Positions 1-64,000 of a stretch of DNA of 64,000 nt are shown here, piece after piece. The translations under genes and the position numbers were made by a program. Within the stretch, counting starts at the first letter, position 1. Each line of letters starts with the position of its first letter. The notes under the pieces are model-generated. The model was given only the letters and a program-made list of their open reading frames with translations, had not been told where the DNA came from and did no database searches. Origin of the DNA: Bryobacterales bacterium (GTDB lineage: Bacteria > Acidobacteriota > Terriglobia > Bryobacterales > UBA6623); NCBI GenBank assembly GCA_028819215.1, contig JAPPMG010000015.1, positions 1 through 64,000 on the forward strand, in the 5' to 3' direction.

Positions 1-219
1 TTAGCCGCAGCAACCCGCCTCAGAACTCGTTCACGAGGGGAGGATCCCTGAGCCTGCTACGGCGATCGTGTGTAGATCAGCACGTTCTTGCGCCGGAATC
101 AGCAGTTGGGCGAGGTCATTTGCTGCGTGAGCTTCGGGTGCCATCTAGCCGAGTCGCATATCGTAGCCGTGCAGCAGCGATCGTCAGTGACCTGCCTTGC
201 CATAATGGGGCCGACAGCC

Positions 220-1734
220 ATGTCGAAACTGCCATTTCTGCTTATCGTTCTTGCGGGTTCCGCGATCGCCCAAACGGATCGCCCGAACGTCCTTTTTGCA
301 ATCTCGGACGACCAGTCGGCGATGCACGCCGGAGCGTATGGCGATACTTCCAACAAGACCCCCGCCTTCGACCGGATCGCTCGTGAGGGCGTGTTGTTCA
401 GCTATGCGGCGACAGCTGCCCCGTCCTGTGCCCCGTCGCGCAGCGCGATCCTGACCGGACGGAACATCTGGGAAGTCGAGGAAGGCGGGATCCTGCTCGG
501 GATCCTGCGGTCGAAGTTCACGGTGTTCCCGCTGCTCTTGGCGGATGCGGGCTACGAGCTCGGTGCCACCGGTAAGACTTGGGGGCCCGGCAGGCTGGAC
601 GGCTGGGATCGTGACATCTTCGGAAGACGAATCACCACGCACAAGCTTCCGGAAGCGGATCGCCGTCCCGGGCTGAACGAACTTGACTACGCGGCCAACT
701 TCGAGGAGTTCTTCGCCAATCGCGATCAGGGCAAGCCGTTCTTCTTCTGGCTGGGAACTTCCGAACCCCACCAGCGGTACGACATCGGAGCGTGGCAGCG
801 GGCCGGCAAGAGACTCGAGGACGCAAGGCTGCCCGGCGCATTGCCCGACCGTCCAGAAGTGCGCGGCGAAATCTTGGACTACGGGATCGAGATCGAGCAT
901 TTCGATCGCCACTTGGCCCGTGCTCTGAAAACGCTTGAGGATGCGGGCGAGCTCGACAACACCCTCGTGATCGTCACGAGCGACCACGGCAATCCGCTGC
1001 CGCGCTCGAAGTGCAACTTATATGACTCTGGAATCCAGGTGCCGCTCGCCATGCGTCTTCCGGGCGTGATTCCCGGCGGTCGCAAGGTGGACGACTTGGC
1101 CAGTTTGGTGGATCTTGCGCCCACGATCCTGGACGCTGCGGCGGTACCCGTGCCGGAGGTAATGTCGGGGCGCAGCCTGTGGCGCATCGCCCGCTCTGAG
1201 AAGTCGGGTCTGGTTGATGCCTCGCGGGATTTCGTGGTGGTCGCCTTTGAGCGCCACACGATCGCCAGGCGAGGCGGCGTGGGCTATCCGATGAGGGCCA
1301 TCCGCACCCACAAATACGCCTACATACGCAACTACGAGCCGGACCGCTGGCCAGCTGGCGACCCTGACTACAATGCTCCGCCGCAGGGCTTCTTCGGCGA
1401 TGTGGATCGCGGCGTGACGAAGGCGTTCCTTATGGCCAACGCGTTGGATCCAGAGATCCGGCCCTATTACCTAATGGCCTACGGGCGCCGTCCGGCGGAG
1501 GAACTGTACGACATCCAGAGCGACCCAGACCAGTTGCGCAACATCGCGGCCGATCCCTCCTGGGCCCGGATCAAGCAGGAACTGCAGTGGAAACTCAACG
1601 CCTACCTGCAGGAACACGGGGATCCGCGCCAGCGGGGCGAGGCGCCGTGGGACACGTATCCCTTCGTCGGGTCTTGGAGTCTGCTGGACAATCCCAATTG
1701 GAAGCTCGAGGGGATGCCGGCCCCGCTGCCATGA
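220..1734 (+). CDS. Secreted sulfatase, heparan N-sulfatase (SGSH)-like
   Basis: S1-family sulfatase of 504 residues, expected to hydrolyse sulfate esters or sulfamates outside the cytoplasm. The ATG at 220 is chosen because it opens a clean signal peptide (MSKLPFLLIVLAGSAIAQ); the open frame runs further upstream, but that part looks non-coding. Metal-binding Asp pair is at residues 30-31 (ISDDQS). The formylglycine Cys is residue 70 in CAPSR, followed by the LTG element. A second metal motif (SDHGN) lies near residue 255. The C-terminal pattern (YPMRAIRTHKYAYIRN, then ELYDIQSDPDQLRNIA) resembles human N-sulfoglucosamine sulfohydrolase more than the arylsulfatase A type, so a sulfamidase is plausible. 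That is family resemblance only. It converges on another sulfatase 37 bp downstream. Confidence 0.9.
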   Translation: MSKLPFLLIVLAGSAIAQTDRPNVLFAISDDQSAMHAGAYGDTSNKTPAFDRIAREGVLFSYAATAAPSCAPSRSAILTGRNIWEVEEGGILLGILRSKFTVFPLLLADAGYELGATGKTWGPGRLDGWDRDIFGRRITTHKLPEADRRPGLNELDYAANFEEFFANRDQGKPFFFWLGTSEPHQRYDIGAWQRAGKRLEDARLPGALPDRPEVRGEILDYGIEIEHFDRHLARALKTLEDAGELDNTLVIVTSDHGNPLPRSKCNLYDSGIQVPLAMRLPGVIPGGRKVDDLASLVDLAPTILDAAAVPVPEVMSGRSLWRIARSEKSGLVDASRDFVVVAFERHTIARRGGVGYPMRAIRTHKYAYIRNYEPDRWPAGDPDYNAPPQGFFGDVDRGVTKAFLMANALDPEIRPYYLMAYGRRPAEELYDIQSDPDQLRNIAADPSWARIKQELQWKLNAYLQEHGDPRQRGEAPWDTYPFVGSWSLLDNPNWKLEGMPAPLP

Positions 1735-1771
1735 AGCCGGACTCGGAGAGGCTGAATTGACAGTAGGTGCC

Positions 1772-3280
1772 CTATTCGGGCCTTGATGCCGACATGTCGA
1801 ACACGGCGGCGCGCCCCGCTGCGCGATCAGCGCCGTGCTCCTTCAATCCGTGCTCTGTGTTCCACGCGGCCACTTCGTTCTCGGCGGCACGTGCGAACCA
1901 GTTGTCGTAGAACGGGCGCTCGGCCTCGTCCATCCAGCGGTCCAGCCGCGCCCAGAGCTGTTTTCGAGTATCGAGGTGCAAGGGATCACCGAGCAGGTTG
2001 TCGGCCTGATAGCCGTCGGAGTTCGCCCACAGGCGGTGCTCGCCCTCGGTCGTGACCGCATATGTGAAGTCATCGGTGACCACGGCGCGCCAGATGATCT
2101 CATGGCGGCTGCCGCGGTTGTTCATGTTCGAGGGGTGTGCCAGAAACACCGAGTCGGGCCGGGGTGCCGACGGCTCGTCGCGCAACAGTCCCGCCAGGTC
2201 GGTGCCCGGCAGCGAGTTGACGTATGCGGCAGAGGGCCCCAAGTCGTTATCGCTCAGACCCGCCAGCGACACCAGCGTTGGGAAGACGTCAATCGTTGAG
2301 GTCGGCGCTTCCAGCGTGACATCAGCGGGAATGCGGCCAGGCCAGCGCGCGACAAAGGGGATCCTCGCCGATTCGTCGTTGGGGTGGCGCTTCTGCCCGT
2401 AGGCCACGCCATCGATACCCGTCATACCGCCGTGGTCGGATGTATAGACAAGGAGGGTCGAGTCCGCTAGGCCTAGTTCGTCTAGGCGTTCCACCACCGT
2501 GCCGACATCGCGGTCCATGCCGCTGATCAGGGCGTGGTAGTCACGGTGCTGCTCGAAGTCCCGCGTGATGTCCAGCGGGTGGAACGGAAGTGCCTGCTCG
2601 TCCGGGTACAGGGCCTTCATGTCGTCGGGGGCATCGTGGAACGGACCGTGCGGGGGATTCACCGAGATGATTGCGAAGAACGGCCTGCCCTGGCTGGAAA
2701 CCTGCTCGATCCATTCCAGCGCTTGAGCCGATGTGTCAGTGGAATTCGACAGGCCCTCCCATTGCACTGCTTCGCCGCCGTCGACTGCATAGCTGCACTT
2801 GCGGTGGTTGTTAGTGCCCAACCAGACGATCGACTTATCGAATCCGAACGGCCGCGCGTCCCGGCCGCCGAGATGCCACTTGCCGAAGTGCCCGGTGGCA
2901 TAACCCGCATCGCGAAACGCCCACGCGACAGTTCCCTTGGTCGATTCGCCTTCCGGCATGTCAACGCGTTCGGCCAGAGACATGTGGTTGGCCATCAACC
3001 CTTGCTGGTAGGGCCAGCGCCCGGTCATCAGGATTGCCCTGAACGGCGTGCAGATCGGCAGGTTGACGTAGTGGCGGTCGAGCGATACGCCCTGCCTCCT
3101 CAGAGCGTCGAGGTTCGGCGTCTGAACTTCAGGCGTCTGCGTGAAAGACATCGCGCCCCAGCGGTGCGTGTCGCTGACGAACACGATCACGTTGGGGTGG
3201 CTGTCGTCTTGCTCCGCTGCCGGGGAGCATGCCAAGAGCAATGGCACGAGTGCGAGCCAGAGGCGCGGGTTGAACAGCAT
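1772..3280 (-). CDS. Sulfatase lipoprotein (S1 family)
   Basis: Sulfatase of 502 residues. The ATG at 3280 gives a short lipoprotein signal ending LLLAC (Cys 18); the longer open frame upstream overlaps tpiA antisense and is rejected. The first metal ligand is in the VSDTHRWG segment (Asp 37). The modification site is Cys 77 in CTPFR, which fits CxPxR with Phe at the variable place. The second metal site is TSDHGGM around residue 285. The protein would be anchored to a membrane and act on an exported or imported sulfated substrate. It is convergent with the SGSH-like gene and divergent from tpiA, so it is probably transcribed alone. The exact substrate cannot be read from the sequence. Confidence 0.88.
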   Translation of the reverse strand: MLFNPRLWLALVPLLLACSPAAEQDDSHPNVIVFVSDTHRWGAMSFTQTPEVQTPNLDALRRQGVSLDRHYVNLPICTPFRAILMTGRWPYQQGLMANHMSLAERVDMPEGESTKGTVAWAFRDAGYATGHFGKWHLGGRDARPFGFDKSIVWLGTNNHRKCSYAVDGGEAVQWEGLSNSTDTSAQALEWIEQVSSQGRPFFAIISVNPPHGPFHDAPDDMKALYPDEQALPFHPLDITRDFEQHRDYHALISGMDRDVGTVVERLDELGLADSTLLVYTSDHGGMTGIDGVAYGQKRHPNDESARIPFVARWPGRIPADVTLEAPTSTIDVFPTLVSLAGLSDNDLGPSAAYVNSLPGTDLAGLLRDEPSAPRPDSVFLAHPSNMNNRGSRHEIIWRAVVTDDFTYAVTTEGEHRLWANSDGYQADNLLGDPLHLDTRKQLWARLDRWMDEAERPFYDNWFARAAENEVAAWNTEHGLKEHGADRAAGRAAVFDMSASRPE

Positions 3281-3425
3281 GAAAGGAATTGTAGTGCAGG
3301 CCGGTATTGGCTTCAGCCGGATCGAGCCGTCGGGTGTCTTCGCACTTGTACTATGCTGGGACTTGCGTCGGATCCGGGGTGCTCCGCCGACGCGTCCCCC
3401 GAGTTGGAACCCACGGAGGAGTTCT

Positions 3426-4175
3426 GTGCGCACGCCCGTTGTTGCCGGAAACTGGAAGATGAACAAGACCGCCGCCGAAGCGGCGGCGTTCGTAGATGAA
3501 GTCAGCCCGCTCATTGTTGGCAGCAGTGGCCGCGAGGTCATCATCGCCCCGACCTTTCCAGCGCTGGCCGCGACAGTCGCCGCCGCCCGCGGTAGCAACA
3601 TCCGCGTCAGCGCCCAGAACCTGCACTGGGAGGCCAGCGGCGCATACACGGGCGAGGTCTCGGCGGGCATGCTGGTCGAGATCGGCTGCACTCACGTGAT
3701 CATTGGCCACAGCGAGCGGCGGCAGTACTTTGGCGAGAACGATGGCACTGTACATCTCAAGACGCTGGCCGCATTGGACGCCGGCCTGACGCCCATCGTG
3801 TGCGTTGGCGAGACGCTGGAACAGCGTGAGGCAGGGAACACCGAAGCAGTCCTGACGGAGCAGTTCACGGCCGGGGTCGGCGCATTGCAGCCCGAGCAGT
3901 TCGCCGAGCTGATCTTGGCCTACGAGCCGGTCTGGGCGATTGGCACCGGGCGCACGGCCACCCCAGAGATCGCCGAGGCGGCGCACCGAGAGATCCGTGC
4001 CCTGGCTGCCGAGTGCTTCGGGGAGACGACTGCCGGGAACGTGCGCATCCTGTACGGCGGCAGCGTCAAGCCGTCCAACTTCACCGGCCTGTTGGGCTGT
4101 CCCAACATTGACGGCGGCCTTGTCGGCGGCGCCAGCTTGGATCCGCAGTCCTTCGCGGCGCTTGTTCGAGCGTAG
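3426..4175 (+). CDS. tpiA: Triosephosphate isomerase
   Basis: Interconverts dihydroxyacetone phosphate and glyceraldehyde 3-phosphate in glycolysis and gluconeogenesis. The 249 residues match the usual family length. Start is GTG at 3426, five bases after a strong GGAGGA at 3415-3420, giving the canonical N-terminus TPVVAGNWKMN. Catalytic residues are all present: Lys 11 (NWKMN), His 95 (GHSERR) and Glu 167 (YEPVWAIGTG). The phosphate-binding GGSVKPSN and GGLVGGASL loops are intact. secG follows after 30 bp, a pairing common in many bacteria, so the two are probably co-transcribed. Confidence 0.98.
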   Translation: MRTPVVAGNWKMNKTAAEAAAFVDEVSPLIVGSSGREVIIAPTFPALAATVAAARGSNIRVSAQNLHWEASGAYTGEVSAGMLVEIGCTHVIIGHSERRQYFGENDGTVHLKTLAALDAGLTPIVCVGETLEQREAGNTEAVLTEQFTAGVGALQPEQFAELILAYEPVWAIGTGRTATPEIAEAAHREIRALAAECFGETTAGNVRILYGGSVKPSNFTGLLGCPNIDGGLVGGASLDPQSFAALVRA

Positions 4176-4205
4176 CCGGGAGCCCCGGGGCATAATGGAA
4201 GGGAC

Positions 4206-4583
4206 ATGGTTATCCTGCTGACAACGCTGCACATCTTGGTGAGTTTCTTTCTCATCATCGTGGTGCTCCTGCAGAGCGGCAAGGCGGCCGATCTAGCCGG
4301 CGCGTTCGGCGGCATGGGGTCACAGACCGCCTTCGGTCCTAGGGGTGCTGCCACAGTCTTGTCCAAGGCGACGACCACTGCGGCCGTGCTGTTCATGCTG
4401 ACGTCGATCACGCTCGGAATCTGGCAGGGGCGCAACATCGCCGGCCAGTCGGTGATCGACCGCAGTGGAGTCGGCAGCGAAGCGCCGGCGGAAGAGACCG
4501 CTCCGGCCGAGACCGAGCCGCTCGTCCCGGCGACTTCGGAGCCTGCGCCGGCTGAATCGGAAGCAGACGGCGGCGAGCAGTAG
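4206..4583 (+). CDS. secG: Protein translocase subunit SecG
   Basis: Small inner-membrane partner of SecYE that assists preprotein translocation. The 125 residues start with one transmembrane segment (residues 3-22), then the diagnostic cytoplasmic loop LLQSGKAADLAGAFGG and the FGPRGAATVLSKATT element, a second transmembrane segment (about 58-78), and an acidic Ala/Glu/Pro-rich C-terminal tail that is variable in the family. A GGAAGGGA ribosome-binding site precedes the ATG at 4206. It lies directly after tpiA and just before a tRNA-Leu gene. Confidence 0.95.
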   Translation: MVILLTTLHILVSFFLIIVVLLQSGKAADLAGAFGGMGSQTAFGPRGAATVLSKATTTAAVLFMLTSITLGIWQGRNIAGQSVIDRSGVGSEAPAEETAPAETEPLVPATSEPAPAESEADGGEQ

Positions 4584-4640
4584 GTGCCGACCGCGCCCGC
4601 GACGAACTGGGAACAGCCAGCGCAGGGCGGTTGTCGAGAT

Positions 4641-4727
4641 GCGGAGGTGGCGGAACTGGCAGACGCGCTAGCTTGAGGTGCTAGTGGGAGCAATCCCTTG
4701 GGGGTTCGAGTCCCCCTCTCCGCACCA
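4641..4727 (+). tRNA. tRNA-Leu (anticodon GAG)
   Basis: An 87-base class II tRNA. The acceptor 5' strand GCGGAGG (4641-4647) pairs with TCTCCGC near the 3' end (one G-U pair). The anticodon stem CTAGC/GCTAG encloses the loop TTGAGGT, giving anticodon GAG, which reads CUC/CUU leucine codons. A long variable arm typical of tRNA-Leu and a T arm with GGTTCGAGTCC follow. The CCA tail is encoded (4725-4727). Confidence 0.96.
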
Positions 4728-4916
4728 CGCCCTGCAGCTTGGCTGTGGGGCCGGGTTCCGCTCGATCATTGATTCGGTGCCGCCCTCGCGCTCGGCCTAA
4801 CCGCCTCGTCCCCGTGTCCAGCGAGATCTCGCCAAGCGTACAATCGTCGTCGTGATCGTGGCGCCCCGGATTGGTCGGAATGCCGAAGCGGCGCCATCCA
4901 GAGGGATGGATACGAA

Positions 4917-6083
4917 ATGAGACGTGCCGAACTGTTCCTGCTTCTGGCGGGGATTGCGCTGCTTCTGCCGGGCTGTTCCGGCGGCGAAACGGAGCCTTCC
5001 GCCGAGCCGATCTTCTCCGACGAGCCCATCTGGAGTAGTGGCACCCAGACTTCAGGCGGGGATGGGATTGCCCGCTTCGTTGATGTGGACCGCGATGGCG
5101 ACCTTGACTTCGTCACGAGCGCTCCCGAACCGCGCCGCTGGGTGTCTTACCGCAACGAGTCTGGGACGATTGCCGCAGAACCGTTTTGGCAGTCTCACGA
5201 GACCACCGACTGCGATCACATCGATGTGCTCGACTTCAACCAAGATGGCTGGATGGATCTAGCCGGCACGCACGAGAGCTATTGCACGCTGTACTTCAAC
5301 CACTCCGGAGAGTTCAATCAAGCCCCTGACTGGGAGACGGGCTTGATCGCTAACGCGAACCAGATCGACTTCGGTGACTTCGATCAGGACGGCGATCTGG
5401 ACATGGTGATGGCGGCGGGGGAGCCAATCGACGGCGTCGCCCTGTTCGTGAACGAGTCTGGTACGCCTGACCGGCAGGTGTCCGCAAAGCTGGGCCACGA
5501 AGAGTACTCCGAGTCGGCCATATTCGCCGACTCCGACGGCGACGGCGACCTAGACATCACCGCGGCCTACCGAGGCGGGAAGATCGTGCTGTTTGAGAAC
5601 TCGAACGGCGAGTTCGACGGGGGAACCACGATCTTTGAGGATCTGGAGAGTCCGTGGACACAGCGGCTGTACTGGCGCGATCTAGATGGCGATGGTGCAA
5701 TGGAGCTGTTCTGTGCCAAGGGGCCGTGGAGGGACGAACTTGGGACGAGCGTGCAGTTGGTCCTGCAAGAGGGCGGCGCCACGGCCGAAGTCCGCTGGCA
5801 AAGCAGCCCCGACACGGCGTTTCACGCCTTCGAATTCGCAGATGTGGACGGAGATGGCGATCTTGACGTGATCGCATCCGACTACGCCCACGGAGGGAGC
5901 GTGGCTCTCTATCTCAACAGTGCAGAGGGACTGGCCAGCGAGCCTGCTTGGAGTGTGGGAACCAGCGGGCCGGCCCACGAAGCTGTCTTCGGAGACATCG
6001 ATCAAGACGGCGATCTTGACCTGGCCGTCGGCTGCAGGGACCAAGCCCATGTTTTCGAGAATCAGTTGGCGGACGGTGATTGA
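4917..6083 (+). CDS. FG-GAP/VCBS-repeat lipoprotein, seven-bladed propeller
   Basis: A 388-residue predicted surface lipoprotein with unknown ligand. The signal peptide ends LLPGC (lipobox Cys 20). The rest consists of seven copies of a calcium-binding FG-GAP/VCBS motif: DVDRDGDLDF, DFNQDGWMDL, DFDQDGDLDM, DSDGDGDLDI, DLDGDGAMEL, DVDGDGDLDV and DIDQDGDLDL. They are spaced about 45-60 residues apart, exactly enough for one integrin-like seven-bladed beta-propeller and nothing else. The fifth copy has Glu for Asp in its last position. There is no attached enzymatic domain. A role in binding glycans, cells or minerals is a guess. Confidence 0.88.
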   Translation: MRRAELFLLLAGIALLLPGCSGGETEPSAEPIFSDEPIWSSGTQTSGGDGIARFVDVDRDGDLDFVTSAPEPRRWVSYRNESGTIAAEPFWQSHETTDCDHIDVLDFNQDGWMDLAGTHESYCTLYFNHSGEFNQAPDWETGLIANANQIDFGDFDQDGDLDMVMAAGEPIDGVALFVNESGTPDRQVSAKLGHEEYSESAIFADSDGDGDLDITAAYRGGKIVLFENSNGEFDGGTTIFEDLESPWTQRLYWRDLDGDGAMELFCAKGPWRDELGTSVQLVLQEGGATAEVRWQSSPDTAFHAFEFADVDGDGDLDVIASDYAHGGSVALYLNSAEGLASEPAWSVGTSGPAHEAVFGDIDQDGDLDLAVGCRDQAHVFENQLADGD

Positions 6084-6084
6084 C

Positions 6085-6110
6085 AGTCCGTCGGATTCGT
6101 CGAATCTAGC
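6085..6110 (+). repeat. Left copy of 26-bp direct repeat flanking vapBC
   Basis: Starts two bases after the stop of the FG-GAP gene. Matches 6973-6998 in 25 of 26 positions (core GTCCGTCGGATTCGTCG; the single difference is A here, G there). The two copies are 888 bp apart and enclose exactly the vapBC pair. Confidence 0.8.
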
Positions 6111-6281
6111 CGTGCCGGGTGGAGAGCCCAACGGCCCAAGTTGACACTCGGGTGGCGAGAGTCTTGGCCGCCAAGATATTGGCCGCAGCTTCGACGCCGA
6201 GATCGATCGCCAGCTGGAGCTTTTCGGGTTTACGCCGAAGCGCAGACAGCTATCTGCTGGTGCAATGGCATGTTCAATAGA

Positions 6282-6309
6282 TGTATACTCTACAAATGCG
6301 GCGTATACA
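6282..6309 (+). promoter_or_regulatory. Candidate vapB autoregulatory operator and -10 element
   Basis: Inverted repeat TGTATAC (6282-6288) and GTATACA (6303-6309), with arm centres 21 bp apart, about two helical turns. It spans the vapB ATG at 6296, and a TATACT hexamer at 6284-6289 could be the promoter -10. Spaced palindromes of this sort are typical binding sites for dimeric ribbon-helix-helix antitoxins, which VapB is. If TATACT is the real -10, the leader before 6296 is very short. The assignment is inference from the pattern. Confidence 0.5.
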
Positions 6310-6511
6310 GATTTATATCCCAGAGAGTCTGGACGATACACTTCAAGTCGAAGCGGCTAAGCGCAAGCGCTCCAAGGCTTCGCTGATCCGGGAGTGTGTC
6401 TCAGCTCGCTATGGCGAGAAGGTGCAGGCCGACAATGATCCGCTAACAGCTTTGATCGGTACCGTCGATATCGATCCTGAAGATGTCGACGATGTGGTCT
6501 ACGGAGCATGA
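6296..6511 (+). CDS. vapB: VapB-type ribbon-helix-helix antitoxin
   Basis: A 71-residue antitoxin. The N-terminal CopG/RHH fold (RIQIYIPESLDDTLQVEAA, then the SKASLIRECV helix) binds operator DNA as a dimer. The acidic C-terminal tail (DNDPLTALIGTVDIDPEDVDDVVYGA, given here in outline) would wrap the PIN toxin. The ATG at 6296 is preferred to that at 6281 because the family starts at the RHH strand. It overlaps vapC by four bases (ATGA), so expression is translationally coupled. Confidence 0.85.
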   Translation: MRRIQIYIPESLDDTLQVEAAKRKRSKASLIRECVSARYGEKVQADNDPLTALIGTVDIDPEDVDDVVYGA

Positions 6512-6906
6512 GATTCGTCGACACTGGCTTCTGGGTCGCGCTGCTAGTACCTCGTGATCGGCATCACGTCGAAGCAACGAAGATTTGGCACGAAGACCAG
6601 AGCTTGCTGCTGTGCAGTAATCACATCGTCGGAGAAACTTGGACATTCTTGCGCCGACGGGCAGGGCACGAAGTAGCTGTGAGCTTTCTCGATGCATTGG
6701 ATCGGTCCCCGCGTGTGGCTGTGGTCCATGTAGACCCGGACGTCGAAGAAGAGGCTCGTCGCTGGTTGCGCCGGCACGACGAACGTGCGTATTCGTTCGT
6801 CGATGCAGTGAGCTTCGAGGTCATGCGAAGACGACGACTTAATGAAGCGCTCACATTTGATGGAGACTTCGCGGCGGCGGGCTACGTCGAAGTGCGACGC
6901 TCGTAA
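6508..6906 (+). CDS. vapC: VapC-type PIN-domain ribonuclease toxin
   Basis: A 132-residue PIN-domain endoribonuclease, expected to cleave RNA and arrest growth unless bound by VapB. Metal-coordinating acids are all visible: Asp 5 (FVDTGFWVALL), Glu 43 (HIVGETW), Asp 99 (YSFVDAVSFEVM) and Asp 118/120 (LTFDGDF). The length is typical. Codon usage looks slightly less GC-biased than in neighbouring genes. The active site is intact, so the toxin should be functional. Confidence 0.92.
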   Translation: MRFVDTGFWVALLVPRDRHHVEATKIWHEDQSLLLCSNHIVGETWTFLRRRAGHEVAVSFLDALDRSPRVAVVHVDPDVEEEARRWLRRHDERAYSFVDAVSFEVMRRRRLNEALTFDGDFAAAGYVEVRRS

Positions 6907-6972
6907 ATCCGCCATTCGTGCGCCATTGATGCCATCGGGGTATCGCGCCGAGCGCGACGACGATCTTGAAAT

Positions 6973-6998
6973 AGTCCGTCGGATTCGTCGGATCTAGC
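6973..6998 (+). repeat. Right copy of 26-bp direct repeat flanking vapBC
   Basis: Second copy of the repeat at 6085-6110, 66 bp after the vapC stop. The sequence after each copy shares only short, scattered similarities, such as GCGAGAG and CTTCGACGC, which may hint at a longer, older duplication. The 7000-7195 interval up to imuA otherwise shows no gene. Confidence 0.8.
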
Positions 6999-7195
6999 TG
7001 AACTGTTCATAGCGAGAGAACCGGGGAGCGCCGCAGCGGCCTAGGCAGCCGTCTAGCGAGAGCCTGGTGGGGGCGGGGAATACCCCAGAAGAGCCGACAA
7101 CACTTCGACGCACTGCTGGAGGGAAACGTGGCCTGACAGCACTTGCATCCCGAACGAGACTAGGCTATTCTATGTAATCGAAAAAAATACGAACA

Positions 7196-7927
7196 ATGAA
7201 CGCATATAAATCATCTACAGCGGACATCCGCTCTCTCAGTGCCCTGATCCGCGAGCACGGCTTGGGCCATACCCTACCGCAGCAAGCTCAACCTCGCCAT
7301 GCGGCGGCCCCGACCGGGATCGAGGAATTCGACATTCGGCTGGGCGGAGGTCTTCTGCGCGGTGCGATTTGCGAGGTCATCGGGTCGTGCTCGTCTGGAC
7401 GCACTGGACTGTTGCTGTCGGTACTGGCTCGCTCGACCCGAGCAGGTGAGATCGCGGCGTATGTTGATGCCACGGATTGTCTCGACCAGCGCTCGGCCGA
7501 GCAGGCTGGGGTCGAGCTGGAAAGGCTGCTGTGGATCCGTTGCAACGCAGAAGGGGGTCTGCGCGGGCCACAGGGAGCGTGGGGCCATGCACCATCTGAC
7601 GAAGCGTGGCAGGCAGCGAACCTAGTCGCGGCGGCGGGCGGGTTCGGTGTTGTCGCGATCGATCTCGGAGGACTTTCCAAACGCCAGCTGGGCCGCTGGC
7701 AGGGGCGGGCTTGGATGCGGCTTAAGCACGCGGTGGAGGGCTCTTCCACCACCTTGGTCGTGCTTGCCGAGAGACATGTTGCCGGCAGCGCTGCGGGCAT
7801 GGTACTGCGACTGCGACGTCAGCGCACCGCATGGGAGGGCCTGCTGGGAGGGATCGACCTGCAGGTCGAAGTAGTCAAGGACAGGGCGCACAGAGCGGAC
7901 GGCAAAGCTGCGGGGAGAGCCGCATGA
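7196..7927 (+). CDS. imuA: ImuA, RecA-like subunit of the mutagenesis cassette
   Basis: A 243-residue RecA/SulA-related protein. It begins with an N-terminal segment similar to the ImuA family (TGIEEFDIRLGGGLLRGAICEVIG) and then carries a Walker A-like loop GSCSSGRTGLL in which the usual lysine is Arg, so ATP use may be weak or absent. ImuA works with ImuB and DnaE2 in damage-induced translesion synthesis. Its stop overlaps the imuB start (ATGA at 7924). The 40 bases before the ATG are unusually AT-rich and probably hold the promoter, but I could not recognise a LexA box there. Confidence 0.85.
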   Translation: MNAYKSSTADIRSLSALIREHGLGHTLPQQAQPRHAAAPTGIEEFDIRLGGGLLRGAICEVIGSCSSGRTGLLLSVLARSTRAGEIAAYVDATDCLDQRSAEQAGVELERLLWIRCNAEGGLRGPQGAWGHAPSDEAWQAANLVAAAGGFGVVAIDLGGLSKRQLGRWQGRAWMRLKHAVEGSSTTLVVLAERHVAGSAAGMVLRLRRQRTAWEGLLGGIDLQVEVVKDRAHRADGKAAGRAA

Positions 7928-9516
7928 AGGCAGGGGTTTCCGGCGGGAGAGCGCAGCCAGCGTCTCTGTACGCGTCGCTATGCGTCCCTGACTTCTCGGT
8001 CGCGGCGCTGCAGCGAGGGGAGCAGCGGCCAGGCCCGACGGCAGTTGCTTGCGGGCAGCCCCCTAATCGGTTTGTGCATGCCGCAGATGCTGGCGTCAGG
8101 CGGTGCGGGGTGCGTGTCGGTATGGTCTTGGCCGCAGCACAGGCGCGATACGCCAGCGCTGGGAAACTGCAGCCGTTGCGGGTATTGGATCGTGACGAGA
8201 AGGAAGAACAGCGGGTGCAGGGCCTGTTGCTGGAACTGGCGGAGAAGTCGACGCCGCGCTTTGAGGAGGTTGCGCCGGGGTTGCTCGCCCTCGATTTCAA
8301 GGGTCTGAGCGATCCGTACGCGGTGGCCGAGGATCTGGCATCCGGCGCGGCTGAGCTTGGCCTGAAGGCCAATGTCGCCGTTGCCGCGAATCGCCTTGTC
8401 GCCCTTAGCGCGGCGCGCACGCAGCCAGGCGTTACCCATGTCTACCCAGGCCAAGAGGAGGGTTTCCTGCAAGCTCTGCCGCTCGACACCCTGCTGCTGG
8501 ACGACGGGGAACTCAAGACGCTCAAACGCTGGGGGCTGCGCGCGGTGGGGGAGTTGGCGCGGCTGCCGCCTGAACAGTTGTCCGAGCGGTTCGGCGAGCG
8601 CGGGGCTTGCATGGCGCGGCTGGCACGGGGCAAGGAGAGTTCGACGCTGCAGGTCTACCAGCCGCCGGCAAGGCTGGAGATGAGCCGGGACTTTGACTGG
8701 GAGATCGAGGCGCTCGAGCCGCTCATGCTGGCCATGGCTGACATGCTGGAGCAGCTTTGCATCAGGCTGCATGACCTTGACTGGGCGGTGGCGGGCCTGA
8801 CCACGCGTTTGCGGCTGGTCGATGGCGGAGAGTTTGAGCGCACGATTGAGCTGCCGTCCCCGCTGAGCGACGCGCACGTTCTGCTGACGCTTGTACGGAT
8901 TGATTTGGCGGCACATCCGCCGCCGGCTGCGGTTGAGGGTGCGTGTGTGTTGGCCAAGCCCGTGGAGTGCCCCCCCCAGCGGCGGGCCCTGTTCGGGCCG
9001 GAATCGGCCAGCCCGGAGCGCATGGCGGTGATGTTGGCACGTCTGGGCGGCTTGGTCGGAAGCGAGCGAGTCGGTGCGCCGAGCGTGCCGGACACGTACA
9101 GACCGGGCGTGGCAGCGCTGAAGCTATTCCGGCCGACGCCAGAGAGGGCGAAGGCAAGGCGCAGGGCAGCGTCCGTCCGGGCATTGGCTACTTCCGAACC
9201 GATCGCTGCGCGGTCTTCTCGGCCCGCGCCGGCCTGTCCCCCCACGCCCCCAAGAACTGCTTTGGTCTTTCGCTGCTACCGGCCGTCCCATCCGGCAAGG
9301 GTGGTCCTGCACGAAGATCGGCCGGCTCAATTCGAAGCGCAGGGCGTGCGCGGTCCCGTGACAGCGTGCGCCGGCCCGTGGCACGTTTCGGGCGAGTGGT
9401 GGACGCCAGACGGCTGGCAGTACCAGGAATGGGATGTGGAAATTGCGGGCGGGCTCTACCGCGCTTGCTGCGAGCGCACGACCGGGGAGTGGTTCCTCGT
9501 GGGGGAGTACGACTGA
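7924..9516 (+). CDS. imuB: ImuB, Y-family polymerase-like protein
   Basis: 530 residues related to DinB/UmuC polymerases. The start at 7924 is fixed by the overlap with imuA and by the family-typical opening SLYASLCVPDFSVAAL. In active Y-family enzymes that strand carries a catalytic Asp followed by DxFyasVE; here the acids are missing, as in known ImuB proteins, which act as clamp-binding scaffolds rather than polymerases. The helix-hairpin-helix/thumb region (LKTLKRWGLRAVGELARLP, about 195-215) and the little-finger region follow. The C-terminal section ends in the family-typical EWDVEIAGGLYRACCERTTG. dnaE2 starts 34 bp later. Confidence 0.9.
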   Translation: MKAGVSGGRAQPASLYASLCVPDFSVAALQRGEQRPGPTAVACGQPPNRFVHAADAGVRRCGVRVGMVLAAAQARYASAGKLQPLRVLDRDEKEEQRVQGLLLELAEKSTPRFEEVAPGLLALDFKGLSDPYAVAEDLASGAAELGLKANVAVAANRLVALSAARTQPGVTHVYPGQEEGFLQALPLDTLLLDDGELKTLKRWGLRAVGELARLPPEQLSERFGERGACMARLARGKESSTLQVYQPPARLEMSRDFDWEIEALEPLMLAMADMLEQLCIRLHDLDWAVAGLTTRLRLVDGGEFERTIELPSPLSDAHVLLTLVRIDLAAHPPPAAVEGACVLAKPVECPPQRRALFGPESASPERMAVMLARLGGLVGSERVGAPSVPDTYRPGVAALKLFRPTPERAKARRRAASVRALATSEPIAARSSRPAPACPPTPPRTALVFRCYRPSHPARVVLHEDRPAQFEAQGVRGPVTACAGPWHVSGEWWTPDGWQYQEWDVEIAGGLYRACCERTTGEWFLVGEYD

Positions 9517-9550
9517 TCTTGGCGCTGTGCCCGGCGTGGGTAGGTTGCGT

Positions 9551-12500
9551 ATGTACATTGAGCTGCACAGTGCGTCAGGGTTCAGCTTCTTGGAAGGGGC
9601 GTCGGACCCGGAGGACTTGGTCGGGACGGCCGCGAGTCTCGGGCACGGGGCCTTGGCGCTGTGCGACCGGGATTCGGTTTCCGGAGCGCCGCGCTTGTTC
9701 CAAGCCGCGCGCGCCGCCGGCGTGCGCGCGCTGGTCGGCTGCGAAGTCTCGCTCGAACAGCAGGGGGTCAAGAAGGGGACGCCGAACGCGATTCTGGATC
9801 GGCGGCTGACGGTCTTGGTGCAAAGCCGCGTCGGGTACCGCAACCTCTGTCGCCTGCTCACCGGCATGAACCTGCGTGCGCCCAAGGGCGAGGGGCGGGC
9901 GCGCTGGCAGGACATTGAGGAACATTCCGCAGGGCTCGTCGCCTTGCTGCACGATTTGCGGGACGAGGATGCGGTGCGTGGCATCTTCGGGCCCGGCAAT
10001 GTGTACGTCGAACTGCAGCGCCATTTGATCCGCGAGCAGGAATGTGCCAATCGCGCCCGCATCGAATTTGCGCGGGCACATGGCCTGCCCTTGCTTGCCA
10101 CGAACGGTGTCCGCTATGACACTGCGGACCGCAAGCACCTTTTCGACGCGCTGACCTGCCTCCGTTTCAAGCGCAAGCTGGACAACGCGGGGCGATTGCT
10201 CGACGCTAACGCCGAGCGCTGCCTGAAGTCCTCTCGCGAGATGGAGCGCCTCTTCGCAGATTTTCCGGAAGCGGTGGCGGAGACGGCTGAGCTGAGCCGG
10301 CGGCTCAGCTTCACGCTGGAGGACCTGGGCTACGAGTTTCCGCGCTACCCCTTGCCGCCGGGCGAGACGGCGGCTTCCTACTTGCGCGAGCAGACCTTGC
10401 GCGGCGCGTCCGAGCGCTATCGCAAAGCGTCTCATCGCGCCAAGGCATTGCGCCAGATCGACCGCGAGCTGGCGGTGATCCGCAAGCTCGAGCTGGAAGG
10501 CTACTTTCTGATCGTTTGGGACTTGGTCGAATTCGCCCGCCGCAGCGGCATCCTGTGCCAAGGCCGGGGCTCGGCCGCCAACTCTGCCGTCTGCTACGCG
10601 CTCGGCATTACGGCCGTCGATCCGGTCGGGATGGACCTGCTCTTCGAGCGGTTTCTCTCGGAGGAGCGGGGGGAGTGGCCCGACATCGACCTCGACCTGC
10701 CGTCCGGAGAGCAGCGCGAGCGCGTCATCCAGCACGTCTACGCGCGTTACGGGGAGCGCGGGGCCGCCATGACCGCCAATGTGATCACCTATCGCGGCCG
10801 CAGCGCCGTGCGCGAGACGGGCAAGGTGCTGGGGTTCCCGGACGAGATGATCGCAGAGCTGGCAAGGTCCTTCAGCAGATTTGAATATCTCGACAGTCAT
10901 GACGGCCTGTTCCAGCACGCGTCGGAGGCAGGGCTGGATCGCAGTGACCCGCGCGTGGCCCATTGGCTGAGACTGTGCCTGGACATTCGGGGGCTGCCGC
11001 GCCATCTGGGGCAGCACTCCGGCGGGATGGTCGTCTGCCAGGGCGACCTCGACGCAGTCGTGCCGCTGGAAAATGCCCGCATGCAAGACCGGGTAGTCGT
11101 CCAGTGGGACAAGGAGGACTGCGCCGACCTCGGCATCGTGAAGGTGGACTTGCTGGGCTTAGGCATGATGGCGGTGCTAGAGGAAGCAACGGCGACTATC
11201 CGCTCTAGGGGGGGCGAGTTCGACATGGCCCGCATCCCTGACAAGGACCCCAAGACGTATCAGATGATCCAACGGGCGGACACCGTGGGAGTCTTTCAGA
11301 TCGAGAGCCGTGCCCAGATGGCGACCTTGCCGCGCATCCGCCCGGCCTGCTTCTACGATCTGGTCGTCGAGGTGGCCATCATCCGCCCCGGCCCGATCAC
11401 GGGCAACATGGTGCATCCCTATATCAACAGGCGGCTCGGGCGCGAGCCGGTCCGCTACCCCCATCCGTCGCTCGAGCCGATTCTCAAGCGAACGCTAGGC
11501 GTGCCGCTGTTTCAAGAGCAGCTGTTGCGCATGGCGATGACGGCGGCGGGATTCACTGGCGGGCAGGCCGAGCAGTTGCGGAGGGCGATGGGGTTCAAGC
11601 GCTCGGTGGAGCGCATGGGCGAGCTGGAGGGGCGGCTCCTCCAAGGCCTTGCCCGCAACGGCATCGAAGGGGCGGCGGCCGCTGAGATCGTGAAGTCGAT
11701 TTCGTCATTTGCGCTGTACGGCTTTCCCGAGTCGCACTCGGCTAGCTTCGCCCTGCTGGCGTATGCCAGTTCGTACTTGAAGGCGCACTATCCGGCGGAA
11801 TTCCTGGCGGCCCTGCTCAACTGCCAGCCGATGGGCTTCTATTCGCCGGCCGTCTTGGTCAAGGACGCTCAGCGGCACGGCGTGCGCGTGCTGCCGATCG
11901 ATGTCAATGCGTCGGACGTGCGCTGCACCGTGGTCGACCTGCCCGCGGCGGAGGCCAGCAGTGCTGCTGGCGTGCGCTTGGGGCTGGCGTATGTCAGTGA
12001 ATTGCGCTCCGAGGCGGCTGCGAAGATCGTTGCGGACCGGGCCGAGCGATCTGCCTTCCGGTCGATTGGCGAGTTTTCTCGGCGCGTCCGGCTGCAGAAG
12101 AACGAACTCGACACGCTGGCCGAGATCGGTGCCCTGAACTCTCTCGGCGCCGGCCTGCACCGGCGCGAGGCAATGTGGCAGGTGGAGGGCGCTTGGCGCC
12201 CGAAGGGACCTCTCTTCGACGCTCAGGACGACAGCTTGCCCGAGCCCGGCCCGCTTGCTCCGATGGAGCCCCTGGAGCGTCTCGAGTCGGACTACCGCGG
12301 GGCCGGCCTGACGGTTGGCAAGCATCCGATGCACTACTTGCGCGGACAGTTGGCGAGTGAGGGCGTGCTGTCCTCGCGGGATCTCGAGGCGACCCCCAAC
12401 GGGCAGCGCGTGCGGGCGGCCGGAGCCGTCATCACCCGGCAGCGGCCGGGCACGGCCAAAGGCTTTTGCTTTGTCACGCTCGAGGACGAGCTGGGCGTGG

Positions 12501-12679
12501 CGAACCTCATCCTGACGCCGCAGGTGTTTCAAGCGAATCGGTTCACGGTGATGCACGAGCCGTTCCTGTTGGCGGAGGGTGTGCTGCAGAACGCGGAGGG
12601 CACGGTCTCGGTGAAAGTGGACGCCTTGAAGCCGCTGACCGCACCGGCGCTGGGCCTTCAGTCACACGACTTCCACTGA
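9551..12679 (+). CDS. dnaE2: Error-prone DNA polymerase III alpha (DnaE2)
   Basis: A 1042-residue C-family polymerase that carries out mutagenic lesion bypass with ImuA and ImuB. The ATG at 9551 gives the canonical PHP-domain start YIELHSASGFSFLEGAS. The palm holds the catalytic signature WPDIDLDLPSGEQR (about residues 376-389). The finger region has the typical ITYRGRSAVRETGKVLGF. The segment YGFPESHSASFALLAYASSYLKAH (described in part) is diagnostic for the DnaE2 group. A C-terminal OB fold (about 950-1000) ends the protein. It is shorter than replicative DnaE1 because it lacks most of the C-terminal tau-binding part. It is the last gene of the imuA-imuB-dnaE2 operon. Confidence 0.96.
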   Translation: MYIELHSASGFSFLEGASDPEDLVGTAASLGHGALALCDRDSVSGAPRLFQAARAAGVRALVGCEVSLEQQGVKKGTPNAILDRRLTVLVQSRVGYRNLCRLLTGMNLRAPKGEGRARWQDIEEHSAGLVALLHDLRDEDAVRGIFGPGNVYVELQRHLIREQECANRARIEFARAHGLPLLATNGVRYDTADRKHLFDALTCLRFKRKLDNAGRLLDANAERCLKSSREMERLFADFPEAVAETAELSRRLSFTLEDLGYEFPRYPLPPGETAASYLREQTLRGASERYRKASHRAKALRQIDRELAVIRKLELEGYFLIVWDLVEFARRSGILCQGRGSAANSAVCYALGITAVDPVGMDLLFERFLSEERGEWPDIDLDLPSGEQRERVIQHVYARYGERGAAMTANVITYRGRSAVRETGKVLGFPDEMIAELARSFSRFEYLDSHDGLFQHASEAGLDRSDPRVAHWLRLCLDIRGLPRHLGQHSGGMVVCQGDLDAVVPLENARMQDRVVVQWDKEDCADLGIVKVDLLGLGMMAVLEEATATIRSRGGEFDMARIPDKDPKTYQMIQRADTVGVFQIESRAQMATLPRIRPACFYDLVVEVAIIRPGPITGNMVHPYINRRLGREPVRYPHPSLEPILKRTLGVPLFQEQLLRMAMTAAGFTGGQAEQLRRAMGFKRSVERMGELEGRLLQGLARNGIEGAAAAEIVKSISSFALYGFPESHSASFALLAYASSYLKAHYPAEFLAALLNCQPMGFYSPAVLVKDAQRHGVRVLPIDVNASDVRCTVVDLPAAEASSAAGVRLGLAYVSELRSEAAAKIVADRAERSAFRSIGEFSRRVRLQKNELDTLAEIGALNSLGAGLHRREAMWQVEGAWRPKGPLFDAQDDSLPEPGPLAPMEPLERLESDYRGAGLTVGKHPMHYLRGQLASEGVLSSRDLEATPNGQRVRAAGAVITRQRPGTAKGFCFVTLEDELGVANLILTPQVFQANRFTVMHEPFLLAEGVLQNAEGTVSVKVDALKPLTAPALGLQSHDFH

Positions 12680-12776
12680 GCCCGCAGCCGCTGGCGGTCG
12701 GCGCATCTAGGCACTGACACTCTGCGCGCGCCCCATAGTCGGCACAGTTCTTGCCCGTGCTACGGTAACTGCCTGC

Positions 12777-13223
12777 ATGTCTGAAACTCTGACGCTTCGC
12801 TACCGGAAACTCCGTGAGTCCGCGATTGCGCCTGAGTTCGCCCACGGGGCCGCGGAAGACGCTGGAATGGACTTGTATTCGTCCGAGGAGGTCGAGCTGC
12901 CGCCCTCCGAGTGGCGCAACGTCGGAACCGGGATCTGCATCGAGATACCGCCAGGTTTCGAAGGCCAGCTTCGGCCGCGCAGCGGTTTGGCGCGCCGGCA
13001 CGGTCTCACGCTGCTGAACAGCCCGGCCACGATCGATCCCGGCTATCGCGGCGAACTGCGTGTCACGCTGATCAACTTTGGCAAGGAGCCGTATCAGATC
13101 CGGCCCGGAGACCGGATCGCCCAGCTAGTTATCGCAAGGTATGCCAGCGTGCGCTGGGAGCTTGCCGAGTCCCTTGAAGCGAGTCGGCGCGGGCCGGGAG
13201 GGTTCGGGTCCACGGGCCGCTGA
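12777..13223 (+). CDS. dut: dUTP diphosphatase
   Basis: Trimeric dUTPase of 148 residues that hydrolyses dUTP to dUMP, keeping uracil out of DNA. All five family motifs are seen in order: AGMDLYSS (1), RPRSGLARRHG (2), PATIDPGYRGELRV (3), GDRIAQLVI (4) and the flexible RGPGGFGSTGR tail (5). The catalytic Asp is in motif 3. It follows dnaE2 with a 97-bp gap and may be independently transcribed. It converges with the DUF1553 gene 27 bp away. Confidence 0.96.
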   Translation: MSETLTLRYRKLRESAIAPEFAHGAAEDAGMDLYSSEEVELPPSEWRNVGTGICIEIPPGFEGQLRPRSGLARRHGLTLLNSPATIDPGYRGELRVTLINFGKEPYQIRPGDRIAQLVIARYASVRWELAESLEASRRGPGGFGSTGR

Positions 13224-13250
13224 AGACCGGGTCGGAGCCCAAGCCCCGCA

Positions 13251-15737
13251 CTATTGCCGGTACAAGAACTCGTTGAGGTTGAAGAGCGTCTGGCAGAGGT
13301 CGACCAACCCTGTCGGCGTGCTGCCGACGAAGGCCAGCGCCTTGTTCATCTCGGTTTCGCTGGGCTTGCGCGCCAAGGCCAGTTCAAAGGCGTGGTTGAC
13401 TTGGGCTCTCGCTTTGTGCCCCGCTTCCAGCGCCACGCGCTGGGCGAAGTGCTTGGCGTGCAACAGCACTTCGGCGTTGTTCATCAGCAGCAGGGATTGC
13501 GGCGCCACCGTCGAGCGGGTGCGCTGGCTACACGACGAGACCATGTCCGGCTGGTCAAACGCCTCGAACATCGGATAGCGGATCGATCGCTTCGAGAACA
13601 CGTAGATGCTGCGGCGCCAACTCTCCGGATCGCCGATTGCCAGTCCCAGCCAGGTCCGGTCGGTGCTGGACTGGAACAGTGTCGGGTCGATGTATGGCCG
13701 GACCGCCGGTCCTCCCACCTTCAGATCCAGCGTGCCCGCGACCGATAGGATCTGGTCGCGGATGATTTCCGCCTCGTGGCGGTTGCGGCTTTGCCGCCAG
13801 AAGTACTTGTTATCGCTGTCCTTGGCGAGGTTCTCCGGCAGATCCCGGCTGGCCATGCGATAGGCATCCGAAGTCAGCATCAGGCGGTGCAGGTGCTTGA
13901 TCGACCAGCCCGAGTCGATGAACTCAAGTGCCAGCCAATCCAGCAGCTCGGGATGGCTGGGCAGCATGCCGGTCTTGCCGAAGTTGCTCGTCGTGCGCAC
14001 GATGCCCTCGCCGAAATGGTGTTGCCAGATGCGGTTGACCATTACGCGAGCGGTGAGGGGGTTGGTATCCGATGCGATCCATTCGGCGAAGTGCTTGCGG
14101 CGCCAACTCGTCTTGGCCGACGGGGGAGGGGCAGGGAATTGCGGTTCGATGCGGGCCGCGACAGTCAGCACTCCGGGCTGCATCAGCGATCCCTTGCTGC
14201 CCGGGTCCCCGCGGTGAAGGAAGTACGACGGCAGAGGATCACGGGCGTCTTCGGTGACGGTTCGGGCCGTAGGGTAAGGATCGGGCCGCTCGGTCTCGAG
14301 ATCCTTGATCTGCAACTGGGTGTCGCGGTGCTCGGAGGCTTCGCTGGCGTCCATTCGCGCCAGCATGTCCTCGACACTGATTTGCTTGAAGAGCGCCTCT
14401 ACCTGCCGGGCGTTGAGGCGCTGGGACTTGGTCCGCTCTTCCGCAGGCGTCTCCCAAGCTGTCCGGTAGTACCTCGGCAGAGTGTCAAGCTTGGCTTCGA
14501 ACAACGCCTTGCGGTGCGGCTCTTGCAGTTGCGCCAAGCGTTCCCTGAGGGGCTTTTGCTGGGCAGTGACCCTCTTGTTGAGCGCTTCGTGCTCGGCAAC
14601 AATCTCCGGGGCTACGAGCGGGAAGTCGATCTCCTTGGTCGAGAAGAACACCGCCTGCATCTGGTAGTAGTCCTTCTGCGCGATCGGGTCGAACTTATGG
14701 TTGTGACAGCGCGCGCACTGCGCGGTCACCGCCAGGAACGTCTGCGCCGTCGTGGCGACGTTGTCGTCGAGCTCGTCCATCCGGGTGCGCTCGTCCTTGA
14801 TGTTGTTGTCGAGCACCATCCTCAGGTAGCCGGTTGCGACATTGGATTCCCGCGAGTCGGGCGCGATCTCGTCACCGGCGATCTGCTCCTTGATGAACAG
14901 GTCGAACGGCTTGTCGTTGTTAAACGCATCGACGACATAGTCGCGGTAGCGCCACATGGTGGGCCAGTCGAAGTCACGCTCGTAGCCTCCCGAGTCGGCG
15001 TAGTGGACAAGGTCGAGCCAGTGGCGGCCCCAGCGCTCGCCGTAGTGCGGCGACTCCAGCAGTCGTTCGACGAGCGAAGCCCAGGCTCCGGCAGATTCGT
15101 CGGCCAGGAAGTCGCGAACCTGTTGAAGAGTTGGGGGCAGACCGGTCAGATCCAGGTAGAGACGGCGAACCAGGGTCCGACGGTTGGCCGGAGGGCTCTT
15201 GGCCAGCCCCTGCTCGCGGATGCTGGCGTCCAAGAATGCGTCGATGGGATTTCCGCTCCCGTCGCCGGGCACCGGATGCCTTACGGGACCCACGAAGGCC
15301 CACCACGCGCGCTCCTCGTCGGTGATGGGACGTTCCTCCAGTTTGCTCAGGGCTTCGAGCCGCTCCGCTTCCTCGTCGGAGACCGCGCCTTCGGGCATCG
15401 GTGCGCCGGCCATGATCCACTTGCGCAGCACCTCGATCTTTTCGTCGGACAGCTTGCTGCCGGGAGGCATGTGCGGCTTGGTCTGGTGGTTCACCAAGCG
15501 CCACAGCCAGCTCAATCGGAGGTTTGAGCCCACCACCGCGGCCCCGCGCTCGCCACCGGTGAGGATCTTCTCGCGCGTGCGCAGATCCAAGCCGGACTGC
15601 TGGATCGCCGCGCCGTGGCACATCTGGCAGTCCTGCTTCAGGATCGCGTTGGCCTCGTCTGCCAAGTCGTTCGCTGCCGCTAAGGCCGGTATGGCGACTA
15701 GCAGTGCAAGGGTGCGGAGGTTCATCTTTTTGACCAT
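13251..15737 (-). CDS. PSCyt1-DUF1549-DUF1553 secreted cytochrome protein
   Basis: 828 residues with the standard Planctomycete/Acidobacteria architecture. It has a signal peptide (MVKKMNLRTLALLVAIPALA), a c-type heme domain with CQMCH (Cys 37, Cys 40, His 41), then DUF1549 (PSCyt2; RRLYLDLTGLPPT near 200) with a second CARCHNHKFDPI motif, and the C-terminal DUF1553 (PSD1; LTARVMVNRIWQHHFGEGIV). Function of the family is unproven; heme motifs and export suggest periplasmic electron transfer linked to sugar or sulfated-glycan metabolism. The usual DUF1501 partner gene is absent here, unlike the pair at 40.9 kb. ATG 15725 is an alternative start. Confidence 0.9.
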   Translation of the reverse strand: MVKKMNLRTLALLVAIPALAAANDLADEANAILKQDCQMCHGAAIQQSGLDLRTREKILTGGERGAAVVGSNLRLSWLWRLVNHQTKPHMPPGSKLSDEKIEVLRKWIMAGAPMPEGAVSDEEAERLEALSKLEERPITDEERAWWAFVGPVRHPVPGDGSGNPIDAFLDASIREQGLAKSPPANRRTLVRRLYLDLTGLPPTLQQVRDFLADESAGAWASLVERLLESPHYGERWGRHWLDLVHYADSGGYERDFDWPTMWRYRDYVVDAFNNDKPFDLFIKEQIAGDEIAPDSRESNVATGYLRMVLDNNIKDERTRMDELDDNVATTAQTFLAVTAQCARCHNHKFDPIAQKDYYQMQAVFFSTKEIDFPLVAPEIVAEHEALNKRVTAQQKPLRERLAQLQEPHRKALFEAKLDTLPRYYRTAWETPAEERTKSQRLNARQVEALFKQISVEDMLARMDASEASEHRDTQLQIKDLETERPDPYPTARTVTEDARDPLPSYFLHRGDPGSKGSLMQPGVLTVAARIEPQFPAPPPSAKTSWRRKHFAEWIASDTNPLTARVMVNRIWQHHFGEGIVRTTSNFGKTGMLPSHPELLDWLALEFIDSGWSIKHLHRLMLTSDAYRMASRDLPENLAKDSDNKYFWRQSRNRHEAEIIRDQILSVAGTLDLKVGGPAVRPYIDPTLFQSSTDRTWLGLAIGDPESWRRSIYVFSKRSIRYPMFEAFDQPDMVSSCSQRTRSTVAPQSLLLMNNAEVLLHAKHFAQRVALEAGHKARAQVNHAFELALARKPSETEMNKALAFVGSTPTGLVDLCQTLFNLNEFLYRQ

Positions 15738-15957
15738 TGTCGTTTCAACCGACCGCAGTTGCAACTGAAGCGTGGAGACAGTCTAGGTCTTGGCAGTCAG
15801 TGCCCATGAGACGCCCAGTGGGCCCGACATCCGGGCAGGGGCAGCGGTGCGCCTGCCCGGCGGTGTCAGAGCGAAAGCGCCAGTTCGAGAACCGAAACGG
15901 TAGCCTACGATATCGATAGGGGCGGCACGAGATGCTGCGCCTAGGCTAGGGACGCCG

Positions 15958-17124
15958 ATGAGACGTTGCTACTTCGACCACAACGCGACCACACCTGTGG
16001 ATCCCGGTGTCCTGGAAGCGATGCTGCCGTACTACGGGCCCGAGTACGGCAACGCATCCAGCTTGCACAGCTTCGGACAAGACGCGCGCCAAGGGGTGGA
16101 GTCCGCTCGACGCCAGGTTGCGGCCCAGCTTGGATGTGACGCGAAGGATGTCGTGTTCACCAGCGGAGGGACGGAAGCCGATAACCTAGCAGTCTTTGGC
16201 ACGGTCCGGTCGACATCCGGGCCATCGCGCCATGTCGTGACGACGCAGATCGAGCACCCGGCGGTGCTCAACGCCTGCGAGCAACTCGAGCGCGAAGGCG
16301 TGGACGTGACCTACCTGCCGGTGTCCGGCGAGGGCATCGTCGCGCCAGACGACGTGCGTGCAGCTGTGCGCTCCGCCACCGTGCTCATCACGGTCATGCA
16401 TGCCAACAACGAACTCGGCACAGTGCAGCCGATCGATGAGATCGGCTCGATCGCTCGCGACGCAGGTGTTCTGTTTCACACCGACGGCGTGCAGAGCTTC
16501 GGCAAGGTCCCGACCCGGGTCGAGGAACTCGGGGTGGACTTCTTCAGCTTGAGCGCTCACAAGATCTACGGCCCGAAGGGTGCCGGGGCGCTCTATGTGC
16601 GGCGGGGCGTTCAACTCGCCAAGGTGCAGTACGGCGGCAGTCACGAGCGGGACCGCCGTCCGGGCACCGAGAACGTACCGGGGATCGTCGGCCTTGGCGC
16701 GGCCGCCGAGTTGGTGGGAGCGGACCGCGATGAGGAGAACGCAAGGGTGGGCCGGTTGCGAGACCGGTTCGAGCGCGAATTGCTAGGCGCCATTCCGGAC
16801 GCGCACGTGCATGCGCTGAATTCTCCGCGCCTGCCGACCACATCGAGCGTGCGGTTCGACCATGCCGACTCGGAACCGCTGCTGATTTCCCTCGACCTGC
16901 AGGGATTCGCGGTCTCCAGTGGATCAGCCTGCTCCAGCGGGGCGGTGAAGCCGTCTCACGTGCTCACCGCCATTGGCCTGAGCCGCGATCAGGCCAAATC
17001 GACGCTGCGCTTCTCCCTAGGGAGACAGACGGACGAAGAGCAGGTGGACGCACTACTGGCGGCGCTGCCCGGAATGGTGGAACGCCTGAGGATCCTCTCC
17101 CCGAGCTGGGCCGGGACCGCTTGA
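15958..17124 (+). CDS. Cysteine desulfurase (IscS/NifS family)
   Basis: PLP enzyme of 388 residues that removes sulfur from cysteine for Fe-S cluster and thio-cofactor assembly. It has the N-terminal YFDHNATTPVDP signature, His 100 (IEHPAV), the PLP lysine Lys 202 in LSAHKIYGPKG, and catalytic Cys 325 in SSGSACSSGAV on the longer loop typical of group I enzymes. No iscU, iscR or nifU is adjacent, so the assignment between IscS and NifS is open. No clear ribosome-binding site precedes the ATG. The gene converges with the PQQ dehydrogenase, leaving 19 bp between them. Confidence 0.95.
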   Translation: MRRCYFDHNATTPVDPGVLEAMLPYYGPEYGNASSLHSFGQDARQGVESARRQVAAQLGCDAKDVVFTSGGTEADNLAVFGTVRSTSGPSRHVVTTQIEHPAVLNACEQLEREGVDVTYLPVSGEGIVAPDDVRAAVRSATVLITVMHANNELGTVQPIDEIGSIARDAGVLFHTDGVQSFGKVPTRVEELGVDFFSLSAHKIYGPKGAGALYVRRGVQLAKVQYGGSHERDRRPGTENVPGIVGLGAAAELVGADRDEENARVGRLRDRFERELLGAIPDAHVHALNSPRLPTTSSVRFDHADSEPLLISLDLQGFAVSSGSACSSGAVKPSHVLTAIGLSRDQAKSTLRFSLGRQTDEEQVDALLAALPGMVERLRILSPSWAGTA

Positions 17125-17143
17125 CCGCGCCCGGCCCGGCAGC

Positions 17144-18742
17144 TCACTCGAACAGCCCGAACGCGAATACTCCGGCTTTTGTTGTGATCGCGACATATTG
17201 ACGGCCGCCAGCTTCAAACGTGACCGGGGAAGCTCGGATCGTCCCGCCCGTATTGAAGTGCCATAGAACGTCGCCTGTATTGGCGTCGGCGGCCATGAAG
17301 CTACCGTCGCGGCTCCCGAAGAACACCAGTCCTCCCGCCGTTGCCATCGCGCCCGCGAACATCACCTCTTCACTCTCTACGCCGAGCAGCGGAACTTCCC
17401 ACGCAAGCTCCCCGGTCGCGACCTCGATCGCCCGCAGGTAGTTTCTTGCACCGGTCTCTTGGTGATTGATGCTGTGACCCGTGCGGTAGTAGACGCCGCA
17501 CGCATCTCGCGACATCACATACAGCATGCCCGTGCCGGGATGATAGGTCGGCGACTGCCAGTTGGTGCCGCCGTGGATGTCGGGGCAGACATAAGACCCG
17601 CTGGGGTTGGGAGCGCTTCCTGGCTTGGGGATCGGGCGGCCTTCTGGCGTGAATTTCTCCAACCATGTCTCCTTGGCGAAGGCGGTGCCACGCAAGAACT
17701 TCCCGGTCGCTCGGTCCAACACGTACAGGAATGCGTTCCGGTTGGCGTGTAGCAGCAGTTTGCGCGTTTCGCCGTCCCATTCAGCGTCGACCAAAACCGG
17801 CGTCTGGTTGGCATCCCAGTCGTGCTCGTCATGCGGCGTGTACTGGAAGTGCCATACGAGTTCCCCGTCGTCCGGGCGCAGGGCCAGCAGGCTAGCCGTG
17901 TAGAGGTTGTCGCCCAAACGGTCGCGTCCGTCGAAATCCTTGGGACCCGGATTGCCGGTCGGCCAGTAGAGCAGGTCCAACTCAGGATCGTACGTTCCGC
18001 TCGTCCAAGGCGTTCCGCCGCCGGCCTTCCATGAATCGTTCTCCGGCCACGTCTCCGAGCCGGGCTCTCCCGGGGCGGGAACCGAGTAGAAACGCCACTC
18101 TCGCTTGCCGGTTTCGGCGTTGAATGCGTCCAGGTAGCCGCGGATGCGTCCCGTGTCGCCGCCCCGTATGCCCATCATGACCCGATTCTTGGCGATGATC
18201 GGTGCCCCGGTGGACCCAAAGCAGGGTTGCTCGTCCGGGTCGGTCACCTGCGAGCGCCACAACATTGCTCCGTTCCGGCTGTCGAGCGAAACCACGTAGC
18301 AGTCAGGTGTGCCGAGAAAGAGGCGGTTGCCCGAAATACCGAAGCCTCGGGTCCAGTTCGGGGTGGGACCGTCATTGCTGCGGCTGTAGGGATAGTCGAA
18401 GCGCCAGATCGAGCGCCCGGAAGTCGCGTCGATTGCAAAGGCCCGCATTCCGCCGGCCGTGAGATACATCACGCCGTCGCGGACGAGCGGCGTGGCCTCG
18501 GTGCGAGGCTGCGGCGGGCTGTATTGGAAGACCCACTTGGGCACGAGGCGGGCGACGTTTTCGCGGTTGATCTCGTCCAGTTCCGAATAGCGCCGCCCGC
18601 TATTGTCGCGGTCGTAGCTGAGCCAGTTCGCTGGGTTCTTGTAGCGCTCTTGCAGCACTTGGGCCGAGGCGCTGGCCGGCACAAGCAATGCGAGCAACAG
18701 CAGCGGTGCTGTTACGCGGGGAACGATCCGAGTCGAGCGCAT
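17144..18742 (-). CDS. PQQ-dependent alcohol dehydrogenase-like quinoprotein
   Basis: 532 residues with a signal peptide (cleavage after about residue 27, ASASAQ) and an eight-bladed quinoprotein propeller whose blades show W-motifs such as GRSIWRFDYPY and GDVLWHFNTGG. The stretch TPHDEHDWDANQTPVL (about 290-305) holds the putative catalytic Asp, and GTPWTSGTYDPELDLLYWPT the cofactor region. It would oxidise an alcohol or sugar in the periplasm with PQQ. The cytochrome gene immediately upstream on the same strand (11-bp gap) is the likely electron acceptor. Substrate unknown. No C-terminal heme domain is present. Confidence 0.9.
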   Translation of the reverse strand: MRSTRIVPRVTAPLLLLALLVPASASAQVLQERYKNPANWLSYDRDNSGRRYSELDEINRENVARLVPKWVFQYSPPQPRTEATPLVRDGVMYLTAGGMRAFAIDATSGRSIWRFDYPYSRSNDGPTPNWTRGFGISGNRLFLGTPDCYVVSLDSRNGAMLWRSQVTDPDEQPCFGSTGAPIIAKNRVMMGIRGGDTGRIRGYLDAFNAETGKREWRFYSVPAPGEPGSETWPENDSWKAGGGTPWTSGTYDPELDLLYWPTGNPGPKDFDGRDRLGDNLYTASLLALRPDDGELVWHFQYTPHDEHDWDANQTPVLVDAEWDGETRKLLLHANRNAFLYVLDRATGKFLRGTAFAKETWLEKFTPEGRPIPKPGSAPNPSGSYVCPDIHGGTNWQSPTYHPGTGMLYVMSRDACGVYYRTGHSINHQETGARNYLRAIEVATGELAWEVPLLGVESEEVMFAGAMATAGGLVFFGSRDGSFMAADANTGDVLWHFNTGGTIRASPVTFEAGGRQYVAITTKAGVFAFGLFE

Positions 18743-18753
18743 TGCAGGATCAC

Positions 18754-19626
18754 TCAGTAGTTTCCGAAGCCGCGCCGTACGGGTACAAACGGATCCCGCT
18801 GGCGGTCTAGGAAAGCTAGCAGGTCTTGCACCTCTTCGGGCCTGAGACGCTGCCCGTAGTCTGCGGGCATCTTCGACCGTTGTGGCGTGTGCACCGAGCG
18901 CAGCTGCTTCCGCTGGAACGTCTTGACGTCGCCATCGGCGGTCAGCACTAGCAGCGTAAACGAGTCTTCGTTCTTCAGAACTCCTTCCAGCGTTTCGCCT
19001 CCCGCTGTTTCGATTACCACGGTGCCAAAGCCCTCGGCCAGTTCGGCGCTTGGGTCCAGCAAATCCTCTCGGATCTTGTCGCTATTGTGGCGGACGCCGA
19101 TCGAGTCCAAGGGCGGCCCGAGGAAGCCGCCCGCACCGTTGACGATGTGGCAGCCCGCGCAGCCGACTCGTTGAAAGATTGCTTGTCCGGCCGCAACGTC
19201 TCCCTGGACCGGGGGCTGCTCGGCGGGATGAGCCAAGCTGCGAAGGTAGGAAACGAGCTGCCAGAGGCGCTCTTCGGGCAGGTCAGGCTGAGGCGGCATC
19301 TCCGTGCCGGGAATGCCGGCGCGGATCAGCTTGAACAGGCCAGCCTCGGAGCCTCTGCTCACGCTCCTAGCGACTACGAGATTAGACGCCATGGCACCCT
19401 CTGCCTGCTGGCCGTGGCACACCGCGCAGCGCTCGTGAAACAATGCGTTCCCAGCTTCAACGGCCGCAGCATCACGCCCCAAGGGGTTGCGCAGCTCGCT
19501 CTGCGCCTGAGCGGACCGTTGCGCTGCAGTGGGAGCCAACGCTAGTGGTATGGCGAGTGACGCCAGTGCTGCGATTCGCGCCCGCGCCCGCAGCCTAGCG
19601 CGCTTGCGAGATCTTTGCGGGCTCAC
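18754..19626 (-). CDS. Periplasmic di-heme cytochrome c
   Basis: About 290 residues with two class I c-type heme sites, CAVCHG and CAGCHIVNG, separated by about 90 residues. Each is followed by a distal Met region, for example GTEMPPQPDLPEE. The C-terminal part (GETLEGVLKNEDSFTLLVL, then LLAFLDRQR) resembles the Haem_bd domain often fused in Planctomycete proteins. The GTG at 19626 precedes an Arg-rich n-region and the hydrophobic stretch IAALASLAIPLALAP; GTG 19740 would add 38 residues, and neither has a good ribosome-binding site. It sits first in a two-gene operon with the PQQ dehydrogenase and probably carries its electrons. Confidence 0.85.
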   Translation of the reverse strand: MSPQRSRKRARLRARARIAALASLAIPLALAPTAAQRSAQAQSELRNPLGRDAAAVEAGNALFHERCAVCHGQQAEGAMASNLVVARSVSRGSEAGLFKLIRAGIPGTEMPPQPDLPEERLWQLVSYLRSLAHPAEQPPVQGDVAAGQAIFQRVGCAGCHIVNGAGGFLGPPLDSIGVRHNSDKIREDLLDPSAELAEGFGTVVIETAGGETLEGVLKNEDSFTLLVLTADGDVKTFQRKQLRSVHTPQRSKMPADYGQRLRPEEVQDLLAFLDRQRDPFVPVRRGFGNY

Positions 19627-19990
19627 GATGGACAGGGGTGCGCCCGTTCTACCTATGTTCGGTGCGCTTGCTCCGGCTGGAGCAACTGTGGCGAGGAGCG
19701 TCGCCAGCCGGCCAACACCTTTCCCGGGCAAACGATCCACTGCATGAGGATACCAATGCTCGACTCTGCACAGAGGGCGTGACGAGGGGTTTGGCTGCTG
19801 GCCGCCGCATTCATTGTCTTTTCCTCGGGTATGGCCGAAGCCTCTCGCCCCTTAGCACAGGCCACGTGATATAGTTAGCGGCGGCTAGTTCCGGGGCAGG
19901 GGTGCCCATCGATCTAGCAGCGTGTCATTCGCGGTCGGACAACGTCGCTTTCGAGGGGCCTGTTCGCCACAGGTGTTGAGGTGATTCAAA

Positions 19991-22900
19991 ATGCGACCTG
20001 AAAAGAAGTCCTCCCTCGGATTCGTGATTGCCGTCGTCGCCATCGCGATGATCGGCCTTGCCACGGCACCGCCTCTGGAGGCGCAGATCCTCTATGGCAG
20101 CATCGTCGGCAATGTGTCAGATAGCACTGGGGCTGTGATTCCCGGTGCGCAGGTAAGCATCACGCACGAAGAGACTGGCGCTTCCCGTAGCGGCGAGTCT
20201 AACGAAGCAGGTGCGTACAGCTTCTCGACGGTGGCGACCGGGACGTATCGAGTCGAGGTCCGATCCGATGGATTCAGCAGCAGCACTACAACGGGTGTCG
20301 CCGTCACGGTGAATAACGTCACCCGTGTGGATGTGGACCTCGCGATCGGCCAAGTAACCGAGGTCATCGAAGTTACTGCCAATTCCGTGCAACTACAGAC
20401 GGATCGGGCCGAGGTCCGGGCCGAAGTAAGCAAGGATGACTTGCAGGAGGTGCCGGTGCCGCTGGGCCGCAACTACCAGATGCTGCTCCAAACGCTACCT
20501 GGCTTCTCGCCCCCTGCCAATGCTCACTCAGTGCCCGCGAACCCGACCCGCGCAGTGCGCTACACGGTCAATGGCACTACCGACAAGTCCAACAACGTCC
20601 GTATCGACGGAGCGTCGAGCTATAACCCCAACCTGACCCACATGTCGGGCATCAACCCCTCGTTGGAGTCGATCGAGGTGGTCAATGTGGTCACCAGTTC
20701 GTTTGACGCCGAGCAGGGACTTGCTGGCGGTGCCGCGATCAACCTGCAGATCAAGAGCGGCACGAACGAAGTGCACGGCTCGGGCTTCTGGTACCACAAC
20801 AACCAGCACATGCAGGCCTATCCGTACTTCAGCGACCGCAACAACGCCAGGCCCAAGTTCATCTACAACCAGGCAGGCGGCACGATCGGCGGGCCGATCA
20901 AGAAGAACAAGGCCTTCTACTTCATTAGCTACGAGCGCACTTCGGAGAACTCCAACGTCACGAAGTTCATCAAGGTGCCGACAGTGGCGATGCGCGCCGG
21001 AGATTTCTCCGGTTCGCCCCTGCCGATCTTCGACCCAATGTCCGCCGCTATCGGGGACGAGGGCAACCGCACACCATTCGCGAACAACATGATCCCGGAA
21101 GCGCGCATCGCACGGGCTAGCCGCATCTTGGCCGACAACCCTGATTGGAGCATCCCCGACCGGCAGGGCGTCGGATCCCTCGGGCTGAATCGCAACAAGC
21201 TCGCCAGCGACAGCTATTTCTTTCACCGCAACCAGATCGACAGCAAGGCCAACTTCAACCTCTCCGACAAGTGGACGATGTTTGCTCGGCTCAGCTTCTT
21301 CTACTACAAGCAGTGGAATCCCGCGGCGTTCGGCGACCTTTCCGGTATCCACCTGCACCCCACAAACTTCCGTACCGACAACGGATTCGGGCCGACCTAT
21401 AGCGGCACGATCTCCACGACCTACGTTGCGACTCCGAACTTGGTGTTTGACGCCTACTTCGGCTCGACCTTGGTTGATAGCAATGCTTTTGCTGGAAACC
21501 TCGAGCAGCGGATTGGCTTGGACGTGCTGGGGATTCCCGGCACGAATGGCGACGGCACTCCTGGCGGGGGAGGCACGTTCTACGGTGGCATGCCGCGCAT
21601 GCGCTTCGACGCGGGCTATGGCAATCTCGGCTACCGCGCCACATCGCCGTTCATCGGGCACGACTACCTGCACCAGATCGTGTTCAACGGTAACTGGACG
21701 AGGCGGAATCACGAGATCCGCTTCGGAACCGACACATTCCTGACGCACATCAACCAAGAGGTGGCCAACTTTCCCGGAGGCGACGCTCCGGCGGGCGGCT
21801 TCCGCTTTCGCAACAACACGACGAGCCGAGCCGGCACGAGGACGAACGACTACAACGCGATTGCCTCCTTCATGCTGGGGCTGCCGCGCGAAGCGGCACG
21901 CAACTTCCTGAACGGCAAGAACCTGCAGACACGTTCGAGCCAGTATTCGTTGTACATCCGTGACCGCTGGCAGGTTCGCCCCGATCTGACGCTCTCCTAT
22001 GGCACCCGCTGGGAGTACTTCCCGTTCCCGGTGCGCCCCAATCGCGGATTGGAGCGCTTCGACATTGCCGAGAACGTCATGCTGGTGTGCGGCATCGGCT
22101 CGGTACCCCGCAACTGCGGCCTGCCGCAGAGCAAGACCCAGTTCGCACCCCGCGTCGGCATTGCTTGGAGGGCCACCGACACCTTCGTCATACGCGCGGG
22201 CTACGGGATGACTTGGGATCCATTCAATCTCGGACGCGACCTCCGGGGGAACCTGCCGACGCAGTTCTCGCAGCGCCTGCCCGCCCCGAACAACCGCTCG
22301 TGGGCCACGACTTTGGATCAGGGTTTTCCGGCGATTCCTCCGATCCCGACCGACGACCGGATCGAGATGCCGCTCAGGGCGAACGTCGCCACGGCGGACG
22401 AGAACTACGTGCGCGGATACATCCAGTCTTGGAATTTCACGCTTGAGAAGCAGGTGGGCGATTGGATAGGCACGGCCTCCTACGTCGCGACTCGGTCGAC
22501 GCGCCAGAGTTCTCGCATCGAAGCCAACTGGTCAGGCCTAGGCGAGGGCAATGCCGGGCGTGTCCTGCGCAAGCTCTACGGGCGTACTGCGAACACGCTG
22601 TTCTGGGGCACCATTGGCACCCCGATGTACGATTCGCTACAGGTCAAGCTGGTTCGGCGCAGTCGCTCCGGACATTCGTTCAACTTGGCCTACACATGGG
22701 CGCATGGGCGCGGATACACCTCCGAGTCGTCCACGGCTCAGCCGCGTGTGAGGCATCCGGAATACTACTGGAAGAACCGCGGGCCCCTCAACAACGACAT
22801 CCGGCATAACTTGGTCGTCTCGAATTCATACGAGCTGCCGTTCGGCAGGGGCAAGAACTTCGCGCAGACCGGCGTACCGGCGGCGATTCTGGGCGGCTGG

Positions 22901-23356
22901 CAGATCAACGCACTGGCGTCGCTCTACACAGGTCGCCCAGCCACGCCCACCGCTCCTGGTGGGTCATTGAACAGCGTCGGTTCGGGACAGTTCGCTGACT
23001 GCCTGTCTGCTCCGATCAAGCTGGGCTCGCCGGATGGCTGGTGGGATCCTTCGACATTGGCTGATCCTGACGAGGCGAACGACCCGCCACGCTTCGGCAC
23101 ATGCGGTTCGAATGTGTTGCGCGGGCCGGGCCTGATCAACATGGACATCGGTATCTTCCGCAAGTTCCAGCCGACTGAGAGGTTCAGCATCCAATTCCGT
23201 GGGGAAATCTTCAACGTGTCGAACACTCCCCACTTCCGCAATCCGAACTCCAACATTGCCAGCAGTGGTTTCGGTGTCGTCACCGACGTGGCGAATACCG
23301 GGCGCGAGGGCCTTGACCAGCGTGTGTTCCGAATGGGCTTGCGCTTGGCCTTCTGA
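19991..23356 (+). CDS. Oar-like TonB-dependent receptor with carboxypeptidase-regulatory domain
   Basis: 1121 residues. Signal peptide (cleavage near PPLEAQ, residue 33), then a CarboxypepD_reg beta-sandwich (about 35-115; GSIVGNVSDSTGAVIPGAQV), a plug domain (about 125-240), and a long 22-strand-type outer-membrane barrel ending in Phe (MGLRLAF), the usual barrel-assembly signal. Proteins of this kind are abundant in Acidobacteriota and are thought to import oligosaccharides or other large solutes with TonB energy. TTGAGGTGATTC precedes the ATG. A strong hairpin follows the stop, so the gene is probably monocistronic. Ligand unknown. Confidence 0.92.
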   Translation: MRPEKKSSLGFVIAVVAIAMIGLATAPPLEAQILYGSIVGNVSDSTGAVIPGAQVSITHEETGASRSGESNEAGAYSFSTVATGTYRVEVRSDGFSSSTTTGVAVTVNNVTRVDVDLAIGQVTEVIEVTANSVQLQTDRAEVRAEVSKDDLQEVPVPLGRNYQMLLQTLPGFSPPANAHSVPANPTRAVRYTVNGTTDKSNNVRIDGASSYNPNLTHMSGINPSLESIEVVNVVTSSFDAEQGLAGGAAINLQIKSGTNEVHGSGFWYHNNQHMQAYPYFSDRNNARPKFIYNQAGGTIGGPIKKNKAFYFISYERTSENSNVTKFIKVPTVAMRAGDFSGSPLPIFDPMSAAIGDEGNRTPFANNMIPEARIARASRILADNPDWSIPDRQGVGSLGLNRNKLASDSYFFHRNQIDSKANFNLSDKWTMFARLSFFYYKQWNPAAFGDLSGIHLHPTNFRTDNGFGPTYSGTISTTYVATPNLVFDAYFGSTLVDSNAFAGNLEQRIGLDVLGIPGTNGDGTPGGGGTFYGGMPRMRFDAGYGNLGYRATSPFIGHDYLHQIVFNGNWTRRNHEIRFGTDTFLTHINQEVANFPGGDAPAGGFRFRNNTTSRAGTRTNDYNAIASFMLGLPREAARNFLNGKNLQTRSSQYSLYIRDRWQVRPDLTLSYGTRWEYFPFPVRPNRGLERFDIAENVMLVCGIGSVPRNCGLPQSKTQFAPRVGIAWRATDTFVIRAGYGMTWDPFNLGRDLRGNLPTQFSQRLPAPNNRSWATTLDQGFPAIPPIPTDDRIEMPLRANVATADENYVRGYIQSWNFTLEKQVGDWIGTASYVATRSTRQSSRIEANWSGLGEGNAGRVLRKLYGRTANTLFWGTIGTPMYDSLQVKLVRRSRSGHSFNLAYTWAHGRGYTSESSTAQPRVRHPEYYWKNRGPLNNDIRHNLVVSNSYELPFGRGKNFAQTGVPAAILGGWQINALASLYTGRPATPTAPGGSLNSVGSGQFADCLSAPIKLGSPDGWWDPSTLADPDEANDPPRFGTCGSNVLRGPGLINMDIGIFRKFQPTERFSIQFRGEIFNVSNTPHFRNPNSNIASSGFGVVTDVANTGREGLDQRVFRMGLRLAF

Positions 23357-23370
23357 TCGCGTTCAGACAA

Positions 23371-23396
23371 CGAGGCGGCGGCATGCCGCCGCCTCG
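23371..23396 (+). terminator. Perfect 26-bp palindromic hairpin after the receptor gene
   Basis: The 13-base arm CGAGGCGGCGGCA is followed at once by its exact complement, 14 bases after the receptor stop codon. The stem is entirely GC-rich. There is no strong T tract after it (CCCTCCC follows), so it may act as a transcript-end hairpin, a weak terminator, or a Rho-dependent site. Confidence 0.6.
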
Positions 23397-23558
23397 CCCT
23401 CCCTCGTGCTTCTCCCGGCACTTGGCGAAGGCGCGCCTCGGGGCAGCGCTGCTTCGAAACTTGGCCGCCCGGGTGTGCAAGTGAGGCGGTAGGATAGTCG
23501 CCGACGAGGCGTAGAGTCGGAAAGCTCGCTTTTGCGTCCCGTTCGCTGAGGCCATACT

Positions 23559-26500
23559 GTGCGAACCCGCGCCATTCTCCCATTCTTGGCTGCCGCGGCC
23601 CTGGCCGGCTGTGGCCGAACCGACACGGATTCTATCGATCAGATCACAGTTCCCGAGGGGTTCGAGATCGAGCTGGCAGCCGGCCCGCCGTTAGTCGAGC
23701 GCCCGATGATCGTGGACATGGACGACCAAGGCCGGCTGTACGTGGCCGAGTCGTCGGGATCAAACGCCCCCGTTCGGCAGCAACTTGCGGAGCGGCCCCA
23801 CAGCATCCTTCGCTTGGAAGACATTGATGGCGATGGCCGCTACGACACGCGCACCGTCTTCGCGGACAAGATGATGCTCCCCGAAGGCGTGCTCTGGCAC
23901 GCTGGCTCGGTTTACGTGACCGCGCCGCCAAGCATCTGGAAGCTGACCGACACCGACGGCGACGGCGTCGCGGACGAGCGGGTGGAATGGTTCGATGCCA
24001 AGACCCTGACCAATTGCGCCAATGACCTGCACGGGCCCTATCTCGGGCTTGACGGTCGGATCTACTGGACCAAGGGCGCGTTTGCGGAGCAGACCTATGA
24101 GCAGCCCGGCCGCGAACCGTTCGTGACCCGAGCGGCGCACATCTTCCGCCGACGAGTCGAAGGCGGGCCTGTCGAACACGTCCTGACTGGCGGCATGGAC
24201 AATCCGATCGAGGTGGCCTTCACGCCGCAAGGCGAGAGACTGCTGACATCGACCTTCCTGATCCATCCGCAGCTCGGCAAGCGCGACGGCATTCTGCACG
24301 CCGTATACGGGGGAGTGTATGGCAAGGCCAATGGCGTGACCGACAGCCACCCGATGACCGGCGGCTACCTGTCGATCATGACCCACATGGGAGGCGCTGC
24401 CACGGTCGGGCTGGAGAGCTACGAGTCAGGCGCGTTCGGCGAGGATTACCGGGGCCGCCTGTTCGCAACGTCGTTCAACCTGCGCAAGGTCTCATCTCAC
24501 AAGCTTGTGCCGAAGGGCGCGACGTTCGAGACCGAAGACGCCGATTTCCTCGTGTCGGAGAGCCGCGATTTCCACCCCACCGACGTGATGGAGGACGCCG
24601 ACGGCAGCTTGCTCGTGGTCGACACGGGCGCTTGGTACAAGCTCTGCTGCCCGACCGCCCAGTTGCCCAAGCCCGACCTGCTCGGTGCCATCTACCGCAT
24701 TCGCAAGACGGGCGCTGTCACGCCTGAGGATCCTCTGGGGCAGGCGCTTGATTGGCAGACGGCCAGCCCGGATTCGCTCGTCGAATTGCTCAACGACCCG
24801 CGCCCGGCGGTACGCGAGCGGGCCTTGGCTGCCCTAGCCACAGACGAAGCGGTCGACGCACTCAAGCATGCATTAGAAGCCAGCCCGTCTGCCGACGTGC
24901 GGCGCAATGCTGTGTGGGCCCTAACCCGCATCGAGACCGACACGGCGCGCTCGGCAGTGCGCGAAGCGCTGTCCGACAAGCAAGCAGGCGTGCGACAGGC
25001 GGCGCTGCATTCGGTAGCGTTGCACCGTGATGGCAATGCGGTCGCCGAGGCCGTGCAGCAGCTGCTGGATCCCTCCGATGCAGTCAAGCGCGTCGCGGCG
25101 GAAGCCCTAGGGCGCATGTCGGACCCGGCCGCTGTAGGTCCGCTCTTGGAGGCGGCTGCTCTGACGGAGGGCGAGGTGCTGACGCATTCACTGATCTACG
25201 CGCTTATCGAGATCGCCGATGTCAGCGGCACACGACGGGGACTGCAATCTGCTTCGGCAAGAACGCAGCGGGCCGCAATGATTGCGCTGGATCAGATGCG
25301 TCCGGCGGCGCTGAGTCCCAGCCAAGTGCTGTCGAGGCTGGATTCGGAGAGCGAGCCGGTAGCTGACGCGGCCCGCTGGATCGCATCGCGCCACCCTGAA
25401 TGGGGCGGCCACCTAGCCGGCTACTTGGAACGCCTGATAGCTGGCTTGGACGAATCAAATACCGAGGAGGTGCTGCAGCAACTCAGCCGTTTCTCCGGCA
25501 ACGAGGCTGTCCAAGATCTGCTGGCCCGGACGGTGCGGGGAAGCGCCTCCGAGACCGCGAAGACTACGGCGCTGGAGGCCATGGCGGCTGCTTCCGTGGA
25601 AGTCCTGCCAGAGAGCTGGTCCGACGCCATCGCCTATGCGTTAGGGCAGGGACAGATCCGCCATGCCGCGCTACGGGTCTCACGCACCTTGCAGCGGCCC
25701 GAGCAAGGTCTGCCGGGATTGGACCGGGCGTTGCTTGCAGTTGCCCGCGACGACGGCATTGAGCCCGGATCGCGAGTCCAGGCGTTAGATGCCGGACGAG
25801 CGTCGCTCGAGGCACTTGATTCGCAGCTGTTCGAGGTGGCCCGGAGTCAGGTCTTGCCAGACAAGCCGGTCGATTCGAGAACGGCGGCGGCCAGGGTGCT
25901 TGCCACCGTGCCGCTGGCAGACGGCCAACTAACCGAGCTGGCCGCCCTGCTGCCAGAGATAGGCCCGATGGAGTTGCCGCGCATTGTGGAGGCGTTCGGC
26001 CAGTCGCAGGACGCTGAACTCGGGACCCTCCTGCTGAACGGACTGTCGCAGGCCAAGGGACTGGCAAACTTGCGCGCCGACATCCTTCGGACCGCGGTCG
26101 AGGGCTACCAACCCGACGTGCGTTCAGCAATCGATGCGCTGATCGAGGGGGGAGTGGCAGGGCTGGAGGAACAGCAGGCCAAGATCGAAGGACTGCTAAC
26201 AGCGCTGCCCCAGGGTGACGTTGTGCGAGGGCAGGCTGTCTTCAACAGCACCGAGACCGCCTGCCTGTCTTGTCACACCATTGGCTATGACGGCGGCCGG
26301 ATCGGGCCGGACTTGACGCGAATCGGAGAAATCCGCGAGCGCCGGGACTTGCTTGAGGCGATTGTCTTTCCCAGCGCGAGTTTCGTGCGGAGCTACGAGC
26401 CCATCGTGGCAGTAGCGAACGGAGAGAGTATCAACGGAGTGCCCATAGAGGAGAGCGAGACGCATCTGCTGTTAGCTGTGAGCGCGGACGAACAGGTGCG

Positions 26501-26651
26501 AATCCCCCGGGCCAGCGTCGAGGAGGTGCGTCCCGGGACAGTCTCGGTGATGCCTGCTGGGCTCGACGACCAGTTGAGCACAGGGCAGCTAGCTGACTTG
26601 CTAGCTTTTCTCGAGGCAACCCAATGGGGCCCCAATCGCAGCAGACCGTAG
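23559..26651 (+). CDS. Propeller-HEAT-cytochrome c lipoprotein (PVC-type dehydrogenase family)
   Basis: 1030 residues. GTG start, signal peptide with lipobox LAGC (Cys 18), then an NHL/glucose-sorbosone-dehydrogenase-like beta-propeller (about 30-385; PEGFEIELAAGPPLVERP and ILRLEDIDGDGRYD are typical), a long array of HEAT repeats (about 395-880; for example ALEASPSADVRRNAVWALTR), and a C-terminal cytochrome domain with CLSCH near residue 902 followed by IGPDLTRIGEIRERRDLLEAI. Known as the membrane-bound dehydrogenase family of Planctomycetes and Acidobacteria; its reaction is unproven but probably oxidative. It may follow the receptor functionally, though about 200 bp and a hairpin separate them. 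Confidence 0.9.
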   Translation: MRTRAILPFLAAAALAGCGRTDTDSIDQITVPEGFEIELAAGPPLVERPMIVDMDDQGRLYVAESSGSNAPVRQQLAERPHSILRLEDIDGDGRYDTRTVFADKMMLPEGVLWHAGSVYVTAPPSIWKLTDTDGDGVADERVEWFDAKTLTNCANDLHGPYLGLDGRIYWTKGAFAEQTYEQPGREPFVTRAAHIFRRRVEGGPVEHVLTGGMDNPIEVAFTPQGERLLTSTFLIHPQLGKRDGILHAVYGGVYGKANGVTDSHPMTGGYLSIMTHMGGAATVGLESYESGAFGEDYRGRLFATSFNLRKVSSHKLVPKGATFETEDADFLVSESRDFHPTDVMEDADGSLLVVDTGAWYKLCCPTAQLPKPDLLGAIYRIRKTGAVTPEDPLGQALDWQTASPDSLVELLNDPRPAVRERALAALATDEAVDALKHALEASPSADVRRNAVWALTRIETDTARSAVREALSDKQAGVRQAALHSVALHRDGNAVAEAVQQLLDPSDAVKRVAAEALGRMSDPAAVGPLLEAAALTEGEVLTHSLIYALIEIADVSGTRRGLQSASARTQRAAMIALDQMRPAALSPSQVLSRLDSESEPVADAARWIASRHPEWGGHLAGYLERLIAGLDESNTEEVLQQLSRFSGNEAVQDLLARTVRGSASETAKTTALEAMAAASVEVLPESWSDAIAYALGQGQIRHAALRVSRTLQRPEQGLPGLDRALLAVARDDGIEPGSRVQALDAGRASLEALDSQLFEVARSQVLPDKPVDSRTAAARVLATVPLADGQLTELAALLPEIGPMELPRIVEAFGQSQDAELGTLLLNGLSQAKGLANLRADILRTAVEGYQPDVRSAIDALIEGGVAGLEEQQAKIEGLLTALPQGDVVRGQAVFNSTETACLSCHTIGYDGGRIGPDLTRIGEIRERRDLLEAIVFPSASFVRSYEPIVAVANGESINGVPIEESETHLLLAVSADEQVRIPRASVEEVRPGTVSVMPAGLDDQLSTGQLADLLAFLEATQWGPNRSRP

Positions 26652-26745
26652 CCTCTGAGATCATCAGCCACTCGCTCCGCCGCCCGCCGCACTGGACCCG
26701 AATGCCAGCCATATCAAACGGGCCGCCAATCGACTCGCTAGCGAT

Positions 26746-27168
26746 CTAGTCGGGTGATTCAGGAAGGACGTGCCGGTGTACTCGGTCTACAACGAGTCGA
26801 GCTGCAGCACGTGCTTCCTTGGCATCGTCCTCCCGGTAAAAGTCTGATGGGGTGAGGTCTTCCGCGCCATAAAACGCGAGCTCTCGGTCGCGCCTAAGGG
26901 TCCTTGAAGCCGCCGCCAACTGGTCGACTTCACCGGCCAGGCCGGAAGGCAGTCGACTGCGCTCTGCCTTCAGGACGTCGCCCACGTCGTGCACGCGCGG
27001 TGGGTCAACGCCCGCGGCGCGGAGCAGCCCTTTTAGCGCGAGTTCTACAACCTCCTGTGATTCACGAACCACGTCGGCCCAGCTACCGGCCTCGAACAAG
27101 ACATCTACCGCATGCAGCCGAGCCGCAGCGCGCTTGACATAGTCTGCGGCGAGAGTGCTATTCCGCAT
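26746..27168 (-). CDS. HEPN-domain protein, partner of the adjacent nucleotidyltransferase
   Basis: A 140-residue all-helical HEPN protein. Recognised by SQEVVELALKGLLRAAG (helix 2), and by RELAFYG (95-101) with the following DDAKEARAAARLVV helix, as in the PF05168 branch. The RNase motif Rx4-6H of toxic HEPN proteins is only loosely met by R124-H131, so nuclease activity is uncertain. Its ATG directly follows the TAA of the nucleotidyltransferase gene with no spacer, implying translational coupling. Such pairs act as toxin-antitoxin modules in which the nucleotidyltransferase modifies or restrains the HEPN protein. Confidence 0.85.
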   Translation of the reverse strand: MRNSTLAADYVKRAAARLHAVDVLFEAGSWADVVRESQEVVELALKGLLRAAGVDPPRVHDVGDVLKAERSRLPSGLAGEVDQLAAASRTLRRDRELAFYGAEDLTPSDFYREDDAKEARAAARLVVDRVHRHVLPESPD

Positions 27169-27741
27169 TTAGGCGGCCTCCTTCCAATAGGGGTGTCCGT
27201 GAACTACCCGTCGTACCACGCGTCCGGCGGCGATGGCCCGCCGGACACGCGCCAAATGCGCCGACAGCTTCCAATCGCGGTCGAGCAACACCATCCCATC
27301 GAGCGCGACTTCCGCCCACAATCCGCTGATCTCCCCGTCTTCAACCAGGTGCACGAAGTGCGGATCCAAGCGGCGGCCGCGCCACTCAATGATCGGTGCT
27401 GAGTCCCATGCGCTATACAAGGCTCGGTTCAACTCGACATCGCTGCCCACCACGATGAGGGCGTCGACGTCGGAATTAGGAGTGGCTTCTCCGCGGATCC
27501 AGGAACCATGTAGAACGATCCCAGTGAGTGCATCGCCGACCACCGCGTGGGCGCGGCCGACGAGAGATGTGACGTCTTTGTCACCAACGATACCGAGCCC
27601 TGAAGTCGCGAGATGCCGAACGCAATACGTGTTGAGCGAGAGTCCACTCGCCCGCGCGGCGCCTTCCAGCGCGGCGTGCAGCGCTGACGACATTCGCAGG
27701 ACAAAGCGACCCGACTTCGGCCGCCCAGTTTCTGATATCAT
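27169..27741 (-). CDS. Ribbon-helix-helix/minimal nucleotidyltransferase fusion, putative antitoxin
   Basis: 190 residues. The ATG at 27741 is preceded by GAGGT at suitable spacing; the frame extends upstream to 27816 without a better start. Residues 11-48 (GRFVLRMSSALHAALEGAAR, then ASGLSLNTYCVRHLA) match a HicB/Arc-type ribbon-helix-helix DNA-binding domain. Residues 60-185 are a pol-beta-type minimal nucleotidyltransferase with GSx10DxD (Gly 79, Ser 80, Asp 91, Asp 93) and a possible third acid Asp 126 (RRLDPHF). MNT antitoxins add nucleotides to HEPN toxins; here the same polypeptide could also repress its own promoter. Most described MNT proteins lack the DNA-binding part. Confidence 0.85.
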   Translation of the reverse strand: MISETGRPKSGRFVLRMSSALHAALEGAARASGLSLNTYCVRHLATSGLGIVGDKDVTSLVGRAHAVVGDALTGIVLHGSWIRGEATPNSDVDALIVVGSDVELNRALYSAWDSAPIIEWRGRRLDPHFVHLVEDGEISGLWAEVALDGMVLLDRDWKLSAHLARVRRAIAAGRVVRRVVHGHPYWKEAA

Positions 27742-27759
27742 CGTGACCTCATTAATAGT

Positions 27760-27774
27760 ATACATTATTTGTAT
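27760..27774 (-). promoter_or_regulatory. Candidate operator/promoter of the RHH-nucleotidyltransferase gene
   Basis: Perfect inverted repeat ATACA-TTATT-TGTAT immediately upstream of the gene. Reading the minus strand it overlaps a TATACT -10-like hexamer. The tract 27740-27785 is far richer in A+T than the surroundings. A dimer of the fused ribbon-helix-helix domain would be the natural ligand. Inferred from position and symmetry only. Confidence 0.45.
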
Positions 27775-28071
27775 TTTGACATCAGACTTAGTCCTAATGA
27801 TCGCGCTCAGTTGCACAGGGAGCTTCGTCGGTGGGTCCGGAGAGTGCGGGTCGAGTTCCGCATGCTAAGGCGGGAGGTCGTGCGCTGGTTGCATTCGCCG
27901 TTGCAGTAGCGAGTCCTCACGCATGGTCCCTTGGCCCACGCATTGTGTGGGTGGGGCCAGTGCCGCGACACACACGGTTGGCTGTCTGAGGGGTGTCCAA
28001 TTTGACGAGGACGTAGGAAAGGTGCCTCGGCAAAGCCGGCGCCATCGCCCCCACGGCGCGCCCGCCGCGGA

Positions 28072-28926
28072 TCAGTCTGCGTTGCCAGGTCTGGTGCTTG
28101 CTCTCCCGCGCAGCCATTCCACCGTTCCGAGGAGGATTAGCGCCAACATGACCAAGAACGTAGCGACCGCTAGGATCTCCGGGCTGATCTCCTCGCGAAT
28201 TCCCGTCCACATCTGCCGCGGAACGGTCCGTTGTTGGAGGCCGCCGAGGAACAGCACCGCGACGACCTCGTCGAATGACGCGGCGAATGCGAACAGAGCC
28301 CCTGAAATCACGCCGGGAGCGATCAGCGGCAGCTGGATCCGGCGGAAGACAAGGAACGGTCCGCCACCGAGGCTTGCGCCCGCTTTGACGAGATTGTGGT
28401 CGAACCCGACGAGCGTGGCGGTCACGCTAATGACGACGAACGGCGTACCGAAGACGGCATGGGCAAGGATCACGCCGAGATGCGTCTGTGCGATTCCTAG
28501 CTTCGAGTAGAAGAAGAACATGCCCGCTGCCGAAATGATGATCGGCGTGACCATCGGCGAGATGAGCAGGCTGGTGACAAATCCGCGTCCCGGCATTGCG
28601 GGATTCGCTAGGCCGAGCGCCGCGAGGACGCCGAGCGTTGTGGCGATGGCGGTTGCCGCGATGCCGATGACAATGCTGTTGACCAGAGCCAGCCGCCATT
28701 CGGCGTCCTCGATAACGCCGCGATACCAGCGCAGCGAATAGGCGTCCGAGTCAAGGCGCAGCATGCCCTCGGTGAACGTGAAGTACGGCTCGGCATTGAA
28801 GCTGAGCGGAATCACGACCAGCATGGGCGCAACCAGAAACACCAGCACGGCTCCGCAAACCGCCAGGTGAACGGCGCGTCCGACGCGCTCGCTGAATTCG
28901 AAGCTCGCCGCTGCGTGCCTCATCAC
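28072..28926 (-). CDS. ABC transporter permease, PotC-like (polyamine-type)
   Basis: 284 residues, inner-membrane permease of the spermidine/putrescine family (BPD_transp_1). A first transmembrane helix at about 18-40 (VHLAVCGAVLVFLVAPMLVV) is followed by five more. The coupling-loop EAA-type segment is VKAGASLGGGPFLVFRRIQLPLIAPG (about 180-205, quoted in part), which contacts the ATPase. It is the last gene of the operon and overlaps the preceding permease by four bases (ATGA). Confidence 0.9.
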   Translation of the reverse strand: MMRHAAASFEFSERVGRAVHLAVCGAVLVFLVAPMLVVIPLSFNAEPYFTFTEGMLRLDSDAYSLRWYRGVIEDAEWRLALVNSIVIGIAATAIATTLGVLAALGLANPAMPGRGFVTSLLISPMVTPIIISAAGMFFFYSKLGIAQTHLGVILAHAVFGTPFVVISVTATLVGFDHNLVKAGASLGGGPFLVFRRIQLPLIAPGVISGALFAFAASFDEVVAVLFLGGLQQRTVPRQMWTGIREEISPEILAVATFLVMLALILLGTVEWLRGRASTRPGNAD

Positions 28927-30119
28927 GACAGCCTCATCCTTTCGATGCCGACAAGCCGGTTGTAGACGAGGTAGAGCGACATCACGGTGACAAGCAGGAT
29001 CACGCCGAGCGCCGCAGCAAGCCCCCAGTTCAGTGACTCCTGCATGTGGTACGCGATCATGTTCGAGATCAGTTGGCCGGTTCGCCCGCCCACCAAGGCC
29101 GGCGTGATGTAGTAACCGATCGACAGGATGAAGACCAGCAGCGAGCCGGCGGCGACGCCTGGCAGCGATTGGGGCCAGTAGACGCGCACGAAGCCCTGCG
29201 GGAAAGTTGCGCCGAGGCTCGATGCTGCCCTCAGATACGTGGGCGATATCGAGCGCATCACCGCATACAGCGGGAGGATCATGAATGGCAGCAGGACCTG
29301 CGTCATGGCCACGAGCGTGCCGACCATGTTGTAGACGAGGGCGAGGCGGCCGTCGTCGCCGATGACGCCGACTGCGACCAGCAGGTCATTGACAACGCCT
29401 TGGTTCTGGAGAAGCACGATCCAGGACGTGGTCCGCACCAAGAGCGACGTCCAGAACGGCACCAGCACCAAGAGCAGCAGCAGGTTTGACCTGCCCGGCG
29501 AGGCGTTCGCGATCAGGTACGCGACCGGGTAGCCCAGAATCAGACAGATGACCGTGATGGCGAGGCTGACCCCGAGTGTTCGCAGGAGCAGCGGCAGGTA
29601 GATCCGCCGTTCCGGAGACTGAGCAACGATGTTTCCCGACGGATCCCTGTCCAAGTCGAGCGCGTTCAGGTAGTGGCGCATCGTATAGCGCTCGCCAGCG
29701 CGCCGCACGGCCCGCCATGCTTCCTCTGTGCCCCAAGCCGGGTCGGCGGCTGTCATGGCTTCGCGCCAAGAGTCCGGCTCGGCGTCGCGCAGCGCCCGCG
29801 CCGTATCCATGATCGCGCTGCGCATTCCGCCCTCCAGGCGGTTGATGCGTGTCGCCACGCCGCCTAGCTTGCGCTGTTGGTCCAGTAGGCGGAGTTCGGT
29901 TGCCAGAATCCGGAACGTGTTCTCGTCCGGAACCGAGGATCCATCCCACGCTCGCAGCGATTCCAGCGTCTGGGGCAGCGCGTCGGCCACGTGAGGCTCG
30001 TAGAAGCTCCTGACCAGCATCGAGCCGAGCGGCGCCATGAAGGTCACGGCGACAAAGGCGAGAAGCGGAAGGGTAAGTGCCGCCGCCCGGAGACGGGCGC
30101 CGCTCAGCGGGCGAGCCAT
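28923..30119 (-). CDS. ABC transporter permease, PotB-like with large periplasmic insert
   Basis: 398 residues. The ATG at 30119 is chosen because it gives MARPLSGARLRAAALTLPLL at the first transmembrane helix; it lies inside the last codons of the binding-protein gene (16-bp overlap). Between the first and second transmembrane helices there is an approximately 110-residue charged segment (about 35-145, including RYTMRHYLNALDLDRDPSGN), unlike the compact E. coli PotB but familiar from a PotB-like subgroup in Proteobacteria. The EAA loop is YLRAASSLGATFPQGFVRVYWP. Works with the neighbouring permease, ATPase and lipoprotein. Confidence 0.88.
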   Translation of the reverse strand: MARPLSGARLRAAALTLPLLAFVAVTFMAPLGSMLVRSFYEPHVADALPQTLESLRAWDGSSVPDENTFRILATELRLLDQQRKLGGVATRINRLEGGMRSAIMDTARALRDAEPDSWREAMTAADPAWGTEEAWRAVRRAGERYTMRHYLNALDLDRDPSGNIVAQSPERRIYLPLLLRTLGVSLAITVICLILGYPVAYLIANASPGRSNLLLLLVLVPFWTSLLVRTTSWIVLLQNQGVVNDLLVAVGVIGDDGRLALVYNMVGTLVAMTQVLLPFMILPLYAVMRSISPTYLRAASSLGATFPQGFVRVYWPQSLPGVAAGSLLVFILSIGYYITPALVGGRTGQLISNMIAYHMQESLNWGLAAALGVILLVTVMSLYLVYNRLVGIERMRLS

Positions 30120-31225
30120 GCGCTGAAGCGCTCGGTCAACTCTTCGGCATGGTTCGTCCACCAAACCGCGTCGTTGCGGAGGGCGCGAGTCAGGTTCTCG
30201 GGAGCGCTCGGCATGTGAGGGCGCATCTCGACGCCGGTTTCGGCGTGCGTACTGATCAGGCTCATGCCGGACCGGCGGGTGGGGCTGTAGGCGATGTAGC
30301 GCCCGATCTCCGCAATCGATTCGACGCGAGAGGCGAACATGAGGAACTGCTTGGCCGCCTCGAGCCTGGGAGTTCCGGCAACAATGGCGGCTTGGCCGTA
30401 GTCTAGGAGCTGACCATCCCACACGATCGTAAAGGGCTGGCCCTCCAGTACTTGGGCATTGAATATGCGGCCGTTGTAGGCCGTGCTCATCACAACTTCC
30501 TGATCCGCTAGCATCTGCGGCGGCTGCGCTCCGGCCTCCCACCAGACAACCTCGGCCTTGATCGTGTCGAGCTTGCGGAACGCGCGATCCACCCCTTCGG
30601 ACGTGCTCAGCACGGCGTATACCTCCTCGGTGGGCACGCCATCGGCCATCAGGGCCATCTCGAGGTTTACGAGCGGCACCCGACGCATCCCGCGACGGCC
30701 GGGAAACTTTGCGAGGTCGAAGAAGTCTTCGATCGTCGAGGGCCGCTCTCCTGGGAAGCTTTCGCGGTTATAGGCATAGGCGGTCGAATAGTAGACCATC
30801 CCTCCGCCACACTCGGAATAGGTGCCCTCGAAGTAGTCATCGCGGGCCGGAGTGCCGTCCGGAGCCGGCGGGAGTTCATCAATGTCGATGAGTTCCAACA
30901 ACCCTTCGTCACACCCTTTCACAGCGTCGGCGAACTCCAAGTCAACGACGTCCCAATGGACGTTGCCGGTCTCAACCTGGGCGCGGATCTGTGCCAGCCC
31001 GCCGTTGTAGCTCTCCACATGCACTGCGATGCCGGTCTCGGCGGTGAAGGGTTCGAAGAGGGCTTTTCTTGCCGCTGCTTCGTACGACCCACCCCACGAA
31101 ACCACGGTGATCCCTTCGCTGCCGCATCCGCTGGTCCCGACAGCGAGCGCAGTCACGAATACTGCGAATAGGACCCTTTCTTGGTTGCGGGCGAGCACCC
31201 TCCAATCACCTCGATTTCCCATCAT
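30104..31225 (-). CDS. ABC transporter substrate-binding lipoprotein, PotD-like
   Basis: 373 residues. The ATG at 31225 has GAGGAG seven bases upstream. The signal peptide ends GTSGC, a good lipobox, so the protein is tethered outside the inner membrane. The mature part is a type II periplasmic binding protein (SBP_bac_6/8-like): ITVVSWGGSYEAAARKALFE at its start, then TGIAVHVESYNGG and WDVVDLEFADAV, as in spermidine/putrescine-binding proteins. Several acidic residues expected in a polyamine site are present, but the exact ligand (polyamine, amine or organic acid) is open. Confidence 0.88.
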   Translation of the reverse strand: MMGNRGDWRVLARNQERVLFAVFVTALAVGTSGCGSEGITVVSWGGSYEAAARKALFEPFTAETGIAVHVESYNGGLAQIRAQVETGNVHWDVVDLEFADAVKGCDEGLLELIDIDELPPAPDGTPARDDYFEGTYSECGGGMVYYSTAYAYNRESFPGERPSTIEDFFDLAKFPGRRGMRRVPLVNLEMALMADGVPTEEVYAVLSTSEGVDRAFRKLDTIKAEVVWWEAGAQPPQMLADQEVVMSTAYNGRIFNAQVLEGQPFTIVWDGQLLDYGQAAIVAGTPRLEAAKQFLMFASRVESIAEIGRYIAYSPTRRSGMSLISTHAETGVEMRPHMPSAPENLTRALRNDAVWWTNHAEELTERFSAWLAR

Positions 31226-31344
31226 GGCACGACTCCTCGACGTGCCTCTTGATTGTCTCCGCTGTTCGGGGCTCGCGGATGGACTGGCGTAGCCGAGGGC
31301 GAACCCGCTGGAGCGGGCAGGTCGCTTGCGTGCGAGTCGTGCGC

Positions 31345-32472
31345 TCACGCGCCAAGCTCTGCCTCGGGACTCTCCTCAAGACCGTCAAGGGGCAGGGCGC
31401 GGCAGTCGGTCACCGCCCAGCCGACGGAAACTCGATCTCCTGTCAACAGGGCGCCGTGGCCGACGATGTTCGGAATCTTGACGATGAAGTCCGAGTTGCC
31501 ACAGAGATTGAGGCGCAGCCGCAAGTGGTCGCCAATGAACAGGATGCCGTCGACACGCGCTTCGAACTCGTTACTGAACAGTCCGGGCTTGGCTAGGCCT
31601 ACCCGCTCCGGACGAATGGCGAGGACAGCGTCTTGGCCCGGCCGACACTCGCCCACCGGAAACGCCTTGACGATTCCATCTGGGGTCTCTACCTCGCAGA
31701 TCCCGCGGCCGACGGAAGTGATCCGCCCGCGAAAGATATTGTTATCGCCGATGAAACCGGCGACGAACTCTCGCTCGGGTTCCTCGTACAGAACCTCCGG
31801 TTCCGCAACCTGCTGCACCCGGCCGTGATGGAACACGGCCACTCGCGAGGACATGGACATCGCTTCCTGCTGGTCGTGGGTGACGTATACAACGGTGACG
31901 CCGAGATCCTGTTGGATCCGGCGGATCTCGAACTGCATCTCCTCTCGCAGTCGCCGGTCGAGCGCTCCGAGGGGCTCGTCCATGAGCACTAGGTTCGGTT
32001 CGAACACTAACGCGCGAGCGATCGCCACGCGCTGTTGCTGCCCTCCCGAGAGCTCGCTCGGGCGACGCCCTTCAAAGCCCTCTAGGCGCACGATCTCAAG
32101 CACTCGCTGGATGCGTTCGGATTGTTGGTCCGCGGGGACGCCGCGCACCTCGAGCGGAAAGGCGAGGTTGCGCCTCACAGTCATGTGCGGAAACAGGGCG
32201 TAGTTCTGAAATACGACGCCGATGCCGCGCTTTCGGGGGGGTATGTTCTGAACGGGCCGGCCGTCGATCGAGATCTCCCCGGCCGTGGGCACCTCGAACC
32301 CAGCCAGCATCATCAGGCAGGTCGTCTTGCCCGAGCCGGACGGCCCTAGGAGCGTGAAGAACTCGCCCTTCCTCACGCTGAGATCGAGATCCCGGACGAC
32401 CATCGTTCGGCCGTCGTAGGTCTTGCTCACGCCCCGAAACTCGACGTGCGTCTCGGTGCCTGTATCCGCCAT
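31345..32472 (-). CDS. ABC transporter ATPase, PotA-like
   Basis: 375 residues, energising subunit of the importer. Begins MADTGTETHVEFRGVSKTYD after the ATG at 32472; the upstream extension overlaps the region of the divergent gene and is not used. Walker A GPSGSGKTT (43-51), Q-loop VFQNYALFPHMTV, signature LSGGQQQR, Walker B LVLMDEPLGALD and the switch His in VTHDQ are all intact. A C-terminal TOBE domain (about 280-370) marks the PotA/CysA/UgpC group. First gene of the four-gene operon; 119 bp separate it from the binding-protein gene. Confidence 0.93.
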   Translation of the reverse strand: MADTGTETHVEFRGVSKTYDGRTMVVRDLDLSVRKGEFFTLLGPSGSGKTTCLMMLAGFEVPTAGEISIDGRPVQNIPPRKRGIGVVFQNYALFPHMTVRRNLAFPLEVRGVPADQQSERIQRVLEIVRLEGFEGRRPSELSGGQQQRVAIARALVFEPNLVLMDEPLGALDRRLREEMQFEIRRIQQDLGVTVVYVTHDQQEAMSMSSRVAVFHHGRVQQVAEPEVLYEEPEREFVAGFIGDNNIFRGRITSVGRGICEVETPDGIVKAFPVGECRPGQDAVLAIRPERVGLAKPGLFSNEFEARVDGILFIGDHLRLRLNLCGNSDFIVKIPNIVGHGALLTGDRVSVGWAVTDCRALPLDGLEESPEAELGA

Positions 32473-32782
32473 TCCGCTCAGCCGACGTTCGCGTGCCGTC
32501 GTCGATCCCGACCGGGAGACTGAGGCCAGTTGGAGTTGCAAGAGTACCACAAGGTGTCTGCAGTCCCCGCACTCGAAGCGTCCCCTAGCGGAGGTAGGGG
32601 TTGCGGTCGCCCGAGACCAGTCGCACGCGGTAATGGGCCAATCTGGCGCGGGGCGTGCGTCGGGCTCCGCTCAGGCGTTAGCTTTGCCCCGAGAGTCCTC
32701 AGCCGTTTGGGTGCGTGTGTCCTGCACCGAGTCGTGCTCCGCGCCTTGTGGACCGTTCCAATCGTTCTATGCTGGTTGCGCT

Positions 32783-35575
32783 ATGTCTAGCTTCGTCCTC
32801 CGCGTCGCAGTATTGGCGTCCATCGCCGGCGGCATCCCGAGCGCAGTCCAGGCGGAGGAGCACGCCTTCCGAGTCCGCTTCGGCCTAACGGACATCGAGC
32901 CCACGGCTTGGGACGGCAGCGTGAGCGTTGCGGGCGGCGAGGTCGTCGCGCTCCGCAGTTGGAGACCCAGAGCCGCAGACCGCATCGGCGATTCATCATG
33001 GAGCCTAGCGACTGCGCCTGGCGTGCAGTTCCGCTATCGCAACTGGGAGCCAGAGCCGTCCACGCCGGTGCTCGCGTACCTGAACATTCCGGGGCTGATC
33101 CTGACCGTGCAGGCTTTGGGAGATGCGCGGGTGGACTTGGACACCGGAGGCGGAAATCTCTCGTTCCGTCTCTCCGAGATGCCCCCGGGCAAGCGCGTGG
33201 CCCACCTGGGCGGCGCTGTCAGCGTGGAACGTGCGGCAAGCGTCGGCTCTGTCTCTGACCAGGGCTACCACAACGGCTTCGCAGATATCGCGGCTACTGC
33301 CGAGGGTGCCTATTGGGTGGCTTGGGTGGGCTACCGCGACTGGGCAAACCACGTATTCGTACGCCACTTCGATGGCGAGCGCTTGGGTGCGATCCAAGAA
33401 CTCACCGAAGGCCCCTCCGACGCTTACTATGTGCGGCTCGAAGCCGATGGCGAAGGCCGCGTGGTGGCCGTTTGGGCCGACCGCAAAGAAGGTAATTTCG
33501 ACCTCTATGGGCGTGTTCTCGACGGCGGTTCATGGTCCGCCATCACCCAGCTCACCGATACGCCCCAACCCGACATCCACCATGCCCTGTCCACCGACGC
33601 CGACGGACACGTGTGGCTGGTCTGGCAGGGCTTCCGCAACGGTCGCTCCGACATCTTCGCGCGACGCTGGGATGGGCAAGCTTGGTCGCCCGCCACCCAA
33701 GTGTCGCAATCGCCGTCCGACGACTGGCACCCGGCTGTTGCCACTGATTCAAAGGGATCGGTCTATGTCGCCTGGGAGACTTACGAGAACAACGACTACG
33801 ACATCCGCATGCGCAGCTATGCGGGAGGCTCATGGTCAGATATCGAGCCGGTTGCGGACACATTGCGCTACGAAGCCTACCCCAGCCTTGCGTGCGACTC
33901 CGAGGATCGCCTGTGGGTGGCATGGAACGAGAGCGGATTGCAATGGGGCAAGGACACGGGCTTCCTGCTGAATCGTCCCGCCACGCAGCTGTATCAGTCC
34001 CGCACCGTGGCAGTCGCAGTCTACGATGGCGGCGCGTGGCAGCGGCCCGCTCGCAGATTCGAAGCGTCAATGCCGCCCGACTTGCGCGGGTTCAACGACT
34101 TTCCGCGCCTCCGAAGCGATAAGGATGGACGGATTTGGGTGCTGTTTCGGCACCGCCACTTGCGTCAGCGCGAGGTTCCGCACACTGCTGCCGCGCATAG
34201 GGCTGCATGGGAGACGTATGCGACGGCCTTCGATGGCCGCGAGTGGCTCAATCCGATCCCGGTTCCCGCTACGGCTGGGCGTTCCGACGCCGGCCACGGG
34301 TTCAGCGCGGCCGGGGACGGCAGGCTGTACGCCGCTTGGGCGACCGACAACCGAATCTATGACGAGTACTTCTACGAGCGCGGCGAAGTACTGGTCGCCG
34401 AGGTACCCGTTCCGGATGCGCCTGTCTACGAGGCTCGACTGGTCGAGCGACAGCGGGACGAGCTGCGCCGGTTCATGAAGCACCCCAACGAGCAGCAGGA
34501 TTTGGCGCGCATCCGCGGCTATGAGATCAGGTCGCAGGGCAAGACCTACCGCATCTACCGCGGAGACACCCACCGGCATACCGAGTATTCAGGGGACGGC
34601 AACAACGACGGCGCCCAGAACGACACCTACCGCTATGCCATGAACGTGGCAGAGCTGGACTATCTGGGAATGAGCGAGCACCACACCAGCGGCGGCCCCA
34701 ACATCGAGTACATCAACTGGCTGCTCCAGCAGCGGGTCGATGTGTTTCACGTATCGGGGCGCTTTGTCCCGCTGTTCGGCTACGAGCGCAGCCTGGGCTA
34801 CCCCAACGGCCACCGCAACGTATTTTTCGCCAAGCGCGGCAATCCGACCTTCCCGACACAGCCCAATGAAGGCGAGACATCTAGCGCCGCAGTAGGGTTG
34901 TTTGACTACCTCAAGCGCTACGACGGGATCTCGATCCCGCATACTCCGGCGACCGGAATGGGAACAGACTGGCGCGACAACGATCCAGACGTCGAGCCGC
35001 TGGTGGAAATCTACCAAGGCGACCGCGTGTCAGCCGAGTACGAAGGCGCACCGAAGGCCGCGACCGAGGAGGATCTGACCAACCAGGCGGGAGGGTTCCG
35101 CCCCAAGGGATACGTGTGGAACGCATGGGCCAAGGGCTACAAGATCGGCGTGCAGGCGAGTTCGGACCATCTATCGACGCATATCTCTTACGCCTGTACG
35201 ATTGCCGAAGAGTTCACGCGGGAGGGCCTGCTCGACGCGATGCGCAAGCGCCACAACTACGCCGCAACAGACAACATCGTGCTCGACTACCGCATGCGCG
35301 CCGGCGGCAGGGAATACCTGCAAGGCGATGTCGTGCCCGGTGTGGCGCCGGACTTCGAGCTGACGGTCAAGGTCTTGGGAACAGCCCCGGTCAAACAGAT
35401 CGATGTGATCCGCGGGCAGGATTTCGTCTATACGTTGCAGAACCAGACCGACGATGTTTCGTTTAGCTTCGTTGACGAAGAGCCGGTTTCGGGCGAGATG
35501 CACTATTACGTGCGCGTGCAGCAAGCCGACGGACAGATGGCTTGGTCCAGTCCGATTTGGGTCAATTCTCGATGA
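32783..35575 (+). CDS. Secreted beta-propeller protein with C-terminal PHP-like metallohydrolase domain
   Basis: 930 residues. The ATG at 32783 opens a signal peptide (SSFVLRVAVLASIAGGIPSAVQA). A beta-rich domain (about 25-150) is followed by a propeller of about 50-residue repeats with W-x-A-W cores (YWVAWVGYRDWANHVFVRHF, VWLVWQGFRNGRSDIFARRW, VYVAWETYENNDYDIRMRSY). From about residue 590 comes a PHP-like phosphoesterase or DUF3604-like domain beginning YRGDTHRHTEYSGDG and including MSEHHTS, PHTPATGMG and ASSDHLSTH: His/Asp clusters suited to metal binding. The last 60 residues form another small beta domain. Secretion and domain order suggest an extracellular hydrolase; the substrate is unknown. 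Confidence 0.82.
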   Translation: MSSFVLRVAVLASIAGGIPSAVQAEEHAFRVRFGLTDIEPTAWDGSVSVAGGEVVALRSWRPRAADRIGDSSWSLATAPGVQFRYRNWEPEPSTPVLAYLNIPGLILTVQALGDARVDLDTGGGNLSFRLSEMPPGKRVAHLGGAVSVERAASVGSVSDQGYHNGFADIAATAEGAYWVAWVGYRDWANHVFVRHFDGERLGAIQELTEGPSDAYYVRLEADGEGRVVAVWADRKEGNFDLYGRVLDGGSWSAITQLTDTPQPDIHHALSTDADGHVWLVWQGFRNGRSDIFARRWDGQAWSPATQVSQSPSDDWHPAVATDSKGSVYVAWETYENNDYDIRMRSYAGGSWSDIEPVADTLRYEAYPSLACDSEDRLWVAWNESGLQWGKDTGFLLNRPATQLYQSRTVAVAVYDGGAWQRPARRFEASMPPDLRGFNDFPRLRSDKDGRIWVLFRHRHLRQREVPHTAAAHRAAWETYATAFDGREWLNPIPVPATAGRSDAGHGFSAAGDGRLYAAWATDNRIYDEYFYERGEVLVAEVPVPDAPVYEARLVERQRDELRRFMKHPNEQQDLARIRGYEIRSQGKTYRIYRGDTHRHTEYSGDGNNDGAQNDTYRYAMNVAELDYLGMSEHHTSGGPNIEYINWLLQQRVDVFHVSGRFVPLFGYERSLGYPNGHRNVFFAKRGNPTFPTQPNEGETSSAAVGLFDYLKRYDGISIPHTPATGMGTDWRDNDPDVEPLVEIYQGDRVSAEYEGAPKAATEEDLTNQAGGFRPKGYVWNAWAKGYKIGVQASSDHLSTHISYACTIAEEFTREGLLDAMRKRHNYAATDNIVLDYRMRAGGREYLQGDVVPGVAPDFELTVKVLGTAPVKQIDVIRGQDFVYTLQNQTDDVSFSFVDEEPVSGEMHYYVRVQQADGQMAWSSPIWVNSR

Positions 35576-35604
35576 GGCCCGCCACTCGGCTGGTGCCATA
35601 GGTG

Positions 35605-35635
35605 TCAATTCGGCGCAGGGTCACCGCAGAATTGA
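35605..35635. terminator. Hairpin between convergent genes
   Basis: Arms TCAATTC (35605-35611) and GAATTGA (35629-35635), extended inward by GCG/CGC after one mismatch, with a nine-base loop. It lies in the 68-bp gap between the converging propeller/PHP gene and the oxidoreductase gene, so it could end transcripts from both sides. No long T run. Confidence 0.4.
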
Positions 35636-35643
35636 GGACGTTG

Positions 35644-36261
35644 CTACTGTCCGGACGTAACCGAGATTGCACGGTTGACGTAATCCTGATTGACTAGTTC
35701 TGCGACGAGGAAAGCGGCAAGATCTGCGCGCGGGATCGTCTTGATGGGGCCGGCGTTTGAGGCGACCATACGACCAGTGGCAGGTTTGTTCGTCAAGACC
35801 GCCGCTCGCACCGCCGTCCAATCCAGTGCGCTGGACGCGAAAATCTCTTCCTCGCGGGTATGTTCCTCGAAGATGGTCCTCAGCATGGCGCGACACACCA
35901 GCTTCAAATACCACGGCATCTGCTTCCAGCTCTCGCCCACACCCGCCGCCGAGATGAAGACGACTCGCCGAACGCCATGGGCCTGCATCGCCGAGGCGAT
36001 ATTGGCGGCCCCTTCGCTAAGCGTGCTCTGGTCTTTGGTGCTGGCCGGGCCGAGGCAGACCAGCACGGCATCTTGTGCTTCGATGGCCTTCGACACCGCG
36101 TCGGCATCCAGCACGTCGCCTTGGACTTTCGCCACCGGTTCATCGGCATAGCGCCGCTCGACCGAGCGACCGAAGGCGGTTACGTCATGACCCGCTTCCA
36201 AGAGCAGCTTCCAAGCATGCTCTCCGGTCTTGCCAGTGGCTCCAAAGACGACGACTCGCAA
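35644..36261 (-). CDS. NAD(P)-binding oxidoreductase, atypical SDR/NmrA-like
   Basis: 205 residues, single Rossmann fold. N-terminal MRVVVFGATGKTGEHAWKLL holds the GxxGxxG dinucleotide motif of atypical short-chain dehydrogenases; GDVLDADAV, VLVCLGPAS and RRVVFISAAGVG are the following conserved strands. The classical YxxxK pair is not present, so it may be a flavin or quinone-type reductase (BVR-B/SDR_a5-like) or a sensor of redox state. Cytoplasmic; no signal peptide. Transcribed alone, convergent to the propeller/PHP gene. Confidence 0.85.
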   Translation of the reverse strand: MRVVVFGATGKTGEHAWKLLLEAGHDVTAFGRSVERRYADEPVAKVQGDVLDADAVSKAIEAQDAVLVCLGPASTKDQSTLSEGAANIASAMQAHGVRRVVFISAAGVGESWKQMPWYLKLVCRAMLRTIFEEHTREEEIFASSALDWTAVRAAVLTNKPATGRMVASNAGPIKTIPRADLAAFLVAELVNQDYVNRAISVTSGQ

Positions 36262-36485
36262 GTCTCACCCTATCTCTTCATGGATGCCCGCGACAAAGAG
36301 GTTTCGCGAAGCCCTTAGTGCCTGCTGACGCATGCTCTGCTCCCCTACGGTTCCATCACCTTGGCTGAAACTGGCACGTGGCGAGTCCGCATACAGTGTT
36401 ACCGTACTAGCATTCGAACGCATCGTTCTAACACGTGCCGACGTGCGAGATCCATGCTGGCGCTGTGGACTGGAGGTAGAGTCCA

Positions 36486-39400
36486 ATGATTCAAAATTCT
36501 CGCCTAGCGATCACACTGTTGCTCGCTCCGCTATTCTTGGCCACGACCTTGTGGGGTCAGGGCGTTTCCGGCAGCGCCGCGGTAGCCGGCACCGTAACAG
36601 ACGCCAGCGGAGCGGTCATTCCAGGCGCTTCAGTTGTCCTGATCAACGTGGAGCGCGGCTCCGAGATGGAGGTCACGACGAACGCATCCGGCAATTACGC
36701 CTACCCGGACGTAACGCCGGGCGTGTACACGGTCCGTGTCTCGAGCGAAGGTTTTGCTACGCAAGAAGTGTCGGATCTGGCCGTGCAAGTGGGCCAGCGT
36801 GCGGCGGTCAACGTAGAGCTGGAGATTGGCCAGATCACTGATGTCGTTACGGTGGAGGCCGCGGCCGTGCTGCTGGAGACCGAGTCCAACGTCATCGGCA
36901 CCGTGGTCGAGCGCGAGCGAGTGGACGAGCTGCCGCTGAACGGGCGCAACTTCCTACAGTTGGCGCTCTTGGCGGGCGGCACGGCGCCGTCCGAAGGGCG
37001 CGCTTCTTTCGCAGGTCAAATCGGGCATCCCGGCCGCTTCGTGGTCATAGGCGGTGTCAAGGCAGCCAACAACAGTTACACCATCAACGGCATCCAGGTG
37101 CGTGGAGCGCGCGGCGGCGAGCTGGCCGTGAACGTGTCGGTGGCGAACGTGGACCAGTTCAAAGTCCAGTCGAGCTTCTTCATGCCCGACCAAGGCCCGA
37201 ACCCGGCCATGGTCAACTTGACCACCATCGGCGGAACCAACGAGTTCCACGGCCAGGCTTTCGAATTCGTGCGCAACACCGTGCTGGATGCCCGCAGCTA
37301 CTTCGCGCGCGAACCGGAGGAGCTCAAGCGCAACCAGTTCGGGTTTGCCGTGGGCGGCCCGATCAAGCGGGACAGGATGTGGTTCCGGGCGGGCTATGAG
37401 GGGATGCGCGAGCGCGTGGCATTCACGCGGGGTGTCTTCACGCCCACGCAGGCGATGTTCGGCGGTGACTTCTCCGCGGATCCGTTCGTCATCCACGATC
37501 CGAACACCCTTAACGAGGCTGCCGGCACTCGTGATCCGTTCCCGCAGCAGGAGGTCCCGCGCTCGCGCTTCAATTCCGTATCGGAGAATCTGTTGCAGTA
37601 CTATCTGCCGGGCTCGGACTTCCACACCCGCCCGAACAATCTCTTCGTCCACCCGCGCAACACGGTCGAGGACGACCAGTTCAACGTGCGCATCGACACG
37701 CAGCTGACCGACAAGCAGACCCTGTTTTCGCAGTTCATCAATTCCGACAGCTCCGCCGTGCGCCCAGGGGCTTTTCCGCTCAGCGGCGCGTTCTACCCGA
37801 ATCAGATGTGGATGTGGATGGCCCAGCACACTTACACGATTTCGCCCAAGCTCGTGAGCACGTTCCGGCTTGGCGTCTCGCGCAACCAGGCCCTGTTTAG
37901 CAACGAGGCGCGCGAGGTGGGCGACATTCTCACCCCGCTCGGCATCACTGGCACGTTCGACACGCGGGGCGTGTTCGCGCAGCGCATGCAGGGCTTCACC
38001 GGCTTCGGCCGTTCCAACGGAGACCTCGGCAACATCGACAACAACTACCAGTTCGATCCGGGCTTCAGCTATATCACCGGCAACCACCAGTACCGCTTCG
38101 GCGCTACCATCCGGTACCGCAGGACGTGGCAGCAGAACGCCAATGCCGGCGCTCACGGCAGCTTGATTTACAACCGGGTCTACACCGCGCAGCTCACGAC
38201 GAACGCCGCAGGGAACTTGGTGCCCGACGGCCGCAACTCGGGCAACGCGTTCGCCGACTACCTGTTGGGCACGCCCGACCGCGGCAGCACGCGCGGGCTG
38301 CCAATGCTTCAATATCGGCACACGCAGTACAGCCCCTACATCCAAGACACGTGGAAGGTCAGGCGCAATCTCACGCTGAATTGGGGCGTGACATGGTTTA
38401 AGGACACGATTCCGAATCCGCAGGGCCGGGCGGCCGAGTATCCGCACGGGTTCGATGCGGCCACTGGCCTGCTGGAGTTCGCAGTCTTGGGGCAGGTCGA
38501 TCCGCGCGTGATCCAGCCTGACAGCGACAACATCGCTCCACGCTTCGGGATCGCTTGGCAGGTCGACGACAAGACCGTCGTGCGCGCCGGTGGCGGCACG
38601 TACTTCTCGGACATGCAGCTGATCGAGCTGCAGTTTGCGGCTGTCGGGCCGCCGTTCACCAACAGCGTGGACGCAATCAACACGGGCAAGCTCATGCCGG
38701 AGTTCATTCCTGGTGTCAACATCTTCCCGGTCATTCCGCTGCCGCCGATCGATGAGAATTTTGCGAGCAACCTGCCAGCCGGAATCACGCCCTTCACGCT
38801 CCAAGAGGAAGGCAGGACGCCCTATGTGAACCAATGGAACTTCTCGATCCAGCGCACGTTGAGCGATAACGACCTGTTGGAGCTCACCTATCAGGGCAAC
38901 AGCGGCCATCGGCAGCAGAACCGCTACGACTTCAATCAGTGCAGGGTCGGCTCGGATCTGCGCTGCGATCGGGCGACCCGGCCGTATCTGCAGTACCGGG
39001 CGATCCTGCAGTCGGACTTCAACGCCAACTCGAACTACAACGCGCTGATCGCTCGCTACCACCACCGCATGTCGCACGGCATCGACCTGCGCGCCGAATA
39101 CACGTTTTCCAAGGCGCTCTACGACGGTTGGGAACTCGGCGGTGCGACCAACAACCAGATCGCCACCAACCGGGCTCTGGACAAGGGGCCGACCTCGTTC
39201 AACGTCAAGCACAGGGCCGTGCTGAGCGCCTTGTGGGAGCTGCCCTTCGGGCGTGGCAGGACGTTTGGCTCGTCGATGTCGAAGGCAGCCGACTATGTCG
39301 TGGGCGGCTGGAGGCTGACGACCATCGCGACGTTTTCCAACGGCTTGCCGATCTTTATCACGGTGCCCAACCGCACGGGCAGCCCGTTCGTCGGCCACCG

Positions 39401-39743
39401 CCCCAACCGGACCTGCAGCGGGGAATTGTCGGGCGCGAACCTGCGCCAGAGCTTCCAATTCATCGACACGAAGTGCTTCCAGGACACCGAGCGGGGCTTC
39501 TTCGGAGATTCCGCGCGAGCACCGATCAGCGGTCCGGGCCTGAACCAGTTCGACATTGGGATTCAAAAGGACTTCCCCGTGACGGAGGGCAGATACTTCC
39601 AATTCCGCATGGAGATGTTCAATGCCTTCAACCACGCCCAGTTCCGAAACCCCAACGGCAACGTCGCCAATCGCAACTTCGGCTTAGTCAGTGGTGTCCG
39701 TCCGCCACGGCTGATTCAGATGGGGTTGAAGTTCGTCTTCTAG
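36486..39743 (+). CDS. Oar-like TonB-dependent receptor
   Basis: 1085 residues, same architecture as the receptor at 20.0 kb: signal peptide (cleavage near TTLWGQ, residue 23), carboxypeptidase-regulatory domain (about 30-115; AGTVTDASGAVIPGASVVLI), plug (about 120-240; DELPLNGRNFLQLALLAGG), and a large barrel ending in Phe (QMGLKFVF). A perfect GGAGGT stands eight bases before the ATG. Followed by a hairpin terminator. The plug consensus LPLNGRNF is the typical Oar-family form, whereas the first receptor has VPVPLGRNY there, so the two are not recent duplicates. Ligand unknown. Confidence 0.93.
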   Translation: MIQNSRLAITLLLAPLFLATTLWGQGVSGSAAVAGTVTDASGAVIPGASVVLINVERGSEMEVTTNASGNYAYPDVTPGVYTVRVSSEGFATQEVSDLAVQVGQRAAVNVELEIGQITDVVTVEAAAVLLETESNVIGTVVERERVDELPLNGRNFLQLALLAGGTAPSEGRASFAGQIGHPGRFVVIGGVKAANNSYTINGIQVRGARGGELAVNVSVANVDQFKVQSSFFMPDQGPNPAMVNLTTIGGTNEFHGQAFEFVRNTVLDARSYFAREPEELKRNQFGFAVGGPIKRDRMWFRAGYEGMRERVAFTRGVFTPTQAMFGGDFSADPFVIHDPNTLNEAAGTRDPFPQQEVPRSRFNSVSENLLQYYLPGSDFHTRPNNLFVHPRNTVEDDQFNVRIDTQLTDKQTLFSQFINSDSSAVRPGAFPLSGAFYPNQMWMWMAQHTYTISPKLVSTFRLGVSRNQALFSNEAREVGDILTPLGITGTFDTRGVFAQRMQGFTGFGRSNGDLGNIDNNYQFDPGFSYITGNHQYRFGATIRYRRTWQQNANAGAHGSLIYNRVYTAQLTTNAAGNLVPDGRNSGNAFADYLLGTPDRGSTRGLPMLQYRHTQYSPYIQDTWKVRRNLTLNWGVTWFKDTIPNPQGRAAEYPHGFDAATGLLEFAVLGQVDPRVIQPDSDNIAPRFGIAWQVDDKTVVRAGGGTYFSDMQLIELQFAAVGPPFTNSVDAINTGKLMPEFIPGVNIFPVIPLPPIDENFASNLPAGITPFTLQEEGRTPYVNQWNFSIQRTLSDNDLLELTYQGNSGHRQQNRYDFNQCRVGSDLRCDRATRPYLQYRAILQSDFNANSNYNALIARYHHRMSHGIDLRAEYTFSKALYDGWELGGATNNQIATNRALDKGPTSFNVKHRAVLSALWELPFGRGRTFGSSMSKAADYVVGGWRLTTIATFSNGLPIFITVPNRTGSPFVGHRPNRTCSGELSGANLRQSFQFIDTKCFQDTERGFFGDSARAPISGPGLNQFDIGIQKDFPVTEGRYFQFRMEMFNAFNHAQFRNPNGNVANRNFGLVSGVRPPRLIQMGLKFVF

Positions 39744-39752
39744 CCTCGTAGC

Positions 39753-39777
39753 GGCCCGCCGTCACGCACGGCGGGCC
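39753..39777 (+). terminator. Rho-independent-like terminator after second receptor
   Basis: Perfect 10-bp stem GGCCCGCCGT / ACGGCGGGCC with a five-base loop CACGC, nine bases after the receptor stop. Very stable, though it is not followed by a T run. Confidence 0.65.
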
Positions 39778-39851
39778 TCGGCTGCATCGGTGCCGGTAGC
39801 TTGTGCGAGGTTGCGCGCGTCGGTACGATGAGTGCGGAAGGGTCCTGGCCC

Positions 39852-40868
39852 ATGATCCGTCGCTCCTTCATCGCCACCGGGCTGGCAGCGCCGCTGGCGG
39901 CCTCGGCCAAGCCCGTGCGCATCGGTTACTTAGGAGCCAGCCATTCTCACGGGACCGGCAAGATCCGCGTCACGGCAGCGTCGCCGGATTTCGAGATCGC
40001 GGGCCTGTGGGACGACGACGCCGAGGTTCGAACGAAGCACGAATCGCAAGGGCTGGCGATCCGCCATCCGGATGAGCTCTTGCGAGATCCGTCGATTGAT
40101 GTCATCGCTGTCGAGGGCCCGGTAGCCGATCATGCCCGGGACGGGCTGCGGGTCGTGCGGGCGGGCAAGCATCTGCACCTCGAAAAGCCGCCCGCGCTGG
40201 ACGTCGAATCCCTGCGCGACATCCTCAGCGTGGCCAGATCCCAGGGTTTGGTCGTGCAGCAAGGGTACATGTGGCGCTATCACCCCGGCTTCAATCGCAT
40301 GCTTGAAGCCGCGCGGCGCGGATGGCTCGGCGATATCCACTTGGTCCAAGCGGCGATCCACAAGACGCTCGCACCTGCCGCGCGGGTTCCGTGGGCGCAG
40401 TTCCGCGGAGGCCAGATGTTCGAACTCGGCCCGCACGTCATCGACCCGCTGGTCCGCCTTCTGGGCCGCCCCAACCGGGTCACGCCCTATCTCAACAAGC
40501 ACGGCGAGTTCGACGACACTCTCGCGGACAACACGCTGGCGGTGTTCGAGTATTCCGGAGCTCTCGGCATCGTGGCCGGGGCCGCGCTGGCCGCCAACGG
40601 CAGCCGCTATCGCAGCTTCGAGGTGCACGGCACGAACGGAGTGGCCACGCTGCGCCCGATCGAGGCCCCGCGGCTGGTCTTCGATCTGGCGGAGGCCGCC
40701 GGCCCCTATCCGAAGGGTCCGCACCGCGTCGAGCTGCCCCCCTACCGACGCTATGTCGGGGACATGGCCGCTCTGGCCCGCGCCGTGCGGAGCGAAGAGC
40801 CGCTGCACGTGTCGTTCGACGAGGACATCGTCGTGCAGGAAGCGCTGATCAAGGCGTCCGGCATGTAA
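39852..40868 (+). CDS. Tat-exported Gfo/Idh/MocA-family oxidoreductase
   Basis: 338 residues. The ATG at 39852 gives MIRRSFIATGLAAPLAASA, a twin-arginine-type signal, so the enzyme is probably folded with its NAD(P) before export. The Rossmann start VRIGYLGASHSHGTGK departs from the usual GxGxxG. The EKP motif (LHLEKPPALD) is present, and PHVIDPLVRLLGRP carries the catalytic-region His. Family members oxidise, reduce or epimerise sugars and can act as glycosidases through an NAD-dependent route; which applies here is unknown. It precedes the DUF1553-DUF1501 pair by 36 bp and probably shares its operon. Confidence 0.9.
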   Translation: MIRRSFIATGLAAPLAASAKPVRIGYLGASHSHGTGKIRVTAASPDFEIAGLWDDDAEVRTKHESQGLAIRHPDELLRDPSIDVIAVEGPVADHARDGLRVVRAGKHLHLEKPPALDVESLRDILSVARSQGLVVQQGYMWRYHPGFNRMLEAARRGWLGDIHLVQAAIHKTLAPAARVPWAQFRGGQMFELGPHVIDPLVRLLGRPNRVTPYLNKHGEFDDTLADNTLAVFEYSGALGIVAGAALAANGSRYRSFEVHGTNGVATLRPIEAPRLVFDLAEAAGPYPKGPHRVELPPYRRYVGDMAALARAVRSEEPLHVSFDEDIVVQEALIKASGM

Positions 40869-40904
40869 GCTTGTGATGATTGAGGCGGTCGGGCGCAGTA
40901 TCCA

Positions 40905-43487
40905 ATGAGAGCCAGCATGCAGGTCCGACAGGTAGCGCGCGCTGCCGTGCGGCGCGGAGCAGCGCTCCTGCTCGCTCTGCCCCTCGCGGCGCTCGCGGCC
41001 GAGCTGCCGCCGGCAGAAGCTGGCGAGGTCGATTTCAACGCAGAAATCCGCCCGCTGTTCGAGGGGCGCTGCACTGTTTGCCACGGGCCCGCCAATGCCA
41101 TGAACGGCCTCCGTCTGGACCGCAAGGCGGATGCGCTCGCCGGTGGCCACTCGGGGCCGGCCATTATTCCGGGCAACTCCGCCGAGAGCCGCCTGATCCA
41201 CCTCGTGGCGGGATATCGGGTGAAAGTGGTCATGCCCCCGACCGGGGAACCGCTAGGCCGGGCCGAGATCGGCAAGCTGCGCGCCTGGATTGACCAAGGT
41301 GCGCAGTGGCCGGACCCGGCCGAAGCGGCCGCGGCCGCTTCCTCGCCGGGCGAGTCGGGGCATTGGGCTTTCCGGCCGATTGTCCGGCCAGACGTGCCGG
41401 CACCGAGCAATCCGATCGACCATTTCGTGCGCGAACGCCTGCGGGCGGAGGGAGTCGAGCCGGCGCCGCGCGCCGACCGGGACACGTTGTTGACGCGCGT
41501 GTCTCTGGATCTGACCGGGCTCCCTCCGACCCGCGAGGAACAGAGCGCCTTCAACGAGGATTCGGGGGAGGCCGCCTACGAGCGAGTGGTGGAGCGGTTG
41601 CTAGCCTCGGAGCACTTCGGTGAGAAGCAGGCCATGCACTGGCTGGACCAAGTGCGCTATGCCGACTCGGACGGCTACGCCAAGGATTATGTGCGGCCGC
41701 ACGCTTGGCGCTATCGACACTGGGTCGTCAACGCGCTCAATTCGGGCATGCGGTTTGACCGCTTCTCGATCGAGCAGATCGCCGGGGACCGGTTGCCCCG
41801 CGCGACGGTGGAGCAGCGCGTCGCAACCGGCTTCCACCGCAACACGCTGCGCAATCGAGAAGGCGGTGTGAACCCCGCCCAATATGCCTTCGAGGAAACA
41901 GTGGACCGGGCGAGCACATTCGGAACGGTGTGGCTCGGCATGACCGTCGGCTGCGCCCAGTGCCACGACCACAAGTACGATCCCGTCTCGCAGCGGGAGT
42001 TCTACGAGCTATTCGCCTTCTTCGACAACCTCGAAGAGGGGCGCATTTACGCGCCGCTGCAGGGAGAGCTTGGCCCGTATTTGCGCACGGTCAACGAGTA
42101 CCGGGGCAAGCACCAAGCGATCTTGGACGAGTACAACGTGCCTGCCCTGCAGGCCGAATGGGAAGAGCGCTGCATTCAAGCGGGCGAGTCGCCGGGCGTG
42201 TACTTGGACTACGACCTGGCTTGGCAGGAACTGGGCCTGAACACAGATGGCGGACAAGAGATCGTGCGTATCCCGCCGGGCGAGCGGACGTGGCGCCAAG
42301 CCAACATGGTGACGTACTACTTCCTGCGTGCCTACGGCTTGGTCGTCGGATCGGCGAAGCAGAAGGAATTCGGCTTTCCCGAAGCTCTACGCAAGATCAA
42401 GGAGCTGAACCGAGCCTATCCGCAGCGTAGCGAGGCGCGCATCGTGTACGAGAGCCCCCAAGCGAATCCGACGTTTCTGCGCGTGCGCGGCAGTTGGGAC
42501 CGGCGCGGCATCGAAGTCAGGCCGGGCACGCCCGGCGCTCTGCCCGGATCCCCGGGGACAGGTGCGGGACGGCTAGAACTGGCACGCTGGCTGTTCGCCG
42601 ACGACAATCCATTGACGGCGCGCGTCGCCGTCAACCGTATCTGGCAGGAGTACTTCGGACGGGGCTTGGTGGCGACTTCCGAGGACTTCGGAACGCAAGG
42701 CGAACGCCCGAGCCATCCGCGACTGCTGGACTGGCTCGCTTCTGAGTTTCGCGATTCCGGCTGGGACGTCCGGCACATGCATCGCCTGATCGTCACTTCG
42801 GAAACCTACAAGCAGTCCTCGCGCGGTTCGCAGCAGCAAGTCGAGCGCGATCCCAACAATGCATTGCTCGGGCGGCAGGTCAGGCTGCGCCTGCCGGCCG
42901 AACTGATCTGGGACCGAGCCCTGGGCGCGGCCGGGCTGCTGCACCACGACGTGGGCGGCCGGAGCTTCCGACCAGCCATGCCTCCCGGCACCACCGGCTT
43001 CAAGGCGGGCGGGACAGACTGGCAGCCCAGTTCCGGTTCGGAGCGGTACAAGCGCGGCATGTACATCCAGTTCCAGCGCACGCAGCCGTTTCCGTTCCTG
43101 ATGAACTTCGATTCGCCGGAATTCCGCGAGCCTGCCTGCCGCCGCGAGCGATCCAACACTCCCCTGCAGGCGCTGAACCTGCTCAACGACTCGATGTTCG
43201 CGGAGGCTTGGCAGTCGCTCGCCGTGCGGGTCTTGTCCGACGCCCCGGACCCATCCTTCGCGGGGCGGCTTCGGTACGCCTTCCGCCTCGCGCTCGGGCG
43301 CGAGCCGACCGCTGTTGAGACGGAGCGCTTCGGCGCATACTTGAAAGAGCGCACCGCCGCAGTGTCCGCGCCAGAAAGTTTCCAGCACCTGCCCGAGGTC
43401 GAAGGGCTGGACCAGTCCGCGCTGCTTGCTTGGACCGGCGTTGGCAGAGTCCTGATGAACCTTGACGAATTCGTGACGCGGCCATGA
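40905..43487 (+). CDS. PSCyt1-DUF1549-DUF1553 secreted cytochrome protein
   Basis: 860 residues. Signal peptide (ending ALAAELP), a heme c site CTVCHG (Cys 56, Cys 59, His 60) in the PSCyt1 domain, DUF1549 with TLLTRVSLDLTGLPPT and the second heme-like CAQCHDHKYDPVSQ, then DUF1553 with LTARVAVNRIWQEYFGRGLV and PAELIWDRALGAAGLL. Same order as the protein at 13.3 kb but a distinct sequence, not a recent copy. Stop overlaps the start of the DUF1501 gene (ATGA at 43484), which makes a joint role near-certain. The biochemical function of the pair has not been established. Confidence 0.92.
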   Translation: MRASMQVRQVARAAVRRGAALLLALPLAALAAELPPAEAGEVDFNAEIRPLFEGRCTVCHGPANAMNGLRLDRKADALAGGHSGPAIIPGNSAESRLIHLVAGYRVKVVMPPTGEPLGRAEIGKLRAWIDQGAQWPDPAEAAAAASSPGESGHWAFRPIVRPDVPAPSNPIDHFVRERLRAEGVEPAPRADRDTLLTRVSLDLTGLPPTREEQSAFNEDSGEAAYERVVERLLASEHFGEKQAMHWLDQVRYADSDGYAKDYVRPHAWRYRHWVVNALNSGMRFDRFSIEQIAGDRLPRATVEQRVATGFHRNTLRNREGGVNPAQYAFEETVDRASTFGTVWLGMTVGCAQCHDHKYDPVSQREFYELFAFFDNLEEGRIYAPLQGELGPYLRTVNEYRGKHQAILDEYNVPALQAEWEERCIQAGESPGVYLDYDLAWQELGLNTDGGQEIVRIPPGERTWRQANMVTYYFLRAYGLVVGSAKQKEFGFPEALRKIKELNRAYPQRSEARIVYESPQANPTFLRVRGSWDRRGIEVRPGTPGALPGSPGTGAGRLELARWLFADDNPLTARVAVNRIWQEYFGRGLVATSEDFGTQGERPSHPRLLDWLASEFRDSGWDVRHMHRLIVTSETYKQSSRGSQQQVERDPNNALLGRQVRLRLPAELIWDRALGAAGLLHHDVGGRSFRPAMPPGTTGFKAGGTDWQPSSGSERYKRGMYIQFQRTQPFPFLMNFDSPEFREPACRRERSNTPLQALNLLNDSMFAEAWQSLAVRVLSDAPDPSFAGRLRYAFRLALGREPTAVETERFGAYLKERTAAVSAPESFQHLPEVEGLDQSALLAWTGVGRVLMNLDEFVTRP

Positions 43488-44911
43488 ACCTGCACTCGTT
43501 CAACCCGTTCCTGTCCCGCAGGGACTTTCTCGACAACACCCTGTACGGGCTGGGCTTGGGCGCACTCTCCCACTTGCTCGGAATCGAAGGCCGCACCGCC
43601 GAGCCCGATGCGCTGGCACCGCGCAAGCCGCACTTCGCACCGCGTGCGAAGAACGTGATCTTCCTCTTCCAGGCTGGCGCGCCCAGCCAGATTGACCTGT
43701 TCGATCCAAAGCCCAAGCTGCACGAGTGGAACGGCCAGCCCCTGCCGGAATCGCTGGCCAAGCAGTTGCAGCTGGCGTTCATCCAGCCTACGGCGAAGGT
43801 GCTGGCGAGCCGCAGGCAGTTCCAGCCCGCCGGGCAGTCGGGCATCGAGCTTTCGGAGTGGCTGCCGCACACGGCGACCATCGCGGACGAGCTTTGTCTG
43901 GTCCGATCAGTGCGGGGGGATTCGGTCAACCACCACCCGGGGCAGGCACTGCTGATGACGGGCAGTCCGCTGCCAGGACGGCCCACAGTGGGTTCGTGGA
44001 TCACCTACGGGTTGGGTAGCGAGTCCCGCGACCTTCCCGGATTCGTCGTGCTCAAGACGGGCAGTTCGACACAGGGCAGCACCGGCAATTGGACCAACGG
44101 GTTCTTGCCTTCGAACTACCAGGGCGTCTTGCTGCGCAGCGAGGGCGATGCGATTCTGCATCTGTCCAACCCCGCTGGCGTCACGTCGGACGTGCAGCGA
44201 GCGGACCTGGATTTGATCCGGGAGCTCAACCTCGAACAGCTGGCGCGCACCGGGGACCAAGAGATTGCGGCGCGCATCGCGTCCTATGAACTGGCGTTCC
44301 GCATGCAGGCGTCGGCCCCCAGCCTGATCGACGTTTCGGACGAGCCGGAGCGGATGCGCGAAATGTACGGGCTGAATTCCGACGAGACCCGGGACTACGG
44401 CATGACCTGCCTGCTGGCGCGCCGCCTGATCGAGCGTGGCGTGCGATTTGTGCTGAACCAGCACGCGCAATGGGACCACCATTCGAACTTGGACAAGGGG
44501 CTCAGCCAGAAGTGTCGGGTCACAGACAAGCCCGTGGCAGCCTTGGTGAAGGATCTCAAGCAGCGGGGCCTGCTGGACGAGACGCTAGTCATCTGGGCCG
44601 GGGAGTTCGGGCGCACCTCGTTGGCGGAATGGCGAAATCCTTCCGACCCGGCCAACATAGGCCGGGATCACCATGCCGACGGGTTCAGCGTGTGGATGGC
44701 CGGCGGCGGTATCAAGGGCGGCCAGGTCATCGGGAGCACGGACGAGCTGGGCCTGACAGTGGAAGACGACCCGGTACATGTCCACGACCTGCAGGCTACC
44801 GTCCTGCACTGTCTGGGCCTCGACCATGAGCGCTTGACGTACAGGCATGCTGGACGCGACTTCAGGCTCACTGACGTAGGCGGGACCGTGGTGGAGCCCA
44901 TGCTGGCCTAG
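43484..44911 (+). CDS. DUF1501 protein with Tat signal
   Basis: 475 residues, alkaline-phosphatase/sulfatase-like fold family DUF1501. Tat signal SRRDFLDNTLYGLGLGALSHLLG is cut into two parts by family custom: the RR motif at residues 12-13, then the hydrophobic core. Conserved stretches: FLFQAGAPSQIDLFDPKP, SVNHHPGQALLMTG, VIWAGEFGRTSLAEW, GRDHHADGFSVWMAGGGIKG (described in part) and DPVHVHDLQATVLHCLGLDH. His/Asp residues in the last two are probable metal ligands. Always found next to DUF1553 proteins, as here. A broken relative of its last third lies 2.8 kb downstream. Confidence 0.92.
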   Translation: MNLHSFNPFLSRRDFLDNTLYGLGLGALSHLLGIEGRTAEPDALAPRKPHFAPRAKNVIFLFQAGAPSQIDLFDPKPKLHEWNGQPLPESLAKQLQLAFIQPTAKVLASRRQFQPAGQSGIELSEWLPHTATIADELCLVRSVRGDSVNHHPGQALLMTGSPLPGRPTVGSWITYGLGSESRDLPGFVVLKTGSSTQGSTGNWTNGFLPSNYQGVLLRSEGDAILHLSNPAGVTSDVQRADLDLIRELNLEQLARTGDQEIAARIASYELAFRMQASAPSLIDVSDEPERMREMYGLNSDETRDYGMTCLLARRLIERGVRFVLNQHAQWDHHSNLDKGLSQKCRVTDKPVAALVKDLKQRGLLDETLVIWAGEFGRTSLAEWRNPSDPANIGRDHHADGFSVWMAGGGIKGGQVIGSTDELGLTVEDDPVHVHDLQATVLHCLGLDHERLTYRHAGRDFRLTDVGGTVVEPMLA

Positions 44912-44995
44912 CCTGCAACAGCCTCATACCGCTGGGAGTGTGCCGGGCATCGCTACCGACCAACGCTCCCGACCGATCACAGCACATTGTGCAGG

Positions 44996-47488
44996 ATGCA
45001 AACCATCGACTGGCAGGCGGTCCGCCGAGCGGCCGTAGCGATAAGCTTGGCCGCCTGCTCGGCGGTCGCAGTCAGCGCTCAGGTGAGGGTGCGCGGATCG
45101 GTCTTGGATCGAGGCGAGAACCCGGTCCACCAGGCCCGGCTCGTCATCGAGATGGTCGATGGTCCCAGCGAGCGGGCCGAGACTCAGTCTGACGAGCACG
45201 GGTCGTTCCGCTTCGACCTGAGCCGCGCGGGAGAGTACCGGCTCACGGTGACACACGCCGAGTTCTTTCGAATCAAGGCCAAGCCAATCGAACTCGTCGA
45301 AGGCGACAACGTGGCCAGGATCGAGCTAATTCGCGCAAGGGCTGCGGGGACCGTCATCGATGTCCGTTCCGAACAGCGCCCACCGAAGGACGAAATAGCT
45401 GTGTCGCGCGAGCTCGTCGAAGAGGAGATCGACTCCCTGCCCATGACCCGCTCGACCAAGCAGCGCATCCAGGGCGTGGCGGCCGTGCTCCCGGGCGTGG
45501 TCAGGACGGCGTACGGGGACCTCCACCTCAACGGCAGCCCGGCGCGAGAGACGAATTGGTCGCTGGACGGCTTCAACCTCGCAGACCCTGCCTCGGGTGA
45601 GCTCGAGATGACCCTAGGCGTCGAATCGGTGAAGTCCATGGACCTCCAGTCAGCGCAGTACTCCGCGGCGCTGGGCAAGGGCGCGGGCGGCGCGATGGTG
45701 CTCGACTCCAGCATGGGGGGCGATGAGTTCAGCCACCGGTTCACGAATTTCGTGCCAGGCGTGGAGCTGAACCGAGGACTGAGGTTCCGGGACTGGCGGC
45801 CCCGCTACACCCTGTCTGGCCCGCTGGCCTCCGAGCGTGCCCGGTTCTTCAACGCCCTCGACGTGCTCTACGAGGAGAATCTCATCCCCGAATTGCCCCG
45901 GGGGCAGGATAGCAACCGCTACTGGTCGATCAACAACAGCTTCCGGGTACAAGCCCAAGTGAGCCGCCGACAGACCCTTACTTCGGGTCTGGTGACTGAC
46001 TACTTTGGCGCGCCGAGGTCCGGACTGTCGCCCCTCAGCCCGATCGAGACCACGCTGGATCAGCGCGCCCGGAGGCATTTCTTCAACGTGAAGGATCAAG
46101 TCGCGCTGTCTGCCGTCAGCGTCCTTGACATCGGGTATGCCGCCTACCGCTCGTCCTACCGAGGGGTGCCCCAGGGAAACGCGCCCTACAAGATCACGGC
46201 CGAAGGTAGGGCCGGGAACTATCCCATCAACATGCACCTGCTCACCGGCCGGGATGAGTTCCGGGCAAATCTGCTCTCCTCGCGGAAGTGGCTTGGGACC
46301 CACGAGTTGAGAGCCGGACTGAATTTCAGCCACAGCGAGTACTCGCAAGACATTGACCGAAGCCCGATCGAGTACTACCGTGTCGACAACACGCGGTCGA
46401 GCCGGCTGGCGTTTGCGGGGAGCGGCCGGCTCTCCGAATCGAACCTTGAGAGCGGCGCCTATCTGCAAGACCGGTGGACGATCCGCTCGCGACTAGTGGC
46501 GGAGATGGGCCTTCGCATGGACCGAGACCGGATCGTCGCAGCCGGAGCCGTCACACCACGCTTCAGTTTGGCCTTCGCGCCGCCCAAGCTAGACGGCTCA
46601 AGGCTCTCGGCCGGTGTCGCCTGGATGCCATCGACGACCTATTTTCGAATCTTCACGAGGCATCGGGACCAGCACTCCGTCTACACGACTTTCGCCCCGG
46701 ACGGAGAGACACCTCTGGGGCCTCCGGACATCCGATTCTTTGAACTGGACCGCGAGCTCCTGGCCATTCCCAGCACTAGGAACGTCAGCGCCGGCTGGCA
46801 GCAGCGGCTTCTTGGTGCGACCGCCTTAAGCGTCAACTACCTTCGGAAGCGCTTGAGCAACGGATACGGCCAATTTCCGACTTCCGCCCTGGCTCTGGAT
46901 GACGACCGCCCGCGCTTGGGCGGCGAAGCCGTCCGCTTCCGCCTTCAGAACTCGAGGCAGGATTCGTACGACTCCGTGGAACTCTCACTGGCCAGGCCAC
47001 TGCTTGGCGCCGAGCGATGGTTCGTCAGCTACACATACTCGAGATCGTGGTCGAACGCCGCCTTGGAGGTGGAGACAAACGACCCCATCTTGTTCTCCGA
47101 CACCGAGGGCCGCCTTGCTTGGGACGTCCCCCACCGGCTGGTCTCGTGGGCATCCTTCCCGATCGGCGAGAAGATGTCAGTTGCCTACCTGTGCGAATGG
47201 CGCGACGGCCTCCCGTTCAGCGTGCACGACGACAACGGCAAGCAGGTGGGCCGTGTCAACAGCTGGCGGCTCCCGCGATTCTTCAGCCTCAACGTACACG
47301 TCGAGAGAAAGCTGTCATTCTTGGGGCACCGCTGGGCGCTGAGGCCCGGCGTCGACAACCTGACGAACCGGCCCAACTACAGGTTTGTGAACAACAACGT
47401 GGACTCCCCCGAGTTCCTTGATCTGTCTGGGCGCTCGCCGATCAAGCTTGTCATCCGCGTGCGCTGGCTCGGCAAGTCGTCGAACTAG
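44996..47488 (+). CDS. TonB-dependent receptor-like outer-membrane protein with carboxypeptidase-regulatory domain
   Basis: 830 residues, shorter than the other two receptors. The ATG at 44996 starts MQTIDWQAVRRAAVAISLAA and a signal peptide ending AVSAQ. A carboxypeptidase-regulatory domain (about 28-105) leads into a plug-like part (about 120-230; SLPMTRSTKQRIQGVAAVLPG) and then a barrel. The C-terminus, IKLVIRVRWLGKSSN, lacks the terminal aromatic residue seen in the other receptors; RVRW may be the last strand with a short tail. It follows the DUF1553-DUF1501 operon and stands just before the sulfatase cluster, so it may import desulfated glycan fragments. Confidence 0.82.
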   Translation: MQTIDWQAVRRAAVAISLAACSAVAVSAQVRVRGSVLDRGENPVHQARLVIEMVDGPSERAETQSDEHGSFRFDLSRAGEYRLTVTHAEFFRIKAKPIELVEGDNVARIELIRARAAGTVIDVRSEQRPPKDEIAVSRELVEEEIDSLPMTRSTKQRIQGVAAVLPGVVRTAYGDLHLNGSPARETNWSLDGFNLADPASGELEMTLGVESVKSMDLQSAQYSAALGKGAGGAMVLDSSMGGDEFSHRFTNFVPGVELNRGLRFRDWRPRYTLSGPLASERARFFNALDVLYEENLIPELPRGQDSNRYWSINNSFRVQAQVSRRQTLTSGLVTDYFGAPRSGLSPLSPIETTLDQRARRHFFNVKDQVALSAVSVLDIGYAAYRSSYRGVPQGNAPYKITAEGRAGNYPINMHLLTGRDEFRANLLSSRKWLGTHELRAGLNFSHSEYSQDIDRSPIEYYRVDNTRSSRLAFAGSGRLSESNLESGAYLQDRWTIRSRLVAEMGLRMDRDRIVAAGAVTPRFSLAFAPPKLDGSRLSAGVAWMPSTTYFRIFTRHRDQHSVYTTFAPDGETPLGPPDIRFFELDRELLAIPSTRNVSAGWQQRLLGATALSVNYLRKRLSNGYGQFPTSALALDDDRPRLGGEAVRFRLQNSRQDSYDSVELSLARPLLGAERWFVSYTYSRSWSNAALEVETNDPILFSDTEGRLAWDVPHRLVSWASFPIGEKMSVAYLCEWRDGLPFSVHDDNGKQVGRVNSWRLPRFFSLNVHVERKLSFLGHRWALRPGVDNLTNRPNYRFVNNNVDSPEFLDLSGRSPIKLVIRVRWLGKSSN

Positions 47489-47513
47489 CGGGCGAGGCCG
47501 GAGTGCGCGGACT

Positions 47514-47684
47514 CGTGGCCGGCATCACCATGCCCACGGGGTCACCGTGTGGAAGTCCGGCCGCTGTTCCAAACGCGGCCGGATTCTTGGGGGCACGGGC
47601 GAATCGGGCCTGACTGTGGAAATCAGCCCCGTACGTATCCGCGCCCTGCAGGCAGCCGCTGTGCGTCGTCTCGGCGTTAACCAC
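47514..47684 (+). pseudogene. Decayed DUF1501 C-terminal fragment
   Basis: In one frame this piece reads GRHHHAHGVTVWKSGRCSKR and then GRILGGTGESGLTVEISPVR and IRALQAAAVRRLGVNH. It aligns without gaps to the DUF1501 protein at 43.5 kb: GRDHHADGFSVWMAGGGIKG, GQVIGSTDELGLTVEDDPVH, VHDLQATVLHCLGLDH. Key His/Asp residues have changed and there is no start or upstream domain. It is a remnant of a second DUF1501 gene, most of which has been deleted or replaced. Confidence 0.75.
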
Positions 47685-47980
47685 TTGCCAACGCGCTCTC
47701 TATAGCAAGAGCGCCTTGCATCCGGCTACACCTTGCAGACATCGTATTCGTTCGGCAAGTCCCTTGATGAACGATCGCGCTCAGCGCCCGGCCAGGCAGG
47801 TCGCCAGAATCCCCTCGGCCCCCACTCGGGCGAGAAGTCCCCGCCCGGTTTCGACCAGAACTAAATCTCGCGTCCCCCGCTTTTTGGAGAAACACCGGTG
47901 CCGGAGGATCACGTGTGGCTCAAGTCGCTCTGCGCTACGATTTCTAGGCGCGCCGTATCGGTCTCCTAGATCATGGTCAG
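47685..47980. other. Intergenic region, no gene seen
   Basis: Between the DUF1501 remnant and the first cluster sulfatase I see no convincing coding frame, RNA gene or repeat. It presumably contains the promoter of the sulfatase cluster, but no clear -35/-10 pair stands out. Confidence 0.5.
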
Positions 47981-49570
47981 ATGGCGCTCAGAATGGTGGG
48001 TCTAGGAAGCAACCAGCGGAAACCACTTGGACTTCTTCGAGCCGTCCTGCTTGCTGCGCTGGCGGGAGCGTTGTCGGTGTGCCAGCACGCGCCACTGGCC
48101 TCAGATCCGCCCAACATCGTCTTCATCTTGGCTGACGACCTCGGTTACGGTGATCTCAGTTCCTACGGGGCGACGGCAATCCAGACTCCGAACATCGATC
48201 GTCTGGCGAGCGAAGGCATGCTCTTCACCGACGCCCATAGCCCGTCGTCGGTGTGCACCCCCACTCGATATGGCTTGCTGACAGGGCGATATTGCTGGCG
48301 GACGTGGCTGACGCGAAGCGCTCTGAGTTCGGATGCGCCGTTGTTGATCGAGGAGAACCGCCCGACAGTGGCTTCTGTGCTGAAATCTGCCGGCTACTAC
48401 ACCGCCCACATCGGAAAGTGGCACTTGGGATTCGGCCGCGAGGACGATTACGCCAACGACCGAGAGGGGCAGGGCGAGCCGAATTCTTGGCGGAGCAGGA
48501 AGGGTGGCCCCGACTGGAACGGAGAACTCAAGCCGGGCCCGCTCGAGGTTGGCTTCGACTACTATTTCGGGATCCCCATTGTGAACTCGTACCCGCCGTA
48601 CGTCTTCGTGGAGAATCACCGTGTCGCAGGACTGGATCAGGACGACCCGATCGGCCAGATGGAGTCTCGCTATTTGGGGGAGATGCAAGGCGGCAAGGCC
48701 GCCCGTTGGACGGACAATGCACTCGCAACGGAGCTGAGTGCAAGAACGGTCTCCCTGTTGGAGCGACTCGCGAACCAAGACCAGCCGTTCTTCCTGTACT
48801 ACGCTCCGCACCAGCCCCACAGGCCGTTCACACCGAACGTCCGGTTCAAGGGCGCAAGTCAGTTCGGCGTATATGGCGACTTCATCCAGGAGCTGGACTG
48901 GTCGGTGGGCGAGGTGCTCGACGCGCTGGAAAGTCTGGAGTTGGCGGAAAGCACACTGGTGGTCTTCTCGAGCGACAACGGTGGGCTGACGGACCCGGCC
49001 TCCAGCAATGCACAGAGGGGCGCCGGCTATGGTGACGGAGAGGCGCCTGCCACGCCGGAGGTCGAACACCAGGCCAACGGGCCCGTTCTCCGTGGCGGCA
49101 AGGGCGATATTTGGGAAGGCGGTCACCGCATTCCCTTCCTTGCCCGGTGGCCCGGAAAGATCAAGGCTGGGACACGGTCCGAGGAGACGATCAGCCTGAC
49201 AGACATGCTGGCCACGTTCGCGGCACTCGCCGGACAGGAGCTGACGGATGATGCCGGCCCGGACAGCTTCAACGTGCTGCCCGCTCTGCTTGAGGGAGAG
49301 CTTGACGATTCTCTGCGCCGCCCAAGGGTCATGCAGAGCGGCGGCATCAGCGGGATGCTCTCTATTCGCGATGGTCCTTGGAAATTGATTGACGGCCAGG
49401 GTGGCGGCGGGTATCGCGACGGCAGAGCTGAGCCTGGCGAGCCACCGCAACTGTACAACTTGAGCCAAGACCTTGGGGAAGACACGGACGTTTACGGCCA
49501 GCATCCAGACCTCGCTAGGCGGCTGCGGCAGCTCTTGCACAAGATCAAGGCGGAGGGACGCAGTCGATGA
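47981..49570 (+). CDS. Sulfatase lipoprotein (arylsulfatase A/GALNS-like)
   Basis: 529 residues. Signal with possible lipobox LSVC (Cys 34), then PNIVFILADDLGYGDLSSYG with metal-binding Asp 52-53. Formylglycine site Cys 92 in CTPTRYGLLTGRY. Next landmarks: the metal-site Lys/His in GKWHLGFGRED, and FSSDNGGLTD for the second metal pair. About 45% of recognisable blocks are shared with the sulfatase at 51.6 kb (SALS, PLLIEE, GPDWNGELKPGPLEVGFDY), so the two are paralogs. ATG 47993 is an equally possible start. First gene of a same-strand run of four sulfatases and a glycosidase. Confidence 0.92.
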   Translation: MALRMVGLGSNQRKPLGLLRAVLLAALAGALSVCQHAPLASDPPNIVFILADDLGYGDLSSYGATAIQTPNIDRLASEGMLFTDAHSPSSVCTPTRYGLLTGRYCWRTWLTRSALSSDAPLLIEENRPTVASVLKSAGYYTAHIGKWHLGFGREDDYANDREGQGEPNSWRSRKGGPDWNGELKPGPLEVGFDYYFGIPIVNSYPPYVFVENHRVAGLDQDDPIGQMESRYLGEMQGGKAARWTDNALATELSARTVSLLERLANQDQPFFLYYAPHQPHRPFTPNVRFKGASQFGVYGDFIQELDWSVGEVLDALESLELAESTLVVFSSDNGGLTDPASSNAQRGAGYGDGEAPATPEVEHQANGPVLRGGKGDIWEGGHRIPFLARWPGKIKAGTRSEETISLTDMLATFAALAGQELTDDAGPDSFNVLPALLEGELDDSLRRPRVMQSGGISGMLSIRDGPWKLIDGQGGGGYRDGRAEPGEPPQLYNLSQDLGEDTDVYGQHPDLARRLRQLLHKIKAEGRSR

Positions 49571-49611
49571 TCCATCGCGAGAGGCCGTCGCGCATCGGCC
49601 GGAGACGACCA

Positions 49612-51591
49612 ATGAATTGTGTAATGCGAACTCACTTATGGGCGATGCTATCGCTCTCGCTCATCCTGACCGGATGCCAATCGTTCCGGGCGGATCGTCC
49701 GAATATCCTGTGGATCTCGCTCTAAGACATCACGCCGATGATGGGTGCATTCGGAGACGAGTACGCTCGCACGCCAGTTTTTGACAGCCTTGCCGCAGAG
49801 GGCATCCGCTATGACAAGGCTTACTCGGTGTCCCCGGTGTGCTCCCCGTCACGGTCGAGCGTGATTACGGGCATGTATCCGAATTCGCTGGGAAGCATGC
49901 ATCACCGAAGCAATACAAGACGGCCAGAGTTCTCAGAGATGCTCCCGAATCTCTTCCGCGAGTCAGGCTATTACACGACCAACAACCGCAAGAGAGACTA
50001 CAACATGGGAGGCGATGACTGGCACGAGAGCAGCGATGGGGCCCATTGGAGGAATCGACCCACTAACGACCAGCCGTTCTTCGCCGTGTTCAACCTTGGA
50101 GAGTGCCATTCGAGCATAACGAAGATTCCGGAAGACGAGATCGTCGAGGCGCGATTGTCTCGCCTCAAGCCAGAGGATTTCCACGACCCGACGGAGGCTC
50201 CGATTCCGCCGTACCACCCCGATGTGCCGCAGTTTCGCAGGGCGTGGGCGCGCTACTACGATGCGGTCACACAGGTTGACTATCGAGCCGGCGAACTGAT
50301 CGACCAGCTAAAGGAGGACGGCCTCTGGGAGGACACGATCGTCTTCGTGTGGTCCGATCACGGCGTGGGCATGCCTCGGGGAAAACATACGGCATGGGAA
50401 CAGGGCCTCCACGTTCCCTTGATTGCGCGCTTCCCGGAGAAGTATCAGCACCTCGCTCCCGCCGACCCGGGATCGGTGATTGGTGGGCTGGTGACGTTGA
50501 TGGATCTGGGCCCTTCAGCTTTGTCGCTGGCGGGGATCGATCCACCCGAATACATGCATGGCAGGCCGCTATTTTCCAAACGCAACGGCGATGGCGAGTA
50601 CAGGGACTACGTTTTCGCGATGCGTGACCGGCTTGACACCCGGTCTGAGATGGTCCGCACCGTGCGCGACCAACGATATCGCTACCACAGAAACTTCTAC
50701 CCGCAGCTTCCATTCAAGCCCTTCGAGGACTATGAGTTTGATGCAGTGGTGGTTCGGCATTGGGTCGAGCTGGCGCGCCAGGGGAAGCTCACCGGCCCCC
50801 AGGAAATGCTAGCCATGCGGTTCAAGCCGCTCGAGGAGCTCTACGACTCGGAGAACGATCCTCACATGGTCAGAAACGTGGCCGGCGATCCCGAGTACGC
50901 CGAAGTTCTCCAAAGAATGCGCGGCCGGCTCAGCGATTGGATGCTGGAAACGCGGGACCTCGGCCTGCTCGACGAGACGGAAATGCTCGAGCGCGAGAAT
51001 GCAACGGCATCCCCGTGGGATCTCGGACAGTCGCTCGAGAACTATGAGCGGATCCTCGAGACGGCCGACCTGCAGGTTCAGGGGCCGACGGCGATCCCCG
51101 AATTGATCGCCCGAACCGAAGATCCCGACTCGGCGGTCCGTTTCTGGGCGGCGCTCGGCCTGGCGGTCGCAGGACGAATCGGTGGATCGGAAAGTGTTTC
51201 GAACGTGGCGCCGGCCTTGGAGGCGGCCTTGCAGGATGAGTCAGTCAGCGTGCGCCTCACTGCGGCCGAAGGCCTCTTCGACCTCGGACGCTACGAGAAA
51301 GGCCTGCCGATCCTCGTCGAGGCCTTGAATCATCCCAGCGTCGATGCTCAGATTCGGGCCGGCTGCATTCTCGATTCTCAGCCGCCGGACGCAAACGAAG
51401 AACTCCAGCCCGCTATAGAACCACTCCAACGGACCGTGGAAAGATTCGAACAACAATCACGTTTCGGGTCAACCAATAACCCGTTCAAGCGAGCCCTCAA
51501 GGCCATCAGTGGTGAAGAGACGTATTACCGATGGGGTCCGGGCGCGTCGGGATCACCTCCCGACAAACCGGAGGCTGGTAGCGGGGCCTAA
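49612..51591 (+). pseudogene. Sulfatase-HEAT fusion interrupted by in-frame TAA at codon 38
   Basis: From ATG 49612 the frame reads MNCVMRTHLWAMLSLSLILT then GCQSFRADRPNILWISL, a TAA (49723-49725), and DITPMMGAFGDEYARTPVFD. All parts belong to one sulfatase: lipobox LTGC, the first strand RPNILWIS, formylglycine site CSPSR (Cys at codon 77) and WSDHGVGMPRGKH. The stop replaces what is normally Glu or Asp in the WIS-x-ED metal site, so one base change (GAA to TAA) would explain it. C-terminal HEAT repeats lie at about codons 485-610. The remainder (617 codons from 49738) is intact, so the lesion is recent, a read error, or read through. A restart at 49735/49738 would lose signal and metal ligand. 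Confidence 0.8.
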
Positions 51592-51611
51592 ACCGGGTTC
51601 AGGAGCAGCGG

Positions 51612-53159
51612 ATGCGCAGGGAATTCGTTAGCCTCACCCGAACGGCGGTCGTCGGATCGGCCCTCGGAGGCGCGCTGCTGGCGTGGGCGTGTGCGTGCGG
51701 GGAGGCCCGCGACAAACCCAACATCGTGCTAATCCTCGCCGACGACTTGGGGTACGGCGACCTCAGTTCCTACGGTGCCACGAAGATCCGGACTCCAAAC
51801 ATCGACAGCCTCGCCACTCAGGGCGTGCTCTTTACCGACGCCCACACGGAAGCCTCGACATGCACGCCTACGCGATACGGACTGATGACCGGCCGATATA
51901 GCTGGCGGACCTGGCTGAAGTACAGCGCCTTGAGTACCAGCGCGCCGCTGTTGATCGAAGAAGATCGGATGACAGTTGCTTCTCTTCTGAAGTCCGCGGG
52001 TTACTCGACGTCGATCGTGGGCAAGTGGCACCTCGGTTTCGGACGCGAAGACGGGTTCGGAGAGAACCGGGGCAACACGCCGCCCAACTACTGGGAGACT
52101 AGGGCCAGCGGTCCTGACTGGAACGGCGAACTCAAGCCCGGGCCGTTGGAGGTTGGATTTGACTACTCCTACGTGATTCCCGTAGCGAACAGTTTTCCGC
52201 CATACGTGTTCGTTGAGAATCACCACGTCGCAGGTCTCCGCGCGGAAAGCCCGATCGGAAAACTGGAGTCGAGGAATTACGGAAGAATGGACGGCGGCGA
52301 CGGAGCCCGCTGGACAGACGAAGAACTTATCGACCAGTTTGCCGGCAAAGTCGTGTCACAACTGGAGAGTCTCGCGAAGCAGCAGCCGTTCTTCTTGTAT
52401 TACACGCCCACTCATCCTCACATTGGGTCCCGCAACGTCAATGGGCAGGTGCACTGGCCGAGTGGCCGCTTTCAAGGGACAAGCCAGGCTGGTCCGTTCG
52501 GCGACGTGATTCACGAACTGGATTGGTCCGTCGGCGAGATTCTGAACACGCTGGATCGGCTTGGGATCGCCGAGGATACGTTGGTGATATTTTCCAGCGA
52601 CAACGGCGGGTATACTCGCGACTTCAACGGGCACAGGCCGAATGGTCCCATCCTCCGGGGCGGCAAAGGGGATCTGGTCGAGGGCGGGCACCGCGTGCCG
52701 TTCCTCGCGCGATGGCCGGGCAAGATCAAGCCGGGCACACGCTCAGGCGAAACGATCTCATTGACCGACATGCTGGCCACTGTTGCGGCAATAGTCGGCG
52801 AGGAACTGCCGCTCGGTGCCGGGCCGGACAGCTGCAACGTGCTGCCTGCTCTTCTTGGGCAGGAGCTGGCAGACCGCGATCGCCCGATGGTGATGCTGAG
52901 CGGCGGGATGGGAGCGCTCGCGATCCGGGCGGGGAAGTGGAAGCTCATTGCCGGACAAGGCAATTGCGGTTATGCACATTTCCGCGCCGGGAAGCCAATG
53001 CCGGCGCCCCAATCCGGAGACCCCCCGGCGCAACTGTACGACTTGGAGGAAGACGTCGGCGAGAGGAACAACCTCTATGACGAACACCCGGAAATCGTGC
53101 AGCGCCTCGAGGAACTCCTGCAACAGGTCAAGGACGAAGAGCTTAGCCGAACCCCGTGA
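51612..53159 (+). CDS. Sulfatase (arylsulfatase A/GALNS-like)
   Basis: 515 residues, exported by a signal peptide ending near residue 29 (AWACACG; Cys 29 could be lipidated). Metal-binding Asp 44-45 in ILADDLGYGDLSS, formylglycine Cys 84 in CTPTRYGLMTGRY, GKWHLGFGREDG, and FSSDNGGYTRD for the second metal pair. AGGAGC precedes the ATG. It shares long blocks with the sulfatase at 48.0 kb, from which it probably arose by duplication; the broken HEAT-sulfatase sits between them. Twenty bases separate it from that upstream gene, so co-transcription is likely. Confidence 0.93.
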   Translation: MRREFVSLTRTAVVGSALGGALLAWACACGEARDKPNIVLILADDLGYGDLSSYGATKIRTPNIDSLATQGVLFTDAHTEASTCTPTRYGLMTGRYSWRTWLKYSALSTSAPLLIEEDRMTVASLLKSAGYSTSIVGKWHLGFGREDGFGENRGNTPPNYWETRASGPDWNGELKPGPLEVGFDYSYVIPVANSFPPYVFVENHHVAGLRAESPIGKLESRNYGRMDGGDGARWTDEELIDQFAGKVVSQLESLAKQQPFFLYYTPTHPHIGSRNVNGQVHWPSGRFQGTSQAGPFGDVIHELDWSVGEILNTLDRLGIAEDTLVIFSSDNGGYTRDFNGHRPNGPILRGGKGDLVEGGHRVPFLARWPGKIKPGTRSGETISLTDMLATVAAIVGEELPLGAGPDSCNVLPALLGQELADRDRPMVMLSGGMGALAIRAGKWKLIAGQGNCGYAHFRAGKPMPAPQSGDPPAQLYDLEEDVGERNNLYDEHPEIVQRLEELLQQVKDEELSRTP

Positions 53160-53200
53160 TCTGTTTCTGTGACAACGAGCGGACAACGAAGGAGCAAACC

Positions 53201-55249
53201 ATGAAACGATTCGTGCTCGGTTGGTTGACGGCCATCCTGCTACTTCTCACGCCACTGCCGACAGGGGCGGAGATTTGGATCGGCGTGCACTACGAGTATC
53301 CTTTCGGCGGCATGATGGCAGACCGGCCGGAATGGATTCCCAAAGGCGAGAAAGACTGGCGTCGTGACTTGGAGATGATCAAGGACACCGGCTTCAACCT
53401 GATCCGCATCCGCGTCGGGCTGGATTCCGACATCGACGACATCGCGACGTTGCTCGACATCTCCCAGGAACTCGGCATCAGGGTGGAATTCGGCAGTGCC
53501 ATGTTCTATGTGTCCAACGAGTTCGTCACGACGCACCCCGACTCTAAGATGATCATGCCCGATGGCGAAAAGATCCCTCGGGACGAGTTGGACTACCGCT
53601 GGCCGCGGGCCTGCATTCACCACCCTGAGTTTCGCCGCCAGCGAGATGAGTTCTTTGACGCGTGCGCCCAGCGATTCAGGGACCATCCCGCTGTCATCGC
53701 TTGGGATGTTCACAATGAACCGTCCTTTCGCGACTGCCGTTCTGACAACACGCTGGCCGAGTATCGACGCACCGTCGAGAGGGAATTCGGTGACGTTGGG
53801 CAATACAACCGGCGGTTCAGCACCTCGTTTTCGAGCTTGAATGACGTGGTGCCGCCGAACGAGCGTTCCGAGAACGTCGAGGCACACCGTCACTGGCGGG
53901 CGTTTCTGACCTCGGAACTCAATCGGTATCTCAACGAGCTGCGAGACATTGTCCGCAGGCACGTGCCTGAATTGCCGATTACGTACAACCCGACGAACCC
54001 GTTTGGCGTTAGCCGCACGTCGCAGGACTGGTGGAACCTCCAGAGCTACGACCTGATGTCTGCCAGTCACTACGCCGCTTCCGGAGAAGATACGCAGAGC
54101 AAGTCCGTCCAGCTGGCGATGATGAAGGCCCTCGGGCCGGGAAAAGATTGGTGGATCGCCGAGTTCCAAGGCGGCCCATTCATCCTTGGTGACCGCGACA
54201 CGCTTTACAACGGCAAGCAGATGGTGCTGGAACTGAATGCCGCCCTAGCCCACAACATGCAAGGGGTCATCTTCTATCGCTGGGACCCGTTGCTGAACGG
54301 TCCGGAGCCTTGGATCAACGCAATTATCGGTGCGGACACTTACGACACGGAACGGCGTCTGACGTTGAAGAAGGGCATCGCCGAGTTGCGGGAGTATCGC
54401 GATGTCCTCGAGCGAGGCAGGAGCATCGCCCCCAGTGTCGGCATCTATCTCCGAAGGGACCACGCCGTTCACAGCAGCGAAATGGGCTACGACCTCCAAC
54501 AAGCAATGTACGGCAACTATTCGATGCTCAGTGCACTGGGATATGAAGCCGCAGTCGTGTTGGATGAGTTCGACCCTGCCGACTGCCCCTACGATGCGAT
54601 GATCTTCCCGTATACGTACATCGACACGGAGCTGGCAGCGGCCATCCGGCAGTACGCCAGATCAGGAAAACGAGCCATTGTCGAACTGCCGGTCGAGGAC
54701 ATCGACGCGGCTAAGGCGATTGGCGAGCAGTACGGAGTGCAGGTCGTCGACCACGAAGAGCCTATCTATTGGTTCAATGGCTGGGACCTGCGGGGCACCG
54801 GTGAGGAGCCGGGAGCGCAGGAGGGCCAGTTCGCCGGCTTTGGCGCCCACGAGCGGCTATTGTTGGATGCCCCCGGGCAACAGGTGTTGTTGACCTACGG
54901 CCTGGATGGCAGCCCCGCCGTCATCGCACCCGCGGGATTCGGCGGCAATGTACTGCTCTTCGGCTTCCCCTTGGGCAGGACTCACGCCACGATGCTGCAC
55001 CAAGACCTAAGGGGCTTCGTGGGGAGATTCATCGGAGGGAAAGTTCAGCCCGATATCGTCCTCAAGGGCGTCCCCGACGAATATCGGTCGATGGTCGAGA
55101 CTCGGGTGATCGAGACCGATGACGAGGGCCTGCTGTTCGTCATCAACCGTGGCTTGTACGACCATGAACTGCAAGTCGCTGTGAAGGGTTACAAGCCAAT
55201 CACGACGAGAGTCGGGATGTACAGCGTAACCAAGCAGCTGCTGAATTGA
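53201..55249 (+). CDS. Secreted GH42-like glycoside hydrolase (putative beta-galactosidase)
   Basis: 682 residues. The ATG at 53201 follows AAGGAG and starts the signal peptide MKRFVLGWLTAILLLLTPLP ending TGA. A (beta/alpha)8 barrel fills residues 25-400: the acid/base is Glu 173 in WDVHNEPSF and the nucleophile candidate is Glu 321 in WWIAEFQGG, the GH42/clan GH-A arrangement. From about 420 a Rossmann-like domain (PYDAMIFPYTYIDTELAAAI) matches the trimerisation domain of GH42, and a small beta domain ends the protein. GH42 enzymes usually release beta-galactosyl residues. Lying between sulfatases, it would act on a desulfated galactan; this is inference. Confidence 0.87.
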   Translation: MKRFVLGWLTAILLLLTPLPTGAEIWIGVHYEYPFGGMMADRPEWIPKGEKDWRRDLEMIKDTGFNLIRIRVGLDSDIDDIATLLDISQELGIRVEFGSAMFYVSNEFVTTHPDSKMIMPDGEKIPRDELDYRWPRACIHHPEFRRQRDEFFDACAQRFRDHPAVIAWDVHNEPSFRDCRSDNTLAEYRRTVEREFGDVGQYNRRFSTSFSSLNDVVPPNERSENVEAHRHWRAFLTSELNRYLNELRDIVRRHVPELPITYNPTNPFGVSRTSQDWWNLQSYDLMSASHYAASGEDTQSKSVQLAMMKALGPGKDWWIAEFQGGPFILGDRDTLYNGKQMVLELNAALAHNMQGVIFYRWDPLLNGPEPWINAIIGADTYDTERRLTLKKGIAELREYRDVLERGRSIAPSVGIYLRRDHAVHSSEMGYDLQQAMYGNYSMLSALGYEAAVVLDEFDPADCPYDAMIFPYTYIDTELAAAIRQYARSGKRAIVELPVEDIDAAKAIGEQYGVQVVDHEEPIYWFNGWDLRGTGEEPGAQEGQFAGFGAHERLLLDAPGQQVLLTYGLDGSPAVIAPAGFGGNVLLFGFPLGRTHATMLHQDLRGFVGRFIGGKVQPDIVLKGVPDEYRSMVETRVIETDDEGLLFVINRGLYDHELQVAVKGYKPITTRVGMYSVTKQLLN

Positions 55250-55273
55250 CATACTGCACGCGGGACAACAATC

Positions 55274-56890
55274 GTGTCCAAGAGTTCGTTCCGGCCTTCG
55301 GAGCACGTTCTGGCGGCGCTCTTGGTCACCGTCACCGCATGTGGAGTGGATCGGACGGGCCCCACGTCATCCCGCGCTGGGCGGGCCCCCACGCCTGCAG
55401 ATAAGCCCAACATCATCGTTTTCTTGGTCGATGACATGGGGCTGATGGACACTTCAGTGCCTATGCTGACCGATGACGACGGCAGGCCGCAGCGCCATCC
55501 GCTCAACGACTGGTATCGCACGCCGAATATGGAACGGCTCGCCGCGACAGGCACCCGGTTCAGCAACTTCTACTCCCACAGCGTCTGCTCGCCGACACGC
55601 ATCTCGATCATGACCGGGCAGAACGCCGCCCGCCACCGAACTACCGACTACATCAATCCCTGGCAGGACAATCGCACGCTAGACAACCAGGCGTTCCCGC
55701 TGGCGGTGTCGCAGCGGGGCCCGCCCGAGTGGAACTGGGCCGGCCTGAAGCGGCGCGATCTGACCATGGCAATGCTCTTGAGACAGGTTGGATACACGAC
55801 CATCCATGTCGGCAAGGCGCATTTTGCTCCCTTTGATCATGAAGGCGCTGACCCACTGAATCTCGGGTTCGATGTGAATGTCGCGGGCTCCGCCATCGGA
55901 GCGCCGGGTTCTTATCAGGGCCAGGACGATTACGGGAAAGAGTCCACGAGACTGTTGGCGCGCCCGGTTCCCGGCCTCGACAAGTATCACGGCACGGACA
56001 CCTTCTTGACCGAAGCCCTGACTCTGGAAGCTGTGAGCGAAGTAGACAGAGCGCTGGATGAGCAGAAACCGTTTTTCCTACATATGTCCCACTACGCGGT
56101 GCACTCGCCCTTCCACTCCGATGCTCGTTTCGCGGCGCGTTACCGAGACCGAGGCAGGAGTAGTCCAGCCCAGAACTACGCGACCCTGATCGAAGGCATC
56201 GACAAGTCGCTGGGAGACCTGATGGATCACCTTGAATCAAAGGGCATCGCGGAGAACACGCTGATCATTTTCCTTGGGGACAACGGAGGAGATGCCCCGC
56301 TGGCGGGCACGGATGACATCTCGTCCAGCGCGCCCTTGCGGGGCCGGAAGGGCAGCAAGTGGGAGGGCGGCGTGCGGGTTCCTTTCATTGCCGCCTGGGG
56401 CAAGCCCCATGCGAACAATCGGTGGCAGAAGAAACTACCAATCCCCGTGGGCGGCATTCGCCAGGAGGTCGGAGTCTGTTACGACCTGTTTCCGACCATT
56501 CTGGATCTGGTCGACGCGCCGGTCCCTGCAGGCCACCCAGTCGATGGCCGCAATCTCAGGCTGTTACTGGCTGGGCAATCGGATCCGAAATATCGAAACG
56601 CGTTCCTGAACCACTATCCCCACCCGCGTCGCGGAGAGAGCCATTTCTTCACCACCTGGCGTAAGGGCGACTGGAAGGTGCGTTATGAGTATCTTGCTGA
56701 AGGTGACAAGCGTTACGCCCTCTACAACTTGGCAGAGGATCCCAGCGAGTCACGGAACCTCGCGTCGGAAAATCCCGAACAGCTAGCGAGCATGATGCAG
56801 GACATGGTCAACGAACTGGAATCCATGGAGGCGGTGTATCCGTTGCAGGCCGGGCGCCCGTTGGAACCAGTCATTCCGAATTCGCCTTGA
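55274..56890 (+). CDS. Sulfatase lipoprotein (S1 family)
   Basis: 538 residues from a GTG start at 55274. Lipobox VTAC (Cys 23), then PNIIVFLVDDMGLMDTSVPM with metal-binding Asp 53-54, formylglycine Cys 105 in CSPTRISIMTGQN, HVGKAHFAPF and FLGDNGGDAPL. A 30-residue insertion after the first strand (DDDGRPQRHPLNDWYRTPNM) separates it from the GALNS-like paralogs and points to another subfamily and probably another position of sulfate. It ends the same-strand run; 24 bp separate it from the GH42-like gene. Confidence 0.92.
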   Translation: MSKSSFRPSEHVLAALLVTVTACGVDRTGPTSSRAGRAPTPADKPNIIVFLVDDMGLMDTSVPMLTDDDGRPQRHPLNDWYRTPNMERLAATGTRFSNFYSHSVCSPTRISIMTGQNAARHRTTDYINPWQDNRTLDNQAFPLAVSQRGPPEWNWAGLKRRDLTMAMLLRQVGYTTIHVGKAHFAPFDHEGADPLNLGFDVNVAGSAIGAPGSYQGQDDYGKESTRLLARPVPGLDKYHGTDTFLTEALTLEAVSEVDRALDEQKPFFLHMSHYAVHSPFHSDARFAARYRDRGRSSPAQNYATLIEGIDKSLGDLMDHLESKGIAENTLIIFLGDNGGDAPLAGTDDISSSAPLRGRKGSKWEGGVRVPFIAAWGKPHANNRWQKKLPIPVGGIRQEVGVCYDLFPTILDLVDAPVPAGHPVDGRNLRLLLAGQSDPKYRNAFLNHYPHPRRGESHFFTTWRKGDWKVRYEYLAEGDKRYALYNLAEDPSESRNLASENPEQLASMMQDMVNELESMEAVYPLQAGRPLEPVIPNSP

Positions 56891-56941
56891 ACCGCAGAGA
56901 CCTGCCGCGGAGCAGATGCTATCCAGCGTTGGCTCCGGCAA

Positions 56942-56957
56942 CCGACCAAGAGGTCGG
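56942..56957. terminator. Short hairpin between convergent sulfatase and PIN toxin genes
   Basis: Stem CCGACC/GGTCGG with the tetraloop AAGA, 51 bases after the sulfatase stop and 22 bases before the end of the convergent toxin gene. Perfect but short stem; probable bidirectional transcript end. Confidence 0.4.
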
Positions 56958-56979
56958 CGCGTCGGGAAAACACCCGGAC

Positions 56980-57402
56980 CTATGGCAGGACCTGCAGGCC
57001 TTCCAACTCTGCCGCCAGCGCCAGCTTCCTGTCAAAGCAGAGGAACTCCAAGGGCCCCGCCACATGATCCTGAACCAGCAACGCCGCGCCAAGCTGACCT
57101 GCATCGGCGGCGCGAATCGGATGTCGCGCCAGCAGATTGATGGCCCGTGAACGCACGGCGACCGCGTCGGCTACCTCGTCCCAACTCTCGGCAAGAGAAT
57201 CTAGCCGGGCAAGGACTTGGCGACGCTGCAAGCGAGACAGGCTGCCTTCTCTCGTTCTATGTTCAATCGCAGACGCAAGTTCGGTTCGTGTCCACAGCCA
57301 CGTAACGATCTGCCCGTCCTGTTCTAGCCACTCAAGCGAGGCGTTGCTTCCCTCTTCCGACACCTGTAGCGGCGCGAGTGCCGATGCGTCCCACTGGCTC
57401 AT
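56980..57402 (-). CDS. PIN-domain toxin (VapC-like)
   Basis: 140 residues. The ATG at 57402 overlaps the antitoxin stop by four bases (ATGA) and gives the typical PIN opening MSQWDASALAPLQVSEEGSN (Asp 5). Other expected acids: Glu 41 region (TRTELASAIEHRTREG), Asp 99 region (HPIRAADAGQLGAALL) and the late LEFLCFDRKLALAAE. The pattern is that of the Phd/VapB-associated PIN ribonucleases. The toxin frame is intact although its antitoxin is interrupted, so either the antitoxin is still made or the toxin is not harmful here. Confidence 0.87.
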   Translation of the reverse strand: MSQWDASALAPLQVSEEGSNASLEWLEQDGQIVTWLWTRTELASAIEHRTREGSLSRLQRRQVLARLDSLAESWDEVADAVAVRSRAINLLARHPIRAADAGQLGAALLVQDHVAGPLEFLCFDRKLALAAELEGLQVLP

Positions 57403-57689
57403 AGCCGGTCGTCCCGATCTTCCAGCAGCGCATCGAGAATACTCACGCGAAGCTCTAAAGGAGGTGCTTTGAGAACCGCACACGGATCGCCTTTGCCAGG
57501 CCTGATCAATCCTCGGCTGACAAGCCTCTCAAGTGCCTTGGGATCATCTCCAGCAGTGGCAGGGACAAGTCTTGCGACTGGCATCCCGCGATCGAGGATT
57601 TGGACCTCACCGCCACGACGAACTTCATCGACTTAGCGCCACAGATTCGCCTTCAGCTGGGAGATCGATGTGGTTGTCACTAAGTCCAT
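57399..57689 (-). pseudogene. Phd/YefM-family antitoxin with in-frame TAA
   Basis: Reading from ATG 57689 the frame gives MDLVTTTSISQLKANLWR, then TAA (57633-57635), then VDEVRRGGEVQILDRGMPVA, RLVPATAGDDPKALERLVSR and a tail ending DALLEDRDDRL. The two halves are in the same frame and form one Phd/YefM fold: the stop replaces the Tyr expected in the LKANLxRY-VDEV helix. A restart at the internal ATG (57584) would make only 61 residues and lose the DNA-binding half, but keep the toxin-binding tail. Overlaps the PIN toxin gene by four bases. Confidence 0.78.
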
Positions 57690-57916
57690 TCTGATTCGTC
57701 GCACTAGACAAGTCTCGGGAGGGTGCGAGATTTCTGTATTCCCGATGCTGGACCTTTGATTGAATCTTGAGAATCTCTGTACGCGAATAGATCGAGGCTG
57801 CCCGCGTCGGATTCCCTGCCTGCCACGGAAGAGCGCCGCCCCAAGACCCAGCACGCCGGGCTAACGCTTGAGCCCGCAACGCAAGCCGAGTCGAGCATGG
57901 CCTGTACGATGGGAGC

Positions 57917-58534
57917 GTGGCGTTGCCCGCGCGAATCTGCGTTTTCTGCGGCTCCAGCAGCGGCCTTAGTCGGACTTATGCAGACGCTGCCGTGGCCCTC
58001 GGCAGATGCTTGGCCGAACACAGGGTCGATCTGGTCTATGGAGGAGCTTCGGTCGGTCTGATGGGCGTCTTGGCTGACACTGTCCTAGCATCGGGAGGCG
58101 ACGTCGTGGGGGTAATCCCTAAGGCTCTCGCTGAAAAGGAGGTAGCGCACAAACACTTGACCGAGCTGCGTGTCGTAGGTTCGATGCATGAACGCAAGGC
58201 GCTCATGGCGGAACTCTCGGAGGCTTTCGTTGCCCTGCCTGGGGGATTCGGCACGGTAGAAGAGCTCTGCGAGATCATTACGTGGGGACAGCTTGGATTC
58301 CACCGGAAGCCGATCGGACTGCTAAATGTTGACGGCTATTTCGACTCGTTGCTGGCGTTCTTCGACCGGGCTGTGCACGATCGGTTCGTCCATTCGGCGC
58401 ATCGCGGGCTCGTGATTGACAGCACGAGTCCCGCAGAGATCCTAGAGGCGTTCAGCAATCACCGGACCGCTTCCGTGAGCAAGTGGGTGCTGAGCAAGTC
58501 CTCAGATCGACCCAAGCGGGGACAGATCACCTAA
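57917..58534 (+). CDS. LOG-family phosphoribohydrolase
   Basis: 205 residues of the TIGR00730/LOG family, which release free base from nucleoside 5'-monophosphates (cytokinin activation in plants, AMP/purine salvage or stress roles in bacteria). Diagnostic motifs: [10 protein letters not shown] at the start, [19 protein letters not shown] and the nucleotide-binding [13 protein letters not shown] start at 57917 just after GGGAG. Cytoplasmic. Its last 33 bases overlap the end of the convergent GH95 gene. No functional link to the flanking glycan genes is evident. Confidence 0.93.
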
Positions 58535-60796
58535 GGAGTACGTCTCTCCCGGGGCGGTTGCAATCGTACGAACCTCTTTCGCGCCTGCAACACGCACGCG
58601 ACACTGCTTGCCGAGCCTCGACAGGATCTCCGCCTTCTGTAGCCTGCCGTCAACCCACGACATCGAGACCTCGAATCCGCCACGAGCCTTCAGCCCGGTC
58701 ACCGAGCCGCGGCTCCATTGAGCCGGCAATGCAGGTAGCAGGTGGAGTTCCCCGGCGTGCGACTGCAAGAGCATTTCCGCGATAGCAGCAGTGCCGCCGA
58801 AATTGCCGTCGATCTGAAACGGAGGGTGGGTGTCGAACAGGTTGTCGAGCGTTGACTTGGCGAGCAGGGCATGCAGGTTCTCGTAGGCATTCTCCGCGTC
58901 TTCGAGGCGTGCCCAGAGGTTAATGAGCCAGGCGCGGCTCCACCCTGTGTGACCGCCGCCGTTGGCGAGGCGGTGCTCGATTGACTTGCGGACGGCCTCG
59001 GCGAGAGCGGGCGTGCCGCGAAGCGTGAACTGCTCTCCGGGATGGAGGCCGAACGCGTGCGAGATGTGGCGGTGCCCCGGTTCCGCCTCCGCGAATTCCT
59101 CGCGCCATTCCATCAAGCGACCATCGCTTCCGATCTGCGGGCCGGCTAGGTTGGACAGCGCTTCGCGGGCCTCGGCGGTGAAATCGTCGGTGACCCCGAG
59201 TTCGTCCGCGGCGGCAAGGACGCTAGTAAGAAGATCCCAGACGATTTGCTGGTCCATCGCGGGACCCATCGTGATCCGGGCTCGTTCCATGTCCTTGGTG
59301 AGAAAGATATTTTCCGGGGATGTCGACGGCCCGCTGACAAGTTCGCCCGTGCGAGGGTCTTCGACAAGCCAATCTAAGAAAAATTCCGCAGCTTCCTTCA
59401 GCACAGGATAGGCCCGCTCGCGCAGGAAGGCCTTGTCTTGATTGAACTGATAGGCCTCCCAGAGATGCCGCGAAGTCCAGGCTGCGCCGGCCGGCCACAT
59501 GCCGTACTGAGCACGTCCGATCGGGCTGGTCCACCACCAAGCATCGGTCGTATGGTGAGCGACGAACCCGCGCGCGTTGTAGTGATCTCGCGCGGTCTTT
59601 CGGCCTCGCACGCGAAGGTTGTCGAGCAGATCCCACAGGGGCTCTTGCATCTCGGACAGATTCGTCACGTCTGCCGGCCAGTAGTTCATCTGGATGTTGA
59701 TATTGATGTGGTAGTCGGAATTCCAAGGAGGCGCGATCTTGTCGTTCCAGATGCCCTGTAGATTTGCGGGCATTGTGCCCGGCCGCGACGATCCCATCAG
59801 CAGGTAGCGACCGAATTGGAAGTAGGTTGCCAGAAGGTCCGGATCGGACCCGCCCGCCCGGACGGCCTGCAGGCGCTGATCGATCGGGTTCTGGCGCTTC
59901 TCCTTCCCGCCCAGGTCGAGCGCAACGCGATCGAAAATCGCTCTGTGATCCGTTACGTGCGAATCGCGAAGTACGGCGAAACCGGCGTCCACCGCCGTCT
60001 TGAGTCTTCCAGTCGTCTCGTCGCTCGGCTTGTGCCCTCGGTAATCTGTTGCGGCGGCGAGAATCAGAGTGATCGCATCCGCAGCAGTGATTTGCAAGGA
60101 CTGGCCGTCGACCCGGATAGCGCCGCCTTTGGCATCGGCTCTCAGCCGCGCTTCGAAACGGACCCCGATCTGCTGTCCTTCGTGGCTGGCCCGGCCCTGC
60201 ATGAGAAGCTCGCTGCCTGCGGCCGTTGTCGTGGCATCGACCGGCCGGTCTAGGCTTACCCTCGTTGAGATCGCCCCCGGCTGGTCCGCTTCGATGCGAA
60301 CCACAAGGACATCGTGCGGCGCGCTCGAAAACACCTCTCGGCTGTAGCTGACGCCGCCTTCTGTCCACTCGGTCCGCGCGATGCCGGTTTCCAGGTCGAG
60401 TTCCCGCCGATAGCTGTCCGGGCTCGGTGAATGGGCCGAATCGATTCGCAAGTCTCCGAGGGTCTGGTAGCCCTTCGGGAAGATCCGCTCTCCCATGATC
60501 GTTTCCTCGATCATGCGCTCGGCCTCGACATACTTGCCGTCGAAGAGCATCTTGCGGATCTCAGGGAGGTGGCGGAACGCTCCCGCGATATCGCGTTCCT
60601 GCGGTGCGCCGGCCCAGAGCGTGTCTTCGTTGAGTTGGATTCGCTCGTTTCCTGTGTCGCCGAACACCATTCCTCCGAGCCGTCCATTGCCGACGGGAAG
60701 AGCTTCGACCCATTCTGCGGCCGGGCTGGAATACCACAGCAGCGGCTCGGACGAGAGTGGGAGAGCAAAGAGGAAGGCGAGAGCGGACAATCTCAT
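58502..60796 (-). CDS. Secreted GH95-family alpha-L-fucosidase
   Basis: 764 residues. The ATG at 60796 gives the signal peptide [18 protein letters not shown]; the frame before it overlaps the divergent dehydrogenase. GH95 features: N-terminal [20 protein letters not shown] and [13 protein letters not shown], the catalytic-core [14 protein letters not shown] (the two Asn that support the water nucleophile system), the acid Glu region [11 protein letters not shown], and [20 protein letters not shown] with the base-related Asp. GH95 is best known for inverting 1,2-alpha-L-fucosidases, with some alpha-L-galactosidases, so a fucosylated or L-galactose-bearing glycan is suggested. Intact and of typical length. 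Confidence 0.93.
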
Positions 60797-60884
60797 AAGA
60801 GACTTGGAGAATACCAACGTTGGCGGCTCTATGCTGTGATGGCGCGCCCAGTTCAGTACAATCTCCAGCACAGGAGACCCCATC

Positions 60885-61892
60885 ATGATTCGATTCGTTG
60901 CCCTTGCGCTGCTCTCCGTCGCACTCTGCGGAGCCCAGCAACTCAAAATTGTCGTGGCCGGGCAAAATCCGGAAACGATTGCCGACTGGCAGACGGCCTC
61001 CGACAAGGTGAAGCTCGTGCGCGTGACCTCAGAGACCGCGATGGGCGAGATTGCGGATGCGGATGCCTACATCGGCAACATCTCGCCCGAGCTTGTGAAA
61101 GCGGGCAAGAAGCTGCGATGGGTGCAAACCCTCAGCGCCGGCGTGGAGCAGGTGCTGCACAAGACCGGCTCGGATGCGCTGGCCAAGAGCGACATCGTCT
61201 TGACGAACAACCAGATCGTACAAGGACCCGAGATCGCCGATCACGCCATGGCGCTGCTGCTGGCCCACACGCGCTTCCTTCCGACCTATATGCAACGTCA
61301 GGCCGATGAGAACTGGCAGGGTAGGCCCTATACCCTTGTAGAGCTGAACGGCAAGAATGCCCTAGTCATAGGCATGGGCGGTATCGGACTCCAAATCGCC
61401 ATCAGGGCCTGGGCGCACGGGATGAACGTCGTTGGCGTCGATCCGGAGGACATCGCCTATCTGCCGTATGTCGACAAGATCGTCAAGCCGGACATGCTCG
61501 ACAGTGTGATCGGCGATGCCGACGTGGTCTTCATGGCAGCGCCCCATACCCCTGCCAGCCACAAGATGATTGGCCCAAGCCAGTTCGATGCCATGAAGCA
61601 GGGAGCTTACTTCATCGCCGTGAGTCGTGGCGGCACATATGACCTCAATTCGTTGGTCAAGGCGCTGGATTCCAAGAAACTCGCCGGCGCGGGGGTTGAT
61701 GTCACGGATCCCGAGCCGCTGCCGAAGGGTCACGCCCTGTGGAAGATGGACAACGTCATCATCACGCCCCACATCGCCGGGCGCTCCGACATGGATCGCG
61801 GGCGCATGCTGGGCATCGTCAAGTCCAATATCAAGCGCTTCGCAGACGGGAAGCGGCTTCACAACGTCGTGGACAAGCAAAAAGGGTATTAG
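60885..61892 (+). CDS. D-2-hydroxyacid dehydrogenase with signal peptide
   Basis: 335 residues. It begins with a hydrophobic leader [19 protein letters not shown] after AGGAGA, so it seems to be exported. The dehydrogenase body has the NAD-binding [12 protein letters not shown] (GxGxxG) at about 165-176, the catalytic Arg in AVSRGGTYD, the Glu in DPEPLPKGH and the His in [10 protein letters not shown]. Family members reduce 2-oxoacids to D-2-hydroxyacids. A periplasmic NAD enzyme is unusual; either it carries a bound cofactor or the leader does not export it. Divergent from GH95 (88-bp gap) and 39 bp before the last sulfatase, so possibly co-transcribed with it. Confidence 0.9.
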
Positions 61893-61931
61893 CTGACCGA
61901 GCATGGTGCCGGCCTAAGCTGGATCGATCCA

Positions 61932-63308
61932 ATGTCTCTGCGCACTCAATCGCAAGTCCTGGCTGCATGCGTTGCAGCCGCGTGGCTGAGTTGTGGCACG
62001 GTTCCTTCGCAACCGGTGCCGCCTAATGTCGTTCTGATCATTTCGGATGACCACGGGTGGACTGACTACGGGTTCATGGGCCACGACACCGTCGAAACGC
62101 CTGCCATTGACCGTCTCGCGTCGCAGTCGATGGTCTACACGCGCGGGTATCTTCCGTCACCGCTGTGTCGTCCGAGCCTGGCGACGATTGCGACTGGACT
62201 GTATCCGCACCAGCACGGCATCACCGGGAACGATCCTCCAGGCAAATGGCCAGAGGGCGCTCGGAACCCCGAAACCCGAGCCGCCATGGAGCAAGTGTTT
62301 GCCCAAAACGCGAACGTGATGGAACTTCTGGCGCGATCCGGGTATGTCAGCCATCAGTCCGGCAAGTGGTGGGAAGGAAATCCGCTTGATCACGGCTTCA
62401 CTGCCGCGATGACCCACGGGGACGTGACTCGCCGGGGCCGGCACGGTGACGAAGGTCTTGTGATCGGCCGCGAGGGATTGGACCCGATCTTCGATTTCGT
62501 CAGCGGACGGGACCAACTTGCTGCGGGCCAAGATTCCACTCCTCCGCCATTCTTCCTGTGGTACGCGCCGTTCCTGCCCCACACGCCGCACAACCCTCCG
62601 GAACGCTTGCTGGCCAAGTATCGGTCTCCGGACCGAGCCGAGTCGGTGGCGAAGTACTACGCCATGGTGGAGTGGCTCGACGAGACCGTCGGTGAGCTGT
62701 GTGACTACCTCGACACGAACGGACTGTCCGAGAACACGGTGGTCATCTACTTGGCAGATAACGGCTGGATATCCGCCGAAGACAGTACCGAGCAGCCGAA
62801 GATGCGGGCCAAGATGTCGCCCTACGACATGGGTGTCAGGACGCCCCTCATGATTCGCTGGCCGGGCAGGGTCGCTCCCGGTCGCGACGACACCACTTTG
62901 GTCAGCAGCATTGACATCGTGCCCACCGTACTGAGTGCAGCCGGCGTAGCAATTCCCGACAATCTTCCGGGAGTGAGCCTCTTGGATGACGGGGCGCGGT
63001 CCGGTCGCGACCATATCTTCGGGGCTACGTTCGCCCACACGGCGGTGGACGTTGCGAGCCCGGTCGCAAACCTCAAGTACCGCAGCGTGGTGCGTGAGGA
63101 CGGTTGGAAGCTCATCCTTCCGTACGCGCCCAATCAGGACGTGACGTTGATGATCCGCGGGACGATAGCCGATTGGATGCGATTCGATCCCGAACTGTAC
63201 AACTTGGCCGAGGATCCGTTCGAGACAGCGGACTTGGCGGGGGAGCGGCCGGAATTGGTAGATGCCTTGCACGCGAGCCTACAAGAGTGGTGGGAAGTGC
63301 CCGAGTAG
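61932..63308 (+). CDS. Sulfatase with variant CRPSL modification site
   Basis: 458 residues. Signal peptide (AACVAAAWLSC, Cys 21 a possible lipid site), metal-binding Asp 39-40 in LIISDDHGWTDYG, then LCRPSLATIATGLYPHQHG. The Cys (79) and Pro (81) of the formylglycine motif are there, but the usual Arg at the fifth place is Leu 83. YLADNGWIS marks the second metal region. Similar CRPSL proteins occur among Planctomycete sulfatases as I recall, so the enzyme may still be matured. The C-terminal ELYNLAEDPFETADLAGERP is typical of the fold. Confidence 0.88.
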   Translation: MSLRTQSQVLAACVAAAWLSCGTVPSQPVPPNVVLIISDDHGWTDYGFMGHDTVETPAIDRLASQSMVYTRGYLPSPLCRPSLATIATGLYPHQHGITGNDPPGKWPEGARNPETRAAMEQVFAQNANVMELLARSGYVSHQSGKWWEGNPLDHGFTAAMTHGDVTRRGRHGDEGLVIGREGLDPIFDFVSGRDQLAAGQDSTPPPFFLWYAPFLPHTPHNPPERLLAKYRSPDRAESVAKYYAMVEWLDETVGELCDYLDTNGLSENTVVIYLADNGWISAEDSTEQPKMRAKMSPYDMGVRTPLMIRWPGRVAPGRDDTTLVSSIDIVPTVLSAAGVAIPDNLPGVSLLDDGARSGRDHIFGATFAHTAVDVASPVANLKYRSVVREDGWKLILPYAPNQDVTLMIRGTIADWMRFDPELYNLAEDPFETADLAGERPELVDALHASLQEWWEVPE

Positions 63309-63635
63309 CCGGGACGGGCGGACGAGTCCGGTCCATCGACGTGCGTTCGCCGAGGGCCGGCTTCGCGTCAATATGGGGCCACAGGCTCAAGTTGTGGTCT
63401 GCGGCCTCCTGATGATGGCGCTCTAGTTGCTGGGCCTGACCCGTCGCGCGGAGCAGGCCGCTGCAAGCAATGCTAGGCGCGGTGTCTGCGACCTGTGGGG
63501 AAGCGGACCGGATCCGTCGGTCTTGGTGACGTTCTTCGCCTGCTATGTGGCGCGTTGCTATGAGCCCACAACGCAACACCGGCCGGTTTGCGTCAGATGT
63601 TGCCGTCGGCGGTCTACGCTGTGGTCCCGCAGAAG

Positions 63636-63926
63636 GTTGCGCAACAAAACGCCTCTTCCGCAACTTAGAGCTGCGCAAGGGAATCGATGTTGCGCAAGCC
63701 GACCAAGGGCAGAGTTAGGCTGTCCGAGCGCACTGGCTCGCGAGCAACCAAGCTCCGGGGATATCGCTCTTGGCATACCGCAAATGGACGATAAACTCCT
63801 CTGTCTGTAGTCCGGTGTGCTTCGCAGCCGTGTCAACACCAACCCTTACGCAACTTCAGGAGCATTGCGCAATATAAAGGCCGCGAATCTTTCCAATATT
63901 GCGCATGAACTGCTATAATTGCGTAA
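63636..63926. repeat. Cluster of TTGCGCAA-like palindromic sites
   Basis: At least six copies of an 8-bp motif of the form TTRCGYAA or a one-base variant: GTTGCGCAAC (63636-63645), TTGCGCAA (63690-63697), TTACGCAA (63846-63853), ATTGCGCAAT (63864-63873), TTGCGCAT (63899-63906) and TTGCGTAA (63919-63926). The last four form two pairs spaced 19 and 20 bp, about two helical turns, and the final copy overlaps the -10 hexamer. The layout resembles a multi-site operator for a dimeric repressor or activator. The binding protein is not known. Confidence 0.6.
63911..63919 (+). promoter_or_regulatory. Extended -10 promoter element (TGCTATAAT)
   Basis: Consensus TATAAT at 63914-63919 with the extended TGn upstream. 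A weak -35-like TTCCAA lies 17 bp before it (63891-63896). Transcription would start near 63926 and lead to the ATG at 63955. It overlaps the last TTGCGTAA site, so binding there would block RNA polymerase. Confidence 0.65.
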
Positions 63927-63954
63927 GACCCCCTTGGGGACATGCGGAAGGCAG

Positions 63955-64000
63955 ATGTCGAAGTCAATACCTGAGATAGAACTGAGTGCGATCGAAGCGG
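63955..64000 (+). CDS. Start of an unidentified gene (truncated by window edge)
   Basis: ATG 63955 after GGAAGG at good spacing opens MSKSIPEIELSAIEA, running off the window. Fifteen residues are too few to name a family. The strong promoter and repeated operator-like sites in front suggest a tightly regulated gene, perhaps of an accessory or mobile element. Confidence 0.6.
   Translation, partial: MSKSIPEIELSAIEA

Follow-up and report, generated by a model that had tools for sequence, protein, structure and literature searches.

A TAA codon at the first acid of the E-D pair in an S1_8-like sulfatase gene of a Bryobacterales bacterium

Closest solved relatives and the interrupted gene

The closest solved relatives of the sulfatase considered here are the S1_8 enzymes of the Pseudoalteromonas lambda-carrageenan pathway (PDB 9bba, 9bb9, 9bbd; PMC12549532), of which S1_8C, S1_8A and S1_8B are described as galactose-2-sulfate sulfatases (PMC12549532). 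These three are its best PDB matches, far above the next family, and the homology extends across the catalytic domain; an intact ortholog of the gene (L051) aligns with 9bba at E = 4e-72. Common to the S1_8 sulfatases and to the family of our gene are an E-D pair after the first strand and the K-x-DYN and DHG motifs. However, the sequences are distant, our gene adds a C-terminal HEAT region, and it alone carries a stop codon at the Glu of the pair. The locus, an S1-type gene on the forward strand at positions 49612 to 51591 of the 64,000-nucleotide stretch that we analysed (the window), is by sequence comparison most like the S1_8 galactose-2-sulfate sulfatases and would encode a formylglycine-class lipoprotein that carries a HEAT region at its C-terminus. 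The enzyme removes sulfate, probably from sulfated sugars. Its Glu38-Asp39 acids presumably bind the catalytic metal, as judged from general knowledge of sulfatases and from the alignment to the solved relatives.

When translated, the frame is open throughout except for a single internal stop, a TAA at codon 38 (49723 to 49725, forward strand), which falls on the first acid of the E-D pair. The probable start codon is the ATG at 49612 to 49614, which has GGAG immediately upstream, leads into a lipoprotein signal peptide and is kept in the relatives; another in-frame ATG upstream, at 49567, overlaps the stop codon of the preceding gene and is out of frame in two relatives (G001 and G005) through a one-base indel. 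Upstream of the TAA lie the lipobox LILTGC and the first sulfatase strand RPNILWISL, and downstream of it follow DITP, CSPSR, the SDHG metal site and the HEAT tail, such that the motif around the stop reads RPNILWISL*DITP. In the part after the stop, Pfam recognizes a Sulfatase domain (2.3e-37) and HEAT_2 (3.7e-12), the HEAT repeats occupying 51094 to 51345 (downstream-frame residues 453-536). The Sulfatase domain (PF00884) scores 129.4 bits against a curated cut-off of 25, even though the first 42 codons were left out. The formylglycine motif C-x-P-S-R is present as CSPSR, and the other positions checked for the catalytic Lys, His and Asp residues match those of intact relatives. It is only the N-terminal acidic metal pair (D-D or E-D) that is missing in the window, where the stop replaces the first acid, while the pair is found in all alignable orthologs. 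The gene is a member of the type I sulfatase family by descent, and this allele is broken. A sequence-only reading of the window had proposed one continuous sulfatase frame on both sides of the TAA, and translation, Pfam and the alignments all bear this out.

Conservation of the codon and age of the stop

The window comes from a 5.86-Mb assembly in 103 contigs, and the same-genus relatives are likewise Bryobacterales (Terriglobia) metagenome-assembled genomes (MAGs). Orthologs were found in five of these MAGs (G009, G010, G001, G005 and G003) and in four MAGs of Verrucomicrobiota. Apart from the G003 copy they have a common architecture, with DNA identities along the gene of 94% for G009 and G010, 87-88% for G001 and G005, and about 70% for the Verrucomicrobiota copies. 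All nine relatives that align over the stop have GAA or GAG (Glu) at the position of the TAA, a difference of one base. Among 63 distinct homologous N-termini the same column holds Glu in 33 and Asp in 27, the exceptions being two distant sequences that align poorly and the window's own, and the next column is Asp in 59. That the stop coincides with the first acid of the pair, as the sequence-only reading had it, is therefore confirmed by the nine relatives, by 60 of the 63 N-termini and by the S1_8 alignments. That reading had also allowed that homologs might begin after 49725, in which case there would be no anomaly. However, none does in the related genomes, and the start region, the signal peptide and the first strand are common to the relatives, which excludes a misplaced start.

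Matching stops elsewhere were considered as well, since one internal stop had been flagged in each of the matches in G001, G003, G005 and G042. In G001 and G005 the flagged stop is where the gene normally terminates, a few codons short of the end of the window's copy, and the G042 locus has an open frame of 628 codons with Glu at the position. The local DNA motif was not found in a scan of viral contigs. As to the Verrucomicrobiota copies (L054, L055, L056 and L058), they are 67-71% identical to our gene at the protein level, more than any of the homologs searched in the same order beyond the genus, which reach 49% or less, and this closeness suggests a transfer of the sulfatase between phyla.

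How long the stop has been in place can be bounded by polarising the changes between the window and its sister G009, G001 serving as outgroup. On the window branch there are 39 synonymous changes and, counting the stop, 13 nonsynonymous ones, where about 127 nonsynonymous changes would be expected under neutrality; the sister branch carries 35 and 20, respectively. Pairwise dN/dS of the interrupted gene is 0.11-0.13, and that of the neighbouring sulfatases against G009 is similar or slightly higher (0.15-0.16). Since the gene has been as constrained along the window branch as its neighbours, the stop is either very recent or unreal. If a functional dN/dS of 0.05-0.13 is assumed, on which the limit depends, at most about 3-11% of the window branch passed without selection, and the stop, unless it is an error of the assembled sequence, is very young, its age being less than about one tenth of the branch. 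An old pseudogene is excluded by selection that is intact along the branch. The absence of other damage, which had been read from the window alone, is upheld by the otherwise open frame and by the ratio of 39 synonymous to 12 amino-acid changes. Intact orthologs, a single lesion and intact selection along the branch are what is found in a young nonsense pseudogene.

A young null allele and its rivals

The most likely reading is that one of the genome's roughly 150 sulfatase genes is present here as a young null (pseudogene) allele. A single base substitution would have turned the conserved Glu codon 38 into TAA, translation would stop after 37 codons, and only the signal peptide and the first strand would be made. 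The change would be so recent that the downstream sequence, still intact, has had no time to decay. Such an allele resembles ordinary young bacterial nonsense pseudogenes in its single stop, its otherwise intact frame and the selection signature that is still present, and differs from them only in that the stop falls on an active-site codon, a position that chance allows. Both the presence of this base in the organism itself and the loss of the product are inferred.

It is possible, though in our view less likely, that the TAA is instead a consensus or assembly error, or the base of a minority strain in the MAG, and that the organism itself has an intact gene. Purifying selection that continues to the tip of the branch and the lack of a second lesion are just what an error would leave, and the sequence does stem from a metagenome assembly in many contigs. 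However, the site lies in the middle of a contig (C62, 124,646 bases) and outside any homopolymer, and single-base errors would be rare in a consensus built from deep short reads. Moreover, when about 31 genes of the window were compared pairwise with the syntenic stretch of the sister G009, the TAA at codon 38 was the only clear internal stop in a conserved frame, and the assembly is therefore not generally error-ridden. The balance between a null allele and a consensus error is a judgement rather than a measurement; we favour the null allele and regard error as its main rival.

A restart downstream of the stop is very unlikely. An ATG ATG pair does occur 12 bases past the stop, and the frame from the ATG at 49738 is open for 617 codons to 51591 (forward strand), from which a shortened cytoplasmic protein might be made and used. 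However, there is no Shine-Dalgarno-like sequence directly upstream of this ATG, and no relative uses it as a start. A protein begun there would have neither the signal peptide nor the first strand and would also be missing Glu38 and Asp39, the two N-terminal metal acids; it therefore could not be an active secreted sulfatase.

Readthrough or recoding of the stop, by which the full-length enzyme would be made, is more improbable still: conservation of the frame is all that speaks for it, and a young mutation explains this equally well, whereas the ordinary Glu codon of the relatives means that the stop is not conserved, and the genome has its release factors (RF1 above cut-off and, as second match of the same search, an RF2-like frame with the SPF and GGQ motifs). 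Among the 42 tRNA genes found, a set that may be incomplete since some expected anticodons are missing (estimated completeness 99%), none has a stop-reading anticodon. No internal stop occurs in the genome's 150 best sulfatase domains. TAA is the rarest terminator in sampled loci of the same genome but does serve as one, ending 5 of 68 long frames. Taken together, these observations exclude genome-wide recoding of TAA. In addition, ordinary misreading of TAA inserts mostly Gln, Lys or Tyr rather than an acidic ligand. It is likewise scarcely credible that a real TAA is read by a suppressor with an acidic residue at the metal site, or that it persists in the population as an on/off polymorphism of the sulfatase, with which the independent insertion in G003 described below would agree. 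Recent mutation is thus the favoured one of the four options left by the sequence-only reading, which were recent mutation, consensus error, readthrough and restart; the last two are unlikely, and even jointly have very little probability.

Loss of an accessory sulfatase in a sulfatase-rich genus

If the gene is a young null allele, its loss was probably tolerated because it is accessory and dispensable. A close ortholog is missing from 5 of 11 genomes of the genus, where the best match is about 43-44% identical. In G003 the gene is split, ending on one contig and resuming on another (L082:2109-2244 and L057:1-138). The non-gene ends of these contigs have a 15-base inverted terminal sequence in common, and both sides carry the gene segment GCCCTACCACCC, a 12-bp target duplication. 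G003 has at least ten copies of one end of the element, and G005 has related ends. The insertion is not spanned by any contig, and it is from the contig ends that we infer a multicopy insertion element to have broken the G003 sulfatase. The dispensability of the gene follows from this split copy, which also suggests an independent disruption of this gene in a relative.

The genus is unusually rich in sulfatases, with at least 150 sulfatase domains in the 5.86 Mb of the window genome and similar numbers in G009 and G010; the best paralogs of the interrupted gene in its own genome are 38-46% identical to it. A literature search on the sulfatases of sponge Bryobacterales or Acidobacteriota found nothing specific.

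Next to the interrupted gene, a 3.6-kb block (51753 to 55399) is absent at the corresponding site in G009, G010 and G001. It comprises most of a sulfatase gene (51612 to 53159), a GH42-type gene (53156 to 55249) and the N-terminus of a further sulfatase (55274 to 56890). Because a single sulfatase gene joins both sides at a shared DKPNI-coding sequence in these three relatives, the block appears to have been gained in the window lineage, and recombination between sulfatase genes is suggested as its origin.

In a genome with about 150 sulfatase genes, one recent stop among them is an ordinary event; it points neither to a new decoding mechanism nor to a new kind of system. Before genes of this sort in assembled genomes are described as broken or as recoded, they need a check at the level of reads. 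As an insertion element seems to have disrupted this gene in a relative too, the locus offers a mild example of the repeated loss of an accessory gene for polysaccharide degradation in a sulfatase-rich genus of Bryobacterales.
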